Below, piece by piece: positions 1 to 64,000 of a stretch of DNA of 64,000 nucleotides; the first letter of the stretch is position 1; every line of letters starts with the position of its first letter. The stretch lies in contig JALQYQ010000045.1 of assembly GCA_023262855.1 (NCBI GenBank), forward strand, positions 53,450 to 117,449. The letters run 5' to 3'. Below the pieces are notes generated by a model. That model was not told where the DNA came from, did not search any database, and saw only the letters and a program-made list of their open reading frames with translations. A program made the translations under genes and the position numbers. Source of the DNA: Crocinitomicaceae bacterium. GTDB taxonomy: Bacteria > Bacteroidota > Bacteroidia > Flavobacteriales_D > Crocinitomicaceae.

Positions 1-1
1 G

Positions 2-391
2 AACATTTTCAAAGAAATTGAGTCAGACTTGGGAATTAAAAGTCCAGAAAACGGCAGTTTAGTTCGTTGGGCAGAGCAAGGTGTTTTGCTGTTGAATGCG
101 GTTTTAACGGTTGAGGAGGGATTACCAGAAAGTCATGCTAGACGCGGTTGGGAGCAGTTTACTGATGCTGTAATAGCTGCTGTTAATGCTCATAATCAAC
201 ATGTTGTTTACTTGTTGTGGGGTTCGAAAGCTCAAGAAAAAGCAGCACAAGTCGATGGGCAAAACAATTTAATTTTAAAAACGGTTCATCCTTCCCCTTT
301 GTCTGCCTACAGAGGTTTTTTCGGTTGTAAACACTTTAGTCAAACCAATAATTACCTTGTTTCAAAGGGTAAAAATCCCATTAATTGGTAA
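2..391 (+). CDS. ung: Uracil-DNA glycosylase, C-terminal part (5' cut by window edge)
   Basis: Family 1 uracil-DNA glycosylase, which removes uracil from DNA as the first step of base excision repair. The reading frame is open from base 2, so the gene begins before the window; the TTG listed in the ORF track is internal. Visible family motifs are GVLLLNAVLTV, the LLWGSKAQ strand and the HPSPLSAYRGFFGCKHFS segment, which carries the catalytic histidine and the minor-groove reading loop. The GQDPYH water-activating motif must lie upstream and cannot be checked. The protein ends normally (NPINW) about 50 bases before hemE, which has its own promoter. Confidence 0.95.
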   Translation, partial: NIFKEIESDLGIKSPENGSLVRWAEQGVLLLNAVLTVEEGLPESHARRGWEQFTDAVIAAVNAHNQHVVYLLWGSKAQEKAAQVDGQNNLILKTVHPSPLSAYRGFFGCKHFSQTNNYLVSKGKNPINW

Positions 392-428
392 TCCTAAGTT
401 GAGCTTTTTTAAAACGAAAATGATTCAT

Positions 429-436
429 TATCTTTG
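429..436 (+). promoter_or_regulatory. Bacteroidetes -7 promoter box of hemE
   Basis: TATCTTTG matches the Bacteroidetes sigma -7 consensus TAnnTTTG. If the TSS lies about four bases after the final G, transcription starts near 440, only about three bases before the hemE ATG at 443, so the mRNA would be essentially leaderless. Confidence 0.6.
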
Positions 437-442
437 TCACCG

Positions 443-1480
443 ATGGAATTAAAAAATGATCTTATTTTACGCGCAGCAAGGGGAGAAGCGATTGAACGTT
501 ATCCTGTTTGGTTAATGCGTCAAGCAGGTAGAATTTTACCTGAATATAGAGCCGTTAGAGCTAAGTTATCTGGATTTAAAGAATTGGTTGAAACACCAGA
601 ATTCGCATGTGAAGTAACAATTCAACCAGTTGATTTATTGGATGTTGATGCTGCTATTATATTTTCTGATATTCTAGTTGTACCTGAAGCAATGGGACTT
701 GAGTATCAAATGCTCGAGCAAAAAGGTCCTTGGTTTGAAAAAACAATTCGAAGTGAAGAAGGCTTGAAATACGCTGAAACCAATTTTGATATCGAAGATC
801 GTTTAGGATATGTGTTAGATGCCATTCGTTTGACCTCAAAAGAGTTGAATGGACGCGTTCCTTTAATTGGATTTGCCGGAGCTCCTTGGACAATTTTCTG
901 CTACATGGTAGAAGGAAAAGGATCGAAAACGTTCTCTGAGTCACGTAAGTTATTGTATACAAATCCAACTTTGGCACACGAGTTGCTAAACCGAATCACA
1001 GATGTGACGATTCAGTATTTGAAAGCTCAAGTAAAGGCCGGTGCACACATGCTTCAAGTTTTTGATTCATGGGCTGGAATTTTGGGAACTGAACAATATG
1101 CTGAGTTTGGATTGAAATATTTGGAAAAAATTGCCAACGCGTTGAACGAAGTTCCTCTGACAATTTTCTCGAAAGGAGCAATTACCTCAATTCCAGCAAT
1201 TGCAAAATTGAATTGCAATACTGTTGGACTTGATTGGAACATGGATCCGATTAAAACGAGAGAAGAAATTGGAGAAACAAGAACAATTCAAGGTAATTTA
1301 GATCCATGTGCGTTGTACGCTTCGCACAATGAAGTTCAGAATTTAACAAGAAAAATGTTAGATTCGTTCACAAGTAAAAGACATATTGTAAATTTGGGTC
1401 ATGGAGTTTATCCAGATATTGACCCGGAAAAGGTTAAAACGTTTATTAAAACTGTAAAAGACTATGAATTGCGTTACTAA
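443..1480 (+). CDS. hemE: Uroporphyrinogen decarboxylase HemE
   Basis: Decarboxylates the four acetate side chains of uroporphyrinogen III to give coproporphyrinogen III in haem biosynthesis (cytosolic). The 345-residue length is normal for the family. The N-terminal signature [12 protein letters not shown] carries the arginines that bind substrate carboxylates; GFAGAPWT and the C-terminal [11 protein letters not shown] segment are also typical. The ORF track starts at a TTG (434), but that codon lies inside the TATCTTTG promoter box, so the ATG at 443 is chosen. Its last 17 bases overlap the start of the next gene, a secreted OmpA-domain protein, which suggests co-transcription. No other haem genes are nearby. 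Confidence 0.96.
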
Positions 1481-2654
1481 TAATTTGAGAAAGTATAGCT
1501 CAATCGTATTGATTGGATTATCAACTATTACTTCTTTTGCTCAAGAAGGTGAAAACTTAGTTCCAAATGGAAGTTTTGAGGCAACTGATGGAAAAGTGAA
1601 AAAATTAGGTGGAATTGAATCTGCAACTGGATGGACATCTCCAACTGGTGCTCGCGCAGATTTGTTTACACCAAGCAAAGTTCCAGACATTAATACCCCT
1701 TTGAATTTATACGGGACTGAACAAGCAAAAGAAGGTTCAAATTATGCTGGAATTGTTGGTTTCTCATTTGGAAATAAAGTTCCAAGAACCTATTTGATGG
1801 TAAAATTGGACGCTCCATTAAAGAAAGGAATGAAATATTGTGTGAAATTCAATGTTTCGTTAGCTGAAGGTTCAAAATATGCTTCTAACAACATTGGAGC
1901 AAATCTTTCTAAAAAACCGTTCGCAACAGAAGAAAAAACAATCATTAAAGATGTAGCACACGTTTTGCATCCAGAAAATGATATGAAAAAATTCAACCAA
2001 ATGTTTAATTGGGACCAAGTTTGTGGAACGTTTACCGCTGAAGGTGGTGAAAAGTACTTAACTATTGGTAACTTTTATGCTGATGATAAAACGAAGTCTG
2101 AAAATAATAAAAAACCAAAAGACGTTAAGGTTGATCAAGTAATTGCTGCTTATTATTACATTGATGACGTTTCGGTTATTATGTTAGGTGATGATGAAAA
2201 ATGTGATTGTATTGTAGCAGAAGACAATACTGAGTTTTCTACTACGATTTATCAAAAAGCGATTATCTTGAATGATAAAATGACGGTTAATCAAAAGATT
2301 GATAAACAACAAGTTTTCTTCGCATTTGGAAAAACTGCTTTGACACCTTCAGGTAAAGAATCATTGGATTTTATCGCTGAACAATTGAAAGCAAATCCAA
2401 AAATGAAATTGGAAATTCAAGGTTATTCTGATCCAGAAGAAGATAAAGTAGGTGCTGAAAAACCGCAATACGCCGAAATGTCTAAAAAACGCGTTGATGC
2501 AATTACCGTTTACTTGACTGAAAAAGGAATTGATGCAACACGTTTGATAGGAGTTGACAAAGGTAGCGAAACTCCAAACGATGAAATTTCAGATTCTGAT
2601 GATGACGATTTAAAAATGGCAAAAAATAGAAGAGTGTTCTTCAAAGCGATTTAA
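1464..2654 (+). CDS. Secreted OmpA-domain protein with N-terminal jelly-roll-like region
   Basis: A 396-residue exported protein. Residues 1-27 form a signal peptide with a long polar n-region and a TSFAQ-type end. The next ~230 residues begin with [13 protein letters not shown], an opening typical of carbohydrate-binding-like jelly-roll domains in Bacteroidetes, and are otherwise not recognised. Residues ~285-396 are an OmpA C-terminal domain that keeps the Asp of LEIQGYSD and the Arg of SKKRVDA used to bind peptidoglycan. An acidic run (DSDDDD) interrupts the last helix region. It overlaps hemE by 17 bases and is followed by a strong terminator. Likely an envelope protein tethered to the cell wall; its precise role is unknown. 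Confidence 0.85.
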
Positions 2655-2672
2655 TCGTTAAAAGAAATTGAG

Positions 2673-2706
2673 AAAAGGCTGTTCGTGATTCGAGCAGCCT
2701 TTTTTG
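2673..2706 (+). terminator. Rho-independent terminator, probably bidirectional
   Basis: An 11-bp stem AAGGCTGTTCG / CGAGCAGCCTT (one G-U pair) with a 5-base loop, followed by TTTTT. It sits between the convergent OmpA-domain gene and maf; the minus-strand reading also ends in a T-rich run, so it may serve both. Confidence 0.88.
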
Positions 2707-3270
2707 TTATGATAAAAACGTTTGAATTGCCTGATAAACTTCATGAGTTGGTAAACCAACAACATTGTTGTATGAACCATTGATTTTCTCAATCCCTATG
2801 TATCCTATCCATTCTTGAATTCCATAAGAACCGGCTTTATCGAAGGGTTTGTAATTGGAAATGTAATAGCGAATTTCATCCAAAGACAAGGATTTAAAGG
2901 TAACCTCTGTTTTAACTGAAAAAGAGATTTCCATTTCAGATGAAACGAGTACAACACCTGTCGTCACATTGTGTGTTCTTCCAGATAGTAAATTCAGCAT
3001 TTTTTCAGCTTCTAAGGCATCTGTTGGTTTTCCCAGCAAGATAGTATCAATTTCTACAGTTGTATCCGCACAAATAAGGATTTCATCCTCTTTTAATTCT
3101 TCCTTTAAATCATCCGCTTTTAATTGGGCAATGTATTCAGCAACCTCTTCAATTGGAAGATTTTCTGGATAACTTTCATCCGTTTCTTTCGTTCTGACTT
3201 CAAATTCGTATCCAATTGAAGCTAATAATTCCTTTCTACGAGGGGATTTTGATCCTAAAATAAGTTTCAT
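2707..3270 (-). CDS. maf: Maf-family nucleotide pyrophosphatase
   Basis: Hydrolyses non-canonical or pyrimidine nucleoside triphosphates to monophosphates (house-cleaning enzyme, cytosolic). At 187 residues it has the normal Maf length. It opens with LILGSKSPRRKELL (family SxSPRRxELL), has the DESYPENLP segment, the ICADTTV strand with the catalytic Asp, and LGKPTDALEAEKMLNLLSGRTH. The pattern fits the YhdE-type dTTP/UTP pyrophosphatase group more than the YceF group, though specificity is inferred. Its start overlaps the stop of the UbiA gene by four bases (ATGA), so the two are translationally coupled in a minus-strand operon. Confidence 0.93.
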   Translation of the reverse strand: MKLILGSKSPRRKELLASIGYEFEVRTKETDESYPENLPIEEVAEYIAQLKADDLKEELKEDEILICADTTVEIDTILLGKPTDALEAEKMLNLLSGRTHNVTTGVVLVSSEMEISFSVKTEVTFKSLSLDEIRYYISNYKPFDKAGSYGIQEWIGYIGIEKINGSYNNVVGLPTHEVYQAIQTFLS

Positions 3271-4214
3271 AAATGTAAATAGCCAATATAGAATGTAGCC
3301 AAAACACCAATAAGCATACTAATTTTAATCAATGCATCATAGAGTTTTAGTTGCTTGGTTTTATTGGTGAAAATGAGAAAAATCACAACCAAATTAATCA
3401 AGGCGGCTATTCCAAATGGAATTGTTGCAGTCCAAAATTGTACGGTTCCAATGAACGAATTCATTTTTGTTAAGCTTATCCAAATGTAAAAAGCAGGTAG
3501 TACAAACAAAATCAGTGCAACCAAAAACAAGGACTTTTGTTGGCCTAATATCATCGGTAACGACTTTACATAAATCAATTTATCGCCTTCAACATCTTGA
3601 GCATCCTTAATAATTTCTCTCGCCATATTTTGAATGAAAGCAAAAAACGTTAACATGTAAATCAATGAATAGTCAATAATTGCAGTCCACGAATCTGGAT
3701 TAAACTCAGAATGTGCAGATGCATATGAATTTCCTACTTGAAAATAAATAAGGACCAAAAGTGGAATTAGAGCGGTTAATGTGGCAATCATAAAATTACC
3801 TATGAACACTTTACGCTTAAAATGCATTGAATAGAACCAAAGAGCATTAATCGAAACAAGATGTACAAAAACATACCAAAGAGATTGGTATTTAATGCTT
3901 AAATAGATTGCAATTGAAAAAGCAATTCCATTAAAAATCCAGTGCGTCAAAATAGCCCATCGACGATCAATATGTTTCGTAATAATTAGTTTTTCCGGTT
4001 TATTGATGCGATCTGCCTTAACGTCAAAATAATCGTTGATGATGTTTCCTCCAGCAGCAATTAAAACAGTTGATAGAACTAATAATAAAAAATCAATCCA
4101 GTTATCATCGACCTTTTGAAAACGATTGGAATTCAATATAAAAAAGCGCACACCGTACATCGTAAGTACAATGATGGCTAAATTAATTGGTCGTATGAGT
4201 TTTAAAAAATGCAC
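3267..4214 (-). CDS. UbiA-family prenyltransferase
   Basis: Integral-membrane aromatic/polyol prenyltransferase of 315 residues with about eight or nine hydrophobic helices. The two Asp-rich Mg-prenyl-diphosphate motifs are present: NDYFDVKADRINKP and DAQDVEGDK. Flavobacterial relatives are often labelled geranylgeranylglycerol-phosphate geranylgeranyltransferase, but the acceptor cannot be read from sequence; a menaquinone or haem-type role is less likely because those genes have different neighbours. It starts with GTG, overlapping the TAG stop of the preceding PorE-like gene by one base, and overlaps maf by four bases, so this is a tightly coupled operon. Confidence 0.85.
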   Translation of the reverse strand: MHFLKLIRPINLAIIVLTMYGVRFFILNSNRFQKVDDNWIDFLLLVLSTVLIAAGGNIINDYFDVKADRINKPEKLIITKHIDRRWAILTHWIFNGIAFSIAIYLSIKYQSLWYVFVHLVSINALWFYSMHFKRKVFIGNFMIATLTALIPLLVLIYFQVGNSYASAHSEFNPDSWTAIIDYSLIYMLTFFAFIQNMAREIIKDAQDVEGDKLIYVKSLPMILGQQKSLFLVALILFVLPAFYIWISLTKMNSFIGTVQFWTATIPFGIAALINLVVIFLIFTNKTKQLKLYDALIKISMLIGVLATFYIGYLHL

Positions 4215-6226
4215 TATTTTATAATCTTATATTCTGTTCGTCGATTCGATTGATGAGCAGCTTCTTTAGCTTCTTCAGTTGCTAATTTAGCAATTTCTGC
4301 GTCACTTACGATAGTTTTTGTTTCTCCATACCCTTTGAAAGTCATTCGTTTAGGGTCAATACCTTTGGCAACAATGTAATCATATACCGCTTTTGCACGG
4401 TCATTCGATAAGGTCAAGTTCGCTTTGTCGTCACCTCGTGTATCTGTATGTCCACCAATTTCAATTTTTAAGGTTGGGTTTTTTACAAGGAAATCATACA
4501 ATTTATTTAACTCAACATTCGATTCTGAACGAAGTGTTGATTTTCCTAAATCGAAGAATACATTTGCCAGTAGAGTAGGAACGTCACTTGTAATTGGAAT
4601 CATTGGTACATCCATGTGAATTGATTCCAATCCATCTTTTACTGTCATGTTGAAATTTTTAGAAAAGAAGTTGTATCCCGGATAACTCACATTTAAGGCA
4701 TATTCCTGATTTACAGGTAGAGAAACTAAAAATGCTCCGGTAATTTTATCTGCTTCCGCAAAAATCACTTCTTTTCCAGTTTTCAAATCGATTAATTGGA
4801 ATTTACCTGGAATTGGTTTTTTATCAGTTGCATCGAAAACAATTCCGTCAAAATAAAGTGTTTTCGTTGGCCTAAATTCTTCTGGCATTTCGAAGTAATA
4901 GATATCTAAGTCTCCGTATCCTCCAACACGATCTGAAGCAAAGAATGCAATTTCACCGTCGGCAGAAACCAACAATGAATTTTCATCATATTTAGTGTTA
5001 ATCGGATATCCTAAGTTTTCTGGGTTGGTCCATGAACCATCAGGATTCATTTTTGACATATAAATATCAGACCCTCCCATACCAACATGTCCGCGTGATG
5101 CAAAATACAAGGTTTTTCCATCGGGATGGATCAATACAGATTCCTCTTCCATGTAAGTATTAATGTTTTTTGGAAGTCGCTCAGCAGTTGACCATTGACC
5201 ATTGTCTAGCAGTCTTGTCACGAAAATATCCGAATCAACTGGTTCTCCTTTTTTACTCACGCGTCGAATGAAATAAAGTGTTTTTCCATCTGCAGAAAGC
5301 GAAGGTTGTGATTCCCACATTCCTGTATTCACATTTCCAGGTAAGTTTATTGGGTCCAACCAACGTGATCCATTTCTATGTGTATAGAACATATCGCAGC
5401 TTCCTTTACCTGTTCTATTTTCCCCATATTCTTGATTATTCGTAACATCTTCAGCACATGCAACAAAAATCAGTGAACGGCCATCAGCTGAAATAGTTGG
5501 TGCACCTTCATTCATTGTTGTATTGATATTAACTGGCATTGGTACTGCTGTTCCCCAAATATTCTTTTCTAACATGGAAACATAAAAGTCTTCTTGCTGC
5601 TTGTAAGCTGAACGATCATCATCAATACGACGCGTAAACAAGAGCATTTTTCCATCAACTGTAATTGTTGGGAAATACTCAGGATCTTTAGTGTTTATAC
5701 CAGGTCCAATATTTATTGGATTGAATTTTTGTGGGTTTTGAATCGATTCTAAAGCGAAAACACAGCTTTCTTGCATGGTATACGCTTGTCTAACCAAGTC
5801 TGGATTTGCATTTCGGTTTCGAATGTAAATATCAAGGTTTTTAATTGCTTTATCGTAATCGCCAATAGCTTGCTGTAAATTAGCCAAATAGAAATAAGTG
5901 CTTCCTGTTGGACTATGATTTGGATTGATTGCCAAAGCCGCTTCAAAGTGTTTGATTGCGTTAGGATAATCTCCCAGTATTTCATAGAATTCACCTGCAT
6001 TCATGTGAGCTTCCCAAAATTTTGGATCTTTTTCCAGTGCTTTGTTCATTAAATCAATTCCTGACATGTAATCAGGACGATTTGTTTTTGGGTCAATTTG
6101 ATTAGGCGCTTGAATTCCAGCCTCAAACAGTTTAATTGCCTTTTTGTTGGAAGTTGAATAGCCTGTTTGTGCTGTTGAGCAACTAGAAATTAAGGCAATC
6201 GAAAATAAAATAAATAGAATTCTCAT
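4214..6226 (-). CDS. PorE-like lipoprotein: TPR, beta-propeller, CPD-like and OmpA domains
   Basis: A 670-residue lipoprotein (lipobox ISSC, Cys16). Domain order: TPR-like helices ~25-165, a PD40/WD40-like propeller ~170-445 with repeated motifs such as FASRGHVGMGGSDIYMS, a carboxypeptidase-regulatory-like domain ~450-535, and an OmpA C-terminal domain ~555-670 with IGGHTDTRGDD and SNDRAKAV, which retain the peptidoglycan-binding Asp and Arg. This is the architecture of PorE, a periplasmic T9SS component in Porphyromonas gingivalis. It is related in layout to the four-gene array at 45-54 kb but lacks the four-cysteine region found there. It lies 2 bases after queE and 1 base into ubiA. Whether it is the T9SS PorE or a paralogue is not decidable here. 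Confidence 0.85.
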   Translation of the reverse strand: MRILFILFSIALISSCSTAQTGYSTSNKKAIKLFEAGIQAPNQIDPKTNRPDYMSGIDLMNKALEKDPKFWEAHMNAGEFYEILGDYPNAIKHFEAALAINPNHSPTGSTYFYLANLQQAIGDYDKAIKNLDIYIRNRNANPDLVRQAYTMQESCVFALESIQNPQKFNPINIGPGINTKDPEYFPTITVDGKMLLFTRRIDDDRSAYKQQEDFYVSMLEKNIWGTAVPMPVNINTTMNEGAPTISADGRSLIFVACAEDVTNNQEYGENRTGKGSCDMFYTHRNGSRWLDPINLPGNVNTGMWESQPSLSADGKTLYFIRRVSKKGEPVDSDIFVTRLLDNGQWSTAERLPKNINTYMEEESVLIHPDGKTLYFASRGHVGMGGSDIYMSKMNPDGSWTNPENLGYPINTKYDENSLLVSADGEIAFFASDRVGGYGDLDIYYFEMPEEFRPTKTLYFDGIVFDATDKKPIPGKFQLIDLKTGKEVIFAEADKITGAFLVSLPVNQEYALNVSYPGYNFFSKNFNMTVKDGLESIHMDVPMIPITSDVPTLLANVFFDLGKSTLRSESNVELNKLYDFLVKNPTLKIEIGGHTDTRGDDKANLTLSNDRAKAVYDYIVAKGIDPKRMTFKGYGETKTIVSDAEIAKLATEEAKEAAHQSNRRTEYKIIK

Positions 6227-6228
6227 GG

Positions 6229-6852
6229 TTACGGTATATTCATGAATTTATGCGTCTGTAAAGAAATTCTCCATTTTGGATTGTTTTTTACATACTCAAT
6301 GATTTGTGGCAAGAATCGTTCCTGTTTTGACCATTCAGGTTGAAGAAATAATTTACAGGCGCTTGAAACTTTTGCAGCATGTTCTTCAGCCCACGTGAAA
6401 TCGGAAGAGTGGTTGATTATGACTTTTAATTCTGATGCTTTTGAATAGGCTTCATCAACTGGAGCTTTAAATTTCTTCGGAGAGAAACAATACCAATCAA
6501 TTGAGCCAATTAAATCATACGTTCCAGAAGTTTCAATGGCAATTTCAATGTAAAGCTCTTTCAATCGATTAGTCAGTGTTGTCAAATTATACATAGCAGG
6601 TTCTCCACCCGTAAGAACAACGAAATCAGTCCCAGATGTTACAACTTCATTAACGATGAAATCAATACTTAAAAGTGGGTGGTCATTCATTTCCCAACTT
6701 TCTTTTACATCACACCAAACACAACCAACATCACATCCAGCCAATCGAATGAAAAAGGCAGCTCTACCTGAGTAAAAACCTTCACCTTGAATGGTGTAAA
6801 AATACTCCATCACGGGTAAATGCTGACTTGTATCTACATCTTTTACTTGCAT
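6229..6852 (-). CDS. queE: 7-carboxy-7-deazaguanine synthase QueE
   Basis: Radical SAM enzyme that contracts 6-carboxytetrahydropterin to 7-carboxy-7-deazaguanine in queuosine (preQ0) biosynthesis. The [4Fe-4S] cluster motif is C-x3-C-x2-C in AGCDVGCVWCDV. Also typical are the N-terminal YFYTIQGEGFYSGRAAFFIRL region, FVVLTGGEPAMY, AIETSGTY and CFSPKK. The length, 207 residues, is normal. No queC, queD or queF is adjacent. It is the first gene of the minus-strand queE / PorE-like / ubiA / maf operon, with its own promoter box six bases upstream of the ATG. Confidence 0.95.
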   Translation of the reverse strand: MQVKDVDTSQHLPVMEYFYTIQGEGFYSGRAAFFIRLAGCDVGCVWCDVKESWEMNDHPLLSIDFIVNEVVTSGTDFVVLTGGEPAMYNLTTLTNRLKELYIEIAIETSGTYDLIGSIDWYCFSPKKFKAPVDEAYSKASELKVIINHSSDFTWAEEHAAKVSSACKLFLQPEWSKQERFLPQIIEYVKNNPKWRISLQTHKFMNIP

Positions 6853-6857
6853 CTACA

Positions 6858-6865
6858 CAAAAATA
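6858..6865 (-). promoter_or_regulatory. -7 promoter box of the queE operon
   Basis: Minus-strand TATTTTTG fits TAnnTTTG. The predicted TSS (~6854) is about two bases before the queE ATG, another leaderless-type arrangement. Confidence 0.55.
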
Positions 6866-6868
6866 GAA

Positions 6869-7783
6869 TTATTTTACAGATGTAACGCGATTTAAATCCT
6901 TTACATTGAGTTCAACTTGGCCTTTTTCGTTTGCTTCAAAATTACGTTCGAACTTGACATTTTCGAGCCATTGTGTTGAACCATAAGAGTGTTTTTGAAA
7001 GATTGTTTGACTAAACGTTTCATCAAATGTTTCTACCAATATGATGATTTCAATGTGCCTTTTAATTAAATCTTCCAAGGGAATTCCAAATAGGGGAGAA
7101 TCTTCATTTACAAGATGCACAAGTGTCCATGTCAATGGAAAGAAATTCACCTGATCTGTTTCAAGTTTTAAATCAAAATAATTCTTATTAAATCCGCTTG
7201 TTCCATTTCCCGAATCAATGGTTACAATTGCATTTACTTTCGTGTTTAATAATACATTGTTTCGTTGATTCACTATTTTGAACATTACGGCCTTACCATT
7301 TTCAAATGGAGTTAAAATAATATGTTTTGAAAATGCAATTTTTAAGGATGGTTTGGAAAATCGTCCGTACAAAAGACCTGTAGCAATTGCAAAACTCAAA
7401 AGTCCAACAAATGATTCAAGAATTGCGATATAATTGATCACTTTGCTTGTTGGATGCAACGCACCATAACCAACTGTTGTGAACGTTTGTGCTGAAAAGA
7501 AAAAAGCATTTTCAAACAAATTGAGTTTTGGGTTCAATCCAGCAATTCCATCAATGTCTGCAAGTAAATAGGCGGAGGTAAAAATCAAATTAAGCAGAAG
7601 AAAACTACCAATTAAGAAGGTTGCAAAAATGAAGTAATTAGCATCGATTAAGAACTTATAGAAATCGCGAAAACCACTTAATTTTCCTTTTCGAATAATG
7701 TTGTAAGTACCGTCTTCATTCATTAAACGACGAACGGGTTTCACGAAAGTACTACCTAAACCAGGATCTTTTGCTTTTTTCAT
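6869..7783 (-). CDS. Inward-rectifier-type potassium channel (KirBac-like)
   Basis: A 304-residue two-helix potassium channel. TM1 is around NYFIFATFLIGSFLLLN, the pore helix and selectivity filter read FFSAQTFTTVGYG, and TM2 follows at NYIAILESFVGLLSFAIA. After TM2 comes YGRFSKPSLKIAFS, the characteristic Kir-family junction, then a cytoplasmic immunoglobulin-like C-domain (~150 residues). The ORF track begins at a TTG (7798); the ATG at 7783 (MKKAKDPGLGS) is preferred. It follows a small unknown gene by about 20 bases and may be co-transcribed with it. Likely a K+ flux channel in the inner membrane; the regulatory ligand is not visible. Confidence 0.9.
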   Translation of the reverse strand: MKKAKDPGLGSTFVKPVRRLMNEDGTYNIIRKGKLSGFRDFYKFLIDANYFIFATFLIGSFLLLNLIFTSAYLLADIDGIAGLNPKLNLFENAFFFSAQTFTTVGYGALHPTSKVINYIAILESFVGLLSFAIATGLLYGRFSKPSLKIAFSKHIILTPFENGKAVMFKIVNQRNNVLLNTKVNAIVTIDSGNGTSGFNKNYFDLKLETDQVNFFPLTWTLVHLVNEDSPLFGIPLEDLIKRHIEIIILVETFDETFSQTIFQKHSYGSTQWLENVKFERNFEANEKGQVELNVKDLNRVTSVK

Positions 7784-7804
7784 TGTACGAAAATACAATC
7801 CATT

Positions 7805-8155
7805 TTAGTTGTTTTCGATAATTCGCCAATTATTTTTTAGTCGATTGTATTCTTCCAGAAAAGCAACAAATCTGTCTTCTTTTGAACCCGAGTATTCACT
7901 TTTTTGAATTTCAAGATAACATTGTTTGATAAGCTCTAAAACATTTGATTCTAATAACAAGCGAGATGTTTGCGTTTCGAAATTATAGGTCTGAAAAACT
8001 TCTAGTATTCTGTTTTTATCACGAATATCGGCTTCTGTGGGTTCGGCTATTTTATCGAGTTTATAGAGAATTGGCAGCAATCGGGCACTTAAATCAATAA
8101 AATGACGGAGAATTATGACTGCTTCATTAACTTCTTGAATGTTTTTAACTGTCAT
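7805..8155 (-). CDS. Small helical protein of unknown function
   Basis: A 116-residue protein without signal peptide or membrane segment. It reads as mostly alpha-helical, with a hydrophobic N-terminal third (VIILRHFIDLSARLLPILYKL) and a charged C-terminus. I do not recognise a family. It has its own promoter box upstream and the potassium channel gene follows closely, so it could be a channel-associated protein, but that is only positional inference. The ATG chosen is the first in frame and lies 19 bases after the -7 box. Confidence 0.7.
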   Translation of the reverse strand: MTVKNIQEVNEAVIILRHFIDLSARLLPILYKLDKIAEPTEADIRDKNRILEVFQTYNFETQTSRLLLESNVLELIKQCYLEIQKSEYSGSKEDRFVAFLEEYNRLKNNWRIIENN

Positions 8156-8174
8156 ACGATTCTTGTTTGGGTTT

Positions 8175-8182
8175 CAAAGCTA
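8175..8182 (-). promoter_or_regulatory. -7 promoter box upstream of the small unknown gene
   Basis: Minus-strand TAGCTTTG matches TAnnTTTG and predicts a leader of about 15 bases for the gene at 8155. It is divergent from the box at 8284. Confidence 0.5.
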
Positions 8183-8283
8183 AGACGAACGAACTGATGA
8201 AATAGTTGGATTTATTTTTCAGAAATGAACAGATGATGATAGTGTGTGAATAAATTTATTTGTTTGTAGAACAAATGGTTTTT

Positions 8284-8291
8284 TATATTTG
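8284..8291 (+). promoter_or_regulatory. -7 promoter box of the PCMD-like secreted protein
   Basis: TATATTTG matches TAnnTTTG exactly. The predicted leader is about 94 bases, long for this window, and contains the hairpin noted at 8353-8368. Confidence 0.6.
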
Positions 8292-8352
8292 CCACGAAAC
8301 TTGAACATTATAATGCGTTTTTGACGAATATCTTGTCCATTTTTCCAACATT

Positions 8353-8368
8353 CAATGCAGTAGCATTG
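8353..8368 (+). promoter_or_regulatory. Small hairpin in the 5' leader
   Basis: A perfect 6-bp inverted repeat CAATGC / GCATTG with loop AGTA, 20 bases before the ATG at 8389 and followed by an A-rich stretch. It could affect translation initiation or mRNA stability; no known element was recognised. Confidence 0.3.
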
Positions 8369-8388
8369 CCAATAAAAAAAAGACACTT

Positions 8389-9939
8389 ATGAAAAAAACG
8401 GTACTACTTTTCGCAGTCATTGCTGCATCGTTCACGTCATTCTCTCAAACACAAATTGGAAATGGAAGTATGGAGGCATGGGATAGTCCTACAACCTCTT
8501 CTGCTGAGCCTGTAAACTGGAACAGTTTTAAAACGGCTTCCGGAAGTCTTTCAGCATTTGCGTCTCAAGCAGTATGGCGTTCAACTAGTGTTCGTCCTGG
8601 AGCAACTGGAACATATTGTGCACAAATTAAATGTGTCAGTGTTTTAGGAGTTGCTGCGAATGGTAATATGACATTGGGACAAGTGAACATGGGAAGTTCA
8701 ACTGCAACAAGTGCAAGTAACTACAATTGGTCAAAGACATCTGATGTAAACTTCTCTGAAGCTTTAACAGATACGCCTGATTCAATTGTTTTTTGGGTGA
8801 AATTTACTCCCGTAAACACTTCTCATGAAGCACGCATGAGTGTTGCTTTGCACGATACGTACAATTATATTGACGGTTACAATGTTGATGCTGGTTCAGC
8901 GCCACACAAGGTCGCAGAAGCTCAATTAAATTATGGAACTACAAATGGTGCGTGGGTGCGTAAAAGTGTTCCTTTCGTGTATACTGGTCCTGCATCAGCA
9001 AACACCTTTATTATTGCAACATTTGCAACGAATAAAACACCTGGAGTTGGTTCAGTTGGAGATGAAGTATTGCTTGATGATGTTGAATTGATTTACAATC
9101 CAGTTAATCAGCCAGTTGTTGCAAATGATGATGCTATTTCTACACCTCAAGACCAGGCAGTTGCCGTTTCTGTTTTATCAAATGATGTGGATCCAGAGAA
9201 TGCTTTAAATAATAGCTCTCTTGCAGTAACAGTTGCACCTACGAATGGATCAACTTCAGTAAACACGGCAACAGGTGTAATAACTTATACACCAAACGCA
9301 GGTTGGTTTGGAACGGATGTGTTCACTTATACGATTTGTGATAATGGAACACCTGTATTGTGTGATCAAGCTGTTGTAACCGTAACTGTAACTGAGGTAA
9401 TTGTTGGAAATAACCAAATTATTGCAAATGATGACGTAGCTGTGACAAACATGAATACAGCAGTTGTAACGAATGTACTAGCTAACGATGTTGACGTTGA
9501 AAATCAAATTAACAATTCAACATTGAATGTAACAATTCAACCAACGAATGGAACAACTTCTGTGAATACAACAACTGGTGAAATAACATATACTCCAACA
9601 ACAGGATATTTCGGAAATGATTCTTATACATATGCGATTTGTGATGCTGGAACACCTTCAATTACATGCGATACTGCTGTAGTTAACGTAACAGTAAATT
9701 TGAATTGGGGAGTTAATGAAGTTAGTGCAGAAGAAATTCAAGTTACTGTTGAAGATCAAATGATTCATGTTTTGGGAGCTGAAGTTTCTGGCACATATTC
9801 CTTATTTGCAAGTAACGGTCAACTTGTTCAAACGGGTGAATTGTCGAGTGAAATTCAAACACGAAATTTGAAAGGAATTTACTTTATGACAATCATGTCA
9901 AGTAAAGGAAACACAACAAAGAAAATTTCGATATTATAA
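8389..9939 (+). CDS. T9SS-exported protein with PCMD-like domain and two Ig-like repeats
   Basis: A 516-residue exported protein. Residues 1-20 are a signal peptide (ending SFSQ). Residues ~21-240 start with IGNGSMEAWDS and resemble the PCMD (putative carbohydrate metabolism) domain family of Bacteroidetes surface proteins. Two ~95-residue bacterial Ig/cadherin-like repeats follow, each opening with ANDD and containing the YTP, Y-Y-C-D-G-P pattern (e.g. FTYTICDNGTP). The last ~75 residues end GIYFMTIMSSKG...KKISIL, a type A T9SS sorting domain. Likely secreted or attached to the outer surface; the ligand is unknown. Flanked by an upstream promoter and a downstream terminator, so monocistronic. 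Confidence 0.85.
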   Translation: MKKTVLLFAVIAASFTSFSQTQIGNGSMEAWDSPTTSSAEPVNWNSFKTASGSLSAFASQAVWRSTSVRPGATGTYCAQIKCVSVLGVAANGNMTLGQVNMGSSTATSASNYNWSKTSDVNFSEALTDTPDSIVFWVKFTPVNTSHEARMSVALHDTYNYIDGYNVDAGSAPHKVAEAQLNYGTTNGAWVRKSVPFVYTGPASANTFIIATFATNKTPGVGSVGDEVLLDDVELIYNPVNQPVVANDDAISTPQDQAVAVSVLSNDVDPENALNNSSLAVTVAPTNGSTSVNTATGVITYTPNAGWFGTDVFTYTICDNGTPVLCDQAVVTVTVTEVIVGNNQIIANDDVAVTNMNTAVVTNVLANDVDVENQINNSTLNVTIQPTNGTTSVNTTTGEITYTPTTGYFGNDSYTYAICDAGTPSITCDTAVVNVTVNLNWGVNEVSAEEIQVTVEDQMIHVLGAEVSGTYSLFASNGQLVQTGELSSEIQTRNLKGIYFMTIMSSKGNTTKKISIL

Positions 9940-9959
9940 TATAGATCAATTTATTGATG

Positions 9960-9991
9960 ACTACCTCTGATATTCAGGGGTAGTTTTGTTT
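9960..9991 (+). terminator. Rho-independent terminator after the PCMD-like gene
   Basis: An 11-bp stem ACTACCTCTGA / TCAGGGGTAGT (one T-G pair), 3-base loop, then TTTTGTTTT. It separates the secreted protein from the TonB receptor gene. Confidence 0.85.
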
Positions 9992-10005
9992 TATACCAAT
10001 TCTGT

Positions 10006-12468
10006 ATGAAAAAACTACTATTCTTTATTATTGCCTTATTGACTTTCAATGGTTTTAGTCAAACAGGAAAATTAGTGGGTAAAGTTCGTGATGACAAAGG
10101 CGAAGCAATTATCGGTGCGGCAATCATTTACAAAAAAGATGTGACAATTGGAGCAATGAGTGATGAGCAAGGGAATTATATTTTGGAAATCCCTGCTGGA
10201 AAGAATCGATTGATTTGTCGTTATACGAACATGATTACCGATACTTTTGAGATCGTCATATTTGAAAATCAAACGGTGTCACATGATATTGTACTCAAAC
10301 AATATGTCAAAGAATTAATTGCGGTTGATGTAAAAGTTGGGAAATTTGATAAGGCGATTGAAGATCAGACGGTTTCAATGGAAATTATCAAACCTGCAAT
10401 CATTGAAAATAAAAATACGAGAAGTATTGAAACTGCTTTGGATCAAACGCCTGGCTTGAATATTCTGGATGGTGAACCACAGATTCGTGGAGGTAGCGGT
10501 TTTACATTCGGAGTTGGTTCGAAGGTTGCTGTTATTGTTGATGATATGCCAATGCTTTCGGGTGATGCAGGTCGACCAGAATGGGGATTTATTCCTGTAG
10601 AAAATATACATCAGATTGAAGTAATCAAAGGTGCAGCCTCTGTTCTTTCTGGAAGTTCAGCTTTATCTGGTTCAATTCATATTCGAACAGCTTTTCCAAA
10701 AAGTATTCCTTTGACTAAAGTAAATGTGTATTCAGGAATGTATTCTTCCCCGTCTGATGCAAGCATGAAATGGTGGGATTCGTATCCTGGTATTCATGGA
10801 GTTAATTTTCTTCATTCTCGTATCATTAAACAATTGGATTTAGTAGTGGGGGGAAATTTCAATTATGATCATGGTTATATCGGGCCGCCGCGAACAGATT
10901 CAATTGTCGCAACTTTGTTTCCCGATACAATAACCAATTTTACTGAAAAGGATTTGGTTTCAATGCGTGGACGTTTAAATTTTAATTTACGTTACCGTTC
11001 GAAAAAAATACGTGGATTGAACTATGGAGTGAATGGTAATTTCATGAAAGCGCATTCCACAATGCCCTTGGCATGGTTAAATGATTCGACAGGCTTGTAC
11101 CGAGCATATCCCGGAGCTATTTTTATCAATGATCAGTTTATTTTTAACTTGGATCCTTTCGTTAATTTTTACACTGCAACTGACGGTAAACATAGTTTGA
11201 GAGGACGAGTTCTGCACACTGATAACAACATGACCGCTAATCAGTCCAATAAATCAACTACTCTTTATGGTGATTACATGTTTCAAAAAAGTTTCCCTCA
11301 ATTGAAAAATTTGGACTTTATTGGTGGAATAACAGGAACATTTACGGATTCTTATTCCAACATTTACGTGGGATCTGGTTCACCGAATAATCAAATGATG
11401 AACATTTCTGCCTACACACAATTAGAAAATAAAATCAATAAAACATTGAATTTATCTGTTGGTGGACGTTTAGAGTATTTTCAGTTAAATGATACAATTA
11501 CTGCATTAAAACCAATATTTCGTGCAGGAACGAGTATAAAAATTTACCAAGAAACCTATTTGCGAGCATCGTATGGTCAAGGTTATCGCTTTCCAACAAT
11601 TACTGAACGCTTTATAAAAACAGGAGTTGGAAATTTTGGTGTTTTCCCAAATCCGAATTTAAAACCTGAAAGTAGCTGGAACGCAGAAGTGGGAATAAAG
11701 CAAGGGTTAAAATTTGGTAAATTATATGGTTATTTGGATGTAGCTGGTTTCTGGCAAGAATATCAAAACACCATTGAATACATGTTTGGAATTTGGCACG
11801 AATTAACTTCTGTTCAAGCAATGGCTTCAAGTGCCGGATTTATGTTTCTGAATACGGGTGAATCTCGTGTTGTTGGACTCGATGCATCTTTTACTGGAAT
11901 GGCGAAATTGGGTAAAAAGGCCGAATTGACATTTATGGCTGGTTACAATTACATTGTTCCAAAAACCTTAACTCCTGATTATGTCTATGCTGTCGATTCT
12001 TTGAATAGAGTGTTCTCTTACAACACAACCTCATTGGATTCAACGAAAGGAATTTTAAAATATCGATTCTTACACAATGTAAAGATTGATGCAGAGGTTG
12101 TTTTGCATAAAAAAGTGGGAATTGGCTTTTCAGCGAAATACTTCAGTAAGATTATCAACATGGATGCGATTATCAAAGATTTTGAGCAGTTAACCAACGA
12201 CGTAGATGTATTGCAAGATTTGCGCTACATGGATTATTACAATAGCCATCGTTTTGGAAATTGGATTTTCGATGCACGCATTTCCTACAATTTAACTGAA
12301 AAGCATAAACTGGCAATTATTGGCTCAAATATCATGAACCGCAGTTATTCATTACGTCCGTTGAAAATTGAACCGCCAAGAACAATTATGGTTCAATACA
12401 CGCTTAAATTGGAAGGGAAGAAAAAGGAAATAAAAAATTCAGATGTACTTTTGAACGGAAAATCGTAA
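10006..12468 (+). CDS. TonB-dependent outer-membrane receptor with CPD-like N-terminus
   Basis: An 820-residue receptor. A signal peptide (ending NGFSQ) is followed by a carboxypeptidase-regulatory-like domain (~20-110, GKVRDDKGEAIIGAAI), then a plug domain with the usual VIVDDMPM and IEVIKGAASVLSGSSALSGSI motifs, and a long beta-barrel. The protein does not end in the usual aromatic residue but in a polar tail (KNSDVLLNGKS) after the YTLKLEG strand. Substrate is not evident. It lies between a terminator and the cobalamin riboswitch promoter, so it is transcribed on its own and need not belong to the B12 locus that follows. Confidence 0.92.
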   Translation: MKKLLFFIIALLTFNGFSQTGKLVGKVRDDKGEAIIGAAIIYKKDVTIGAMSDEQGNYILEIPAGKNRLICRYTNMITDTFEIVIFENQTVSHDIVLKQYVKELIAVDVKVGKFDKAIEDQTVSMEIIKPAIIENKNTRSIETALDQTPGLNILDGEPQIRGGSGFTFGVGSKVAVIVDDMPMLSGDAGRPEWGFIPVENIHQIEVIKGAASVLSGSSALSGSIHIRTAFPKSIPLTKVNVYSGMYSSPSDASMKWWDSYPGIHGVNFLHSRIIKQLDLVVGGNFNYDHGYIGPPRTDSIVATLFPDTITNFTEKDLVSMRGRLNFNLRYRSKKIRGLNYGVNGNFMKAHSTMPLAWLNDSTGLYRAYPGAIFINDQFIFNLDPFVNFYTATDGKHSLRGRVLHTDNNMTANQSNKSTTLYGDYMFQKSFPQLKNLDFIGGITGTFTDSYSNIYVGSGSPNNQMMNISAYTQLENKINKTLNLSVGGRLEYFQLNDTITALKPIFRAGTSIKIYQETYLRASYGQGYRFPTITERFIKTGVGNFGVFPNPNLKPESSWNAEVGIKQGLKFGKLYGYLDVAGFWQEYQNTIEYMFGIWHELTSVQAMASSAGFMFLNTGESRVVGLDASFTGMAKLGKKAELTFMAGYNYIVPKTLTPDYVYAVDSLNRVFSYNTTSLDSTKGILKYRFLHNVKIDAEVVLHKKVGIGFSAKYFSKIINMDAIIKDFEQLTNDVDVLQDLRYMDYYNSHRFGNWIFDARISYNLTEKHKLAIIGSNIMNRSYSLRPLKIEPPRTIMVQYTLKLEGKKKEIKNSDVLLNGKS

Positions 12469-12520
12469 TTCAGCGAATGTTCTAATTTCTAACTTCTGTC
12501 TATATGTTCTAAATTTAAAC

Positions 12521-12528
12521 TATCTTTG
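12521..12528 (+). promoter_or_regulatory. -7 promoter box of the cobalamin locus
   Basis: TATCTTTG matches TAnnTTTG. The predicted TSS (~12532) falls on the first base of the P1 helix of the riboswitch, which fits a transcript that begins with the aptamer. Confidence 0.65.
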
Positions 12529-12531
12529 TTC

Positions 12532-12698
12532 AGATTTTTGGTTCCACTTTGGTGGATTAATAAGGAATCCGGTGTAAATCCGGAACTGTGTCTGCAGCTG
12601 TAATCACTGTAAGATCGCTTTCAAAATGTCACTGTCAGCCGCGGCTGATGGGAAGACGAAAGCGAGTTGGTGAAAGTCAGAATACTTGCCTCAAATCT
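12532..12698 (+). ncRNA. Cobalamin (adenosylcobalamin-type) riboswitch aptamer
   Basis: Conserved cobalamin aptamer segments appear in order: GGAATCCGGTGTAAATCCGG (the GG-AA..GGTG.AA...CC core), AACTGT, CACTGTCAGCCGCGGCTGATGGGAAG, and the B12 box AGTCAGAATACTTGCC. The outer P1 helix is formed by AGATTT (12532-12537) and AAATCT (12693-12698). It precedes a DUF4465 protein, BtuB-like and BtuG-like genes, as expected for cobalamin-repressed uptake. About 110 bases of leader follow before the first ATG; no clear intrinsic terminator is visible there, so control may be translational. Confidence 0.93.
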
Positions 12699-12760
12699 TT
12701 AAAGAAGACTTCAGATTAAAGTCCGATTTAGTGTTCGCCATTCTAGATAGCGCGAGTATT
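12681..12760 (+). promoter_or_regulatory. Possible expression platform: B12 box 3' half can pair downstream
   Basis: AATACTTGC at 12681-12689, part of the B12 box, is complementary over nine bases (one G-U) to GCGAGTATT at 12752-12760. Pairing of these two would compete with the ligand-binding aptamer fold, so this is a candidate switching helix. It is inferred from complementarity only. Confidence 0.35.
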
Positions 12761-12808
12761 ATCTCTTTTAACTGATTTCTTCAACGTTTAATTTAAATTT
12801 TTAAAACG

Positions 12809-13765
12809 ATGAAGAAAATTTACATGATGGCAGCTGCAGCCATGCTTTGCAGTAATTTATTCGCACAAATTGACAGCGTTGATTTTGAATCCTTTTCGCT
12901 AAATCCACAATCGTATGACAATGGTTCAGCAGGAAATGGAAATTTTATGTTTTCCTCAATTAGTTTCTCAAATTATTATGATGCTGCTTGGGGTTCATGG
13001 AATGGATTTTCGATTTCGAATGTAGTTGACAATACAACTTCAGGATTTGGTAATCAATATGCTTCTTACACTGGAGGAGGAAAGAATTCAAGTAACTATG
13101 CAATTTTTTACCCATCTGGAACAATTGAAGCGATGGGCAATGCTTTAATTGATTCTTTTTATATCACAAACACAACATTTGCCGGAATATCTATGCGCGA
13201 TGGTGATGCCTTTTCGAAACAATTTGGCTCTGTAAACGGTGCAAATGGAATTCCAGATGGAACAAATGGTGAAGATTTTTTTAGGGTTTGGGTAATTGCT
13301 CAGAATTATTTTAGTCAAACGTATGATTCAACATTAATTTATTTGGCAGATTACAGAAATGCGGATAATTCGCAAGATTACATTCTGCAAGATTGGATTA
13401 AAGTCGATGTTTCTTCAATGTATGCGCGAACAATTTCATTTAGATTTGAATCTTCGGATATGGGCGCTTGGGGCATTAACACACCAACTTATTTCGCATT
13501 GGACAATTTGTATTATAGTTTATGGGAAGGCGTAAACGAAATATCCGAACTTCAAATATCAAGCTATCCGAATCCATTTATTGATCAGTTGATTGTTCAA
13601 GGAGAAAATGGCATGTTAGAATTGCGTGATGTAAATGGAAAATTACTTCATTCAGAAGAATTAACTGTATCAACAATAATTGAAACTGCTTCACTTCCTG
13701 TTGGAATTTACTTCTTACAATTAACGAATGATCGAGGCACAGTGCTTCACAAAGTGATCAAATAA
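12809..13765 (+). CDS. DUF4465 (BtuH-like) cobalamin-locus protein with T9SS sorting domain
   Basis: A 318-residue exported protein directly under the cobalamin riboswitch. Residues 1-19 are a signal peptide (ending LFAQ). The body (~20-235) has the DUF4465 pattern: SVDFESFSL..., GNGNFMFSSISFSNYYDAAWGSWNGFSISN, YASYTGGG, then WVIAQNYF and SFRFESSDMGAWGINTPTYFALDNL. In Bacteroides, DUF4465 proteins (BtuH) are surface lipoproteins that bind cobalamin. Here the end (SSYPNPFIDQL ... LPVGIYFLQL ... HKVIK) is a type A T9SS sorting domain, so surface delivery would use T9SS instead of a lipid anchor. B12 binding is inferred from family and position. Confidence 0.88.
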   Translation: MKKIYMMAAAAMLCSNLFAQIDSVDFESFSLNPQSYDNGSAGNGNFMFSSISFSNYYDAAWGSWNGFSISNVVDNTTSGFGNQYASYTGGGKNSSNYAIFYPSGTIEAMGNALIDSFYITNTTFAGISMRDGDAFSKQFGSVNGANGIPDGTNGEDFFRVWVIAQNYFSQTYDSTLIYLADYRNADNSQDYILQDWIKVDVSSMYARTISFRFESSDMGAWGINTPTYFALDNLYYSLWEGVNEISELQISSYPNPFIDQLIVQGENGMLELRDVNGKLLHSEELTVSTIIETASLPVGIYFLQLTNDRGTVLHKVIK

Positions 13766-13782
13766 GTTTGTATCGGTTTACG

Positions 13783-15738
13783 ATGAAATTGGTCCTTGTA
13801 CTTTTTGCTTTATTGCTCAGTTTTCTGTCGTTAGCGCAGTTAACTGAGCGTGAGCTTCAGGAGGTTCGAGTGCGTGATTCATTGAGAAATAATGCTGAGA
13901 AAGTTCAAACTTTGCGACGTTCTACCTTGGTTGAAATGCAAGGAGAAGATGTTGGACAAGTGTTGCAAAAATTTGCTGGAGTGGCGATTCGGTCATATGG
14001 AGGTTTAGGAGGCTTGAAAACAATTTCAGTGCGCAGTCTCGGAAGTAACCATAGTTCAATTGTTATCGATGGATTTACGCTGGTGAACAATCAAACAGGT
14101 CAAATCAATCTCGGTCAACTACAAACTGAATCGTTAGAAAGTCTTCAGTTGATTACAGGAGCTCAAAAGAACTATTTGGTTCCAACTTCTGCTCAAGTTG
14201 CAGGAAGTAGTTTGTTGATGGAAACGTTTGAAGGAAGCTTTTCTACTGATAAACATCACGTTCGATTTAGTTCGAAAATGGGATCGTTCGGACAATATGA
14301 TAATTATTTGAGTTACAAATATGGCAGAAATCGCATGTTCGTGAGTGTTTTTGGAAAGTACAGAATTGCGAATGGCGATTATCCGTTTGAAATTCGAAAT
14401 GGTTCAATGGTATATACTGGAATTCGAACCAATAATTTTTACCAAGATTTGATGGCTGGCGCAAATGTAGGATTCAAATCAAAAAAAGGAAGTGTTTTCA
14501 ATTTTGCCTATCGGAAAGATTTTGTGGATCAAGAATTACCAGGAGCGGTTATTTTATATGCTCAAAATCAATTTCAGACATTGAAAACAGAAAATGATCG
14601 CTTGCAAGGTTCTTATTTAAAACATTTCAGTCGTTGGAGCATTCGTGCTTTTTCTTCCTTTTCTCAATTAAAAATGAATTACCTTGATTCAAGTTATTTG
14701 AACGAAGCAGGATTTTTGCAAAGCAATTATGTGAATTCAATTGGTCAACTTGGCGTAAACTCACGATTTCGATTGAAAGAACGCTTGTATTTGTTCGCAG
14801 GTTTGGAGCAACAATTTTCAATGTTGGTATCAACTGTAAGTGGCATCGATCATGCAAAAAGAGCACATACTTTTGGAGTGATGGGCTTTAGTTATTATTC
14901 TAATAATTTTACAATCACAAGCCAACTTTCAGGTCAATCAATTCGAGATATCAATGCTAACATAAGTCGTTCGCCCATCAATAAATTGAATCCTTTCGTT
15001 CAGTTAGAATCGAAAGAACTTGGGAAAAAATCTAAATTTCAATTCACTTTCTTTTATCGCAATTCCTTTCGAATGCCTTCATTTTCCGAATTGTATTACA
15101 ACTCAATTGGAAATGACGATTTAAAACCAGAAAGAGCAAATCAGTTTTCATTTGGAAAAACACTATCTATACGAAACGCAAAATCACAATTTGTGAATCG
15201 AACGAATGTTTATTACAATCAAGTTCAAGACAAAATCGTGGCGATTCCCACAAAAAATCTATTCGTGTGGTCGATGCAAAACGTTGGAATTGTGCGTATT
15301 ATTGGAGTTGAAGAAAGTGCGGAATGGTGTTACACGTTTTCTCCGAAATGGTCCACTTGTTTGGTCATGAATTACACCTTTCAACAAGCAAGTGATTTTA
15401 CTTCTTCTAATTCTCCAACGTTTAAGCATCAGATTGCATATGTTCCCAAACATTCAGGAAATTTCGATTTAACCATAAAACGGAAAAACACAGGGCTGCG
15501 AATTTCAAATTTTGCCAGTTCCTTGCGTTATTCACTGAATGAAAATATCCCTGCAAATGTCGTGGATGCATATTGGTTGTTGGATGGTGCCGTATTCTCT
15601 AAACTTCCAATCCGGCAACATGATGTACGATTGCAATTCACAGTAAAAAATTGTTTAAATTCTTCCTATGCTGTCGTTCGTTCATATGTAATGCCCGGAA
15701 GATCATTTTTAATCTCATTGAATTATGCGTTTAAGTAG
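13783..15738 (+). CDS. btuB: BtuB-like TonB-dependent cobalamin receptor
   Basis: A 651-residue TonB-dependent receptor. The ORF track starts at a TTG (13768), but the ATG at 13783 gives a clean signal peptide (MKLVLVLFALLLSFLSLAQ). A plug domain follows, with VLQKFAGVAIRSYGGLGGLKTISVRSLGSNHSSIVIDG, and a 22-strand-size barrel ending in ISLNYAFK, with the usual aromatic near the end. The receptor has no CPD-like extension. Assignment to cobalamin rests on its place behind the riboswitch and beside BtuH-like and BtuG-like genes; specificity is not readable from the sequence. It starts 17 bases after the DUF4465 gene and overlaps the next gene by 14 bases. Confidence 0.85.
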   Translation: MKLVLVLFALLLSFLSLAQLTERELQEVRVRDSLRNNAEKVQTLRRSTLVEMQGEDVGQVLQKFAGVAIRSYGGLGGLKTISVRSLGSNHSSIVIDGFTLVNNQTGQINLGQLQTESLESLQLITGAQKNYLVPTSAQVAGSSLLMETFEGSFSTDKHHVRFSSKMGSFGQYDNYLSYKYGRNRMFVSVFGKYRIANGDYPFEIRNGSMVYTGIRTNNFYQDLMAGANVGFKSKKGSVFNFAYRKDFVDQELPGAVILYAQNQFQTLKTENDRLQGSYLKHFSRWSIRAFSSFSQLKMNYLDSSYLNEAGFLQSNYVNSIGQLGVNSRFRLKERLYLFAGLEQQFSMLVSTVSGIDHAKRAHTFGVMGFSYYSNNFTITSQLSGQSIRDINANISRSPINKLNPFVQLESKELGKKSKFQFTFFYRNSFRMPSFSELYYNSIGNDDLKPERANQFSFGKTLSIRNAKSQFVNRTNVYYNQVQDKIVAIPTKNLFVWSMQNVGIVRIIGVEESAEWCYTFSPKWSTCLVMNYTFQQASDFTSSNSPTFKHQIAYVPKHSGNFDLTIKRKNTGLRISNFASSLRYSLNENIPANVVDAYWLLDGAVFSKLPIRQHDVRLQFTVKNCLNSSYAVVRSYVMPGRSFLISLNYAFK

Positions 15739-16777
15739 TATAATTTTTCTAGCCCTAATCTTGATAAGTTGTCATAAAGATGATGATCCACCTGAAGTAA
15801 AAAACACGTTAAGTAACGGGATTTTTGTCTTGTGTGAAGGATTGTTTCAGCAAAACAATTCTTCCTTGTCATGGATTGATCTAAATTCAGGTTCAATTGA
15901 TACCGATTTCTTTTCTACACAAAATGGCCGTTTTTTGGGAGATACTGGAAACGACATGAAAAAATATGGTTCAAAAATTTACATCATTGTCAATAATTCC
16001 AATACGATTGAAGTCATCCAATCCAAGGACGGAAAAAGCGTTAAGCAAATTCCTATGAACAATGGAAATTCAGGTAAACAACCGCGTTCTATTGCGTTTT
16101 ATAACGGAAAAGCTTTTGTGACATGCTATGATGGTTTTGTCGATGTGATAGATACCGCAAGTTTAACGGTTACTCAGCGTATTCCAGTTGGTGCAAATCC
16201 TGAGGGAATTGCAGTCTCGAATGGAAAGTTGTTCGTTTCAAATTCTGGTGGTTTAAATTATCCAGCAGTGGATTCTACAGTGTCTATAATTGATTTAACA
16301 TCCTATCAAGAGTTAGATCGTGTTGTGGTTGGAAAAAATCCAGGAGCGATTCAAGTTGATTCAGAAGGAGATGTTTATGTTATTGCACGTGGTAATTATG
16401 GTACAATTCCTTCACGAATGGTTCGAATAAATGCGCTTAACCTTTCAGTGGAACAAACATTCTCATTTGACGCTTCTGGAATGGCATTGATGAATAATTA
16501 TTTCTTGATTAGCTATTACAATTATTCAACGCAAACAAGTGAAATACGACTGTTTAATTGCCTTACAGAAAGCATTGAAAACAACTCGTTTATATCAACA
16601 ACTTATTTTACGACTTTGTATGGTATTCAATACGATGCAAGTACGGATAAAATCTATTGCCTTGATGCGATGAATTACACAAACACCGGCTATGTGAGAC
16701 AGTTCTCAAGCACTGGAGTTTTTGAGAAAAATTATCATGTGGGCTTAAATCCAAGTAAACTAATTGTTTATGAATAA
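15725..16777 (+). CDS. BtuG-like beta-propeller surface lipoprotein (DUF5074/YncE-type)
   Basis: A 350-residue lipoprotein (MRLSSIIFLALILISC, Cys16, followed by HKDDD, an acidic export-type tail seen in surface lipoproteins). The body is a seven-bladed YncE/DUF5074-like propeller, with blade motifs such as TVSIIDLTSYQELDRVVVGKNPGAIQV and GKQPRSIAFYNGKAFVTCYDG. In Bacteroides thetaiotaomicron, BtuG is a propeller lipoprotein that binds B12 very tightly and caps BtuB. Here it overlaps the end of the BtuB-like gene by 14 bases and is in the same operon, which strongly supports the same role. Confidence 0.88.
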   Translation: MRLSSIIFLALILISCHKDDDPPEVKNTLSNGIFVLCEGLFQQNNSSLSWIDLNSGSIDTDFFSTQNGRFLGDTGNDMKKYGSKIYIIVNNSNTIEVIQSKDGKSVKQIPMNNGNSGKQPRSIAFYNGKAFVTCYDGFVDVIDTASLTVTQRIPVGANPEGIAVSNGKLFVSNSGGLNYPAVDSTVSIIDLTSYQELDRVVVGKNPGAIQVDSEGDVYVIARGNYGTIPSRMVRINALNLSVEQTFSFDASGMALMNNYFLISYYNYSTQTSEIRLFNCLTESIENNSFISTTYFTTLYGIQYDASTDKIYCLDAMNYTNTGYVRQFSSTGVFEKNYHVGLNPSKLIVYE

Positions 16778-17750
16778 GTTACTGTTGTTGTTTGTTTTAA
16801 TTTGTCCACTCATAAATTGGGCGCAAAGTTATGCTCCAGCTCCAGGTATTTCGGGTTCAACAGCCATCTATAAGGATTCTTCGTGCTTTGTTGCTTGGGC
16901 TTCAGGTATTGAAATAACACGTGGTTCATTGGATATTTCGACGCCGACATTAGGTGTTGCAAGCTTTGGAGACGCTTTTAATGCACTTGGTGTAGCTGAA
17001 GGAGATGGAACAAGTGTTGTTTCACTCGGTGATAGTGGCATAGCGATAATTACATTTTCTTCACCGATTACCAATGGTTTGGGTGCTGATTTTGCCATTT
17101 TTGAAAATGGATTTGCGGATGATTACATGGAGTTTGCGCATGTTGAAGTAAGTTCAGATGGTGTTAATTTTGTACGTTTCCCGTCTCACAGTGAATCGCC
17201 TGTAATTGTTCAACTTGATAATTTTATGTTCGGCGATTGTCGAATGGTAAATAATTTGGCTGGTAAATACAGACAGGGTTATGGAACACCTTTCGATTTA
17301 GAAGAATTGTTTGGAAATCCATTGTTGGATGTGAATTCGATAACACATGTAAAATTGACTGACGTAATTGGCAGCATTTCATCAGGAATTGGAACAACGG
17401 ATGCACATGGAAATTTAATTAATGATCCTTTTCCAACGCCATTTGAATCATGTGGTTTTGACTTGGATGCTATTGGTGTAATTCATCAGCTTGCACTTAG
17501 TTTTGATGAGAATGAAATTTCATATTCAATTTATCCAAATCCAACAATGGATGAAGTGTATATTAAAGGATTTTTTGACGGAGAAGTTCGGTTTTATGCA
17601 TTAAATGGAGCCTTGATTCATGCTGAAAAAGTCAATGGATCCAACTTGAGTTTTGACGTACACAAATTCGGGTTAAATTCATTAATTATTGAAATTGCCA
17701 CTGCTACTTCAGTTCAACACCATCGAATTCAAGTATTGAATATTGATTAG
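16770..17750 (+). CDS. T9SS-exported cell-surface protein, last gene of the cobalamin operon
   Basis: A 326-residue exported protein; the ATG at 16770 is chosen over the TTG at 16764 because it gives MNKLLLLFVLICPLINWAQ as signal peptide. The start lies inside the last codons of the BtuG-like gene (8-base overlap). The body contains SLGDSGIAIITFSSPITNGLGADFAIFENGF and FAHVEVSSDGVNFVRFPS, a beta-sandwich-type region seen in several surface proteins. The end (YSIYPNPTMDEVYIKG ... HRIQVLNID) is a type A T9SS sorting domain. Its operon position makes it a candidate B12-capture or accessory protein; no function is established to my knowledge. Confidence 0.82.
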   Translation: MNKLLLLFVLICPLINWAQSYAPAPGISGSTAIYKDSSCFVAWASGIEITRGSLDISTPTLGVASFGDAFNALGVAEGDGTSVVSLGDSGIAIITFSSPITNGLGADFAIFENGFADDYMEFAHVEVSSDGVNFVRFPSHSESPVIVQLDNFMFGDCRMVNNLAGKYRQGYGTPFDLEELFGNPLLDVNSITHVKLTDVIGSISSGIGTTDAHGNLINDPFPTPFESCGFDLDAIGVIHQLALSFDENEISYSIYPNPTMDEVYIKGFFDGEVRFYALNGALIHAEKVNGSNLSFDVHKFGLNSLIIEIATATSVQHHRIQVLNID

Positions 17751-17791
17751 AATTAAAAGGAATTTGAGAATATTGTGCTTACCTTTAGGTT

Positions 17792-18373
17792 ATGAACACA
17801 TTTTTATCTGCCGATTATTGGTCTGAACGCTATCAAAACAATCAAGCTGGTTGGGATTTGGGACAAATTTCACCACCAATTAAAGCGTATATTGATCAGT
17901 TAGAAGATAAAAACTTACGTATTTTAATCCCAGGTTGTGGAAGCGGATACGAAGGCTCATACCTTTGGGAAAAAGGTTTCACAAATGTGCATTTACTTGA
18001 TTTTTCATCTGAACCAATAGCTAAGTTTAAAAGTGAAAATAGTAGTTTTCCTTTAGATCAACTTCACTATGGCGACTTTTTTGAACACAATGGCGAGTAT
18101 GACCTTATAATAGAACAAACGCTGTTTTGTGCAATTGATCCATCATTGCGAGCTAACTATGCAACTAAATCTGCTCAATTATTGAAAAAAGGAGGGAAGT
18201 TGGTAGGTTTGCTTTTCGATCGAAATTTTGAATCAGGTCCACCATTTGGTGGTTCAGAAGAAGAATATAAAAAGTATTTTGAATTACATTTTTTACAGCT
18301 TCAATTTGAACCTTGCTACAATTCGATTCCTCCCAGACAAGGTTCAGAATTGTTCATTAAATTCAGAAAGTAA
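17792..18373 (+). CDS. TPMT-family SAM-dependent methyltransferase
   Basis: A 193-residue cytosolic methyltransferase of the thiopurine S-methyltransferase family. The N-terminal YWSERYQNNQAGWDLGQISPPIKAY is the family's substrate-side signature (W-x-x-G-x-x-P). The SAM site reads ILIPGCGSGYEGSYLWEKGF, with LLDFS as the acidic-strand motif. Bacterial members can methylate selenium, tellurium, thiol or halide acceptors; the acceptor here is unknown. It begins 41 bases after the cobalamin operon, with no perfect promoter box (TACCTTTA, one base off consensus) just before the ATG, so it may be transcribed from either source. Confidence 0.9.
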   Translation: MNTFLSADYWSERYQNNQAGWDLGQISPPIKAYIDQLEDKNLRILIPGCGSGYEGSYLWEKGFTNVHLLDFSSEPIAKFKSENSSFPLDQLHYGDFFEHNGEYDLIIEQTLFCAIDPSLRANYATKSAQLLKKGGKLVGLLFDRNFESGPPFGGSEEEYKKYFELHFLQLQFEPCYNSIPPRQGSELFIKFRK

Positions 18374-18396
18374 AGATTTAGCAAACAGAATCTAAC

Positions 18397-18404
18397 TAAC
18401 TTTG
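18397..18404 (+). promoter_or_regulatory. -7 promoter box immediately before the 889-aa gene
   Basis: TAACTTTG matches TAnnTTTG. The GTG listed as start in the ORF track (18404) falls on its last base, so the ATG at 18410 must be the real start, with a leader of about two bases. Confidence 0.6.
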
Positions 18405-18409
18405 TGGGA

Positions 18410-21079
18410 ATGAAGCACGTGAAGGGTTTAATAGTATTGTTCCTTATTTTGATTGGTACGAAGGTAACTTTCTCCCAACAAGTAACGAACAATCCTTCAA
18501 AGATCATTTTTCAAGCTTCTGACTTACAAGAATTTGGTTTTGATGACTACCGTTATCCCGAATGGATAAAATCATATGATACGATTTCATTAAACTACAT
18601 TGGTTCCTACGTGGTTTCGAACAAGTCGGTAGGTAAGGATGCGAGCGATTTTGTCGATGCCATATTTCTGAATAAGAAGTTCATTGATTCTGACAGTTTA
18701 CGATTTGAGGTCGCAGGAACAAATCAAACGGTTCGTTATATTCAAAAAAATGATACCACGTTTACACTTGTTTTACCTGAAAAAAAGGCAGATTATAAAA
18801 TTAATGCCATTTACAAAGGCTTGACTAAGGGGCAATTAAAAGTGTTTGTGTTTGAGCCAAAATTTGAAAAAATCATTATTATTCCGCTTCTTAAATGTAA
18901 AATCAATCGGGATTCATTAGAAAAAAGTTTGTTGAAAATATACCGTCAAGCAAATATTCAGTTTGACATTAGCATCAAGCCAACTTTCCATGTTCCTGAG
19001 TTTAGTGAAGATATATTAGTAGACAATCCAAGTCCTAAAAATGAGACATACACGCTTCAAATGCAGCAAATTAGGGATGCCTATTTTGATATGTTTCCAA
19101 AAGCTGAAGACAACGCTTATTACTTTTTTATTATTCCTGGATTCGTAAATCCAACGATTCGCGGTTACATGGTTAAGAGCAAATCAATGGGTTTTATTAA
19201 AAATGGTAACGATCCGATATTAGCAAAAGTTATCGCAAGACAACTTGGTTATGGGATGGGAATTTTATCAGATAGTTGGGAAAATAATGGGCCATCAAAA
19301 GGAAGTACATTTAATTTAATGGATATTAATGGTGGAACTAATTTAACAGCAAATCAATGGTTGAGTCTTCGTCATTCTACAAATACTTTTTCCTATTATG
19401 ATAACTACGAACATGTTTCTACAAATAATGGAATGGTAGCCTATTACTTTTGGGAAGAGAATGCTGATGGAACCATAAAAATGGTAGGCAATGACTTTTT
19501 AGAATCCATAAAGCGACCTTTTAAAAAGAACTTTTTTTCTTACCATTTAGAGATTGATAATCCATTGTTTTATACACTGTTTTCAATTAAACAAATCAAA
19601 TTTGATGTTTGCTCCTTGCATCTCATTGCTGTTTTTTCGGTATTAATCATAGCTTATTTGATTCGTCGGAAATTTCATCGCTACCTTCGCTATAAATTTA
19701 GAAGAACTCGAATTTTAAGAATTTTATCACGTATCGTTTTTATTGGAGGCTCTATTATTACCTTGATTTGGTTTTTTTATCTTGTAGAGTTAGGATACAC
19801 TTGGTTCGAAGTAAAGGAAGGAGAAGTGAAAGTCCTAAAAAATTACTCAATGATTCAAGCTCTCAACGAAATTAAAAATGGACAAAATGTAAAGCAAGAG
19901 TTTGAAACTATTTTGTCTTCCGAACTATTGGTCAAAACAAATAATAAATGGGAGAAAAAGACACGTAAACGCGTTTTGTATTTTTCAATTAAACAAGATG
20001 AATTGGGTAAATCCGTGGAATGTCGTTTTTCAGGAAGTTCTGATTCGTTGATGTTAGAAAAGCACGGAATAAAAGTTAAAGCTGAAAGCCATTACATTGT
20101 CCTAAGTTATATTGATAAAAATAATCAACTAAAAGATCAACGACTACTCAATCATAAAGGAATTGATTTAAATTCTTCCTTAAATTTAAAAGATCCTGCA
20201 CAACGAATTTTAGTTTTTGTAAATGGTTATCGACCATCTTCATTGGGTCATTCTTTTAAAGATTATTTCGCTGATATATCAAAAAATGGCCTTGAACATG
20301 AGAATTCAGAAAATCTCCTTTATGAAAAGGATCGTTTTGCTTACTGGCATCCTTGGCAAGAAATAGATGTTTTATTTCAAAAAAGAATTAATCCATCGAT
20401 GACCTATTTTGCAGATGGACATTTTTCGGTAAGCACATCTAATCATGGTAGTTTAGTCAACTTTACAACCTTGGCTTCAGTTTACCCACAACGATGTTCA
20501 AACTCAAAGAAACATACTTGTTATACAACCACGATTGCAGGGTCAGGTTTGTTGGGATCAAAAACGATGCTTACGAATGATATGTTAAGAGATCTCGAAT
20601 CAAACGTAGAAGGTTTTAATTTGAGAAAGGCGAATGGAATTATTGCTGGTAAAAATCTTCTTCAGGTTTTAAATGAATTACCCAATAAATCTAAGAATGA
20701 CACATTGTTTATTGTTGCCCACAGTATGGGATATGCTTATTCATTGGGAATGATTGAAGCACTTCGAAATCGTATAAATTTTGGAGGGTTTTATATTATT
20801 GCACCAGAGAATGCTGGTGCGGGAAAAGTAAATATGCGCGAATGGCAAGAGATTTGGCAATATGGGAGCAATCTTGAAAAAGGCCATGCTGAGCCTGCTT
20901 GTCTCCAGGATGGAATAGCACCTCAAGTTCGTGTTGGAGGTTTAAAGTCAAGTCACAGAGTGTTTATTCCTAAGGAAAATTACAAAGAAAAGGGATTTTT
21001 CGATTCCCATTTTGTTGGCTATTACAAATGGATTTTAGATTTAAAAAAAGGTCAACAAGGTTATATTAAACAACGATGA
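18410..21079 (+). CDS. Exported two-domain protein: inactive metallopeptidase-like domain, two TM helices, alpha/beta hydrolase
   Basis: An 889-residue protein. Residues 1-23 look like a signal peptide (ending TFSQ). Around residues 230-330 the sequence follows a Bacteroidetes zinc-peptidase domain, including TFNLMDINGGTNLTANQW, but the HExxHxxG helix has become RQLGYGMG (Arg277, Gln278, Tyr281), so the zinc ligands and catalytic Glu are gone. Two hydrophobic helices follow (~400-420 and ~440-460). The C-terminal ~250 residues begin RILVFVNGYRPSS and hold an AHSMGY nucleophile elbow (Ser near 772) with a late candidate His in FDSHFVGYYKW, as in alpha/beta hydrolases. Substrate unknown. Convergent with, and one base from, the PAS gene. 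Confidence 0.75.
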   Translation: MKHVKGLIVLFLILIGTKVTFSQQVTNNPSKIIFQASDLQEFGFDDYRYPEWIKSYDTISLNYIGSYVVSNKSVGKDASDFVDAIFLNKKFIDSDSLRFEVAGTNQTVRYIQKNDTTFTLVLPEKKADYKINAIYKGLTKGQLKVFVFEPKFEKIIIIPLLKCKINRDSLEKSLLKIYRQANIQFDISIKPTFHVPEFSEDILVDNPSPKNETYTLQMQQIRDAYFDMFPKAEDNAYYFFIIPGFVNPTIRGYMVKSKSMGFIKNGNDPILAKVIARQLGYGMGILSDSWENNGPSKGSTFNLMDINGGTNLTANQWLSLRHSTNTFSYYDNYEHVSTNNGMVAYYFWEENADGTIKMVGNDFLESIKRPFKKNFFSYHLEIDNPLFYTLFSIKQIKFDVCSLHLIAVFSVLIIAYLIRRKFHRYLRYKFRRTRILRILSRIVFIGGSIITLIWFFYLVELGYTWFEVKEGEVKVLKNYSMIQALNEIKNGQNVKQEFETILSSELLVKTNNKWEKKTRKRVLYFSIKQDELGKSVECRFSGSSDSLMLEKHGIKVKAESHYIVLSYIDKNNQLKDQRLLNHKGIDLNSSLNLKDPAQRILVFVNGYRPSSLGHSFKDYFADISKNGLEHENSENLLYEKDRFAYWHPWQEIDVLFQKRINPSMTYFADGHFSVSTSNHGSLVNFTTLASVYPQRCSNSKKHTCYTTTIAGSGLLGSKTMLTNDMLRDLESNVEGFNLRKANGIIAGKNLLQVLNELPNKSKNDTLFIVAHSMGYAYSLGMIEALRNRINFGGFYIIAPENAGAGKVNMREWQEIWQYGSNLEKGHAEPACLQDGIAPQVRVGGLKSSHRVFIPKENYKEKGFFDSHFVGYYKWILDLKKGQQGYIKQR

Positions 21080-21532
21080 CTACATAGTCTTTTCGTTTAT
21101 CAATAATTCTTTTTCTAATTGAACCACCATGTTTTTTGTTCGTTCAAGTAGTTCTTCTTCAAAACGCTTGTTGAGTTCGAGGAGTTCTAATTCAAATAAT
21201 TTTTGTTTGGTAATGTCAACCGATAGGATTATTAATCCTTGACTAAATGGACGTATACACAAGTCATAAAACACTGGATTTCCTTCTTTCGATTTAAATT
21301 CAAGAATTACAACTCGTTCTTTTCGAGTTTCGAGACATTCATTTAAATGTGAATAAAATAATGAATTTGCGATTCCAGGATGTGCCTCGAGATATTTCTT
21401 ACCAATCAAATCCTTTATCGGTTTTTTTGCCTGGTCGGAGGCTGATTGATTAATATATTCATAAACCAATTCCTTGTTCAAGATTTGAACGCCTTCAAGT
21501 AATTGATCAAACGAAGAGAAATCGATTTGCAT
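21080..21532 (-). CDS. Single PAS-domain protein with C-terminal coiled coil
   Basis: A 150-residue cytosolic protein: a PAS fold (~10-110, with VYEYINQSASDQAKKPIKDLIGKK and LIILSVDITKQ) and then a charged helix (~112-150, LELNKRFEEELLERTKNMV) that should form a coiled coil. There is no kinase domain, so it may be a sensory partner or anti-partner of the upstream kinase. The ATG at 21532 is chosen; the TTG at 21541 adds three residues. It is the last gene of the FIST / kinase / regulator / PAS group, about 100 bases after the regulator. Confidence 0.75.
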   Translation of the reverse strand: MQIDFSSFDQLLEGVQILNKELVYEYINQSASDQAKKPIKDLIGKKYLEAHPGIANSLFYSHLNECLETRKERVVILEFKSKEGNPVFYDLCIRPFSQGLIILSVDITKQKLFELELLELNKRFEEELLERTKNMVVQLEKELLINEKTM

Positions 21533-21630
21533 ATTATTCAATTTATCGAAACATTTTACATGTTATTCGTGGCTTCTTCGTTAAAAGTATTAAAAAAATC
21601 GATAAAAAGTAAATTACTGACGATAAAAAA

Positions 21631-22002
21631 TTAATTCAACAATTTTATAAAGTCAATTGAAAGTGGTTTGTCAATTAAACCTTTCACAAAATCTAATGAA
21701 TTCGCATGCTCAGTATCTCTATGGTCAAGAGATGAGGTGACTAAATAGATAGTAGTTTTTTGACAATCAATATGGTGCGTTTTACTTAAAATATCCAAAA
21801 ATTCAAAACCATTCATTTCTGGCATGTTTAGGTCTAAAAAAATATAATCTGGCAAGTTTGGATGAATGTCGTTCAAATAATCGAGTGCTTGTTGAGCATA
21901 TTTGAAAATGGTTATTTTAGCATCTGGAATAGCTTGTAATATAATTTGATTATGGATGAAATTAAAAATGTCATCGTCTTCGATCAATAAAAATGATTTC
22001 AT
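21631..22002 (-). CDS. Single-domain response regulator (CheY-like)
   Basis: A 123-residue receiver domain with no output domain. The acidic pocket is EDDD near the N-terminus, the phospho-acceptor Asp lies in FLDLNMPEMNG, the switch Thr/Ser is in YLVTSS, and the Lys in IDKPLS. Proteins of this type relay phosphate from a kinase by protein-protein contact. The start overlaps the stop of the kinase gene by four bases, so the two are translated together and are almost certainly partners. Confidence 0.93.
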   Translation of the reverse strand: MKSFLLIEDDDIFNFIHNQIILQAIPDAKITIFKYAQQALDYLNDIHPNLPDYIFLDLNMPEMNGFEFLDILSKTHHIDCQKTTIYLVTSSLDHRDTEHANSLDFVKGLIDKPLSIDFIKLLN

Positions 22003-24131
22003 ACTGTTGCTGGAATTGATAAATGCACAATTGTACCTTCGTTCTGCTTCGATTGAATTTCAATTTTAGCGGAAAGTTTATTAACTATTTCTTTACAAAT
22101 ATACAATCCAAGTCCAGTTCCTTGACTAGAACTGCTCGCACGATAGAACATGTCGAAAATTTTTGTCAAGTGTTTTTCAGGAATTCCTTCGCCATTGTCT
22201 GAGATTGTAAATTTAATTTCGTTGAGATCTGAATGCGTGAAATCTACCAAAACAAATGGATTTTGGATGTCTTTTCGTTGATATTTTACAGAATTACCAA
22301 TCAAATTCTTTAGCAGAATCTCAACACGAGATTTGTCAGAATGAATAATTGGGTTACCAGTTATTTTAAAGTTGAATTCGAAATTTTCAGAAGTTGAGAA
22401 TTTTAAATCTTCAAAAATAGTTTGAATCATTGTATCCACATCAAATTCTTCATAATTCACTTCTAATCGAGCGTTGCGCGAATATTCTAAAATTTCTTGA
22501 ATGGTTTCATCTAAACGAATGACGCTTTTTTCTGCAAGTTTTAAATAATTTGTTGTCATTTCATCAATCTGTGAACCATTAAACACCAATGATAAAATTC
22601 CTTTAATGGATAATAACGGAGATCTTAAGTCATGTGAAACACTATAAACAAAATTATCCAACTCAGAATTGATTTTCTTTAACTCCTGATTTTTGGTTAA
22701 AATAGCTCGTTCGTATTGTTTAATTTCTGTCACATCAATCGCTGTTCCAATCAAACGGAGCATAATGCCATCTTTGTTTCGTTCTACAAGTGTAACACAT
22801 TTCAAGTCTCTGATTTCTTTGTCGTTTTGTCTCACAATACGGTATTCTTGCTCCAATAATTGCTCATTCACATTCTCGACTAAATGATTTGACTCTGAAA
22901 CAACTGTTAATCGATCATCAGGGTGGATACAGCTTTTCCAAAAATCAAACAAAACAGAATCAGTCTCAGGCTGAGAAGCTCCATAAATGTCATATAACAC
23001 ATCGTTCCAAACAATCGTTTGATTTATTGGATCCCATTCCCAAATACCAATGTTTGATTTTTTTGCAATCAGCTCGAAACGTGAATTAATTTTAAGGATC
23101 TCTTGCTTGATACGCATTTCTTCGGTAATGTCCTTTTGAATCGAAATGAAGTTTACCAATTTATTTTGTTCATCAAAAACAGGTGTAATTTCCAATTGAT
23201 TGTAATAGGGTTGACCGCCTTTGTTGTAATTGATGAGTGTGGTTTCAATGTTTTCTTTATTTCTTAAAGCTGATGAGAGTCGTTCAATTTCATTCATGTC
23301 CGATGCTGGACCCTGGAGAAAATCCTTAGGTTTTTTTCCTTTAACTTCATCTTGCTTGTAACCAGTTATTTCCTGAAATGCGTCATTTACCCATTCAATT
23401 TTTCCTTCGGCATCCGAAATAATGACACTGTTTTTTGTTTTAGTAGCAATTAAGGATAATTTGTTTAATTCAAGTTCTGATGATGAGATTTGTTGAATTT
23501 GTGCCTGAATTTTCTCACTTTTAATTCGATTCTCTAAATGCGATCTAACTTGGGTTACAAATATCTTAAAGATTGTTTCATACCTTACTTCCAATGGTTT
23601 GTACAAGGGATACTTTGCTTTAGAAATTAAACCCATTAAATAGGCAGAATATCCTGTTTCGTGATCAATGAAGTAAAATAATAATGCTTCTTTATAGGTT
23701 GAAAAAAGTTCATCTTGAGCTAATTCTTTTTCATTCAAAATACAAGATTGGTTTTCATTAAAATCATGACTAAACCCTATGATTTTATCTTGCAATTCAA
23801 TTGAAGTGTAATAGTTGGCGTTTACAATTCCTTCCAAATGAATTTGCGTTTTTTCCGGCTCTTGACAATTTTTAATGAGCACAGCAGCTGCTTCTACCTC
23901 AAAAATATCCACAATCGCCTCAGCAATTTCCAAGGTGAAATTAGCAAGCGAACTTGATTTTAATGCTTGTGAATTAAATAAACTCAACCGTTTGTATTGC
24001 GCTAATTCATGGTCTAATTGATCACGCGTATTTATCAACTGCTGTTCTGTAAAGGAAAATCGGGTTACACGCAATTGTAACTCGCTGAATTCCTTTAACA
24101 ATTGATCGTAATCTTTTGAAGTAGAGTTCAT
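21999..24131 (-). CDS. PAS-domain sensor histidine kinase
   Basis: A 710-residue cytosolic-type kinase (no clear membrane helices). The N-terminal ~220 residues resemble a GAF-like sensor preceded by a coiled coil. PAS1 (~228-340) contains VIISDAEGKIEWVNDAFQEITGY, and PAS2 (~345-465, PAS_3 type) contains FWKSCIHPDDR. HisKA has the phospho-acceptor His in VYSVSHDLRSP, and HATPase has N (NLIGNSVKYQ), G1 (DNGEGIP) and G2 (GTGLGLYI) boxes. The FLQGP sequence in PAS1 looks LOV-like but has no flavin-binding Cys. Preceded by a FIST gene 28 bases upstream and overlapping the response regulator by four bases. Confidence 0.93.
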   Translation of the reverse strand: MNSTSKDYDQLLKEFSELQLRVTRFSFTEQQLINTRDQLDHELAQYKRLSLFNSQALKSSSLANFTLEIAEAIVDIFEVEAAAVLIKNCQEPEKTQIHLEGIVNANYYTSIELQDKIIGFSHDFNENQSCILNEKELAQDELFSTYKEALLFYFIDHETGYSAYLMGLISKAKYPLYKPLEVRYETIFKIFVTQVRSHLENRIKSEKIQAQIQQISSSELELNKLSLIATKTKNSVIISDAEGKIEWVNDAFQEITGYKQDEVKGKKPKDFLQGPASDMNEIERLSSALRNKENIETTLINYNKGGQPYYNQLEITPVFDEQNKLVNFISIQKDITEEMRIKQEILKINSRFELIAKKSNIGIWEWDPINQTIVWNDVLYDIYGASQPETDSVLFDFWKSCIHPDDRLTVVSESNHLVENVNEQLLEQEYRIVRQNDKEIRDLKCVTLVERNKDGIMLRLIGTAIDVTEIKQYERAILTKNQELKKINSELDNFVYSVSHDLRSPLLSIKGILSLVFNGSQIDEMTTNYLKLAEKSVIRLDETIQEILEYSRNARLEVNYEEFDVDTMIQTIFEDLKFSTSENFEFNFKITGNPIIHSDKSRVEILLKNLIGNSVKYQRKDIQNPFVLVDFTHSDLNEIKFTISDNGEGIPEKHLTKIFDMFYRASSSSQGTGLGLYICKEIVNKLSAKIEIQSKQNEGTIVHLSIPATV

Positions 24132-24159
24132 TAATGTAGAATAAATTTCAAGCTACAAT

Positions 24160-25344
24160 TTAGCGATAAATAACATACAATGCTGTCGTATAATTGTGGT
24201 AATTGTTTTTGCCACCAAGTCGAGCGAATTCACCAAAACCATACATTCCAAGCCACGGTGGACATTCACCATTTGTATAGAATGGATACTGCATGCGGTT
24301 CACAAGCTCTTCTTTTATAATTCTATCGAACAAAAAGCGACCACGAGCGAGACAGTCTGCATGGAAAACAGCAACTGGTTTTTTACCATTTGCTCGTTGA
24401 TTCATTTCATTCACAATTCGGTCCATTTCTCTAAAAATAAGCTCCTCATCACGTGTAGTAAGCCATAATTCAGTTCCAACTGGACAATTTGTTGCATAAT
24501 ACATGTCGTCTCCTTCATGTTTCGTTACAACTCTTAAAATATGATTGTTTCCGTATTCTTTTGCTAATTCTGGTGAAAGTTTTTCACCCAAGGCACCAAT
24601 TGGAATTGAATCGCCACAATTTGCATTTTCAGGAAGTCCTAAATGACGAAGGTATTCACTCCAAGCAGGTCTTCCATTTAATTCCTCGATGATATGTCCA
24701 TTTGATTTTGTCACGACTAAAGGTTCTCCAATTGCCACAAATCCATGTGTTGCTTGTGTATCAACAGATAGAGTAGGGTCGCTAAATCCAACAACATATG
24801 CTCCGTGCTCATAAACTTCTTGATCTACTGCTTGGAAGCTGATGAATCCTTTCATATTGTCAGACGAAGTTGCTCCAAAAATGGTAATATGTTCTCCTAA
24901 AACTTCCTCAAATGCTCGAATGCATTGGTCATTCGCAATATCAATTCCGGATCCTAAGAAATAAAGCATATTTACATTCGGAGAGCTAGCTTTCAATTGC
25001 AATGCCATTTCTTTACACTTTTCGTAGGAATTATGTCCATTGATAGAATCTGTTGAAGCGATTGCAAAATCGTTTCCTCTCACTGCCATCAAGGCAATAT
25101 CTTTCATGGATTCAGAAACGCCTTCTCTTCCAACAACACCACAGCATGAAGCCGCAACGATTCGAGCTGAAGGAGCTAAACGTTTTGTTTCATCAACTAA
25201 ATCTTGAAAATTGTGACCGATTGAAGCATGTAAAATCACTAAATCACAATCCGTGTTTTCTTCGCCCAAAGCAATTTCTAGGCATTCAGCAACACCTCTT
25301 CGTGTGTTGACCATTCGCGTGCTCGCAGAGTAAAATTCTAACAT
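24160..25344 (-). CDS. FIST-domain sensory protein
   Basis: A 394-residue protein with FIST N- and C-terminal domains: LVILHASIGHNFQDLVDETKRLAP and RIVAASCCGVVGREGVSESM in the N-domain, and AVFHADCLARGRFLFDR in the C-domain. FIST domains are predicted small-molecule (often amino-acid) sensors that occur next to signal-transduction proteins. Here it is first in a minus-strand group with a PAS kinase, a receiver and a PAS protein, so it likely supplies the input signal. No signal peptide or TM helix is visible. Upstream, no perfect -7 box was found. Confidence 0.9.
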   Translation of the reverse strand: MLEFYSASTRMVNTRRGVAECLEIALGEENTDCDLVILHASIGHNFQDLVDETKRLAPSARIVAASCCGVVGREGVSESMKDIALMAVRGNDFAIASTDSINGHNSYEKCKEMALQLKASSPNVNMLYFLGSGIDIANDQCIRAFEEVLGEHITIFGATSSDNMKGFISFQAVDQEVYEHGAYVVGFSDPTLSVDTQATHGFVAIGEPLVVTKSNGHIIEELNGRPAWSEYLRHLGLPENANCGDSIPIGALGEKLSPELAKEYGNNHILRVVTKHEGDDMYYATNCPVGTELWLTTRDEELIFREMDRIVNEMNQRANGKKPVAVFHADCLARGRFLFDRIIKEELVNRMQYPFYTNGECPPWLGMYGFGEFARLGGKNNYHNYTTALYVIYR

Positions 25345-25461
25345 ACGTTATCAAATTTGGTTTAAGAACATTGACAACGTAGAGTGGTTTCAAGAAAATC
25401 ATGGCCAATAGCAAATCAGCTATGATGGATAAATGTATAAAAAATAATTGAAAAAAAATAA

Positions 25462-26415
25462 TTACAAGAGACTTTCAATGATTTTGTCCATTGTATATCC
25501 TTCAGCTTCAGCACGGTAGTTTCGAACCAAACGATGACGTAGGATTGGTTTCGCAACTGCTTTCACATCTTCAATATCTGGTGAATAACGTCCGTTCAGA
25601 GCTGCATGACACTTCGCTCCAACAATCAAATATTGCGACGCTCGAGGTCCAGCTCCCCATGAAATAAAATCTTTTGTAATTTGAGGTGCAAATTCTGAGC
25701 TAAAACGTGTTTTACCAACAAGTTTAACCGCATATTCCATTACATTATCTGCAACGGGAATGCGACGAATTAAATCTTGGTAGGACATAATTTGTTCTGC
25801 ATTCAAAACATGTTTTAATTCAATTTTAAGATCGGATGTCGTTGCTTTTACAATTGCTAATTCCTCTAAGTAACTTGGATAATCTACCCAAATATTAAAC
25901 ATGAAGCGATCCAATTGTGCCTCAGGAAGGGGATACGTTCCTTCTTGTTCAATCGGGTTTTGTGTCGCTAAAACGAAAAATGGTGCGGGTAATTTATAAT
26001 TAACTCCAGCCGCCGTTACAGAGCGCTCTTGCATCGCCTCAAGAAGTGCTGATTGAGTTTTTGGTGGAGTTCTGTTGATCTCATCCGCCAAAATAATGTT
26101 TGAAAAAAGAGGTCCTTTGATGAATTTGAAATTACGATTTTCATCTAAAATTTCAGATCCAACAATATCTGAAGGCATCAAATCGGGTGTAAATTGGATG
26201 CGATTGAAACTCAAGCCCAATGTTTGTGAAATTGTATTCACAAGTAAGGTTTTTGCTAATCCCGGAACGCCCACCAATAAACAATGTCCACGTGAGAAAA
26301 TCGAGATTAACACTTGGTCAACAACATCGTCTTGACCAACGATTACTTTATGTATTTCTCCTTTTAATTCTTTGTAATGTTCAACTAATTGATCGATTGC
26401 TGCAGTATCTGACAT
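25462..26415 (-). CDS. MoxR-family AAA+ ATPase
   Basis: A 317-residue MoxR-type ATPase, a chaperone-like remodelling ATPase. Walker A is GVPGLAKTLL, Walker B is IILADEINRTPPKTQSALLEAM, followed by sensor 1 (LATQNPIEQEGTYPLPEAQLDRF) and the AAA lid. MoxR genes are often followed by DUF58 and von Willebrand (Bat) genes; here the downstream neighbour is the FIST gene, so it is separated from such partners. It lies 34 bases after a parvulin-chaperone gene on the same strand and could be in the same transcript. Confidence 0.95.
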   Translation of the reverse strand: MSDTAAIDQLVEHYKELKGEIHKVIVGQDDVVDQVLISIFSRGHCLLVGVPGLAKTLLVNTISQTLGLSFNRIQFTPDLMPSDIVGSEILDENRNFKFIKGPLFSNIILADEINRTPPKTQSALLEAMQERSVTAAGVNYKLPAPFFVLATQNPIEQEGTYPLPEAQLDRFMFNIWVDYPSYLEELAIVKATTSDLKIELKHVLNAEQIMSYQDLIRRIPVADNVMEYAVKLVGKTRFSSEFAPQITKDFISWGAGPRASQYLIVGAKCHAALNGRYSPDIEDVKAVAKPILRHRLVRNYRAEAEGYTMDKIIESLL

Positions 26416-26449
26416 GTTCTTTCGTTATAATTAGGCTAAATATAAGAAA

Positions 26450-27802
26450 CTATTTTTTGTTCCAATTATTCTTAAAGTTACAACTTTGAAACGAATCATC
26501 AATTCGAATATAGGCATTTCCTATTTTTGATTTTACCCAATTGTTAATTGTTCGCTCCTTTTTGTCGTTCTCAGCTGCTCGTTTGATTAATGCATAATCA
26601 TCTTTCAAATTTGCTTGATGTTGAGGAATACGATCCGCTAAACGAACAATACGCATTCCTTGTTTTCTGTCATATATGTTCACATATTCGCTAGGTGAAG
26701 AAATGTCTCCTTTTTCCATTCCGTCTGTAATAAGGAAGATTTGTTGATCGACTTGATTCAAATCTTCCATACTCCATGTTTGTTCACCGGTAATTGGATT
26801 TGTGATAATTCCATTGTTTTGTTTTGTCATCTCGTCATTTGAGAATTTGATGACAGCTTCTTCCCAGGTGATTTTTTTGTCCGCCAACAATTGATAACAA
26901 GAATCGATTAAACGCATCGATTTTTCAAGTTCTCTTGGATTAAATTCGGGAATAATTAAAATATGTTGACATACATAATCGTCTCCTTTTCGTTGAATCA
27001 ATTTTAAAATATGATAGCCGTAGGATGTTTCAAAAATATCTGATACTTGACCAACTTCCATTGAGAAAACGGCTGCCTCGAAAGGAGCAACCATCATACC
27101 ACGAGAAGCTTCAATTCGGCCACCTTGAGCGGCACTTCCAGGATCTTGTGAATGAATGCGTGCTTGTGTTTCAAAGCTTTTACCATTCATGATGTTTTTA
27201 CGAATTTCAGCTAAGTTGTCAAAAGCAATTTTTTTATCTTCTTTCGTAATTTGAGGATAATGAACGATTTGCTGAAAACTTAATTGAGCGTTGATTAAAG
27301 GAATAGAATCAGTTGGGATTTTAGCGAAGAAATCTTGAACCTCTTTCGGTGTAACCGAAATGTCTGCGGTAATCTTTGCTTCCATTTCCTGTGCCATTAA
27401 TCGCTCGCGAATCACTGGTCTAAATTCATCTTTGATCTGTGTAACCGTTTTACCATAAAAAGCTTCCATTTTTTCACGGCTACCTACTTGATTTTCTAAA
27501 ACACGAAGACGATTTTCCATTTCAGCATCAACTGTTTCGTCTTGAACAACAATACTATCCAGTTTTGCCTGATTGATCAATAGTTCTTGATACATCAATT
27601 CTTCCAAAATATCACAATCCATAGCCATGCTTACTGCAATACCAGATGCTGCTGCCTGCTGTTTTTGGTTTTCGATGTCCGACATCAAGATAATATTGTC
27701 TCCAACTTGTGCTGCAATTTTATCAACGACTGTACCTTGTGCATGCGCAACGGAGAACATACAAGTTATGATTGAAAAAGAGCAAATAATTTTATTAATC
27801 AT
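26450..27802 (-). CDS. Periplasmic parvulin-type peptidyl-prolyl isomerase (SurA-like)
   Basis: A 450-residue exported protein with signal peptide (MINKIICSFSIITCMFSVAHAQ), a SurA-like N-terminal chaperone region (DKIAAQVGDNIILMSDIENQ), one well-preserved parvulin domain (~175-270, with LSFQQIVHYP and YGYHILKLI) and a second, weaker one (~275-400). It likely escorts outer-membrane proteins through the periplasm. It follows the 651-residue parvulin protein by about 205 bases, separated by a terminator, and precedes MoxR by 34 bases. Confidence 0.88.
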   Translation of the reverse strand: MINKIICSFSIITCMFSVAHAQGTVVDKIAAQVGDNIILMSDIENQKQQAAASGIAVSMAMDCDILEELMYQELLINQAKLDSIVVQDETVDAEMENRLRVLENQVGSREKMEAFYGKTVTQIKDEFRPVIRERLMAQEMEAKITADISVTPKEVQDFFAKIPTDSIPLINAQLSFQQIVHYPQITKEDKKIAFDNLAEIRKNIMNGKSFETQARIHSQDPGSAAQGGRIEASRGMMVAPFEAAVFSMEVGQVSDIFETSYGYHILKLIQRKGDDYVCQHILIIPEFNPRELEKSMRLIDSCYQLLADKKITWEEAVIKFSNDEMTKQNNGIITNPITGEQTWSMEDLNQVDQQIFLITDGMEKGDISSPSEYVNIYDRKQGMRIVRLADRIPQHQANLKDDYALIKRAAENDKKERTINNWVKSKIGNAYIRIDDSFQSCNFKNNWNKK

Positions 27803-27961
27803 GTTTTAAATTTTTGGAATCATCTATGATTCGTTTGGTTCAGAACAAAGAATTCTTTCCTATTTTAATTTCTGCTAAAGTTTGTAATAACTATTCATAT
27901 AAAATAGTTCTTTATCATTTTTTAACAGCCATTTGCTTGGAATGGTTTGTTTAAAAAATAA

Positions 27962-27989
27962 AACAGGCTGACGAATTTGCCAGCCTGTT
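27962..27989 (-). terminator. Rho-independent terminator after the large parvulin gene
   Basis: Nine-bp perfect stem AACAGGCTG / CAGCCTGTT with a 10-base loop; on the minus strand it is followed by TTATTTTTT. It lies 19 bases after the stop of the 28008-29963 gene. Confidence 0.85.
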
Positions 27990-28007
27990 CAAGGTGTTAT
28001 CTAAAAA

Positions 28008-29963
28008 TTACTTTCCAATAGAATACAGTACTGATTCATTGATTGTAATTTTGTGTTTTTTAGCCAATTCTTCTAACCACGTTTTTTCTAAATATGTTTG
28101 GTAATCAGAAGTTACAGTTCCTTTTGCTTCGCTCAATTCTTTGTTCATTGGTGCTAATTTCTCTTTAACCTTTAAAACATAGAATTTACCTTCAAATTCA
28201 TACGACTTATTAACTCCAACAGATACATTTCTGTCTTTTAAGAAAGGAGTTTGATCAACATCGAATTTGTTTGTGCGCACGCGTAGATTCAACTCGCTAT
28301 CTTTATTGATTACATCAATTACATGTTTTGAGTTAATTGTATCATTAGCAATCATTTTAGAAACTTGATCTGCAATTTTTTGCGTTGAACATTCGTAAAC
28401 AACAGCATCAACACGATTTCCCCACATGTATTTCGAACGATTTGATTCAAAGAAAGTTTTTAAACCAACCGTGTCTTTCATTGCTTTGTTCCATACTTTG
28501 TCTGTCATGATTTCATACAATAAAATTCCATCATGATACTCTGTAACCAATGCTTTGTATTCCGGATATTTTCCTGCAAGTTTAGATTCTTCGTAGGCTA
28601 AAATTGCTTCTTTTTCCCAGTTTTTCAATTGTTGTTTCACTACAAGTGTATTTGCTTCTTTGCGAACGCCTCTGTAATTGTTCTCTAGATAAGTCGCAAA
28701 AGATTGTTGACCAAATTTCTTTCCATCTAACGTAAATAAAGGCTTATCAGATTTTAATTTATCTGCATTCCATTTACCGATGTAATAGGTTGTGTCTAAA
28801 TTCTTAATAAACCATTTTGCAGATTTTTTTGAATTGTCAACATAATGATATTCTGTTTTCAATTTCGCAACAAATGAGTCTTGAGTCCTTTTTGAACGTT
28901 CATCACGATTAACTTTCGTTTGAAGTTCTTTTTTCATTTCATCAAACGAACGAACGCTTGTTAATTCAATACGCTTAATGATGTGAAAACCGTAATCTGT
29001 GCGAATTGGTTTGCTGTATTCACCATTTGCTTTTAAGGCAAATGCTGCATCTTCGAAAGATGGAACCATACGAGTTGTTGTTCCAGAACCAAATGCAGGT
29101 AATTCGCCACCTTTTTGGTTTGAACTTGGGTCATCAGAAAAATCTTTAACTAAATCTTCGAATTTAGCCCCTGCTTGAAGTTTTGCATAAATTTCATTGA
29201 TTTTCTTTTCAGCGTTTTTCACATCTTCTTCACTAGCAGATTTAGATGTTGCAACCATAATATGTGCAGCGCGCATTGTTCCTCTTGCAGGACGTTTATC
29301 CGTTACTTTTACGATATGGTATCCAAAACGAGTTCTAAATGGCTCAGATACAGTTCCCATTGGAGTAGTGTAAGCTGCTTCTTCAAACGGATAAACCATT
29401 TGAAACGCATTGAAAAATCCTAAATCACCACCATTAGAAAGAGCAGATGGATCTTCTGAACCATTTCTTCCTTTCGCAACCGAAGCAAAATCTTCACCTT
29501 TTTCAATTCGCTTTTTCAAGCCCATTATTTTGTCCCAAGCTGCTAATGTATCTCCAGGAGCTGCATTCGGGTCTAATTTAATCAAGATGTGTGAAGCACG
29601 AATTTCGTTCACAGTGCGATCGTATGCTTGCTTTACAAGTTCTTCATTCTTTGCAGCATCAACTAGATAAGGATGAGCAAGTTGTTTTTTATAACCGTCA
29701 AGTTCTTTTCTAAGTTTTGGAATAGTGTCGTAACCCAATGCTTCAGCTTCCGCAACTTTCAATTTGAATTTTTTAAATAATTCCATGTACTCGTCCAACG
29801 ATGCTTTATCGTATTGAGGAGCTGAATTATTTTTCAAATAAATTTGTAAAAACTCTGATTTAGTAACAGGTTTCCCATCGATTTCCATTACGACAGGATC
29901 TTGTTGAGCGTTTGCTCCAAATGCTAATAAAAGTCCAAAAACAAATAATAACTTCTTTTTCAT
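28008..29963 (-). CDS. Periplasmic peptidyl-prolyl isomerase with two parvulin domains
   Basis: A 651-residue exported protein with signal peptide (ending FGANAQ). Residues ~20-115 form a SurA-type chaperone segment; two parvulin domains follow at ~120-220 (ASHILIKLDPN ... FGYHIVKVTDKRP) and ~225-335 (AAHIMVATSKS ... YGFHIIKRIE). The remaining ~300 residues are a helical C-terminal part without a recognised domain. It is likely an outer-membrane protein folding factor. It has its own promoter upstream and a terminator downstream. Confidence 0.9.
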   Translation of the reverse strand: MKKKLLFVFGLLLAFGANAQQDPVVMEIDGKPVTKSEFLQIYLKNNSAPQYDKASLDEYMELFKKFKLKVAEAEALGYDTIPKLRKELDGYKKQLAHPYLVDAAKNEELVKQAYDRTVNEIRASHILIKLDPNAAPGDTLAAWDKIMGLKKRIEKGEDFASVAKGRNGSEDPSALSNGGDLGFFNAFQMVYPFEEAAYTTPMGTVSEPFRTRFGYHIVKVTDKRPARGTMRAAHIMVATSKSASEEDVKNAEKKINEIYAKLQAGAKFEDLVKDFSDDPSSNQKGGELPAFGSGTTTRMVPSFEDAAFALKANGEYSKPIRTDYGFHIIKRIELTSVRSFDEMKKELQTKVNRDERSKRTQDSFVAKLKTEYHYVDNSKKSAKWFIKNLDTTYYIGKWNADKLKSDKPLFTLDGKKFGQQSFATYLENNYRGVRKEANTLVVKQQLKNWEKEAILAYEESKLAGKYPEYKALVTEYHDGILLYEIMTDKVWNKAMKDTVGLKTFFESNRSKYMWGNRVDAVVYECSTQKIADQVSKMIANDTINSKHVIDVINKDSELNLRVRTNKFDVDQTPFLKDRNVSVGVNKSYEFEGKFYVLKVKEKLAPMNKELSEAKGTVTSDYQTYLEKTWLEELAKKHKITINESVLYSIGK

Positions 29964-29988
29964 GTTGGGTTTGTTTTTTATAGAAAGT

Positions 29989-29996
29989 CAAAAGTA
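29989..29996 (-). promoter_or_regulatory. -7 promoter box of the large parvulin gene
   Basis: Minus-strand TACTTTTG fits TAnnTTTG, giving a predicted leader of about 22 bases. Confidence 0.55.
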
Positions 29997-30030
29997 ATTT
30001 TAACTTGCAGTTAACGCAATATTTTAACGT

Positions 30031-31503
30031 TTATTTAATACTATAATTTGGTGCTTCTCTTGAAATCGTAACATCATGAGGATGAGATTCGCGCACACCG
30101 GCAGATGTAATACGAACAAATTTAGATCCTTTCAATTTCGCGATTGTTGGAGCGCCACAGTAGCCCATTCCAGCTCTTAATCCGCCAATGATTTGGTACA
30201 TTACCTCATTTAAGTTGCCTTTGTACGGTACGCGACCTGAAATTCCTTCTGGAACCAATTTTTTGATATCATCTTCTGCGTCTTGGAAATAACGGTCTTT
30301 TGATCCTTTTTGCATGGCCTCAATTGAACCCATTCCGCGGTAAGATTTGAATTTTCGTCCTTCGTAAATAATTGTTTCACCTGGAGATTCTTCAACTCCT
30401 GCGAACATTGAACCAACCATGATGGTGTCAGCGCCAGCAGCAATAGCTTTAACAATATCACCTGTGTAGCGAATTCCACCATCTGCAATTACTGGAACTC
30501 CAGTTCCTTCCAATGCTTGTGCTACATCATTTACTGCAGATAATTGAGGTACACCAACACCAGCAATAACGCGAGTTGTACAAATTGATCCCGGTCCGAT
30601 TCCAACTTTAACCGCATCTGCACCTGCTTCTACTAAGTATTTCGCGGCTTCTGCAGTTGCAATGTTTCCAACGATTACATCCAAATTAGGATGTTTTGCT
30701 TTTACTTCTTTTAATTTGTCAACAACACCTTTGGTATGTCCATGTGCTGTATCAATTACAATGCAATCAACACCAGCTTCAACCAATGCATCAACACGTT
30801 CTGAAGTGTCAACTGTGACTCCAACTGCAGCTGCAACCCTCAAACGACCATAAGAATCTTTACAAGAATTCGGGTGAGTTTTTACTTTAATGATATCGCG
30901 ATACGTAATTAATCCAATTAGTTTATTGTTTGAGTCAACAACAGGTAATTTTTCAATTTTTTTCTCTTGAAGAATTTCTTCTGCTTTCGAAAGATCTGTT
31001 CCATCAACCGTTGTGACTATGTTTTCAGTGGTCATCACTTCCTTAATCGGACGATTTAGATTTTTCTCAAAACGCAAATCACGATTCGTAACAATTCCTT
31101 TCAGTGTGCGATTTTCATCGACGACAGGAATTCCACCAATGCCATTTTCCTTCATTAATGCCAAAGCATCTTTCACAAACGCATTTTCAGAAAGTGTAAC
31201 AGGATCTAGAATCATCCCACTTTCAGAACGTTTTACTTTACGAACTTCAAGCGCTTGTTCAGCAATCGTCATGTTTTTGTGAATCACACCAATTCCGCCT
31301 TGTTGTGCAATAGCAATCGCTAATTTTGCTTCAGTTACAGTATCCATTGCAGCAGATACGATTGGCGTATTAACTTCAATGTTACGTGTGATTTTACTTT
31401 TTAATTGAACATCTCTTGGAAGTACCTCAGAGTAGGCTGGTACAAGAAGAACATCGTCGTAAGTTAATCCTTCTGTGATTTGATTGATGTTGGAAAGTGA
31501 CAT
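30031..31503 (-). CDS. guaB: Inosine-5'-monophosphate dehydrogenase GuaB
   Basis: NAD-dependent oxidation of IMP to XMP, the committed step of guanine nucleotide synthesis. The 490-residue length is normal. The N-terminal [18 protein letters not shown] starts the TIM barrel, two CBS repeats lie at ~95-210, and the catalytic loop reads [18 protein letters not shown] with the active-site Cys. The flap and C-terminal region ([16 protein letters not shown]) are intact. Own promoter, with no purine gene adjacent. Confidence 0.98.
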
Positions 31504-31533
31504 GTGAACCTATTTTTTTGTAATAAATTCTTG

Positions 31534-31541
31534 CAAATGTA
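31534..31541 (-). promoter_or_regulatory. -7 promoter box of guaB
   Basis: Minus-strand TACATTTG fits TAnnTTTG; predicted leader about 27 bases. Confidence 0.55.
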
Positions 31542-31677
31542 ATAATAAAATATCAGAAAAATGCTTAAGTCTGTTTGTTTTTATCTCTACTCTGTGATGA
31601 ATTTCTTTTGTTAAAATTTTGAAAAAATCTTTGTGAGGTCAGCATAAAACCTTACACTTGTTGTAAGAATAATCTGT

Positions 31678-32328
31678 ATGAATTTGAAACATCTTCTCAT
31701 CTGTTTTTTTACTTTGCTTTTATCGGCAATGTCTTTTGGGCAAACAAACACCGAATCAACCAAAGATAGCACCAAATTAATTCAACTTTCTGGAGTTGCG
31801 ATTGGAGAAACAGACATGAATCCTGTTTCATACACAACTGTTTATGATAAAACGTCAAAACGTGGAGTCATTGCTGATTATTATGGTTTTTTCTCAATGG
31901 TTGTTTATCCAGGCGATACCTTGTTGTTCTCAGGATATAGCTACAAAACATCGAATTATGTGGTGCCAGATACACTGTTAGAAAATCGTTATTCCATTAT
32001 TCATATGTTGCAAAAAGACACGGTGAATTTACCTGCTGTGACAGTTTATCCATGGCCTTCAAGAGAAGATTTTGCGCGTGCGTTTGTCGAAATGCAACCT
32101 TATGATGATGCAATTAGACGGGCTCAGCGCGAATTATCTGGTGAATCGTTGGCTTTTGTTGCTGCACGTTTGGATACTGATGCCTCTTTATCGTATGGTA
32201 ATACCTTAAATCAGCAATACACAAAATTGTATACCAATCGTCAAATGCCTGTCAATAACCTGTTGAACCCATATTCTTGGGCAAAATTGATTCAGGATTG
32301 GAAAGCTGGAAAGTTATCGAAACAATAG
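31678..32328 (+). CDS. Exported protein with carboxypeptidase-regulatory-like domain
   Basis: A 216-residue exported protein: signal peptide (MNLKHLLICFFTLLLSAMSFGQ), then a CPD-like beta-sandwich (~35-120: LSGVAIGETDMNPVSYTTVYD, YYGFFSMVVYPGDTLLFSGYSYKT). The C-terminal ~90 residues (PWPSREDFARAFVEM, NNLLNPYSWAKLIQDWKAGKL) are shared by a set of uncharacterised Bacteroidetes proteins. There is no barrel or plug, so it is not a TonB receptor. Convergent with the HD phosphohydrolase gene. Function unknown. Confidence 0.8.
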   Translation: MNLKHLLICFFTLLLSAMSFGQTNTESTKDSTKLIQLSGVAIGETDMNPVSYTTVYDKTSKRGVIADYYGFFSMVVYPGDTLLFSGYSYKTSNYVVPDTLLENRYSIIHMLQKDTVNLPAVTVYPWPSREDFARAFVEMQPYDDAIRRAQRELSGESLAFVAARLDTDASLSYGNTLNQQYTKLYTNRQMPVNNLLNPYSWAKLIQDWKAGKLSKQ

Positions 32329-32355
32329 ATTGAATCTTCAATTTTCAACCTTTAA

Positions 32356-33597
32356 TCAATTTATCGGATAACACAAAAAGTACTTCTCAACTGGATTGGC
32401 AAGTGCAGAAATGTTCAAATTATCTGAAGCCTTGCTCAAATCAATGATTTCGCCATTTTTCATCAACATGTTGATGTTTTGCTTGTGTTGATTGTAAGCA
32501 TTGTTACTCAATACGTCAGTGTAAACGAAAAACTCAATTTCTTCATCGTTTAAATCAAATTGATTGCGCACCATTTCTTTTTCTAAGCGAATTCGATCTG
32601 GACTGAATGGATCTTTCGAAATTTCAATTTTAAATAAATCGCGGTTTACCAGACGTGTCGATAACATAGATAAAACCTTATCTGGGTGATCTTGCCACAC
32701 TTTGATTGCTCCTAAGATGTCGTAATCGTCTAACGCTGCGAATTTGTCCAAAACACTTGGGTCGTTTTTGAAATTTTCAGTTTTAACATCATTTTTCAAG
32801 AAATACATCAAAGTTGGACTTGCGAATAATTCGTTACCTTCTTTTACCAATTGTTTTGCTCGACGTAAGGCATGAATCAGCATAAATTCTGCTGAAACAA
32901 CTGTTTTGTGTAAATAAACTTGCCAATACATCAAGCGACGAGCAACGATGAATTTCTCAATTGAATAAATTCCTTTTTCTTCAAGAACTAAATTCCCGTT
33001 GTGAACATTCAGCATTTCGATTAAACGATCGCTTCCAATGATTCCTTCACTAACACCAGTATAGAAACTATCGCGGTTCAAATAGTCCAAACGATCCATG
33101 TCTAATTGACTAGAAACCAATTGATGTAAGAATGGTTTTGAATGTTTGTTTTTGAAAATCAATAAGGCGTGTTCTAAATCTTCACCAAATTCAGCACTTA
33201 AGCGTTCAATGAAAAATCCTGAAATTTCTTCATGACTAACACCACAAACGATGTCATATTCTAATGCGTGACTAAAAGGTCCGTGGCCAATATCGTGTAA
33301 CAAAATAGCTATTAATACAGCTCTTTCTTCTTCAGGAGTAATTTCATGCCCTTTGCGACGAATCGTTGAAACAGCTAACGTCATTAAGTGCATTGCACCG
33401 AGAACATGGTGAAAACGCGTATGCAAAGCACCCGGATAAACCAAGTGACTCATGCCCAATTGCATGATTCTTCTTAGTCGTTGCATGTATGGATGCTCAA
33501 TTAAATCGAAAATAAACTCATCAGGTATTGAAATAAAACCATACACTGGGTCGTTAAAAATTTTCTTTTTGTTATTTCTGTTGAGATTTGGTCGCAA
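32356..33597 (-). CDS. HD-domain phosphohydrolase
   Basis: A protein of about 413 residues in the HD superfamily (dNTPase-like branch). The metal-binding pattern is H...HD...D: RFHHVLGAMHL, LLHDIGHGPFSHALE and the later DMDRLDYLNRDSFYTG. The ORF track begins at 33648 with a TTG, but the promoter box TAAATTTG (minus strand, 33628-33621) lies inside that extension, so the TTG at 33597 (RPNLNRNNKKKIFNDPVYGF) is preferred; relatives usually start close to this point. Divergent from porX, whose ATG is 46 bases away. Substrate not evident. Confidence 0.85.
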   Translation of the reverse strand: MRPNLNRNNKKKIFNDPVYGFISIPDEFIFDLIEHPYMQRLRRIMQLGMSHLVYPGALHTRFHHVLGAMHLMTLAVSTIRRKGHEITPEEERAVLIAILLHDIGHGPFSHALEYDIVCGVSHEEISGFFIERLSAEFGEDLEHALLIFKNKHSKPFLHQLVSSQLDMDRLDYLNRDSFYTGVSEGIIGSDRLIEMLNVHNGNLVLEEKGIYSIEKFIVARRLMYWQVYLHKTVVSAEFMLIHALRRAKQLVKEGNELFASPTLMYFLKNDVKTENFKNDPSVLDKFAALDDYDILGAIKVWQDHPDKVLSMLSTRLVNRDLFKIEISKDPFSPDRIRLEKEMVRNQFDLNDEEIEFFVYTDVLSNNAYNQHKQNINMLMKNGEIIDLSKASDNLNISALANPVEKYFLCYPIN

Positions 33598-33620
33598 TTG
33601 AATAATTTTAAAAACGAATT

Positions 33621-33628
33621 CAAATTTA
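33621..33628 (-). promoter_or_regulatory. -7 promoter box of the HD phosphohydrolase
   Basis: Minus-strand TAAATTTG fits TAnnTTTG; it gives a leader of about 20 bases to the TTG at 33597 and argues against the longer ORF. Confidence 0.5.
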
Positions 33629-33642
33629 AAAATAAAGCGCAC

Positions 33643-35190
33643 ATGCAAGGCAAAATACTTTGGGCAGATGATGAAATCGAGTTGTTAAAACCACATATTC
33701 TATTCTTAGAATCAAAAGGTTATTTAGTCGATTCAGTGAATAATGGATCTGAAGCGGTGGAAAAAAGCAATGAAAATGCCTACGATATCATCTTTTTGGA
33801 TGAAAATATGCCTGGAATCTCAGGATTAGAAGCGCTTTCTCGTATCAAAGAAACAAAACCGTATGTTCCAGTTGTCATGATTACAAAAAGTGAGGAGGAA
33901 CATATCATGGAAGAAGCAATTGGAAGTAAAATCGCTGATTACTTGATTAAACCGGTGAATCCGAATCAAATTTTATTGAGCATCAAGAAAAACTTGGACC
34001 AAAGTAAATTGGTTTCTCAAAAAACGAATTCAAACTACCAACAAGAGTTCCGTCAATTGGGAATGTTGTTAAATGGTCGTTTGGATGCTGCAGAATGGTG
34101 CGATTTATACAATAAATTGGTTTTCTGGGAACTTGAATTGGAAAAAATTGAGGATTCTGGAATGCGCGAAATTCTCGAAATGCAGAAAAAAGAAGCGAAT
34201 AACCTGTTTGCTCGTTTCATTGAGAATAATTACGAAGATTGGTTGAATGGAGTAGAAGAGAGTCCGCAAATGATTCATACCTTGATGAAAGATCGCATTG
34301 CGCCATTTATTGGAAAGGAAAAAACATTTGTTTTGGTCATCGATAATTTGCGTTTTGATCAATGGAAAGTCTTACAACCAATTTTTACTAAATACTTTTC
34401 GATTGAGAGTGAGGATATTGTCTTTTCGATTCTGCCTACAGCAACACATTATGCGCGAAATGCCTTTTTTGCTGGTTTGATGCCAAGTGAAATTGAGAAA
34501 AAATTCCCGACACTTTGGAAAAATGAAGACGATGAAGGCGGAAAAAATATGCACGAAAAAGATTTCTTGGATGCGAATTTGAAGCGTTTAGGGAAAAATG
34601 TGAAATGGTCTTATAATAAGATTACGAACTACGACGCGGGTAAAAAGCTATCAGATAATTTCAATCAATTGAAGGAAAATGATGTGAATTACATCGTGTA
34701 TAATTTTGTGGATATGCTTTCACATGCGCGCACTGAAATGGAAGTAATCCGTGAATTGGCAGATGATGAAGCAGCTTATCGCTCGTTGACTGTTTCTTGG
34801 TTCGATCATTCACCATTGCATGATATCGTGAAGAAAATTGCTGAAAGTGGCGCAAAATTGATTATCACGACCGATCACGGAACTATTCGTGTTTCAAATC
34901 CTGTTAAAATTGTTGGTGAACGCAATACAAACTCAAATTTGCGCTACAAAGTTGGACGCGGCTTGTCGTACAATGAAAAGGATGTGTTTAGAGTAGGGAA
35001 TCCACAAGATGCGTTTTTACCAAAGGGTAAAATGTCCACAGAATTTGTTTTTGCGAAGGAATACGATTATTTCGTTTATCCAAATAATTACAATCATTTC
35101 GTGAATTATTACGGAAACACATTTCAGCATGGAGGAATTTCCTTAGAAGAAGTATTGATTCCTTTTGTTGTACTGAATACAAAGAAGTAA
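33643..35190 (+). CDS. porX: PorX, T9SS response regulator with PglZ/alkaline-phosphatase-type effector domain
   Basis: A 515-residue orphan response regulator. The receiver (~1-120) has Asp9/Asp10 in LWADDE, phospho-acceptor Asp53 in FLDENMPG, and Lys in YLIKPVNP. The effector is a PglZ alkaline-phosphatase-superfamily domain with VIDNLRFDQW, PTATHYARNA (nucleophile Thr), DMLSH, TTDHG and FQHGG, so all metal-binding motifs appear intact. This matches PorX, the zinc-dependent regulator that controls type IX secretion with the PorY kinase and sigma factor SigP. The ATG at 33643 is chosen over the TTG at 33598. A lipoprotein gene starts one base after its stop. Confidence 0.95.
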   Translation: MQGKILWADDEIELLKPHILFLESKGYLVDSVNNGSEAVEKSNENAYDIIFLDENMPGISGLEALSRIKETKPYVPVVMITKSEEEHIMEEAIGSKIADYLIKPVNPNQILLSIKKNLDQSKLVSQKTNSNYQQEFRQLGMLLNGRLDAAEWCDLYNKLVFWELELEKIEDSGMREILEMQKKEANNLFARFIENNYEDWLNGVEESPQMIHTLMKDRIAPFIGKEKTFVLVIDNLRFDQWKVLQPIFTKYFSIESEDIVFSILPTATHYARNAFFAGLMPSEIEKKFPTLWKNEDDEGGKNMHEKDFLDANLKRLGKNVKWSYNKITNYDAGKKLSDNFNQLKENDVNYIVYNFVDMLSHARTEMEVIRELADDEAAYRSLTVSWFDHSPLHDIVKKIAESGAKLIITTDHGTIRVSNPVKIVGERNTNSNLRYKVGRGLSYNEKDVFRVGNPQDAFLPKGKMSTEFVFAKEYDYFVYPNNYNHFVNYYGNTFQHGGISLEEVLIPFVVLNTKK

Positions 35191-35191
35191 G

Positions 35192-35641
35192 ATGAAACAT
35201 TGGAAAATACTTCTTGTTTTTGCGGTTGCAATTTTTAGCTTTATTAGTTGTGCAGTGTCTACGAAGAAGCGAGAAATTCTTAGTGTAAAACATGGTTCAA
35301 GCTTTGGAATGTGCAATGGCTATTGTTTTAAAGAAAACACCTACACCTCTGAGGATTTCATTCATTGTGAAAAGGCATTTGGACGAACAAATCCGAAAGA
35401 TTTTCCAGAAAAAATGGATTCAATCAGTATTTCTCCAAAGGAATGGGAAGACATCATTTCAAAAATAGATTTGGAGAAATTCTACGCTGAACAAGAAACG
35501 ATTGGTTGTCCTGATTGCGCAGATGGTGGTTCTGAATGGATTGAAATTGCAACAACTGATAAAATCTACCGGGTAACCTTTGAATTTGGTCAACCGAGTG
35601 AAGGATTAAAATCCATTTATTCTGCATTGAGAAAATTGTAA
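35192..35641 (+). CDS. Lipoprotein of unknown function downstream of porX
   Basis: A 149-residue lipoprotein (MKHWKILLVFAVAIFSFISC, Cys20). The mature part has paired cysteines in GMCNGYC and IGCPDCADGGSEW, which suggests disulfides. I do not recognise a named family with confidence; similar small lipoproteins occur in other Bacteroidetes. It begins one base after the porX stop, so it is co-transcribed and perhaps translationally coupled, but a link to type IX secretion is only positional. Confidence 0.8.
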   Translation: MKHWKILLVFAVAIFSFISCAVSTKKREILSVKHGSSFGMCNGYCFKENTYTSEDFIHCEKAFGRTNPKDFPEKMDSISISPKEWEDIISKIDLEKFYAEQETIGCPDCADGGSEWIEIATTDKIYRVTFEFGQPSEGLKSIYSALRKL

Positions 35642-35657
35642 AAGTTTACAAAAGCCT

Positions 35658-35665
35658 TAAATTTG
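35658..35665 (+). promoter_or_regulatory. -7 promoter box of the tsaE-ald operon
   Basis: TAAATTTG fits TAnnTTTG; predicted leader about 19 bases to the ATG at 35688. Confidence 0.5.
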
Positions 35666-35687
35666 TGGGTTGAAAGAAAAATTGAAC

Positions 35688-36104
35688 ATGACATTTCATC
35701 TTACAAGTCTTGAAGAAATTCCGCACGTTGCAAAGCAGTTTTTGGACGAATATGGACACAACACCGTTTTTGCTTTTGATGGCGAAATGGGTGCGGGAAA
35801 AACGACCTTTATTTCAGGCTTGTTAAATGCGATGGGTATTCATGAGTTGGAAGGTTCACCAACGTATTCATTAGTAAATGTTTACGATAGTGCAATGTTC
35901 GGTAAAATCTATCATTTTGACGTCTATCGATTGAAAAACGAAGAGGAAGCGTATGACATTGGAATTGAAGAAATGTTGTATGGTGGAGGCGTTTGTTTTA
36001 TCGAATGGCCAGAAAAAATTGCCAATTTATTACCAGATAACACGATTTGGGTGTATATTCGTAATCAAGACGACAATACACGAATGATAACGGTTGAGCA
36101 ATGA
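35688..36104 (+). CDS. tsaE: TsaE, tRNA threonylcarbamoyladenosine biosynthesis ATPase
   Basis: Small ATPase (138 residues) that works with TsaB and TsaD to install the t6A modification at position 37 of ANN-decoding tRNAs. Walker A is GEMGAGKTTFISGL; SPTYSLVNVY, HFDVYRLK and FIEWPEKI are the usual family segments. The track's TTG (35670) lies only one base past the predicted TSS; the ATG at 35688 gives MTFHLTSLEEI, a normal family start. Overlaps ald by four bases. Confidence 0.94.
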   Translation: MTFHLTSLEEIPHVAKQFLDEYGHNTVFAFDGEMGAGKTTFISGLLNAMGIHELEGSPTYSLVNVYDSAMFGKIYHFDVYRLKNEEEAYDIGIEEMLYGGGVCFIEWPEKIANLLPDNTIWVYIRNQDDNTRMITVEQ

Positions 36105-37321
36105 TTACAGATCCAGAAATACTGAAGAAATTAATCCAACAAGGAAGTTTGCTTCCAAAAGAAGAAATGTTGGAAATTGCCCGTAAAAAAGGCAGTTTGT
36201 ATATTGGTATTCCAAAGGAAACTTCGTTTCAAGAGCGACGTGTAGCATTGGTTCCAGAAGCAGTTTCGTTGTTAGTTGCAAACGGACATCGTGTTAAGAT
36301 CGAATCAAAAAGTGGAGAAGGTTCGAATTTTAGTGATACAGAATACAGTGAAGCAGGAGCTGAAATTTGCTACGATACAAAAGAGATTTTTCAGTGTGAT
36401 ATTATTTTCAAGGTTGCTCCTCCATCTGAAGAAGAAGTTGAACTAATGCCCGGAAATCAAACCTTAATTTCGGCACTTCAATTATCTATTCAACCAAAAG
36501 TCATTTTGCAAAAATTGATGCAAAAGAAGGTAACTGCAATTGCTTGGGATTACATTCGTGATGAAGAAGGCGTTTTTCCTGTTGTTCGCACAATGGGTGA
36601 AATTGCTGGTACAACTTCAATTCTTGTCGCAGGTGAATTGCTTTCAACATTTAATGAAGGAAAAGGAATTATGCTTGGTGGAATCGCAGGTGTTACTCCT
36701 ACGGAAGTTGTTGTTATTGGCGCTGGAACAGTTGGAGAATATGCTATTCGTTCAGCAATTGGCTTAGGAGCTTCTGTAAAAGTATTTGATAGTTCTCTTT
36801 CACGATTGAGACGCTTGCAAAACAACATTGGAACACGAATCTATACCTCCGTATTAAATCCAAAAGTATTAGCAAAAGCATTAAAACGTGCAGATGTCGT
36901 GATTGGTGCAATTCGCGCTCCATTAGGAAGAACACCATGTGTTGTGACCGAAGAAATGATTGAAAGCATGAAAACTGGTTCTGTTGTTGTTGATGTGAGT
37001 ATCGACCAAGGAGGTTGTTTTGAAACTTCGAAAGTGACAAATCATATCGCTCCAACATTTGTGAAACATGGTGTCATTCATTATTGTGTACCCAACATTG
37101 CTTCACGCGTTTCAAGAACTGCTTCATTTGCGCTTTCAAATATTTTTTCGCCGATTTTATTGGATATGGGCGATCAAGGTGGATGTCGTGATTTGATCAA
37201 AAATGACCATGGATTTAGAAGTGGTGTGTACATCTACAAAGGAACCTTGACTTCAGAAGTTCTTGGTAAAGTGTTTGATTTGAAATACAAAGACATCGAA
37301 TTGCTTTTGTTAGCAATGTAA
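36101..37321 (+). CDS. ald: Alanine dehydrogenase / NAD(P) transhydrogenase-alpha-type protein
   Basis: A 406-residue member of the AlaDH/PNT family. The N-domain begins after a ~30-residue extension with IGIPKETSFQERRVALVPEAV; the Rossmann domain has VVVIGAGTVGEYAIRSAIGLGASVKVFD, and the C-terminus keeps PNIASRVSRTASFALSN. This fits alanine dehydrogenase (reversible alanine to pyruvate plus ammonia) as commonly annotated in Flavobacteria; the N-terminal extension is typical of this branch. Overlaps tsaE by four bases (ATGA). Confidence 0.88.
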   Translation: MITDPEILKKLIQQGSLLPKEEMLEIARKKGSLYIGIPKETSFQERRVALVPEAVSLLVANGHRVKIESKSGEGSNFSDTEYSEAGAEICYDTKEIFQCDIIFKVAPPSEEEVELMPGNQTLISALQLSIQPKVILQKLMQKKVTAIAWDYIRDEEGVFPVVRTMGEIAGTTSILVAGELLSTFNEGKGIMLGGIAGVTPTEVVVIGAGTVGEYAIRSAIGLGASVKVFDSSLSRLRRLQNNIGTRIYTSVLNPKVLAKALKRADVVIGAIRAPLGRTPCVVTEEMIESMKTGSVVVDVSIDQGGCFETSKVTNHIAPTFVKHGVIHYCVPNIASRVSRTASFALSNIFSPILLDMGDQGGCRDLIKNDHGFRSGVYIYKGTLTSEVLGKVFDLKYKDIELLLLAM

Positions 37322-37339
37322 TTTCACCTGTCAAAACAG

Positions 37340-37795
37340 ATGTTTCAAGCGTTAAATTTACCTCGTGCCGAGTTGAAATTGGTTCGTAAAAACGAGCAAG
37401 TATTTGTTTGGTGCATCATTCGGAAGAAACAATTGTTATTAACTCCTGAAGAATGGGTGAGACAACACATCATTCACTTTTTAATTTTTGAGAAACGAGT
37501 CCCAATCGCGTTAATTGCTGCTGAAATGGCTATTGAAGTGAATAAATTGTCGCGAAGATGTGATATTGTCGTTTTCGGTAAAGATGCAAAACCACTTTTA
37601 ATCATCGAATGTAAGGCCCCAGAAGTTGCAATTACGGAAAAAGTGTTCAATCAAATTGCCCAATACAATTTCAACCTAAATGTTGATTTATTGATGATGA
37701 CAAACGGAATTGATCACGTAATTTGTTCCATTGATCGAGAAAAACATGCGTTGAATTATTTACAGGATTTACCCGTTTGGGAAGAAGGACTTTAA
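37340..37795 (+). CDS. Small PD-(D/E)xK nuclease-like protein (HsdR N-terminal type)
   Basis: A 151-residue protein matching the type I restriction enzyme R N-terminal domain (HSDR_N_2). The nuclease motif is split as D (RRCDIVVFG) and ExK (LLIIECKAPEV), so the catalytic residues look intact. No hsdM, hsdS or helicase part is nearby, and its length equals the domain alone, so it is a solo family member found widely in Bacteroidetes and not a restriction system. Its last codons and stop fall within the first unit of the octamer repeat that follows. Confidence 0.85.
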   Translation: MFQALNLPRAELKLVRKNEQVFVWCIIRKKQLLLTPEEWVRQHIIHFLIFEKRVPIALIAAEMAIEVNKLSRRCDIVVFGKDAKPLLIIECKAPEVAITEKVFNQIAQYNFNLNVDLLMMTNGIDHVICSIDREKHALNYLQDLPVWEEGL

Positions 37796-37836
37796 GACTA
37801 CAAGACTTTAGGACATTAAGACTTCAAGACTTCAAG
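37789..37836. repeat. Six tandem octamers, consensus ACTTCAAG
   Basis: Units read ACTTTAAG, ACTACAAG, ACTTTAGG, ACATTAAG, ACTTCAAG, ACTTCAAG, followed by a partial unit. The stop codon TAA of the nuclease-like gene lies in the first unit. Confidence 0.8.
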
Positions 37837-37874
37837 ACAAAAGACTGAACTTGTAACTTTGCAACTCAATCTTT

Positions 37875-37930
37875 GCTCCATGCTCCATGTTCCAAGTTCC
37901 AAGTTCCAAGTTCCATGTTCTATGTTCTAG
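37875..37930. repeat. Eight tandem heptamers, consensus GTTCCAA/T
   Basis: Units: GCTCCAT twice, GTTCCAA three times, GTTCCAT, GTTCTAT, GTTCTAG. The array is an uninterrupted 56 bases and ends three bases before the prfC stop codon. Confidence 0.9.
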
Positions 37931-37932
37931 AT

Positions 37933-39528
37933 CTACTTCACTTCCAACTTAAACTCAGATGTCTTATGGAAAGTCAAATCTGGATAATCTTGTTCCGCCA
38001 TTGTTAATAAGAACTGCGTTTCAGCTAAGAATACCAAATTATCGTCTTTGTCTTTAGCCAAGTAATTTCCTTTTGCACGTTTGAATGATTCTAATTGTTC
38101 CTCATTTGTAGTTGTAATCCAACATGCTTTGTAGTAGTTTTTCGGAACGAAACGACAATTGGCTCCATATTCATTGATTAAACGGTGCTGAATAACCTCG
38201 AATTGAAGCATACCAACAGTTCCAACAATTTTACGATTACCTGGTTGCATAACGAACATTTGGGCAACTCCTTCGTCTGTTAATTGGTGAATTCCTTTGT
38301 CCAATTGTTTCGATTTTAATGGATCCAAGTTTTCTAATTCCATGAAAATCTCGGGAGAGAACGATGGAATTCCTTTGAACATCATTTTTTCACCTTCGGT
38401 TAAGGTATCACCAATTTTGAAGTTTCCTGTATCGTACAAACCGATAACGTCGCCTGGAAATGCTTCATCGATTACGCTTTTATCTTGTGCCATGAATGAC
38501 GTAGGATTCGGGAATTTGAAGTTTTTCGCTAAACGAACGTGTGAATAGAACTTATTACGTTCGAATTTTCCTGAGACGATGCGTAAAAAGGCAATTCTAT
38601 CGCGGTGTTTAGGGTCTAGATTCGCGTGGATTTTAAATACAAACCCAGAGAATTTGTCATCACTCGGAGATACAAAACGCAAATCTGTTTCACGTCCAAT
38701 AGGTGAAGGAGAAATTTCAATGAAGGTATCCAGCAATTCTTGTACACCAAAGTTATTGACTGCAGAACCGAAGAAAACGGGAGCAATTTCTCCAGAAAGG
38801 TATTTCTCCCGGTCAAATGTGTCATAAACACCATCAATAATATCCAATTCTTCGCGTAATTCTTCGGCAAATTTTGGTGTAACCAATTCGTCCAATTGCG
38901 GATCAGCCAAGTCTTGAATAGCAATAATTTCTTCAGCTTTTTTTGTTTTGTTCGCCTGAAAAAGGTTCAATCCTTTCTTGTAGATATTGTAAACACCTTT
39001 GAAACGATCTCCCATTCCAATTGGCCATGTTAGCGGACGAACTTTGATATCCAATTTATCTTCTAATTCATCCAATAGGGTAAATGCATCTTTTCCTTCA
39101 CGGTCCATTTTGTTAACGAAAATAATTACAGGCGTGTTACGCATGCGACATACTTCCATTAATTTTTCTGTTTGTGTTTCAACACCATTTGCACAGTCGA
39201 TCACTAGAATTACACTATCGACAGCCGTTAGTGTTCTGTATGTATCTTCAGCAAAATCTTTGTGACCCGGCGTATCAAGAATATTAACTTGTTTGCCGCC
39301 GTATTCAAATGCCATTACGGAAGTTGCAACGGAGATTCCACGTTGTTTCTCAATTTCCATAAAATCAGAAGTCGCTGTTTTTTTAATTTTATTGTTTTTA
39401 ACAGCTCCAGCAGTTTGAATGGCACCACCGAAAAGAAGTAATTTTTCCGTCAATGTTGTCTTACCAGCATCTGGATGGGCGATAATCCCAAATGTTCTTC
39501 GCTTTTCAATCGCTTCTTGATTCTTCAT
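37933..39528 (-). CDS. prfC: Peptide chain release factor 3 (RF3)
   Basis: A 531-residue translational GTPase that recycles RF1/RF2 from the ribosome. G1 is [14 protein letters not shown]3 is [17 protein letters not shown]4 is VNKMDREG. The domain II/III region and C-terminus ([14 protein letters not shown]) match RF3. The ATG at 39528 is chosen ([22 protein letters not shown]); the track's TTG adds three residues. The convergent neighbour ends at the tandem repeats just downstream; the tRNA-His terminator sits just upstream. Confidence 0.97.
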
Positions 39529-39550
39529 AACGTACAAATTTCACTAAATA

Positions 39551-39580
39551 AAAAAAGGAACCCAATCGGATTCCTTTTTT
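39551..39580 (-). terminator. Terminator of the tRNA-His transcript
   Basis: Perfect 10-bp stem AAAAAAGGAA / TTCCTTTTTT around a 10-base loop, six bases after the 3' end of tRNA-His on the minus strand, ending in a T run. Confidence 0.8.
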
Positions 39581-39585
39581 AAATG

Positions 39586-39660
39586 GGTGGAAGATCGGGT
39601 TCGAACCGACGACCCCTAGAACCACAATCTAGTGCTCTAACCAGCTGAGCTACAACCACC
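39586..39660 (-). tRNA. tRNA-His (anticodon GTG)
   Basis: Cloverleaf on the minus strand: extra 5' G (G-1) opposite C73, a hallmark of tRNA-His; D arm GCTC/GAGC; anticodon stem CTAGA/TCTAG with loop TTGTGGT; T arm GTCGG-TTCGAAC-CCGAT. CCA is not encoded. The acceptor stem GTGGTTG / CTTCCAC has two adjacent U-U mismatches at 5-68 and 6-67. Confidence 0.95.
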
Positions 39661-39673
39661 ATTTTGATGGGTG

Positions 39674-39681
39674 CAAATATA
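39674..39681 (-). promoter_or_regulatory. -7 promoter box of tRNA-His
   Basis: Minus-strand TATATTTG, exact TAnnTTTG; predicted TSS about 10 bases before the mature tRNA end. Confidence 0.6.
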
Positions 39682-39756
39682 GCTATTTTCTCGTTTCAAC
39701 AAAGAATAATTTAATTTTTTTCTAATTTTATAGATAAATCCCATCATACAATTAAA

Positions 39757-40269
39757 ATGGAGTTCAAGGCAATGGTAGTTAAAGAGTTTGAAACGAGAGT
39801 GTTTACAGAATCTTTTGAGCGCATTTACAAATGCCTTTCCCTTATTGAAGAAAGTGATTTATGGAAATCGCCCAATTCAACAATTCCGCCGATTGGTAAT
39901 TTAATCCTTCATTTATGTGGAAACGCGCGTCAATGGATATTATCAGGAATAGGTGAGCGACCAGATAATCGTAACCGGGATGCAGAATTTGTGGTACAAG
40001 ATAAAATCAAAAAAGCTGAATTGGTTTTTCTATTAGAAAATTTGAGGATGAATTTGCGTCAGACTTTGGAAGAAATGCCAGAAAGTAAATTAAAAGAGCA
40101 AATGGTAATTCAAGGATTCGAAGTTACTGGATTCAGTGTTTTAGTGCATGTTATTGAACATTTTTCATATCACACGGGTCAAATTACCACGTTAACAAAA
40201 TTGCTAACGAACAAGGATACTGCATATTACGGCGGAATTGATCTCAACCAACTGAATCGACTGAACTAA
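39757..40269 (+). CDS. DinB-like (DUF1572-type) protein
   Basis: A 170-residue four-helix-bundle protein of the DinB superfamily. Candidate metal-binding histidines are in LILHLCGNARQW and HVIEHFSYHTGQI, the usual three-His pattern of DinB/YfiT metalloproteins. Such proteins can be thiol-dependent (for example bacillithiol) transferases; the activity here is unknown. No signal peptide. A separate short transcript is likely; the following oxidoreductase has its own promoter. Confidence 0.87.
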   Translation: MEFKAMVVKEFETRVFTESFERIYKCLSLIEESDLWKSPNSTIPPIGNLILHLCGNARQWILSGIGERPDNRNRDAEFVVQDKIKKAELVFLLENLRMNLRQTLEEMPESKLKEQMVIQGFEVTGFSVLVHVIEHFSYHTGQITTLTKLLTNKDTAYYGGIDLNQLNRLN

Positions 40270-40338
40270 GGTTGTATAAATAAGATTGCATTGTTGATAA
40301 TTCTATGGAGTTTTTGCCTCAGAAACCTTGTGTAGAAT

Positions 40339-40346
40339 TAACTTTG
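40339..40346 (+). promoter_or_regulatory. -7 promoter box of the Gfo/Idh/MocA gene
   Basis: TAACTTTG fits TAnnTTTG; predicted leader about 13 bases to the ATG at 40363. Confidence 0.55.
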
Positions 40347-40362
40347 TGAAAAATACTGTTAC

Positions 40363-41361
40363 ATGTTAAAAATAGGAGTTTTAGGAGCAGGTCATCTCGG
40401 AAAGATTCACATTCGCTTGTTGCTTGAATTGACACAAGAATTTGAAGTTGTTGGATTTTATGATCCAAGTGATGACAACGCTGCTGATGCCATTGAAAAG
40501 TTTGGGATTCAGCGCTATGAAACCATTCAAGATTTATTGAATGTTGTGGATTGTGTTGACATTGTTACACCGACGCTGGCACATTATGATTGTGCATCCT
40601 TAGCATTGCGAAACAGTAAACACGTATTCATTGAAAAACCAGTAACACAAACCGTTGATGAAGCACGTTCTCTAATGGAATTGGCGCGCGAGGCAGATGT
40701 GAAAGTACAAGTTGGCCATGTAGAACGCTTCAATCCAGCATTTCAATCGGCGATTCCATACTTCAATAAACCAATGTTCATTGAAACACATCGTTTGGCA
40801 CAGTTCAATCCGAGAGGAACGGATGTGCCAGTTGTTTTGGATTTGATGATTCATGACTTAGACATTATTTTAAGCGTTGTAAAATCAGGAATCAAGCGTA
40901 TTTCTGCTTCTGGTGTTTCTGTGGTAAGTGATACACCTGATATTACGAATGCACGAATTGAATTTGATAATGGATGCGTTGCCAACCTTACCGCATCTCG
41001 AATTTCCATGAAAAACATGCGTAAATCACGTTTCTTCCAAAAAGATGCGTACATCAGTGTTGACTTTTTGACAAAAGAATTGGAAGTGGTTCGAATGGAA
41101 GATGTGCAAGGTGAACCAAGTCCGTTTGATATCATTTTTGAATTGGGTGAAGGGAAACCATCGAAGAAAATCTATTTTGATAAACCCGATATTGAGGAAA
41201 CGAATGCAATTAAAGAAGAATTGAGAACCTTTGCAGAATCCATCCAGAATGACACAACTCCATTGGTTTCATTAGATGATGGATACAGAGCTTTGGATGT
41301 TGCACAAAAAATTCTTGACAAATTAAATATCTCAACTGCTGTAATTTCAGACAATATTTAA
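40363..41361 (+). CDS. Gfo/Idh/MocA-family oxidoreductase
   Basis: A 332-residue NAD(P)-dependent oxidoreductase. The Rossmann N-domain starts LKIGVLGAGHLGKIHIRLL; the EKPVTQTVDEA motif carries the conserved catalytic-site Lys of this family; VGHVERFNPAF begins the C-terminal substrate domain. Substrates are usually sugars or sugar nucleotides; nearby is a polyprenyl-phosphate sugar transferase, so a role in surface polysaccharide building is plausible but not shown. The next gene starts 34 bases downstream. Confidence 0.93.
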   Translation: MLKIGVLGAGHLGKIHIRLLLELTQEFEVVGFYDPSDDNAADAIEKFGIQRYETIQDLLNVVDCVDIVTPTLAHYDCASLALRNSKHVFIEKPVTQTVDEARSLMELAREADVKVQVGHVERFNPAFQSAIPYFNKPMFIETHRLAQFNPRGTDVPVVLDLMIHDLDIILSVVKSGIKRISASGVSVVSDTPDITNARIEFDNGCVANLTASRISMKNMRKSRFFQKDAYISVDFLTKELEVVRMEDVQGEPSPFDIIFELGEGKPSKKIYFDKPDIEETNAIKEELRTFAESIQNDTTPLVSLDDGYRALDVAQKILDKLNISTAVISDNI

Positions 41362-41395
41362 TGAATGCCTGCGTTAGGTAAATAGAACTACATTT

Positions 41396-42259
41396 ATGAA
41401 ACGATTAATATTCTTTTTATCATTCTCTTTTATACTTTCTTCTTGTATAAAAAATAATCCCGATCCATTTTGGTTAGAAGTCAATGAATGGACCTTAGAA
41501 TCTAACGATAATTTAGGCTTTGATCAAGGAGAATTAACGCACAACTTTACTGAAGCGTGGGTTTATGTTGACGACAAAATAGTTGGGGTTTTCGAAGTAC
41601 CATTTAGAATTCCTCTAGTAAAAACTGGAAATGCGAACGTCAAATTATATCCAGCTGTAAAAAACAATGGAATCTCAGCAACTAAGAAAATTTATCCGTT
41701 TGTTGTTCCTTACGAAGTAAATGTCTTAATGGAAGGAAATAAGGAAATTGTTATCAATCCAGTTACACATTACAAGGATGCAACTCTTTTTAAAATTTAT
41801 GATTTTGAAAGTGCTTCAATTGGTATGACAGATGATATTAACTCACTCGCTAACTTTGTAAAAGCAAATGATCCTACTATTTTGAAATGGGGTAATTTTT
41901 ACGGCTTGATCAATTTAGATGCAGTTGATACATCGTATGTTGGCTACACAACAGATTATATGAATTTCAACATAGGTCAAGAAGTGTATTTGGAAATCGA
42001 TTATTACAATACAAATGGCTTAGTTACAGGTTTATTAGCAACAAGTTCAACTGCCGGAACAGTTAATAATGTGAATATTCAATTGAATCCTCAAGATCCA
42101 TCCACAGTGAAATGGAAGAAAATCTACATTGATTTGAAGGAGTTGATTTCAAATTCACCCTCAGGAGCGCAGTTCCGTCAATCGTTTCAAGCTGGTTTGG
42201 ATAGCGGTGATTCTGAAGGATTCATAATTATGGATAATATCAAAATTGTTCACTACTAG
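41396..42259 (+). CDS. Lipoprotein of unknown function
   Basis: A 287-residue lipoprotein (MKRLIFFLSFSFILSSC, Cys17). The mature part is beta-rich (AWVYVDDKIVGVFEVPF, FKIYDFESASIG, VYLEIDYYNTNGL) and could be a beta-sandwich. The first segment resembles carbohydrate-binding or Ig-like folds, but I cannot name a family. It ends one base before the sugar transferase gene, which suggests an operon with the oxidoreductase upstream and a link to envelope polysaccharide. Confidence 0.8.
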   Translation: MKRLIFFLSFSFILSSCIKNNPDPFWLEVNEWTLESNDNLGFDQGELTHNFTEAWVYVDDKIVGVFEVPFRIPLVKTGNANVKLYPAVKNNGISATKKIYPFVVPYEVNVLMEGNKEIVINPVTHYKDATLFKIYDFESASIGMTDDINSLANFVKANDPTILKWGNFYGLINLDAVDTSYVGYTTDYMNFNIGQEVYLEIDYYNTNGLVTGLLATSSTAGTVNNVNIQLNPQDPSTVKWKKIYIDLKELISNSPSGAQFRQSFQAGLDSGDSEGFIIMDNIKIVHY

Positions 42260-42260
42260 A

Positions 42261-43652
42261 ATGCGTTCACCAATCCTCACGTTTCTTTTATTGTTATTGG
42301 ATTACTTGGCAGCATTGCTGGGATGGTTTGCGTTTTATTATTTTCGAAAAGTCTCCATTGAAAAAGTAGATTTTGAAGTAGGTACAAACTTTTATTGGGG
42401 AATAGCGATTATCCCTGTTCTTTGGGTTTTATTTTATTATTTCCAAGGAACCTATCATGAAATTCGAAGATTGTATCGTTTTAAATTATTCAATTTAACC
42501 TTTGTCGCAACACTTTTAGGTTCGTTGACCTTGTTTTTCGCACTTCTACTGGATGATGAAGTTGACAATTATCAATTGTATTATAAATCGTTTTTACTGT
42601 TGTTTGGAATCCATTTCTTTGCAACCTTAATTCCGCGATTCATTTTTATTACAATTCTCGTTTCACGCATTCATTCTGGAAAGTCGGGTTTCAGAACTCT
42701 TTTAATTGGCGGTAGCGATAAAGCAATTGAAATCTACAATGAAATTATTGGTTTGCCAAAAAGCACGAACAATTTTATTGGATTCATCAATATCAATGGA
42801 GTTGATCGTCAGTTGGAAAGTAAATTACCGTATTTAGGACATGCGGATAACATTGAGAAAATTCTTTTAGAAAACCCAGTTGATGAGGTAATTATTGCCT
42901 TGGAAAGTGTTGAGCACGATAAATTGAAATCCATTATTTCGAGAATTCAAGGTGGGAATTTGGTGATTAAAATTCTTCCAGATATGTATGATATTTTATC
43001 TGGATCTGTAAAAATGACCAACATTTTTGGAGCACTTTTAATTGAGGTAAACGCTGAATCAATGCCGCTTTGGCAACAAGCAATGAAACGATTTATGGAC
43101 GTGTTTCTTTCAATTATTGCCATCATTTTATTGATTCCGGTTTATATCATTTTAGCAATAGGAGTGAAGCTGTCTTCCTCAGGTCCAATTTTCTTCATGC
43201 AAGAACGCATCGGTTTGAATGGAATTCCGTTCAATATCATTAAGTTTAGAACAATGTACGTGGATGCTGAGAAATTGGGGCCACAACTTTCTTCATCAAA
43301 TGATCCACGCATCACGCCAATTGGTCGTTTCATGCGTAAATTGCGTTTTGATGAATTCCCGCAGTTCTTCAACGTTTTACGGGGTGATATGTCATTGGTT
43401 GGTCCACGTCCTGAACGCCAATTTTACATTGATCAGATTGTACAAATTGAGCCGCAATATTTGCATTTGACGAAAGTTAGACCAGGAATTACTTCGTGGG
43501 GACAAGTAAAATATGGCTATGCAGAGAATGTGGAGCAAATGCTTCAACGCATGAAATTCGATTTGCTTTACATGAAAAATCGTTCGTTGGCCTTGGATAT
43601 AAAAATTATGCTCTATACGATTCTAATCGTTATTAAAGCGAAAGGAAAATGA
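42261..43652 (+). CDS. Polyprenyl-phosphate sugar-1-phosphate transferase (WcaJ-type)
   Basis: A 463-residue membrane protein that starts exopolysaccharide repeat units by moving a sugar-1-phosphate to undecaprenyl phosphate. About five hydrophobic helices, a cytosolic Rossmann-like domain (TLLIGGSDKAIEIYNEI), and a C-terminal transferase domain with KRFMDVFLSIIAIILL, MQERIGLNG, NIIKFRTMY and RKLRFDEFPQFFNVLRGDMSLVGPRPE, including the essential Asp-Glu. The ATG at 42261 is used; the track's TTG lies 15 bases upstream, inside the previous gene. It ends exactly where the convergent FAH gene ends. Confidence 0.93.
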   Translation: MRSPILTFLLLLLDYLAALLGWFAFYYFRKVSIEKVDFEVGTNFYWGIAIIPVLWVLFYYFQGTYHEIRRLYRFKLFNLTFVATLLGSLTLFFALLLDDEVDNYQLYYKSFLLLFGIHFFATLIPRFIFITILVSRIHSGKSGFRTLLIGGSDKAIEIYNEIIGLPKSTNNFIGFININGVDRQLESKLPYLGHADNIEKILLENPVDEVIIALESVEHDKLKSIISRIQGGNLVIKILPDMYDILSGSVKMTNIFGALLIEVNAESMPLWQQAMKRFMDVFLSIIAIILLIPVYIILAIGVKLSSSGPIFFMQERIGLNGIPFNIIKFRTMYVDAEKLGPQLSSSNDPRITPIGRFMRKLRFDEFPQFFNVLRGDMSLVGPRPERQFYIDQIVQIEPQYLHLTKVRPGITSWGQVKYGYAENVEQMLQRMKFDLLYMKNRSLALDIKIMLYTILIVIKAKGK

Positions 43653-44264
43653 TTATTTCACTTTGAATTCATACATTTTAGTTCCTTCTAAATATCCCTC
43701 TAATACATCTCCAATTTGAACAGGTCCAACTCCAGCAGGCGTTCCAGTGAAAATTAAATCACCTTTTTTCAAGGTCATGAATTGTGAAATATATGCAATG
43801 ATTTGATCGATTGTAAAAAGCATATCCGATGTATGTCCAATTTGCGCTGTTTCTTGATTCTTTTTTAGTTCAAAAGATAATTTCGTTAAGTCTAAATTGG
43901 CAACTGGAATAAATTGTTGTGAAATAGGGGCACTTTGTTCGAATGATTTTGCAATTTCCCACGGCAATCCTTTTTCTTTGCATTGTTGTTGTAAATCACG
44001 CGCAGTAAAATCAATTCCTAATGTCACATCTGAATAGTATTTGTGTGCAAATTTTTCAGAAATGTTTTTTCCAACCTTATCGATTCTAACAACTAGCTCA
44101 CATTCATAATGCAGATCTTTTGTAAAGTCGGGGAAATAAAAATCATATCCATCACGTAAAATAGCGGTGTCTGGTTTCATGAAAAATACTGGAGCACTAG
44201 GGACTTCAGCTTTCATTTCTTTTGCATGATCTGCATAATTTCTGCCAATACAAATGATTTTCAT
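43653..44264 (-). CDS. Fumarylacetoacetate hydrolase-family protein
   Basis: A 203-residue FAH-family enzyme. It opens MKIICIGRNYADHAKEM, with the metal-binding HYECELVV and GIDFTARD segments and the late FTGTPAGVGPVQIGD motif. Short members like this act on 2-oxo acids such as oxaloacetate or acylpyruvates; the exact substrate is unknown. It starts one base after the DnaQ-like gene stop, so the two are an operon. Confidence 0.93.
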   Translation of the reverse strand: MKIICIGRNYADHAKEMKAEVPSAPVFFMKPDTAILRDGYDFYFPDFTKDLHYECELVVRIDKVGKNISEKFAHKYYSDVTLGIDFTARDLQQQCKEKGLPWEIAKSFEQSAPISQQFIPVANLDLTKLSFELKKNQETAQIGHTSDMLFTIDQIIAYISQFMTLKKGDLIFTGTPAGVGPVQIGDVLEGYLEGTKMYEFKVK

Positions 44265-44265
44265 T

Positions 44266-45111
44266 TTATTTAAATTTATTCTTTAATGCTTCTAATTTAC
44301 TTGCAATATCCGTTTCCTTTGATTCTTTGGCTTTTTCTCTTTCCGATTTAATTTTATCCATTTCACGGCGCAAACATTGCTTTGTATATAAAGGAAAATC
44401 GGCATCAAGCATCCAACCATAATAACCAGGCTCAATTTGAGCAACTTGCTTAATTGTACGTCCTTTGTGCTTACCAAAGTTATAGATTGCTTCACCTTTG
44501 TCATCAATTGCTAAACGACCAGCGAAATCCAATAAATTGTAATTGCCTGCTTTTGAAAATTCAGATAGGTAAATCACATCATTCTTAATGTCAGGATATC
44601 GCTCAATCTGTGCTTTTAAGACGTCCCACGTTGCTTTCGCATCATACAAGGCATTATGAGCGTTTTCAATCGTTTTGTTGCAGTAGAATAGATAAGCTGC
44701 TGCCAACGTGCGTTGTTCCATTTTGTGAAAAATGTTCTGAACATCCACGAATCTTCTTTTTGATATATCGAAATCAGATCCAGCACGCATTAACTCTTCA
44801 GCAAGAACAGGAATATCGAATTTGTTAGAGTTGTAACCAGCTAAATCGGCATCGCCAATGAATGCAACAATTTCGTTTGCTAACTCTTTAAAAGTAGGAG
44901 CATCTTGAATGTCTTTGTCATAAATTCCATGTATTTCACTAACAACAGCAGGAATTGGCATTTCTGGATTAACGCGTTTGCAGTAATTTTCTTCTGTACC
45001 ATCCGGTTGAACTTTGATAATGGCAATTTCAACAATTCGATCACTTGTAATATTTGTACCGGTTGTTTCCAAGTCAAATATGGCAAGCGGTCTTTCTAGA
45101 CTTAAATTCAT
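44266..45111 (-). CDS. DEDDh 3'-5' exonuclease (DnaQ-like)
   Basis: A 281-residue exonuclease with motifs I AIFDLETTGTN, II GYNSNKFDIPVL and III HNALYDAKATWDV (DEDDh set complete). The C-terminal ~100 residues contain GRLAIDDKGEAIYNFGKHKGRTIKQV, a small extra domain seen in several Bacteroidetes homologues. The ORF track extends to 45177, but a promoter box at 45133-45126 makes the ATG at 45111 (MNLSLERPLAIFDLE) the start. It may act as Pol III proofreading subunit or RNase T-like enzyme. Confidence 0.92.
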   Translation of the reverse strand: MNLSLERPLAIFDLETTGTNITSDRIVEIAIIKVQPDGTEENYCKRVNPEMPIPAVVSEIHGIYDKDIQDAPTFKELANEIVAFIGDADLAGYNSNKFDIPVLAEELMRAGSDFDISKRRFVDVQNIFHKMEQRTLAAAYLFYCNKTIENAHNALYDAKATWDVLKAQIERYPDIKNDVIYLSEFSKAGNYNLLDFAGRLAIDDKGEAIYNFGKHKGRTIKQVAQIEPGYYGWMLDADFPLYTKQCLRREMDKIKSEREKAKESKETDIASKLEALKNKFK

Positions 45112-45125
45112 ACAGAAGTTTTTGT

Positions 45126-45133
45126 CAAAGATA
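45126..45133 (-). promoter_or_regulatory. -7 promoter box of the dnaQ-like gene
   Basis: Minus-strand TATCTTTG, exact TAnnTTTG; predicted leader about 11 bases. Confidence 0.6.
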
Positions 45134-45148
45134 ATGAAGTAAAAAACA

Positions 45149-45174
45149 AAAAGTCCGAACAATGCCGGACTTTT
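45149..45174 (-). terminator. Terminator T1 of the PorE-like array
   Basis: Nine-bp stem AAAAGTCCG / CGGACTTTT, 8-base loop; minus-strand T run follows. Shares the AAGTCCG stem with T2 and T3. Confidence 0.88.
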
Positions 45175-45193
45175 CATTTTATGTTGATAATTC

Positions 45194-47290
45194 TTATTCA
45201 GTTTTCAAACCAACGAATTGGTAAGGACGATATTTTTTCGTGTTTCTTCCATCTTTCACATATTCTGGACCATCAACGATTGCAGAAACAATCACCACGT
45301 TTACACGATCTTTAAACTCCGGAATCGACTCAAAATAAGTTTGTAAGTCATATTTCATATTCTCCGCACGAATTTGTGTCAATTTCTCATTTGTTTCGTA
45401 CGTTTTTGTTGGTACGTGTGATGCAGAAGAGTAAACTTTAATTGTAATTGATTTACGTCCTTCTTTTAATTGCGCTTCAACTTGTTTTACAAAATCTTTC
45501 AAATCACCTTTTGAAGTCGATAATTTGTTTTTGTTGTAATCGAAGTAGTGCATGTACTCAAGATTTTTGTAGGCAATTACATTTACTGTGTCAATCAAAG
45601 TAACTGTATCTTTCGGTACTGAAATAGTTCGTGTAGGAACATCTAACATCAATTCACGATAAATTTCTTGATAAGCTTCATCACAATTGGTTGTAAATGA
45701 TTCTTCGTACATCGTTAAGTTGTCGCTTGCATTGTAATAGGCGATTTTATATGTTTTACAAGGTTTTAATCCAGTCATGAACAAACCATCTCTCAAACGT
45801 GGATAAATTGTTTTGTTTTTTTCATATTCTTCACAATCATCACAAGTCAACTTCACATTGATCGCGAAATCCTCTGGTAATTCAGATCCATCCGTTGTTT
45901 TGATTTTACCTTTAAAGACAGCAATGTTGTTTACGCCTAAGAAGTCATTGTGAATTTCATAAATGTCTTTTTCTCCATGACCGTCTTTTCTGAATGAAGT
46001 CATGTATCCTCTTAAACCATCAATTGTTGTTGTATAGAAAATATCATCATTCGTTGAGTTGAACGGATAACCGATGTTTTTAGATTCAGACCAATTTCCG
46101 TCTTCCAATAAATCACAAACAAGGATGTCAAATCCACCAATACTTTTATCGCCATTCGAAGAGAAATACAATTTTTTATTGTCTACAGAAACGAAAGGAG
46201 CATCTTCATCATATGCAGTATTTACACGTGGTCCAAGGTTGATCGGATTTGACCAAGTACTGTCACCTTTGCGTTTAGACATGTAAATGTCACGTCCACC
46301 AAAACCACCTGGACGATCTGAAACAAAGAACATTCTTGAACGGTCAGGAGAAACCATGCAATGTGTTTCCCAGTATTTTGTGTTGATATCCTTGTCGTCA
46401 ACTAATTGAATATCATTGAATTTTCTTCCATAGAAATCAGTGTAGTAAATATCTCCAGATCCGGTAGAGTCTTCGTATAAATAAATTCTACGTTCGTCAG
46501 TACTAACAGCAATTGTTGCTTCATTTCTTTCAGGTTGACAAAATTCTAAACGAATTGGAGCCATCCAAGTAGAATCATAATCCATATATGAGACATAAAC
46601 ATCCTCAGGATATTGATTAATCGCTGGATCACGGAAGGTTTCTGTTGCACCGTTTTCCCATGGTCTTCTTGAAGTAAAATAAAGTGACGATCCATCCAAG
46701 GATACAACTGGTGCATAATCAGGGAATTGGCCATTTACAGTTCCGCCAATGTTCTTTAAATAGACATTCACTGGTGCAGCCATCAATTGTTTGGCCTGTT
46801 CACATTGAATTAAACGTAATTTGGCAACGGGAATTAATTCCGATTTATTTTTTGTTGTCGCTAAAAACTTTTCATAGTTCGCTTTTGCGCCATCGATATT
46901 TTCATTTAAGTGATAGCAAGTTGCTAAGTGGAAATATGCATCGGCAGGAGCACTTTTTTCACCAACACCATACATGTCATAGTTCGCATCAACATCTTTA
47001 ACAGCTTTTTCGAAATAAGGAATGGCATTTTCATACTCTTTTCGAATTTCTAGCATTAAATAACCTTTGCGGTAATTGTAATTCGAACTTTCTGGTTTTA
47101 TTGTCAGAAGTTTATCAGCCAACATTTCTGCATGATACAAATAACCTTCTTGTGTCATACGAGAGCTCTCAGTAACCAATTGTTGTTCTGAACCATTTTG
47201 AACAATGTTCAATACTTGTTCATCAGTCAATTGGGCATGAACGAAAACTGGAAGTAAAAAAATGAAGCTAAGTAATTTTATTATTCTCAT
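45194..47290 (-). CDS. PorE-like protein, array copy D, diverged OmpA domain
   Basis: A 698-residue exported protein (signal peptide MRIIKLLSFIFLLPVFVHA, no lipobox). TPR-like region ~20-180, propeller ~185-460 (VSPDRSRMFFVSDRPGGFGGRDIYMS), then a four-cysteine segment (TCDDCEEY ... PCKTYKI ... TNCDEAYQ). The C-terminal ~120 residues are OmpA-like (FDYNKNKLSTSKGDLKDF) but the HTD motif is replaced by SAS, so the Asp that binds diaminopimelate is gone; the Arg (TQIRAEN) stays. The CPD-like domain of copies A and B is missing. Very similar to copy C. Confidence 0.88.
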   Translation of the reverse strand: MRIIKLLSFIFLLPVFVHAQLTDEQVLNIVQNGSEQQLVTESSRMTQEGYLYHAEMLADKLLTIKPESSNYNYRKGYLMLEIRKEYENAIPYFEKAVKDVDANYDMYGVGEKSAPADAYFHLATCYHLNENIDGAKANYEKFLATTKNKSELIPVAKLRLIQCEQAKQLMAAPVNVYLKNIGGTVNGQFPDYAPVVSLDGSSLYFTSRRPWENGATETFRDPAINQYPEDVYVSYMDYDSTWMAPIRLEFCQPERNEATIAVSTDERRIYLYEDSTGSGDIYYTDFYGRKFNDIQLVDDKDINTKYWETHCMVSPDRSRMFFVSDRPGGFGGRDIYMSKRKGDSTWSNPINLGPRVNTAYDEDAPFVSVDNKKLYFSSNGDKSIGGFDILVCDLLEDGNWSESKNIGYPFNSTNDDIFYTTTIDGLRGYMTSFRKDGHGEKDIYEIHNDFLGVNNIAVFKGKIKTTDGSELPEDFAINVKLTCDDCEEYEKNKTIYPRLRDGLFMTGLKPCKTYKIAYYNASDNLTMYEESFTTNCDEAYQEIYRELMLDVPTRTISVPKDTVTLIDTVNVIAYKNLEYMHYFDYNKNKLSTSKGDLKDFVKQVEAQLKEGRKSITIKVYSSASHVPTKTYETNEKLTQIRAENMKYDLQTYFESIPEFKDRVNVVIVSAIVDGPEYVKDGRNTKKYRPYQFVGLKTE

Positions 47291-47378
47291 AGTAGAGTGG
47301 TTTAAATAAACTAAAACTTAATTAATTGAAGGTAAACGACAAATAATGTAAATAGTTTCGTTTACCAAAAATAAAAAA

Positions 47379-47401
47379 AAGTCCGAATAAATTTCGGACT
47401 T
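47379..47401 (-). terminator. Terminator T2 of the PorE-like array
   Basis: Perfect 9-bp stem AAGTCCGAA / TTCGGACTT with 5-base loop; minus-strand T8 run follows. Lies after copy C. Confidence 0.88.
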
Positions 47402-47427
47402 CTCTTTTTGAATTGATTAACTATTCA

Positions 47428-49527
47428 TTATTCTGTTTTCAAACCAACAAATTGATATGGTTTGTATTTCGATTTGTTTTTAGCATCATTCGTGTATTCA
47501 GGCCCATCAACTATTGCAGTAACAATCACAACATTTACTTTTCCTTTGTAAAGTGGATTAGATTCGAAATAGCTTTGTAAGTCATATTTCATGTTTTCAG
47601 CACGGATTAATGCCAATTTTTCATTTGATTCATAATCTTTTGTTGGTACACGTGAAGCAGATGAATAAACATTGATAGTTACGGATTTGCGGCCTTCTGA
47701 CAATTGTTTTTCAACATCTTTTACAAATAGTTTTAGTTCACCTTTTGCAGTACTTAACTTGTTTTTATTATAGTCGAAATAATGCATGAATTCGATGTTT
47801 TTATAGGCAATAACCGTAATTGTATCAATTTCTTTAACGGTATCTTTAGGAACAGAAATTGTTCTTGTTGGCACATCTAACAACAATTCTCTATAGATTT
47901 CTTGATATGCTTCATCACATTTAGTCGTAAATACTTCTTCGTACATTGTTTGGTTATCAGTTGCGTTGAAGTAAGTAATTCTGTATGTTTTACAAGGTTG
48001 AATACCTGTCATAAACATTCCATCTCTTAAACGTGGAAATAAAATTTTCGATTTTTCACTTTCAGAACATTCGTCACATGATAATTTAAAATTCATCGCG
48101 AAATCCTCTGGAAGTGTCGAGCCATCGGTTGTTTTGATTACACCTTTGAAAACAGCAAGATTTTTAACACCTAAGAAATCATTTTTGATTTCATAAATAT
48201 CTTTTTCTCCATTTCCTCCTGGTCTGAATGATGTTACATATCCTCTCAATCCATCTACAGTTGTGGTATAATAGATGTCGTCGTAAGTCGAATTGAATGG
48301 ATAACCAACATTTGTAGGATCACTCCAAATTCCATTTTCCTGCATGCTTGAGACAAGAATATCAAAACCACCTATACTTTTTTCTCCATTCGAAGCAAAG
48401 TACAATTGTTTGTTATCAATGCTTAAGAATGGAGCATCTTCATCATTTTTTGTGTTGATATTAGGTCCAAGATTAATTGGTGTTCCCCAAGTTCCATCTG
48501 TGTTCTTTTTACACATGTAAATATCTCTGCCTCCAAAACCACCTGGACGATCAGATGAGAAGAAAGCCATTGTTCCGTCCTGAGAAACCATGAAATGTGT
48601 TTCCCAAAATTCAGTATTAATGTTTGTATTATCTAACAAACTTATTGCATTGAATTTACTGGCATAGAAATCTGAGAAGTAGATGTCTCCAGATCCTGTA
48701 ATGTCTTCGTACAAGTAAATTCTTCGTTCATCTGTACTCACGGCCATAGTCGCTTCATTGCGTTGAGCCTCACAAAAATCTAGTCTTTTTGGAGTATTCC
48801 AAGTAGAATCAGACGATAAATAACTTACATAAACATCTTCAGGATAAGCATTTGTTGCTGGGCTTCTTAATAATTCTGTTTCACCATTTTCCCAAGGACG
48901 CTGTGAAGTAAAAAAGATTGCAGAACCGTCTAAAGAAACAACAGGAGAGAACTCTGCATATTGACTATTAAATTTCGTTCCCATATTATTTAAAACGATT
49001 TTTACAGGAGCTTGTTTTAATAATGCAAGTTGATCCAATTGAATTAATCGCAATTGAGCTACTTCAATCAATTCTGATTTTGACCGAGAAGTGTTAATGA
49101 ATTGTTGGTATGTTTCACGTGCTTTAGCAATATTCTCATTCAAATGATAACATTCTGCTAAATGAAACAATGCATCTGTTGGGGCACTTTTCTCATTCGA
49201 GCTATACATGTCAAAATTTGCATCAATTTTAGTGATAGCAACCTCTAAAAATGGAATAGCTTGGTTTGCGTCTTTACGAACCTTTAATACCAAATAACCT
49301 TTACGGTAATTGTAATTTGGACTTGTTGGATTTAATGAAATAAGTTTATCAGCAATCATTTCTGCTTGATAAAAGAAACCATCTTGAATCATTCTTGAAT
49401 TCTCGGTGACAAGTTTTGTTTCAGATCCTGTTTGAATCATTTTTAACACTTGTTCATCCGTTAATTGCCCGAAAAGTAGGGTAGGGCAAAGAAAAAGTAT
49501 ACAAAGAAAAGTACTTTTAAAACTCAT
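47428..49527 (-). CDS. PorE-like protein, array copy C, diverged OmpA domain
   Basis: A 699-residue exported protein (signal peptide MSFKSTFLCILFLCPTLLFG). Same order as copy D: TPR-like ~20-180, propeller ~185-460 (FSSDRPGGFGGRDIYMC, FASNGEKSIGGFDILV), four-cysteine segment (SCDECSES ... PCKTYRI ... TKCDEAYQ) and an OmpA-like end lacking the HTD Asp (NVYSSASRVPTK). Copies C and D are the same length and share the altered C-terminus, so they come from a recent duplication. No perfect -7 box lies before the ATG; terminator T3 separates it from copy B. Confidence 0.88.
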   Translation of the reverse strand: MSFKSTFLCILFLCPTLLFGQLTDEQVLKMIQTGSETKLVTENSRMIQDGFFYQAEMIADKLISLNPTSPNYNYRKGYLVLKVRKDANQAIPFLEVAITKIDANFDMYSSNEKSAPTDALFHLAECYHLNENIAKARETYQQFINTSRSKSELIEVAQLRLIQLDQLALLKQAPVKIVLNNMGTKFNSQYAEFSPVVSLDGSAIFFTSQRPWENGETELLRSPATNAYPEDVYVSYLSSDSTWNTPKRLDFCEAQRNEATMAVSTDERRIYLYEDITGSGDIYFSDFYASKFNAISLLDNTNINTEFWETHFMVSQDGTMAFFSSDRPGGFGGRDIYMCKKNTDGTWGTPINLGPNINTKNDEDAPFLSIDNKQLYFASNGEKSIGGFDILVSSMQENGIWSDPTNVGYPFNSTYDDIYYTTTVDGLRGYVTSFRPGGNGEKDIYEIKNDFLGVKNLAVFKGVIKTTDGSTLPEDFAMNFKLSCDECSESEKSKILFPRLRDGMFMTGIQPCKTYRITYFNATDNQTMYEEVFTTKCDEAYQEIYRELLLDVPTRTISVPKDTVKEIDTITVIAYKNIEFMHYFDYNKNKLSTAKGELKLFVKDVEKQLSEGRKSVTINVYSSASRVPTKDYESNEKLALIRAENMKYDLQSYFESNPLYKGKVNVVIVTAIVDGPEYTNDAKNKSKYKPYQFVGLKTE

Positions 49528-49614
49528 AATTTAGTAGTTAAATCAAAAAAATAATTACACTTTTTAGGCGCAATAACTACCGTATGGGTTTCAAATCGAG
49601 TGTAAAGTAAAGAA

Positions 49615-49641
49615 AAAAGTCCGATACAAGACCGGACTTTT
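49615..49641 (-). terminator. Terminator T3 of the PorE-like array
   Basis: Nine-bp stem AAAAGTCCG / CGGACTTTT with 9-base loop; minus-strand T run. Lies after copy B. Confidence 0.88.
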
Positions 49642-49646
49642 ATAAA

Positions 49647-52001
49647 TTATTTTTTTACGATTCTAAATTCAGTTCGTCGATTAAGTTGATGCTCTTCAGG
49701 AGAACACGTCGATTCTGTTTCTCCTTCGCATTCACATTTGTTCACTAATTTACTTTCTCCATAACCTTTTCCGTAGATTCTTTCTGGATTCGTAATGCGT
49801 GCTTTGATGTAGTCTGCAGATGCTTTTGCTCGTCGATCAGATAAATCTTCATTGTATTGTGCAGATCCTCTGCAATCTGTGTGAGAACCTAGTTCAATTT
49901 CCATGGTTGGATTGTTGTTCATCACTTTTACAATTTTATCTAATTCACGTTTAGCATCTTTACGAATTGTAGCTTTGTCGAAATCGAAATAGATATTTTT
50001 AATGCCATATAGACTCGCAAGATCAGCTCCAATTTCTGATTTGTTCATATCTACTGTTACTTTGATTTTTTCATCAGCACCTAATTTTTGTGTTAAATCA
50101 TACGTTTGTGTGATGTAATCATCTTTTGAAACTTTCAATTGAATATCCATTGGTTCACCAATAAATCGGTTTGTCAACGGTTTCATTTTGAAGTTTCCAT
50201 TTGCATCAGCATACAGAGTCTCAATTACTTTGTTCGTTCTCAAATCAATTACTTCAATTTTAGAATTAGGAAGGATAGCTTTCGTTTCCTTATCAGCAAC
50301 AATTCCGTTAACAATGTAATTTTTAACTGGAGTAATTGTTTCTTTTTTAGCATTTAGAATAACCTCCTTCGTAATTTCTTGGTACTGGTCAGTGCACTCT
50401 GTTTTGAATTCCTCTTCATACATGTTCACTTTGTCATTCGCATTTACGTATGCCAAAGTATATGTTTTACAAGGCTGAAGATTCGTAATAAATACACCAT
50501 CTTTCAATCTTGGGTAAATCGTTCTTGTTGTAGCCTCATCTGTACAATCTTTGCATTTAAGCGTCATTGCAACTGGGAAATCTTCAGGTAATGGCGAGTT
50601 GTCGTAGTTTCGAATCAATCCTTTTAAAACTGCTAAACTTTTGACTCCAAGAAAATCATTGTTTACTTCGTAAATGTCTTTTTCACCATATCCGTCTCCT
50701 CTGAACGAAGTTAAATAACCTCTTAGTCCATCAATAGTTGTTGTGTAGTAAATGTCATCATTCGTTGAGTTAAATGGATAACCCAAATTACGCGATTCTG
50801 ACCAGGTTCCATTGTCCAATAAATCTGCTGTTAAAATGTCGAAACCACCGATACTTTTTTCACCGTTAGAAGAGAAGTATAACATTTTATTGTCAACAGA
50901 TACGAACGGAGCATCTTCATCAAATGCCGTATTAATTTTGTCACCTAAATTGATCGGCTCTGACCATGTTGTATCTCCCGTTTTTTTGATGACATACAAG
51001 TCGCGTCCTCCAAATCCACCTGGACGATCTGATGAGAAAAAGATGCGAGAACCGTCATGACTCATCATACAATGTGTTTCCCAAAATTCAGAGTTTAATC
51101 CTGAAATGTTCAAAGCCTTGATATCATTGAATTTTGCGGCATAGAAATCTGAGTAATAAATGTCTCCTGAACCTGTAGAATCCTCGTACAAATAAACCCT
51201 TCTTTCATCTGAACTCACTGCAATTGTTGCTTCGTTTCGTTTCGGTAAACAGAAATCGAGTTTCATTGCTTCAGTCCAAGAAGAATCATAATCCATGTAA
51301 GAAACATAAACATCTTCTGGATATTGATTGATTGCTGGATCACGGAAGTTTTCTGTAGAATTGTTTTCCCACGGCCTTCTTGATGTAAAATACAAAGCTG
51401 ATCCATCCAATGAAATGACAGGAGAATAATCTGGATAGTTAGTATTTACAGATTTTCCAAGATTTTTTAAAGCGACGTTAATTGGAGCGGCGATTGCTTT
51501 TTTAGCGTTTTCACATTGCGCAATTCTTAACTTTGCCAGCGTAATTGTCTCTGATTTACCGTTTGAGTTGGTAAGAAATAAATTATAATACTCAATCGCT
51601 TTTTCCATGTTACCGCTTAGTTGATAAGCATTACCTAAATGGTAAAAAGCATCTGCTGGAGCACTTTGTTCTTTCACACTAAACGCATCGTAATGTGGCT
51701 TTGTATCCTTAATTGCTTTGGTTAAAAAAGGAATTGCTGTTTGATAATCCTTTCTGATTTCTAATGCTAAAAATCCTTTACGATAATTGTAGTTTGGACT
51801 TTCTGGTTGAAACGTCAACAATTTATCTGCAATCATTTCAGCTTGAAAAAAACTTCCTTCAGCCATCATTCGTGAGTTTTCACTCAATAATTTATCCTCA
51901 TCCGAATTTTTAATTAATTCTTTTACTTGATCATCAGTCAATTGTGAAAAAGAAGTGAACGATGCCAAAAGGGCAAAAAAGATTATTAAACGTGGTTTCA
52001 T
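49647..52001 (-). CDS. PorE-like protein, array copy B, complete architecture
   Basis: A 784-residue exported protein (signal peptide MKPRLIIFFALLASFTSFSQ). TPR-like ~20-185, propeller ~190-460 (FFSSDRPGGFGGRDLYVI), four-cysteine segment (KCKDCTDE ... PCKTYTL ... TECTDQYQ), CPD-like domain ~565-645 (NGIVADKETKAILPNSKIEV), and a normal OmpA domain ~660-784 (IELGSHTDCRGS, SDRRAKASADYI, GKGYGESKLV) with extra cysteines (NKCECEGE). It is the closest relative of copy A and keeps the peptidoglycan-binding residues. Own promoter box 46 bases upstream. Confidence 0.9.
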   Translation of the reverse strand: MKPRLIIFFALLASFTSFSQLTDDQVKELIKNSDEDKLLSENSRMMAEGSFFQAEMIADKLLTFQPESPNYNYRKGFLALEIRKDYQTAIPFLTKAIKDTKPHYDAFSVKEQSAPADAFYHLGNAYQLSGNMEKAIEYYNLFLTNSNGKSETITLAKLRIAQCENAKKAIAAPINVALKNLGKSVNTNYPDYSPVISLDGSALYFTSRRPWENNSTENFRDPAINQYPEDVYVSYMDYDSSWTEAMKLDFCLPKRNEATIAVSSDERRVYLYEDSTGSGDIYYSDFYAAKFNDIKALNISGLNSEFWETHCMMSHDGSRIFFSSDRPGGFGGRDLYVIKKTGDTTWSEPINLGDKINTAFDEDAPFVSVDNKMLYFSSNGEKSIGGFDILTADLLDNGTWSESRNLGYPFNSTNDDIYYTTTIDGLRGYLTSFRGDGYGEKDIYEVNNDFLGVKSLAVLKGLIRNYDNSPLPEDFPVAMTLKCKDCTDEATTRTIYPRLKDGVFITNLQPCKTYTLAYVNANDKVNMYEEEFKTECTDQYQEITKEVILNAKKETITPVKNYIVNGIVADKETKAILPNSKIEVIDLRTNKVIETLYADANGNFKMKPLTNRFIGEPMDIQLKVSKDDYITQTYDLTQKLGADEKIKVTVDMNKSEIGADLASLYGIKNIYFDFDKATIRKDAKRELDKIVKVMNNNPTMEIELGSHTDCRGSAQYNEDLSDRRAKASADYIKARITNPERIYGKGYGESKLVNKCECEGETESTCSPEEHQLNRRTEFRIVKK

Positions 52002-52046
52002 ATCAATGAATGGTATCTTGTTGGTTTTGAATAGCTAAATTATATG

Positions 52047-52054
52047 CAAATGTA
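52047..52054 (-). promoter_or_regulatory. -7 promoter box of array copy B
   Basis: Minus-strand TACATTTG fits TAnnTTTG; predicted leader about 42 bases. Copy B can therefore be transcribed separately from copy A. Confidence 0.5.
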
Positions 52055-52057
52055 ACT

Positions 52058-54403
52058 TTAATTTTTTACAATACGAAATTCGGTACGACGATTTGCCTGA
52101 TGCTCTTCTTCTGAACATGAAGAATTTACTGTTCCTTCACAACCACAATCGTTGACCAATTTCGATTCTCCGTATCCCTTTCCATAAATTCGAATAGGAT
52201 CTTTTATTCGTGCTTTAATATATTCGGCGGATGCTTTTGCTCGTCGATCTGAAAGCGATAAATTGTATTTCATCGAAGCACGACAATCTGTATGAGAACC
52301 TAATTCAATTACTAAAGTTGGATTGTCGTTCATGATTTTTACAATTTTATCCAATTCTATTTTAGCATCTGGACGAATTGCTGATTTATCCAAGTCAAAA
52401 TAAATAGGCTTTAAATCCAATGTTTTAGCTAAATCAATTCCAATTTCAGGTTTTTCTAACATGTAGTTTAAATGAATGGCTGTATCCGCACCAAGTGTTG
52501 TCATTAAATCGAAAGTTTGTGTCATGTAACCTTCTTTTGATACACGTACATGGAAGTAGATGCTATCGCCAAACCTTTTATCCTCTAAAATAGTTGAATA
52601 AAACTCTCCTAATTTCGCAGTGGAAGTCATCTCATAGATTTCCTGAGATACTGGATTCATAAATTCAACTTTTGAACCTTCTAATTTATTTCCTGATTTT
52701 TTGTCTGCAACTAATCCGTCTAACGAATAACGCTTGATTGGAATGATTCTGCGTTTTTCTACGTCCAAAATAACTTCCTTGTATACTTCCTCATAACCTT
52801 TGCTACATGCTGTCACGAATGTTTCCTTGTAGGAAGTTTTCGACAGAGAATCGTATTTGAATGCAATTTCATATGAACGACAAGGTATTAATGAATATAC
52901 AAAAGAACCATCTCTTAAACGTGGAGACAAGTTGTATTCACGTGAGTCGTCGCAATTCGTGCATTTGATTGTTGCATAGACAGATTCCGGTAATTTACTT
53001 CCATCAGATGTTAGAATTCTTCCTTTTAAAACAGCAACATTATTAACAAGCAAAAAGTCATTTTCAATTTGGTAAATGTCCTTTTCTCCGAAACCATTTT
53101 TTCTAAAGGATGAAAGATAACCGTAATGTCCGTCAGCAGTTGTTGTATAATAAATATCGTCTCCAGTTGAGTTTATAGGATATCCTAAATTCACAGAGTT
53201 TGACCAAACATTGTTCTCGTCGCGGATCGAAACGAAAATGTCGAATCCTCCCATGCTATTTGGTCCATTACTTGAAAAGTAAAGTGTTTTATTATCTACA
53301 GCAATAAACGGTGAATCTTCGTCATAAGGTGAATTGATGACAGGTCCAAGATTAATTGGTTCACTCCATTGTCCATTCGGTAATTTCACTGTTCTGTAAA
53401 TATCTCTGCCACCATAACCGCCAGGACGATCTGAAACAAAATACATGTTTTGACCATCTGGAGTAACAGTACAATGAGTTTCCCAATATTTTGTATTTAA
53501 ATTTTTATAACCTAACAAGGTTAAAGCAGTAAAGTTATTGTTTTGAAAGTCAGAATAATAGATGTCGCCGAATCCTGTTCTATCTTCATAGGTATAGATT
53601 CGTCTTTCGTCTGGACTAATAGTTACAGTAGCTTCATTTAATTTTCCATCACAAAAACTTAAACGTTCAGGTGCTGTCCAATTCGAATTGAGTTCACCGT
53701 AGCTCACGTAAATATCTTCTGGATATTGATTCAGTTGTGGATCTTTAAAATCGTCTGTTGATTGATCTGCCCATTGTCTACGCGATGTAAAGTAAAGCGA
53801 ACTTCCATCGAGAGAAATAACAGGTGAATAGTCCGGATATACGCCATTTACAACATTCCCGATGTTTTTAACAATGGATTTTTTCGGGTTTGCAAGGTTG
53901 AATTTGGCAATATCACATTGTAACAGACGTAATTCAGCATTTTTGATTTGTTCAGACTTGTTACTCGATGAAGCGATGAATTTTGAATAATATTCTTTCG
54001 CTTTATCAATTTGTTCGTCTAAATGATAACAGCGTGCAATGTGATAATAAACATCAGTTGGAGCACTTGTTTCCTTTGACGAATACATATCGAAATTTTT
54101 ATCGACATCGACGAGTGCCTTTTGTAGATAAGGAAGTGCTGTTACCCAATCTTGTCGTGAATCTAAAACAATAAAGCCCTTTCTATAATTATAGTTAGGG
54201 CTTGAAGGATTTATTTGAAGAAGACGATCTACAACAATCTCTGCGAAAAAGAAATAATTTTCTTGCAACATTCTTGAAGATTCAACAACCAACTGCTCTT
54301 CTGGAGCTGTTTGAGTCATTTGTCTTACTTCAAACTCATTTAATTGTGTCATTCCTAAAAATGGCAACAATGTCAATCCGAAGATTGCAAGTATCTTTTT
54401 CAT
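52058..54403 (-). CDS. PorE-like protein, array copy A, complete architecture
   Basis: A 781-residue exported protein (signal peptide MKKILAIFGLTLLPFLGMTQ). TPR-like ~20-180, propeller ~185-455 (FVSDRPGGYGGRDIYRT, FSSNGPNSMGGFDIFV), four-cysteine segment (KCTNCDDS ... PCRSYEI ... TACSKGYE), CPD-like domain ~565-650 (DGLVADKKSGNKLEG) and a normal OmpA domain ~660-781 (IELGSHTDCRAS, SDRRAKASAEYI). First gene of the array in transcription order. It starts 34 bases after the E2 acyltransferase stop; no terminator is visible between them. Confidence 0.9.
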   Translation of the reverse strand: MKKILAIFGLTLLPFLGMTQLNEFEVRQMTQTAPEEQLVVESSRMLQENYFFFAEIVVDRLLQINPSSPNYNYRKGFIVLDSRQDWVTALPYLQKALVDVDKNFDMYSSKETSAPTDVYYHIARCYHLDEQIDKAKEYYSKFIASSSNKSEQIKNAELRLLQCDIAKFNLANPKKSIVKNIGNVVNGVYPDYSPVISLDGSSLYFTSRRQWADQSTDDFKDPQLNQYPEDIYVSYGELNSNWTAPERLSFCDGKLNEATVTISPDERRIYTYEDRTGFGDIYYSDFQNNNFTALTLLGYKNLNTKYWETHCTVTPDGQNMYFVSDRPGGYGGRDIYRTVKLPNGQWSEPINLGPVINSPYDEDSPFIAVDNKTLYFSSNGPNSMGGFDIFVSIRDENNVWSNSVNLGYPINSTGDDIYYTTTADGHYGYLSSFRKNGFGEKDIYQIENDFLLVNNVAVLKGRILTSDGSKLPESVYATIKCTNCDDSREYNLSPRLRDGSFVYSLIPCRSYEIAFKYDSLSKTSYKETFVTACSKGYEEVYKEVILDVEKRRIIPIKRYSLDGLVADKKSGNKLEGSKVEFMNPVSQEIYEMTSTAKLGEFYSTILEDKRFGDSIYFHVRVSKEGYMTQTFDLMTTLGADTAIHLNYMLEKPEIGIDLAKTLDLKPIYFDLDKSAIRPDAKIELDKIVKIMNDNPTLVIELGSHTDCRASMKYNLSLSDRRAKASAEYIKARIKDPIRIYGKGYGESKLVNDCGCEGTVNSSCSEEEHQANRRTEFRIVKN

Positions 54404-54437
54404 AGAGTGGTCAATAAATTATGTGATGTCTATCTGA

Positions 54438-55832
54438 TTATAATTCTCTTTTTGGATCAAATTGTTCTAGATAATCTGCTACTCGTTTCACAAATTGTCC
54501 TCCTAATGAACCATCTACAACACGGTGGTCATATGAGTGAGAAAGGAACATTTTGTGACGAATTCCAATGAAATCACCATGTGGAGTTTCGATAACCGCA
54601 GGAACTTTTCGAATTGCACCTAAAGCTAATATTGCCACTTGTGGTTGATTGATGATTGGAGTTCCCATAACGTTTCCAAATGATCCAACATTCGTTACTG
54701 TAAATGTACCACCTTGAATGTCTTCAGGTTTTAATTTGTTGTTACGCGCATTGTTCGCTAATTCATTCACTGATTTGGTTAAACCAGTTAAGTTCATGCG
54801 ATCCGCATTTTTGATTACAGGAACAATTAAATTTCCAGAAGGTAAGGCAGTTGCCATACCGATATTGATATCTTTACGCTTAACGATAGATGTTCCGCTA
54901 ACAGATACATTGATCATTGGGAAGTCTTTAATTGCTTTTACAATTGCTTCGATAATGATTGGTGTAAATGTGATGTTTTCACCTTCGCGTTTCGCAAATT
55001 CACCTTTAATTTTATTTCTCCAGTTTACAATTTCAGTAACATCTGCTTCAACGTAAGAAGTTACGTGAGGAGCAACGTGCACAGACATAACCATGTGTTC
55101 CGCGATGATTTTACGCATGCGATCCATTTCAATGATTTCGTCTCCTGGATTTGGAACTACAACTGGGCCTTTAATATTCGCCAAGAATCCATTGTTCTCT
55201 GCTGGAATTGCAGCAGGGGCAGCAGTTGTTGACGTTATTACCGGTGAACCACTAGCTGTAGTTGCAGCAACTGTTGTAGTAGATGCAGCTGGTGCAGCAG
55301 CAGGAGCTGAAGTACGATTGTCAACGTAATCTAAAATATCTTTTTTCGTAACTCTTCCACCTTGTCCTGAACCAGCCAACGTTTCAAGTTCACCCATTGA
55401 AATTCCTTCTTTCTCAGCAATGCTTCGTACTAGAGGAGAATAGAATTTACCTGAAGGTCCGTTTTTGTCAATTAATTCAGAGCTTCCGTTCACGCTTGCA
55501 ACAACTTCTTGTACATTGTTAGCGATGGTTGTTGCAGCAGCAGCTGGACTTGGAGCACTATCTGCTGCAGGGGCAGGAGCAGCGCCACTTCCATCCGTTG
55601 AAATAATAGCGATTACGTCACCAACTTGAGCAACTTGGTCCACTTCAAAGAAACGTTGAACCAACACACCACCAGCTTCTGATGGCAATTCGTTATCAAC
55701 TTTATCAGTAGCAACTTCAACTAAAGGCTCATCAATTTCAACTGAATCACCAATGTTTTTCAACCAATTTGTAATCGTTGCTTCTGTAACGCTTTCTCCC
55801 ATTTTCGGAAGTCTAATTTCAATCTGTGCCAT
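54438..55832 (-). CDS. Dihydrolipoamide acyltransferase (E2 of a 2-oxo acid dehydrogenase complex)
   Basis: A 464-residue E2 subunit. N-terminal lipoyl domain with the modified Lys in VATDKVDNE; a long Ala/Pro-rich linker; a peripheral E1/E3-binding domain (SPLVRSIAEKEGIS ... GRVTKKDIL) and the catalytic domain with SYDHRVVDGSLGGQF. Substrate cannot be fixed from sequence: it may be the branched-chain or 2-oxoglutarate complex, and E1/E3 genes are not adjacent. Own promoter box about 33 bases upstream. Confidence 0.92.
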   Translation of the reverse strand: MAQIEIRLPKMGESVTEATITNWLKNIGDSVEIDEPLVEVATDKVDNELPSEAGGVLVQRFFEVDQVAQVGDVIAIISTDGSGAAPAPAADSAPSPAAAATTIANNVQEVVASVNGSSELIDKNGPSGKFYSPLVRSIAEKEGISMGELETLAGSGQGGRVTKKDILDYVDNRTSAPAAAPAASTTTVAATTASGSPVITSTTAAPAAIPAENNGFLANIKGPVVVPNPGDEIIEMDRMRKIIAEHMVMSVHVAPHVTSYVEADVTEIVNWRNKIKGEFAKREGENITFTPIIIEAIVKAIKDFPMINVSVSGTSIVKRKDINIGMATALPSGNLIVPVIKNADRMNLTGLTKSVNELANNARNNKLKPEDIQGGTFTVTNVGSFGNVMGTPIINQPQVAILALGAIRKVPAVIETPHGDFIGIRHKMFLSHSYDHRVVDGSLGGQFVKRVADYLEQFDPKREL

Positions 55833-55865
55833 ATTATTAGAATGGATGTCTTAAATTTTCGAGTA

Positions 55866-55873
55866 CAAAAGTA
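55866..55873 (-). promoter_or_regulatory. -7 promoter box of the E2 acyltransferase gene
   Basis: Minus-strand TACTTTTG fits TAnnTTTG; predicted leader about 30 bases. Confidence 0.55.
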
Positions 55874-55911
55874 AGCTAAAATTCGGTTTCTACAAGTAGG
55901 AAAAGAGGGAA

Positions 55912-57867
55912 TTATCGATCGAGTTTTTTCCACGCTTTCAGAAGAATTCCAAAATCCTTCTGGATTGAATAATCACGGGCGTAAATCAAGTTCAATTTAT
56001 CCGTAATAGAGGCATCTTCAAAAACAAGAGCGTCGCTTGGATTTAAAACTCCTTTTTTAATACGCGGCAATTGATACGCTTGATTACTGTCACTGCCTAA
56101 ATAACCCACAAATGATAGTTTTCCAAAGAAAATCCGCACGATATTTCGCATGAAATTCAAGGGGTTTTTATACATGAATGCAAGTAGTGGTGAAGCAACT
56201 AAAAAAGCAAATGATAACAATAAATCAAAGGTTCTTTTGGAACGAATATTTTCTGTTTTTGTAATTGAATTGATGTTTAAGACATACAAATCTCCAGCTG
56301 TTTCAATGGAATTACTTCCAATCAAGGATAATGAATCAGGTTGTGCAATTTTAAAGTCAATTTTTGAAGAATCAATTGCTGTCATCCAATGGATAATTGT
56401 TTGTGCAGATGTGTCTTTTGCACAAAACACGATTTCATTGATGTCATGAATGTAGGTGATTTGGTCCAATTGATTTAACGTTCCAACAGCACCGTATTCC
56501 TTTTCTTCTCCTACAGAAACATGTTCAATTAAATCGATATTTGGATTTGTTTGCTTTAAGATTTCTGTCACACGTTTAACTTCTTCAGATTCACCAACAA
56601 TGGCGAATTTCTTATTCTTCTTGCGAACAAGGCTGAATTTTTGTCCAACTGCAACATGTAAAAACAAACGTGAAAGTAGGTAATAACCAATCATCCAGGC
56701 TGCTCCGACTAAGATGTATAAACGTGAAAACTGCCATGATTTTGGCAATAAAGCATAAGCAATCAGGATAACCAGTGTAGAAAGAATAATCCCTTTGAAA
56801 TATTTCAATGGTTTAACTGGGTAATCGTAACCTCCGTTAAACAAAACCCCTAGTAACCAGATGACTGTATAGATTGGAATCGAAACATTAACAACAGAAT
56901 CTGGAAATTCGATCGAACTCATTTTCCATTGATTTGTCAACGCGAACAAACCTGTAACAAGAATTGCACTGTCAACAACTGGTAAAAAGGCTTGTTTGAT
57001 AAAACGTGAACTCAATGCTAAAAAGGCTCTGAAATAGATTGCTGCGTTGATTAAAAACGAAAACAAACGTGCATTTTTTTGAGAGAAGTGCTTTTCAGCA
57101 AAAATGATCATGGCGCGGTAAAACACAAATACATAGTTGACTGAACTTTTCTTCGTACTTTCTCCTTTGTAATGAATAATTCGCGTTTCAGGAAAATAAT
57201 AATTTTTGTAGCCTCCTTTGATAATGCGATAAGAAAGATCAATGTCTTCACCGTACATGAAAAATGCTTCATCGAGCAATCCTACTTTTTCAAGTGCTTC
57301 TGCGCGCATTAGCATAAACGCACCACTTAAAATTTCGATTTCATTGGTTTCAAATTCACTTAAATGACCTGCGTGATATTGTCCGAATTTTTTAGAGCGT
57401 GGGAATACTTTTGAAAGACCAAATATTTTGTAAAATGCAACTTTTGGCGTCGGTAATCCACGTTTTGATTCTGGCAGAAATTTTCCTTTCCCATCCAACA
57501 TGCGAACACCTAAACCACCCGTATCGGGATGTGAATCCATGAAGTCAATCACTTTTGAAAAGGTATCCTCTTCAACAACTGTATCTGGATTAAGCAATAA
57601 GACATATTCAGAATCTGATAACAATATGGCCTGGTTATTTGCTTTCGAAAAACCACGATTGTCTTTGTTGGCGATTAGATTATATTCAGGGAATTTTCTC
57701 GCAACCATGTCAACTGAACCATCAATTGAATTATTGTCAACGATAAAAACTTCTCCGCTTACATTTGCTAACGCCTTTTTTACAGAATTTAAACATTGCT
57801 CAAGGAAATATTCTACATTGTAATTAACAATGATGATACTGATTTTATGTTTAAATGATTTACTCAC
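55912..57867 (-). CDS. Fusion: GT2 glycosyltransferase plus degenerate membrane sugar-transferase half
   Basis: A 651-residue protein. Residues ~1-300 are a GT-A family 2 glycosyltransferase (SIIIVNYNVEYFLEQCL, VDNNSIDGS, LLLNPDTVVEE, FMYGEDIDLSYR), of the rhamnosyltransferase-like group. The rest has four or five TM helices, a Rossmann-like domain (FAIVGESEEVKRVTEIL) and a C-terminal piece (RSKRTFDLLLSFAFLVASPLL ... GKLSFVG) that copies the start and end of a WcaJ-type transferase but lacks the KFRTM and DE-P-Q catalytic stretch. So only the GT2 part should be active. It follows RidA by 22 bases. Confidence 0.85.
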   Translation of the reverse strand: MSKSFKHKISIIIVNYNVEYFLEQCLNSVKKALANVSGEVFIVDNNSIDGSVDMVARKFPEYNLIANKDNRGFSKANNQAILLSDSEYVLLLNPDTVVEEDTFSKVIDFMDSHPDTGGLGVRMLDGKGKFLPESKRGLPTPKVAFYKIFGLSKVFPRSKKFGQYHAGHLSEFETNEIEILSGAFMLMRAEALEKVGLLDEAFFMYGEDIDLSYRIIKGGYKNYYFPETRIIHYKGESTKKSSVNYVFVFYRAMIIFAEKHFSQKNARLFSFLINAAIYFRAFLALSSRFIKQAFLPVVDSAILVTGLFALTNQWKMSSIEFPDSVVNVSIPIYTVIWLLGVLFNGGYDYPVKPLKYFKGIILSTLVILIAYALLPKSWQFSRLYILVGAAWMIGYYLLSRLFLHVAVGQKFSLVRKKNKKFAIVGESEEVKRVTEILKQTNPNIDLIEHVSVGEEKEYGAVGTLNQLDQITYIHDINEIVFCAKDTSAQTIIHWMTAIDSSKIDFKIAQPDSLSLIGSNSIETAGDLYVLNINSITKTENIRSKRTFDLLLSFAFLVASPLLAFMYKNPLNFMRNIVRIFFGKLSFVGYLGSDSNQAYQLPRIKKGVLNPSDALVFEDASITDKLNLIYARDYSIQKDFGILLKAWKKLDR

Positions 57868-57889
57868 GCCTTAAGCAACGAAAAAACGT

Positions 57890-58267
57890 TTATTTAATTG
57901 CAATACATGAAATTTCAATCGGAACGTCCAATGGTAATTTTGCCACTTGAACAGTTTCTCTTGCCGGTGGAACTTCTTTGAAGTAACTACCATAAATAGC
58001 ATTCATTTCTGCAAAATCATTCAAGTCTTTCAAGAAAATACTGCATTTCACTACATTGTCAATTGTCAAGCCTGCTTCTTCTAGAAGTGCCAAAATGTTC
58101 TTCATGACCTGATGTGTCGCATTTTGAATCGAGTCTGTCACTAATTCACCCGAAAAAGGATTCAAAGGAATTTGTCCACTGACGTATAAGGTATCATTTT
58201 TCAGTATCGCTTGACTGTAGGGACCAATAGGTGCAGGTGCTCCAGGAATTGAAATTACTTTTTTCAT
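57890..58267 (-). CDS. ridA: RidA-family 2-iminobutanoate/2-iminopropanoate deaminase
   Basis: A 125-residue Rid protein that hydrolyses reactive enamine/imine intermediates from PLP enzymes. GPYSQAI, YVSGQIPLNP and the substrate-binding Arg in VPPARETVQVAKLP with the final IEISCIAI are all present, matching the RidA subgroup. It lies upstream of the GT2 fusion gene on the minus strand, spaced by 22 bases, and diverges from the glutamine amidotransferase gene. Confidence 0.95.
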   Translation of the reverse strand: MKKVISIPGAPAPIGPYSQAILKNDTLYVSGQIPLNPFSGELVTDSIQNATHQVMKNILALLEEAGLTIDNVVKCSIFLKDLNDFAEMNAIYGSYFKEVPPARETVQVAKLPLDVPIEISCIAIK

Positions 58268-58339
58268 TTTCTCGTTGAATTGCAGTTGAACAATGAATTA
58301 ATCTATAAAGCGGAGTTGAGTTAGTTTGTCCACTTTCAT

Positions 58340-58347
58340 TAACTTTG
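58340..58347 (+). promoter_or_regulatory. -7 promoter box of the glutamine amidotransferase gene
   Basis: TAACTTTG fits TAnnTTTG; predicted leader about 26 bases to the TTG start at 58377. Confidence 0.55.
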
Positions 58348-58376
58348 TGCAAGTTTAACAATTAAAGCGTAATTAA

Positions 58377-58940
58377 TTGAAAGTTCTATTGATTGATTTT
58401 TATGATTCGTTTACCTATAATATCTTCCATTATTTGGAAAGTTGTGGTGTTGACGTGCATGTTGTTGAGGATAGAGCAGTGAAAATTGATGAAGTTGATA
58501 GATTTGATTGCATCGTGTTTTCACCAGGTCCAGGTTTGCCAAGTGAAACAGTATCTATGTTTCCAGTTCTTGAAAAATACGCGGAAACAAAAAAGATATT
58601 GGGAATTTGTCTTGGCATGCAAGGTATAGCAAGTTTTTATGGAGATGAATTGTACAACCTTGAAAAAGTTAAACACGGTGTGTCTGAAATTATTCAGGTA
58701 AATCCGACAGTGGAGTTGTTTAATAATCTCGATAATAATCAGGAAGTTGGACTTTATCACAGTTGGGCAGTAAGAATTAACCCGAATTCTGACTTAAAGG
58801 TTACAGCTACGTCAAACGAAAATGTTACAATGGCTTTACAGCACAAAGAGTTACAGGTTTTTGGCGTTCAATTTCATCCTGAATCTATTTTAACTGATAA
58901 TGGAAAAGAAATGTTAAAGAATTTTCTTTTCGTTTGTTAA
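58377..58940 (+). CDS. Class I glutamine amidotransferase, anthranilate/aminodeoxychorismate synthase component II
   Basis: A 187-residue glutaminase subunit that supplies ammonia for anthranilate or aminodeoxychorismate (folate) synthesis. Catalytic Cys in LGICLGMQG, oxyanion-side SPGPGLP, and His-Glu in QFHPESILT. The gene starts with TTG: MKVLLIDFYDSFTYN is the normal family N-terminus and no in-frame ATG precedes it. No trpE/pabB neighbour, so TrpG and PabA cannot be separated. Confidence 0.93.
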   Translation: MKVLLIDFYDSFTYNIFHYLESCGVDVHVVEDRAVKIDEVDRFDCIVFSPGPGLPSETVSMFPVLEKYAETKKILGICLGMQGIASFYGDELYNLEKVKHGVSEIIQVNPTVELFNNLDNNQEVGLYHSWAVRINPNSDLKVTATSNENVTMALQHKELQVFGVQFHPESILTDNGKEMLKNFLFVC

Positions 58941-58956
58941 TCAAATTATAATCGTT

Positions 58957-58964
58957 TATTTTTG
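58957..58964 (+). promoter_or_regulatory. -7 promoter box of the DUF2147 gene
   Basis: TATTTTTG fits TAnnTTTG; predicted leader about 14 bases. Confidence 0.5.
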
Positions 58965-58981
58965 GTCAAAACAAATCGATT

Positions 58982-59410
58982 ATGAAAAACCTTATTGTTG
59001 TATTATTTGCATTAATTTCTTTGAATTCAATTGCACAATCATGTGTAGGGAAATGGGTAACAATTGATGATGCCACCAACAAGAAAAAATCCATTGTTGA
59101 GTTGTACAAGGTAGACGGTAAATTGTACGGAAAAATCACGTATTTATTTCCAAGAGAAGGAAGAGAAGATAACCCAAAATGTACGAAATGTACAGGTGAT
59201 AGAAAAGATAAACCTTTAGTAGGCTTGCAAATTGTCCGAGGATTAACGTGGGACGGAGGTGAATGGGAAGGCGGTACAATCGTAGATCCTGAAAACGGCA
59301 AAATCTATACAGTTAAAATGTGGTTAGAACCAAATAATGCTAACTATCTTAATGTTCGTGGATATATTGGGCCGTTTTTTAGAACTCAAAAATGGGTGAG
59401 GGTCGAATAA
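58982..59410 (+). CDS. Exported DUF2147 protein
   Basis: A 142-residue exported protein: signal peptide (ending NSIAQS) and a DUF2147 domain (GKWVTIDDATNKKKSIVELYK, DGGEWEGGTIVDPENGKIYTV). The repeating W and G pattern and the lipocalin-like small beta-barrel layout are typical. A CTKC pair (NPKCTKCTGDRKD) could form a disulfide or bind metal. Function of the family is unknown. It precedes the TonB receptor gene by 59 bases on the same strand. Confidence 0.92.
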   Translation: MKNLIVVLFALISLNSIAQSCVGKWVTIDDATNKKKSIVELYKVDGKLYGKITYLFPREGREDNPKCTKCTGDRKDKPLVGLQIVRGLTWDGGEWEGGTIVDPENGKIYTVKMWLEPNNANYLNVRGYIGPFFRTQKWVRVE

Positions 59411-59469
59411 TTTTCGAGCGTTACTGAACATTTTTGCTGAATTATTGTTGTTCATGAAAAGAATCATTC

Positions 59470-61893
59470 ATGAAATCAATTTTATCATTTTTATTTTCTA
59501 TTAGTTTTGTTTTAGTTTACGCTCAAACTGGAAAAGTTTCAGGACGTGTGTCTAATGCCACTAACAACGAAAGTTTAGCCTTTTCTAAAGTTCAGATTGT
59601 TGACCAACAAAAAGGAGCAGTTTGCTTTGATGACGGGACATTTGTTATAGAAAATTTAGAACCAGGTGTGTATTCATTCAAAGCAACATCTGTAGGTTTT
59701 CAAGAGCTGATAATCAATGATATCACTGTTACAAATGCACGAACAGTGGAATTAAACTTCCAATTAGAGCCAATTGTGCGCGAACAAAAAGAGGTAACTG
59801 TAAAGGCGAAAACATTTACAAAAGTTTCAGAATCTCCGGTATCGTTACGAACTTTAAATGCAACTGAAATTGAGCGTCAACCTGGTGCTGGTCGAGATGT
59901 GAGTAAAGTTCTACAGGCTCTTCCAGGTGTTGCTTCACGAGCTACGTTTAGAAACGATATCATCATCCGCGGTGGTTCACCAGGAGAAAACAAGTTCTAT
60001 TTGGATGGAATTGAGGTGCCAAATATCAATCACTTTGCAACGCAAGGAAGTTCAGGTGGACCAGTTGGTTTGTTAAATGTCAATTTTATTCGTGAGGTAG
60101 ATTTCTATTCAGGTGCCTTTCCAGCAAATCGTGCAAACGGTTTAAGCTCGGTGATTTCATTCAAACAAAAAGATGGAAATCCGGATGCTTTGATCACCAA
60201 TTTTGCGCTAGGTTCAAGTGATGCCGCACTAACGTTCGATGGTCCAATGGGGAAAAAAGCAGATTTTATTTTCTCGGCAAGACGTTCGTATTTACAGTTT
60301 TTGTTTGCTGCATTAAAATTACCTTTTTTACCTACGTACAATGATTCACAGTTCAAGGTAAATTACAGAATCAATCAAAAGAATAAAATTACCTTTATTG
60401 GACTTGGTGCTTTAGATCAATTTGCCTTGAATACAAAGGTGAATGATAAAGTAACTGATTCAACTCAGCGTGAATACAATGAGTATATTTTAGGTAATAT
60501 TCCTTCACAAAACCAATGGAATTACACGATTGGAGTAAATTGGACACATTTCTCTAAAAAATCCTATCAAAATGTTGTTGCGAGTAGAAATATGCTGAAA
60601 AACTTGGCAGTTCGCTACACCGACAATATTGAGTCAGAAGCCAACAAAATTCTTGATTATTCATCGTTTGAAGCCGAAAATAAATTTCGTTTTGAACACA
60701 CCTATTCTCAAAATGGGTGGAGAGTGAATGCAGGTTTCGGTTATGAATATGTTCGATACAACAATGAAACGTTTAATCGAATTGCCATTATGGGTGTTCC
60801 CGTTACGATTGATTATACGTCTAATTTGTATTTAAGTAAAGGTTCAATCTTTGGACAAGTTTCACGAAGTTTGTTGAATGAGCGACTTAATTTATCTCTT
60901 GGATTGAGAAGTGATATTTCGAATTATTCTAAAAGCTTGATGAATCCGTTAGATCAATTATCACCAATGTTCTCTGCTAATTTTAGATTGACGGAAAAAT
61001 GGTCTTTGAATGGTAATGTTGCGCGTTTCCATCAATTACCTGCTTACACGATTTTGGGTTATCGCAATGCGAATGATGAGTTGGTCAACAAAAACAATGA
61101 CGTTAAATATATTCGAGCAGATCATTTTGTGCTTGGAACGGAATATTTGACAAACTTCAATTCTCGTTTTACAGTAGAAGGATTTTACAAAAACTACAGT
61201 CGTTACCCGTATTCAGTGGTGGATTCAATTTCACTGGCTAATTTAGGAACTGATTTCGGTGTTGTTGGTAATGAAGCGGTAACCTCAACAAGTTCAGGAA
61301 GAAGTTACGGTGTGGAGTTTTTATACCAACAAAAGCTAATCAAAGGATTCTACGGAATTGTAGCTTATACATTTGTGACATCTGAATTTAAAGACAAAAA
61401 TGATGTGTACATTCCAAGTTCATGGGATAGTAAAAATATCGTTTCTTTGACAGGTGGAAAACGTTTTAACAAAGGCTGGGAAGTTGGAATGCGTTGGTTG
61501 TTTTCTGGAGGTTCTCCATACACGCCATACGATGTCGCTACATCTAGTTTAAAACAAGTTTGGGACGTTAACGGACGAGGAATATTGGATTACAATCAAT
61601 TGAATGCAAAACGCGAAGGTGCTTATCATCAGTTGAATGTGCGTGTTGATAAGAAGTTCTATTTTGAAAAGTTTTCTATGAATTTCTATTTGGATATTCA
61701 GAACTTGTATGGACATAAAACGACAGTTGCTCCAATTTTATTATTGGTCAAAGACGCAAATGGTCAACCGATTACAGATCCAAATGATCCATCACGCTAT
61801 TTGACGAAAGAAATTTCTCAAACTTCTGGTATCGTTCAGCCTACTTTAGGAATTATTATTGAATTCAAGGTGAAGAAGGCAGCGACTAAATAA
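59470..61893 (+). CDS. TonB-dependent receptor with CPD-like N-terminus
   Basis: An 807-residue outer-membrane receptor. Signal peptide (ending LVYAQ), CPD-like domain (~20-100, GKVSGRVSNATNNESLAFS), plug with LQALPGVASRATFRNDIIIRGGSPGENKFYLDGIEVP and a large barrel. The ligand is unknown. The last eight bases overlap the end of the convergent OmpA-type gene, so the two genes share their 3' ends. Confidence 0.93.
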   Translation: MKSILSFLFSISFVLVYAQTGKVSGRVSNATNNESLAFSKVQIVDQQKGAVCFDDGTFVIENLEPGVYSFKATSVGFQELIINDITVTNARTVELNFQLEPIVREQKEVTVKAKTFTKVSESPVSLRTLNATEIERQPGAGRDVSKVLQALPGVASRATFRNDIIIRGGSPGENKFYLDGIEVPNINHFATQGSSGGPVGLLNVNFIREVDFYSGAFPANRANGLSSVISFKQKDGNPDALITNFALGSSDAALTFDGPMGKKADFIFSARRSYLQFLFAALKLPFLPTYNDSQFKVNYRINQKNKITFIGLGALDQFALNTKVNDKVTDSTQREYNEYILGNIPSQNQWNYTIGVNWTHFSKKSYQNVVASRNMLKNLAVRYTDNIESEANKILDYSSFEAENKFRFEHTYSQNGWRVNAGFGYEYVRYNNETFNRIAIMGVPVTIDYTSNLYLSKGSIFGQVSRSLLNERLNLSLGLRSDISNYSKSLMNPLDQLSPMFSANFRLTEKWSLNGNVARFHQLPAYTILGYRNANDELVNKNNDVKYIRADHFVLGTEYLTNFNSRFTVEGFYKNYSRYPYSVVDSISLANLGTDFGVVGNEAVTSTSSGRSYGVEFLYQQKLIKGFYGIVAYTFVTSEFKDKNDVYIPSSWDSKNIVSLTGGKRFNKGWEVGMRWLFSGGSPYTPYDVATSSLKQVWDVNGRGILDYNQLNAKREGAYHQLNVRVDKKFYFEKFSMNFYLDIQNLYGHKTTVAPILLLVKDANGQPITDPNDPSRYLTKEISQTSGIVQPTLGIIIEFKVKKAATK

Positions 61894-62752
61894 AGGCAAA
61901 ATCAACACGTCGGTTGTGTTGTTTTCCTTCTGGCGTATCATTTGAATCAATAGGATTCTTTTCTCCTTTGAAATCGATTTCAATGCGATCTTTGCTTAGT
62001 CCCTGTGAAACAAAGTAATTAATCAACGCTTCTGCACGTTTTTTTGATAATTCAACGTTGTATTCTTCGGAACCATCAGCATCTGTATGACCTGTTACTT
62101 TGATTCTAATGTCTGAATGACCGTCAACGACACGAATCATTTTGTCGAGAAATGGAAAATATTCTTTTTTAATTTCAGCTTTGTCGTAATCAAAATAGAT
62201 GGGTTGAAAATTGAAGTTTTTGCGTTCTTTTTCTCTGATTTCAGGTGCATTGTAACCTTTTTTTAAGTCAGAAATAAATGCATCGCGCCAATTGTGTGTT
62301 AGCATGAGCTTATCATTTGCTGAAAAAGTTGCTTTTGATCGATATAGGATGATTTTTCCACTGAAATTTTTGCAGTCGGTACTTTTAAAACGACCTTCAA
62401 GGTAACCCGTGCTGTCGTTATATGTTAACGTGCTTTCAATTTTACACCATGTGGTGTTCGGCGCATTTTTTTTCTTTTCAATTACCGTTTGGTTAAAAGT
62501 GAGCTCATTGTTCTTTTGTGATCCTTTGATTTGTTTGACAGCGTAAAAATCAGTGTTGTATGTCTCATCCCGCGTTTTACCAGTTAACGAACCGCTATTA
62601 ACGATGAAAGATGTGTAAAACAACGTGGCTTGTTCCTGTTTTTGTCCGTCGCGAATTAATAATCCTTGCCAAACACCATTAAAATTAACTTGGCCCATAC
62701 CATTTTGTACGCCAAACAAAAAGAAAAAGCAAAGAAGTATGGTTGATCTCAT
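61886..62752 (-). CDS. OmpA-family protein with lipocalin-like N-terminal domain
   Basis: A 288-residue exported protein. Signal peptide (MRSTILLCFFFLFGVQNGMG), a beta-rich domain (~22-150, NFNGVWQGLLIRDGQKQEQ) that may be lipocalin-like, and an OmpA domain (~170-288) with FDYDKAEIKKEY, VTGHTDADGSEEYN and LSKKRAEAL, so Asp and Arg are present. It should bind peptidoglycan while the N-terminal domain faces other envelope parts. Convergent overlap of eight bases with the TonB receptor. Confidence 0.87.
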   Translation of the reverse strand: MRSTILLCFFFLFGVQNGMGQVNFNGVWQGLLIRDGQKQEQATLFYTSFIVNSGSLTGKTRDETYNTDFYAVKQIKGSQKNNELTFNQTVIEKKKNAPNTTWCKIESTLTYNDSTGYLEGRFKSTDCKNFSGKIILYRSKATFSANDKLMLTHNWRDAFISDLKKGYNAPEIREKERKNFNFQPIYFDYDKAEIKKEYFPFLDKMIRVVDGHSDIRIKVTGHTDADGSEEYNVELSKKRAEALINYFVSQGLSKDRIEIDFKGEKNPIDSNDTPEGKQHNRRVDFAFI

Positions 62753-62846
62753 GATTACTTATTCGGAAAACGACAAAAAATGTTCCAAATTGTCCGAAAT
62801 AAGATCATTTTAAAATTTTCATTTCACCAGATGAACAAAGCATGCC

Positions 62847-62854
62847 TATATTTG
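62847..62854 (+). promoter_or_regulatory. -7 promoter box of the glutathione peroxidase gene
   Basis: TATATTTG, exact TAnnTTTG. The predicted TSS (~62858) is at the ATG at 62859; an ATG at 62874 would give a 16-base leader instead. Confidence 0.6.
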
Positions 62855-62858
62855 TTTT

Positions 62859-63473
62859 ATGAAAAAGCATCAGATGAAAAACTACATTTTTATTCTTTTA
62901 TCACTCGTTTTTAGTTCTTCTTGCAGTCTAATAGATAAATCACCGAAGGAAGGAGACCAATTTGTTAATCCAAAAAAAGAAACCATGGCAGAAAGCATAC
63001 ATCAATTCAAAGTTGAAGATATTGAAGGAAATTCATTTGATTTCTCTGCCTTAAAAGGAAAAAAGATAATGGTTGTTAACACTGCTTCAAAATGTGGTTT
63101 AACGCCTCAATATGAGCAGTTAGAAGAAGTTTATTCAACTTACAAGGACAGTAATTTTGTAATTATTGGATTTCCTGCTAATAATTTCATGGCACAAGAA
63201 CCTGGAACAAATGAGGAGATTGTTGAATTTTGTACAAAGAACTATGGAGTTTCTTTTCCAATGATGAGTAAGATTTCTGTTAAAGGAAAAGACATGCACG
63301 AAGTTTATCAATTCTTAACTCAAAAATCAAAGAACGGCCTTGAAGACAACGAAGTGCAATGGAATTTTCAGAAATATTTGCTGGATGAAAATGGGATTTT
63401 AGTTAAAGTGATTAGTCCACGAGTTCTTCCAAATGATGCTGAAATCATCGATTGGATTACTTCTAAAAAGTAA
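62859..63473 (+). CDS. Glutathione peroxidase-like lipoprotein
   Basis: A 204-residue thiol peroxidase of the glutathione peroxidase family with a lipoprotein signal (SSSC; Cys22). The catalytic Cys is in TASKCGLTPQY (TGT codon, not selenocysteine). The FPCNQF region reads FPANNFMAQEPG, so the usual Gln of the catalytic tetrad is Asn and the nearby Cys is Ala; the WNF motif is intact. Peroxide reduction likely uses thioredoxin or a related partner. If the second ATG (62874) is the start, the signal peptide is shorter and cleaner (MKNYIFILLSLVFSSSC). Confidence 0.9.
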   Translation: MKKHQMKNYIFILLSLVFSSSCSLIDKSPKEGDQFVNPKKETMAESIHQFKVEDIEGNSFDFSALKGKKIMVVNTASKCGLTPQYEQLEEVYSTYKDSNFVIIGFPANNFMAQEPGTNEEIVEFCTKNYGVSFPMMSKISVKGKDMHEVYQFLTQKSKNGLEDNEVQWNFQKYLLDENGILVKVISPRVLPNDAEIIDWITSKK

Positions 63474-63560
63474 GAAAACACCTTCTTGCTTCGTTAATAT
63501 TTTGTTGATAAGTTCATTATTTCTGCTGACTTTTTAGTAGTTAAAACCCTCTTGTTTCCT

Positions 63561-63568
63561 TATTTTTG
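63561..63568 (+). promoter_or_regulatory. -7 promoter box of gyrB
   Basis: TATTTTTG fits TAnnTTTG. The predicted TSS (~63572) is four bases before a short upstream ORF and 36 before gyrB. Confidence 0.55.
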
Positions 63569-63575
63569 TTGGTTC

Positions 63576-63611
63576 ATGAAAAAAATCAATTTCCAAAAGG
63601 AAAGAATATGA
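63576..63611 (+). CDS. Possible 11-residue leader ORF overlapping gyrB
   Basis: ATG at 63576 reads [11 protein letters not shown] and stops at TGA 63609-63611, which overlaps the gyrB ATG as ATGA. The AAGGAAAG stretch inside it would sit at a Shine-Dalgarno distance from gyrB. It may couple gyrB translation; no homology was expected or checked. Confidence 0.35.
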
Positions 63612-64000
63612 GTGAAGAAATAAGAAGAGACGATTATTCAGCGGATAATATTCAGGTATTAGAGGGCTTAGAGGCGGTTAGAAAAAGACCTGCCATGTAT
63701 ATTGGTGATGTGGGCATCAAAGGTTTACATCACTTAGTTTATGAGGTAGTTGATAACTCAATTGATGAGGCTTTAGCTGGACATTGTGATACAATCAACG
63801 TTTGGATCAACGAGGATAACTCAATTACTGTAAAAGATAATGGTCGTGGTATTCCAACTGCGATGCACACAAAAGAAAAACGTTCAGCTCTAGAGGTTGT
63901 AATGACCGTTCTTCACGCTGGTGGTAAATTTGATAAAGATACCTACAAAGTATCTGGAGGTTTACATGGTGTTGGGGTTTCGTGTGTGAATGCATTGTCG
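63608..64000 (+). CDS. gyrB: DNA gyrase subunit B, N-terminal part (3' cut by window edge)
   Basis: ATPase subunit of DNA gyrase, which introduces negative supercoils. The 131 codons present cover the start of the GHKL ATPase domain: [33 protein letters not shown] (with the Mg-binding Asn), [45 protein letters not shown]. The frame remains open at base 64000. It is not in the ORF track because it runs off the window. Start ATG at 63608 is supported by the family N-terminus. Confidence 0.97.

Follow-up and report, generated by a model that had tools for sequence, protein, structure and literature searches.

PorE, a component of the type IX secretion system (T9SS), connects PorP with peptidoglycan in P. 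gingivalis (PMC9143113), and the peptidoglycan stem is held by its side chains Asp576, Asn584 and Arg591 (PMC7192894). In F. johnsoniae, five operons combine a type-B substrate, an SprF-like shuttle and a PorE homologue, and for one of them a role as a static anchor in the wall has been suggested (PMC12618676). In C. hutchinsonii, the integrity of the outer membrane is maintained by CHU_0125, a TPR/PD40/OmpA protein of similar build (PMC5891637). Here we describe an array of related genes in a 64,000-nucleotide stretch of a Crocinitomicaceae genome, referred to below as the window.

Layout and domain architecture of the array

The initial annotation of the window listed four consecutive minus-strand genes of 781, 784, 699 and 698 residues, and the coordinates of the open reading frames agree with it. 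The genes are four head-to-tail paralogues on the minus strand, from position 54403 to 45194, and are transcribed in the order L1, L2, S1, S2. The features of the locus are as follows:

54438..55832, minus strand: 2-oxoacid dehydrogenase E2 (dihydrolipoamide acyltransferase); conserved upstream neighbour, in 40 of the compared loci
52058..54403, minus strand: L1, 781 aa; TPR, propeller, Cys beta-sandwich, extra CPD-like domain and canonical OmpA domain
52061..52447, minus strand: canonical OmpA peptidoglycan-binding module of L1; HTD...N...R retained
49647..52001, minus strand: L2, 784 aa; mosaic of an S-like N-terminal part and an L1-like OmpA module
49650..50036, minus strand: canonical OmpA module of L2; PF00691, 60.6 bits
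49615..49641, minus strand: terminator-like hairpin and T run, after L2 and before S1
47428..49527, minus strand: S1, 699 aa; TPR, propeller, beta-sandwich, linker and SASxVPT OmpA-fold module
47431..47835, minus strand: SASxVPT module of S1 (residues 565-699), with Ser625 where canonical modules have the DAP-binding Asp; Asn635 and Arg642 retained
47373..47407, minus strand: terminator-like hairpin and T run, after S1 and before S2
45194..47290, minus strand: S2, 698 aa; layout as in S1, placed in the tree with S-type genes of other genus members
45197..45598, minus strand: SASxVPT module of S2
44266..45177, minus strand: DnaQ-like exonuclease; conserved downstream neighbour, in 37 of the compared loci
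43653..44264, minus strand: fumarylacetoacetate-hydrolase-like (FAH-like) gene; conserved flank, in 33 of the compared loci

TPRs and PD40 repeats were detected by Pfam in all four proteins (PD40 E-values from 6.4e-17 to 2.3e-22, the latter for L1), and a beta-sandwich segment containing Cys is common to them, so that the TPRs, the PD40-like propeller and the shared cysteine segment of the initial annotation all stand. L1 also matched OmpA (E 2.6e-12) and CarboxypepD_reg (E 6e-4), and both L proteins have one CPD-like domain more than S1 and S2. Signal peptides were judged by eye. Identity to L1 is 52% for L2, 45% for S1 and 49% for S2. Compared with a sister genome, dN/dS was 0.022-0.035, approximate values given that dS is near saturation, and this strong purifying selection on every member indicates that all four are functional genes.

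A fifth gene of like layout had been annotated at positions 4214-6226 (minus strand). It does contain TPR, PD40 and OmpA domains, but it is only distantly paralogous, with 32% identity to L1, and lies on a separate branch of the tree, outside the array clade. By eye, its protein has a lipobox, and the gene is flanked by a QueE gene and a UbiA-type prenyltransferase gene.

The full AF2 model of S1 (mean pLDDT 86.5) has TPR helices at residues 24-171, a propeller at 178-448 and the Cys beta-sandwich at 457-558, then, beyond a disordered linker, the anchor module at 579-699. The order TPR-propeller-CPD-OmpA, which defines PorE, was thus found, for S1 as folds in the model and for S2 by homology, and the PorE-like architecture of the initial annotation stands. 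The likeness to PorE (PG1058 in P. gingivalis; NF052230) therefore extends over TPR, beta-propeller, CPD-like and OmpA-fold domains, and the C-domain of PorE (6top) is the nearest solved structure to the OmpA module of L2 (E 8e-23). The OmpA modules of both L1 and L2 are complete in ligand residues. PorE is a lipoprotein, whereas the sequences of the four array proteins have no lipobox Cys at the predicted signal cleavage site; S1 and S2 also lack the DAP-binding Asp. No PorP gene was found beside the array, here or in the sampled array loci, except in one distant locus (L223). The NCBIfam model T9SS_PorE gave 246 bits for L1, 249 for L2 and 147 each for S1 and S2, against a cut-off of 600, and the best-scoring NCBIfam model, that of the CHU_0125 family (NF053607), gave 156-314 bits against a cut-off of 620. 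Since both cut-offs failed and the lipobox is absent, the array proteins are, as judged from profiles and signal sequences, PorE-like and not PorE; the reading of them as PorE proper is not upheld.

In a Foldseek search, the S1 propeller was closest to TolB, including TolB in TolB/Pal complexes. The array proteins would thus combine a propeller and a Pal-like domain in one chain, but as single polypeptides with TPRs they differ from Tol-Pal. With the CHU_0125 family they share the TPR/PD40/OmpA architecture; compared with it they are longer, paralogous and modular, and the S type has no canonical OmpA domain. The main rival to a T9SS-related role is a general tether of outer-membrane integrity like CHU_0125, a single-chain substitute for TolB plus Pal that needs no special T9SS partner. 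It is favoured by the TolB-like propeller, by the Pal-like OmpA modules and by the CHU_0125 model outscoring the PorE model for the array proteins, though far below its own cut-off.

The variant anchor module of S1 and S2

An OmpA-like C-terminus had been annotated for all four proteins. This holds for L1 and L2, which matched PF00691 with 47.4 and 60.6 bits (gathering score 27.2), but for S1 and S2 it holds for the fold only. These two gave no PF00691 match at E 0.01, and their last ~135 residues matched no Pfam or NCBIfam family; as OmpA-domain proteins they were ruled out at the sequence level. Some distant homologues reached 18-20 bits for PF00691, below the threshold. The consensus of the S-type module is [YF]xYN ... 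SASxVPTxx[YF]x[ST]NxxLxxxRA ... VxGPxY ... YxxYQ[FY], from which we name it SASxVPT. In a single HHalign comparison with canonical OmpA domains it aligned with a probability of 88% (E 2.8e-6), with SSAS placed on SHTD. The AF2 model of the S1 module (mean pLDDT 93.9) has the order beta-alpha-beta-alpha-beta-alpha-beta, and its best Foldseek matches in the PDB were OmpA-like peptidoglycan-binding domains (3td3, E 3e-6, TM 0.61-0.66), with PorE's own domain 6top also among the matches (E 7e-5). According to these models, the C-terminus of S1 and S2 is an OmpA fold with an altered ligand site.

The alteration is uniform. Among 130 distinct SASxVPT modules, the position of the DAP-binding Asp is Ser in every one, beside the VPT motif, and none has the Asp; Asn is retained in 129 and Arg in all 130. 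Among the OmpA-type modules compared, 96 of 97 retain the Asp. Next to Asn and Arg, S-x-V forms a new invariant element. L1 and L2 are members of PF00691, the family of Pal, OmpA and MotB, whereas the SASxVPT module has the same fold with two of the three ligand residues, an inserted VPT, and GPxY and YQ[FY] motifs instead of the HQxNRRTE end. No description of this variant was found within a limited literature search. Residues that are blank to Pfam and NCBIfam in S1 and S2, the last 135 of each, can now be annotated.

Two side observations concern proteins outside the array. In two single-gene S-type homologues (L112:4941-7376 and L114:9938-12355), the C-terminal ~75 aa form a SPOR-like tail with sub-threshold PF05036 scores (E 0.012 and 0.031), hinting at possible glycan binding beside the variant module. 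A profile search of the family genomes further revealed proteins of ~650-680 aa, distinct from the array type, with two tandem SASxVPT modules:

G029:C1:719176-719883: tandem SASxVPT modules
G388:C12:200326-201036: tandem SASxVPT modules
G399:C126:74939-75643: tandem SASxVPT modules

Because Arg and Asn are retained and Ser is fixed, the pocket looks retuned rather than decayed. The opposite reading is that the module has lost ligand binding and serves a structural or protein-protein role, the S proteins being non-anchored partners of the L proteins. The disappearance of the very Asp that contacts DAP in PorE would fit such a loss, as would the usual position of an OmpA-type gene ahead of an S-type gene in Crocinitomicaceae. 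We consider it quite unlikely, as Arg and Asn are essentially invariant and are joined by the new invariant S-x-V, and as the S type is the only family gene in the slot in several lineages, two of these sole homologues bearing the sub-threshold SPOR tail. With Ser for Asp but Arg and Asn kept, S1 and S2 should instead bind an altered ligand in the same cleft.

Synteny, copy number and distribution

Across the class, the array usually occupies a slot with the order E2 lipoyl-acyltransferase, array, DnaQ-like exonuclease, FAH-like gene. This slot is an old one, and none of the genes conserved around it belongs to the T9SS, which again agrees with a general integrity tether. Its content varies from one to five genes among relatives, so the four genes of the window represent a lineage-specific expansion. 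Crocinitomicaceae usually have a single OmpA-type gene with a single S-type gene behind it, the window's genome and its sister genome G002 each have two of both types, and in some lineages an S-type gene is the sole family member in the slot. Solitary L2-type genes were seen at unrelated loci in two genus relatives (L093:7112-9466 and L096:7146-9497, in G005 and G023), suggesting that an L2-type gene has entered or left the slot.

The terminator-like hairpins of the window set S1 and S2 apart from the L1-L2 pair. They recur in G002 and are rare elsewhere (8 of 43 intergenic gaps), and a conserved terminator between OmpA-type and S-type genes was rejected as a general rule on this count. The quadruple cluster is thus not a fixed unit. 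It had been suggested that the proteins could form a hetero-oligomeric envelope ring, which we take together with any other fixed machine of four parts. Clustering of related subunits in one direction would suit such an assembly, but copy number is variable, L2 orthologues stand alone elsewhere in G005 and G023, the array is divided by the hairpins, and no ring-forming domain was found in the array proteins. Nothing in the data supports the ring, and we regard it as extremely improbable.

The S-type C-module profile matched 91 of 296 Bacteroidia (class) genomes and 72 of 155 family genomes; in a phylum-wide draw it matched 2 of 297, one of them the window's own. Named relatives with the module belong to Crocinitomicaceae and other Flavobacteriales, mainly metagenome-assembled, and include Taishania and Brumimicrobium.

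Exchange of anchor modules and the proposed role

On a tree of the TPR-propeller region, in which some branches are long and deep nodes are unresolved, the anchor type switches at least six times. AU tests rejected a single clade of OmpA-type proteins (p 5.5e-6) and the grouping of L1 with L2 (p 2.2e-9). L2 itself is a mosaic, with a propeller 74% identical to that of S2 and an anchor module 74% identical to that of L1.

The same modules occur in PorP cassettes. In 8 distinct genomes, a PD40 protein of 502-515 aa with a SASxVPT module adjoins a PorP gene, and in all three loci checked the upstream gene encodes a type-B T9SS cargo (CTD) protein. A Pfam scan of one of the 502-515 aa proteins showed an SprB repeat as well. 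In two such cassette proteins the module is 68-74% identical to S1/S2, whereas the remainder is only 26-29% identical. The window's own genome has only distant PorP matches (best 28-33%) to the 505-aa cassette. Its contig C69 has a cassette that encodes a type-B protein, PorP and a PorE-like protein. The OmpA module of the latter shares 67-69% identity with L1/L2, against 24% elsewhere, and nests among the array modules in the tree. A higher intrinsic conservation of the C-module was rejected as the source of this 70%/28% contrast, as array modules and whole proteins are both ~30-37% identical at the order level. Tree and identity patterns together indicate that anchor modules have been exchanged repeatedly, both among paralogues and with PorP cassettes. 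The exchange demonstrates interchangeable anchors, not common partners. The cluster itself is an expansion of an existing kind; new are the SASxVPT anchor variant and the movement of this module between array and PorP cassettes.

Compared with the F. johnsoniae operons (PMC12618676), the 502-515 aa proteins of the relatives hold the PorE-like position but carry SASxVPT in place of OmpA, and the array lies outside any such cassette. The window's genome has 21 PorP/SprF homologues above the cut-off (L039-L059), and for about eight of them a PorE-like or OmpA partner is encoded in cis. We also observed a 465-aa open reading frame on contig C1 (C1:22028-23425, L144:4029-5426) in which a PorP/SprF barrel is fused to a C-terminal OmpA domain (PF11751, 192 bits; PF00691, 83 bits), so that the two are linked within a single chain; immediately upstream lies the gene of a type-B T9SS cargo protein of 1339 aa (truncated). 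A link between array and T9SS was also sought in co-occurrence with SprA, which proved uninformative, as nearly every genome of the class sample (288 of 296) has SprA.

Lineage-specific expansion and module shuffling could also be the marks of an array that provides dosage or sequence diversification without division of labour, for example in the escape of exposed envelope parts from phages or predators. This appears very improbable, given that the dN/dS values between the sister genomes carry no sign of diversifying selection and that the proteins are predicted to be periplasmic. The integrity tether, for its part, leaves unexplained both the repeated paralogue expansion and the presence of array-type modules in PorP/type-B cassettes at 67-74% identity, and we rate it as somewhat unlikely. 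The earlier idea of alternative T9SS anchors gains indirect support: array-type C-modules sit on PorE-position proteins immediately downstream of PorP/SprF and type-B genes, in relatives and on contig C69, but the array has no PorP neighbour.

From the shared layout and the interchangeable anchors, we infer that the array proteins are wall-anchoring adaptors, and as no PorP gene lies near the array they would act in trans. We therefore tentatively favour the view that the four genes encode PorE-like adaptors acting in trans on PorP/SprF-type barrels, with S1 and S2 binding an altered ligand. L1, L2, S1 and S2 would reside in the periplasm, where the N-terminal TPRs and the TolB-like propeller may bind a partner in the outer membrane, the likeliest candidates being the 21 PorP/SprF barrels, which display type-B T9SS cargo, while the C-terminal module would anchor the complex. 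The canonical OmpA domains of L1 and L2 are predicted to grip the diaminopimelate (DAP) of peptidoglycan stems. In S1 and S2, where Arg and Asn are kept but a longer loop bears Ser instead of Asp, the cleft may bind a chemically different form of the stem peptide or another carboxylate ligand. The array has expanded through tandem duplication within an old syntenic slot, and its anchors are swapped among paralogues and with PorP cassettes.

A bolder extension, which we consider rather unlikely, is that SASxVPT represents an undescribed class of wall-reading domains for stem forms beyond the reach of canonical OmpA, such as cross-linked (acylated) or amidated DAP. The replaced Asp would be the residue that contacts the DAP amine and the kept Arg the one that grips the carboxylate, and by exchanging OmpA and SASxVPT modules Bacteroidia would determine the position in the wall at which a PorP-type surface complex is anchored.

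In this freshwater flavobacterium, the sister proteins thus probably link the outer membrane with the cell wall. Proteins of the PorE type are believed to determine whether a T9SS surface protein stays fixed to the wall or travels along the gliding track. If the adaptor proposal is true, SASxVPT would be a second kind of anchor for this system, interchangeable with the canonical domain even in PorP cassettes. It is a hitherto unannotated domain present in about a third of the sampled Bacteroidia genomes, and its variant site offers exact residues to probe.

Follow-up and report, generated by a model that had tools for sequence, protein, structure and literature searches.

What does an OmpA-like domain bind when the Asp of its ligand pocket has become Ser and the rest of the pocket is kept? 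In textbooks, domains of this fold anchor proteins to peptidoglycan, and a single Asp and a single Arg define them. The question is raised by two of four paralogous genes (A to D) that lie in an array in a Crocinitomicaceae genome, within a stretch of 64,000 nucleotides (the window). The relevant features are given here by window position; the coordinates and reading frames of C and D were re-checked and are right.

43653..44264, minus strand: fumarylacetoacetate-hydrolase-family (FAH) gene, next gene downstream in the syntenic block
44266..45177, minus strand: exonuclease (RNase_T/ExoX-like), which borders the syntenic slot downstream
45194..47290, minus strand: copy C (698 aa), with a signal peptide followed by TPR, TolB-like PD40 propeller, beta-sandwich and Ser-type OmpA-like domain
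45197..45565, minus strand: Ser-type OmpA-like domain of C, aa 576-698, AF2 pLDDT 97.6
45365..45433, minus strand: pocket motif of C, YSSASHVPTKTYETNEKLTQIRA, with Ser624 (45419-45421), Asn634, Leu637 and Arg641
45641..45925, minus strand: beta-sandwich after the propeller of C, aa 456-550; segment common to all four paralogues, no Pfam match
45947..46765, minus strand: TolB-like PD40 beta-propeller of C, aa 176-448
46778..47224, minus strand: TPR region of C, aa 23-171
47428..49527, minus strand: copy D, 699 aa, architecture as in C
47431..47799, minus strand: Ser-type OmpA-like domain of D, aa 577-699
47599..47667, minus strand: pocket motif of D, YSSASRVPTKDYESNEKLALIRA, with Ser625 at 47653-47655
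49647..52001, minus strand: copy B, 784 aa; C/D-type TPR-propeller with canonical CPD-OmpA tail, a chimera
49827..49889, minus strand: canonical motif of B, GSHTDCRGSAQYNEDLSDRRA, with Asp709, Asn717 and Arg724
52058..54403, minus strand: copy A, 781 aa, canonical TPR-PD40-CPD-OmpA
52238..52300, minus strand: canonical motif of A, GSHTDCRASMKYNLSLSDRRA, with Asp706, Asn714 and Arg721
54438..55832, minus strand: 2-oxoacid dehydrogenase E2, which borders the syntenic slot upstream

In A and B the motif is GSHTDC...YN..LS..RRA, and every peptidoglycan-contact side chain is kept (pocket residues Asp706/709, Tyr713/716, Asn714/717, Leu717/720 and Arg721/724). The corresponding motif of C and D is YSSAS[HR]VPTK.Y..NEKL..IRA, with Ser624/625, Asn634/635, Leu637/638 and Arg641/642 in the pocket. 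When 83 Ser-type domains were aligned with 34 canonical ones by hhalign (96% probability, E=5e-9), Ser fell on Asp and the Asn, Leu and Arg were matched; a profile search of solved structures aligned PDB 9v99 in the same way. In these alignments the loop of the Ser-type domain is 2 residues longer than the canonical one. The sequence-only reading, according to which SAS replaces GHTD and the Arg is kept in C and D, is thus borne out by two independent profile alignments, with Arg641/642 on the canonical Arg. It was silent on the Asn, the second ligand of diaminopimelate (DAP), and on the hydrophobic pocket residues, which are also kept.

The meaning of these positions comes from PorE, whose DAP-contact residues are Asp576, Asn584, Ile587, Arg591 and Phe541 (PMC7192894); our alignments pair them with Ser624, Asn634, Leu637, Arg641 and Tyr585. 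The Asp touches the DAP amine in the structure of the PorE complex, and the further OmpA complexes cited with it also keep this residue; several other DAP contacts of PorE are made by main-chain amides (PMC7192894). The trio of DAP-contacting side chains, Asp, Asn and Arg, is complete in A and B and incomplete in C and D only by the change of Asp to Ser. Could another acid take its place? The only near-invariant one noted in the domain, D680 (88-92% conserved), is a weak candidate, because in PorE the pocket is formed by the beta1-alpha1 region, the beta2-alpha2 region and alpha2.

As had been claimed, C and D indeed lack the CPD-like segment, which spans about aa 556-650 in A and 559-652 in B. 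However, all four proteins share another segment directly after the propeller, a beta-sandwich in the model of C, so C and D are not devoid of a domain of this type; in C it is visible in the model and not recognised as CPD by Pfam.

As for the fold, a search with the confidently modelled Ser-type domain of C in Foldseek matched OmpA, Pal, MotB-type and PorE domains with a probability of about 1.0 and TM of 0.5-0.6, including, at probability 1.00, the DAP-bound 3td4/3td5, Pal 1oap and PorE 6top. The domain thus has the OmpA-like fold. Sequence profiles respond faintly: the C domain reaches 21.4 bits against Pfam PF00691, below the gathering cutoff of 27.2 bits, the full-length protein has no match to this family, and 54 of the 83 Ser-type members match it at E<=0.1 (best 2.4e-6). 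A solved homologue of C, sought directly by sequence, was not found.

Is the Ser a recent accident? It had been proposed that the Asp was lost in two recent duplicates, and C and D are indeed paralogues with tails 77% identical. Yet in the class Bacteroidia about 28 sampled families have the Ser-type domain (SASxVPT...N..L...R); an earlier impression from a sparse sample of the phylum, that it is confined to one order, was overturned by the class sample. Among 103 Ser-type domains pairwise less than 70% identical, Ser624 is present in 100%, Asn634 in 99%, Leu637 in 99%, Arg641 in 100% and Tyr585 in 96%, against an average column identity of about 49%. The constancy of the Ser is far beyond chance. 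Throughout the canonical set the same position is invariantly Asp. The strongest constraint falls on the pocket: when 118 positions are ranked by conservation, the top ten include five of the six in the ligand pocket (hypergeometric p=8e-6), which speaks against the suggestion of a purely structural role. The Ser-type domain is thus an old and strictly conserved variant across Bacteroidia, and a recent loss is rejected by its distribution and invariance. We found nothing relevant in the literature on an Asp-less OmpA-like subfamily.

The gene neighbourhood points the same way. In the block E2, array, exonuclease, FAH, the slot between E2 and exonuclease usually holds a C/D-type gene as its constant member, which again does not fit a recent loss, while canonical OmpA copies are gained and lost variably among relatives. 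Where the Ser-type copy is absent, canonical solo copies occupy the same slot, and within Crocinitomicaceae the Ser-type scaffold can bear a canonical tail instead. In the culturable relative Taishania pollutisoli an OMP gene and a CD (C/D-type) gene occur as a pair. Copy B is a case of a canonical tail on such a scaffold, a chimera of a C/D-type TPR-propeller half and an A-type CPD-OmpA tail: identity along B crosses over from C/D to A, and for its TPR-propeller half the grouping of A and B as a single lineage is rejected by AU tests (p=0.0006 and 0.00075). The TPR-propeller halves of both A and B are placed beside or within the C/D-type tree, hence the variation reflects exchange of the C-terminal module. 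Ser-type and ordinary peptidoglycan-binding tails have been swapped repeatedly on one scaffold.

The proteins resemble PorE (PG1058, Porphyromonas gingivalis; NF052230) in the order TPR, PD40 propeller, CPD-like, OmpA_C-like and in their setting with the type IX secretion system (T9SS), for which this genome has SprA and 128 sorting tails; A and B also retain Asp, Asn and Arg. C and D differ from PorE in the Ser, the loop longer by two residues, the diverged C-terminal half, the lack of a CPD adjoining the OmpA-like domain and a type I signal peptide in place of that of a lipoprotein; by eye, none of the four signal peptides has a Cys at the cleavage-site end, and so none has a lipoprotein signal. 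Of the PorE domain order, C and D have the TPR and propeller, an OmpA-like fold of Ser type, and a beta-sandwich known from the model alone. Against the NF052230 cutoff of 600 bits, C and D score about 147 bits and A and B 246-249 bits; these scores rule out that C or D is PorE itself, for which the genome has its best candidate at another locus (C22, 422 bits). The CHU_0125 family of Cytophaga hutchinsonii (NF053607; PMC5891637) shares the TPR-PD40-OmpA scaffold but has a canonical OmpA domain; with a cutoff of 620 bits, C and D reach 156-162 bits and A and B 307-314 bits. Long-loop OmpA-like families are matched too, TssL (TIGR03350) weakly in 39 of 83 Ser-type domains and a MotB family in 14 of 83, with a shared Pro three residues past the Asp/Ser position; but the solved MotB in the alignment has Asp where C and D have Ser, and C and D have no inner-membrane helix.

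In P. gingivalis PorE bridges PorP and peptidoglycan (PMC9143113). Relatives carry the Ser-type domain as the third gene after those for a TIGR04131 adhesin and a TIGR03519 PorP/SprF protein, and this third slot of type-B-adhesin/PorP-SprF operons is the position held by PorE-like wall anchors. These operon-borne proteins are shorter than C and D, and such operons were seen only in Crocinitomicaceae-type loci. At their own locus C and D are not adjacent to a PorP/SprF or type B CTD gene.

In our opinion, the balance tips modestly towards C and D being an old PorE-like subfamily with an altered-pocket anchor, through which the scaffold, together with its partner in the outer membrane, would be tethered to a ligand. 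The periplasmic, PorE-like scaffold of TPR, TolB-like propeller and beta-sandwich would end in a domain with a real pocket, neither decayed nor merely structural, in which the Asp is constitutively Ser and the Asn, Arg and hydrophobic wall are fixed. The Arg would hold a carboxylate, and the Asn would contact a polar group next to it; without the Asp carboxylate a free ammonium group would no longer be favoured. The ligand may then be DAP with a neutralised side-chain amine (acylation in a cross-link is one example) or some other envelope ligand with a carboxylate. A and B would be scaffolds with the ordinary DAP-binding tail. Two points count against an anchor: loss of the amine-binding Asp could abolish wall binding, and the diverged C-terminal half has an invariant set of its own (G674, P675, Y677, D680, Q691; where canonical domains have an NRR-type motif, C and D read Y..YQ[FY]V), which could mark a protein interface.

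The latter point leads to the view that the conserved face docks on a protein, such as a TolB-like propeller, in its own chain or in that of a neighbour, or the carboxy terminus of an outer-membrane protein. We consider this rather unlikely. Pal docks on TolB, and the nearest folds to the propeller of C are TolB structures, among them TolB solved with Pal. In C and D a TolB-like and a Pal-like part are joined in one chain, though the two proteins are not TolB-Pal members by sequence. However, the invariant residues include the equivalents of those in contact with the stem peptide, the canonical tail on the same scaffold in Crocinitomicaceae suggests related roles, and the model of C (pTM 0.75, low-confidence linker at aa 563-571) establishes no packing of tail on propeller. 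That the Ser-type domain is an ordinary, weaker peptidoglycan binder, with Asn, Arg and backbone sufficing and Ser donating a hydrogen bond, is quite unlikely: the other pocket residues are all kept and main-chain amides matter in PorE, yet the total absence of Asp from 103 non-redundant sequences indicates selection for Ser rather than tolerance, and the canonical set never gives up its Asp. A structural remnant left by recent loss of Asp and CPD in two duplicates is very improbable, given the age and constancy described above. An altered ligand is somewhat favoured; candidates are DAP in a different chemical state, a different carboxylate ligand or a protein.

We also offer, as an unlikely speculation, that OmpA-like wall anchors have a second class in the Ser-type domain, which binds acylated-amine DAP of cross-linked stems or another carboxylate ligand of the envelope, and that by swapping tails on one scaffold Bacteroidia tether T9SS- and adhesin-associated scaffolds to different wall states. 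Replacement of the Asp across a whole class, with the rest of the pocket fixed, suggests that a ligand specificity of the Bacteroidota envelope has gone unrecognised, backed by the conserved locus and the adhesin-secretion operons. Canonical and Ser-type tails paired on one scaffold provide a natural comparison for such specificity, and PorE homologues annotated as peptidoglycan-binding may not all bind it.

Four neighbouring cell-envelope paralogues (A to D) lie in the order A-B-D-C, co-directional, flanked by the genes for a 2-oxoacid-dehydrogenase E2 and an exonuclease; the host is a Flavobacteriales genome of Crocinitomicaceae type (judged by named relatives) that encodes a type IX secretion system, with SprA and 128 sorting tails.

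52058-54403, minus strand, A
49647-52001, minus strand, B
47428-49527, minus strand, D
45194-47290, minus strand, C

Signal peptide, TPR region and PD40 propeller are shared by all four. In A and B a CPD-like segment comes next, then an OmpA domain recognised by Pfam (47-61 bits); full-length C and D gave no match to Pfam OmpA at E<=1. The array is not PorE itself, the P. gingivalis wall anchor; the best PorE-family candidate of the genome sits elsewhere, at C22:17855-19900 (locus L210; 422 bits, under the 600-bit cutoff). The whole genome has 26 matches to the OmpA domain, 17 of which lie in open frames >500 aa; this is a large set of putative wall-binding proteins.

The sequence-only reading was right that the DAP-binding Asp is replaced by Ser in C and D (GSHTD in A/B, YSSAS in C/D), that the Arg is retained and that the CPD segment of the A/B type is missing; yet a separate post-propeller beta-sandwich is common to all four (seen in the model of C, in A, B and D by sequence). 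Profile-profile alignment of this Ser-type domain with canonical OmpA domains gave 96% probability (E=5e-9). Its register is identical to that from a profile search of solved structures: Asp is aligned with Ser, and Asn, Leu and Arg fall on Asn, Leu/Ile and Arg, with the following loop two residues longer in the Ser-type domain in both alignments. In the PorE-peptidoglycan complex, Asp576, Asn584 and Arg591 touch the ligand with their side chains, and Phe541, Tyr583 and Ile587 form the hydrophobic wall (PMC7192894). Compared with that pocket, only the Asp is lost in C and D; Tyr585, Tyr631, Asn634, Leu637 and Arg641 (numbering of C) are kept.

The AF2 model of the domain (83 homologues; pLDDT 97.6, pTM 0.89) resembles the OmpA-like domains of Pal, DAP-bound A. 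baumannii OmpA and PorE (probability near 1, TM 0.5-0.6). The model of full-length C (pLDDT 90.4, pTM 0.75) has the TPR at 23-171, the propeller at 176-448 and the sandwich at 456-550, then a linker of poor order (563-571) that leads to the OmpA-like domain; the top structural match of the whole chain is TolB (E 3e-10).

The first interpretation, a recent loss in the duplicates C and D, has to be abandoned, since the domain spans about 28 family codes (order and class samples together) and its pocket, as sequence conservation shows, is maintained rather than decayed. Among 103 domains <70% identical, Ser624, Arg641 and Gly674 are conserved at 100%, Asn634 and Leu637 at 99%, Gln691 at 98% and Tyr585 at 96%; when the 118 positions are ranked by conservation, the top ten include five of the six pocket-equivalent ones (p=8e-6). 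Residues 672-691 of C (45218-45277), VxGPxYxxDxxxxxxYxxYQ[FY], are nearly invariant (G674 100%, Q691 98%), and canonical domains are without an evident counterpart. The domain profile was found in 175 of 299 order genomes (E<=0.001, some matches being weak) and, at E<=1e-8, in 100 of 345 class genomes (44 of 178 genera). Because outside the order the phylum sample gave only weak partial matches, the distribution is patchy, and the domain is absent from many sampled Bacteroidia families.

In most loci that we read, E2 and the exonuclease enclose the array and an FAH-family gene comes after them (among the loci analysed, all chosen by presence of a Ser-type gene, E2 occurs in 101, the exonuclease in 87 and FAH in 73). 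In several families the Ser-type gene is the only one in this slot; others also have a canonical OmpA gene, a ~520-aa PorE-like gene or both, and our window, like its relative G002 (locus L051), contains canonical and Ser-type genes in two copies each. In the frequent PorE-like protein neither a Ser-type nor a canonical OmpA domain was detected.

Between Ser-type gene and exonuclease, ~510-560-aa PorE-like gene: L100, L101, L104, L105, L107, L114, L120-L122 and others

Some same-genus genomes (L055:10126-12207, L056, L074) carry an extra, fast-evolving Ser-type copy on a long branch beside the normal one, which is an independent duplication.

The history of B is one of exchange. Its propeller is 75% identical to that of C versus 60% to that of A, and its tail is A-like. 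Trees of the TPR-propeller part refuse canonical-tailed proteins as one clade (AU p=0.0006; p=0.00075 once odd rows are removed) and place B within the Ser-type clade with support 100/100; to fit the supported branches, the Ser-type label must have changed at least five times. B (49647-52001) is a chimera or gene-conversion product, a C/D-type TPR-propeller with an A-type CPD-OmpA tail; the process may equally well be called gene conversion between neighbours. We deliberately examined the slot in relatives without a Ser-type gene: in five it contains a single protein with this scaffold and a canonical tail (two of these lack the CPD, so that the tail follows the sandwich), in one it contains a protein without a tail, and at least five have E2 next to the exonuclease. 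The tree alone gives no direction; from taxonomic breadth and synteny we think it more likely that the Ser-type occupied the locus first.

The domain has a second context. About nine loci of Crocinitomicaceae type encode, directly after a PorP/SprF-family gene, a ~505-aa protein made of a propeller and Ser-type domain without TPR; in several of them a gene for a protein with a type B sorting domain precedes the PorP/SprF-family gene.

L085:1-9431, L142:7060-14400, L143, L146, L082, L148, L083, L086, L081: ~505-aa PD40 Ser-type proteins

PF13573 (SprB-repeat) matches the protein in L085 and narrowly misses its cutoff in L142. The PorE of P. gingivalis binds PorP, and PorP in turn the type B protein; F. 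johnsoniae has six porP-like genes that adjoin porE-like genes (PMC9143113). In the PorP/SprF loci the Ser-type domain therefore holds the wall-anchor position.

Homology, fold, conservation, synteny, exchange and operon context are established; for the mechanism we infer an anchor. Its pocket would still take a carboxylate by the Arg and a polar group by the Asn, but would no longer offer a free ammonium group the negative charge of the Asp. In our opinion the most fitting ligand would be DAP whose amine is neutralised, or some other carboxylate; the main rival is a protein partner, and D680 may be a substitute acid for the missing Asp. The suggestion that C and D may have an altered ligand is now better founded.
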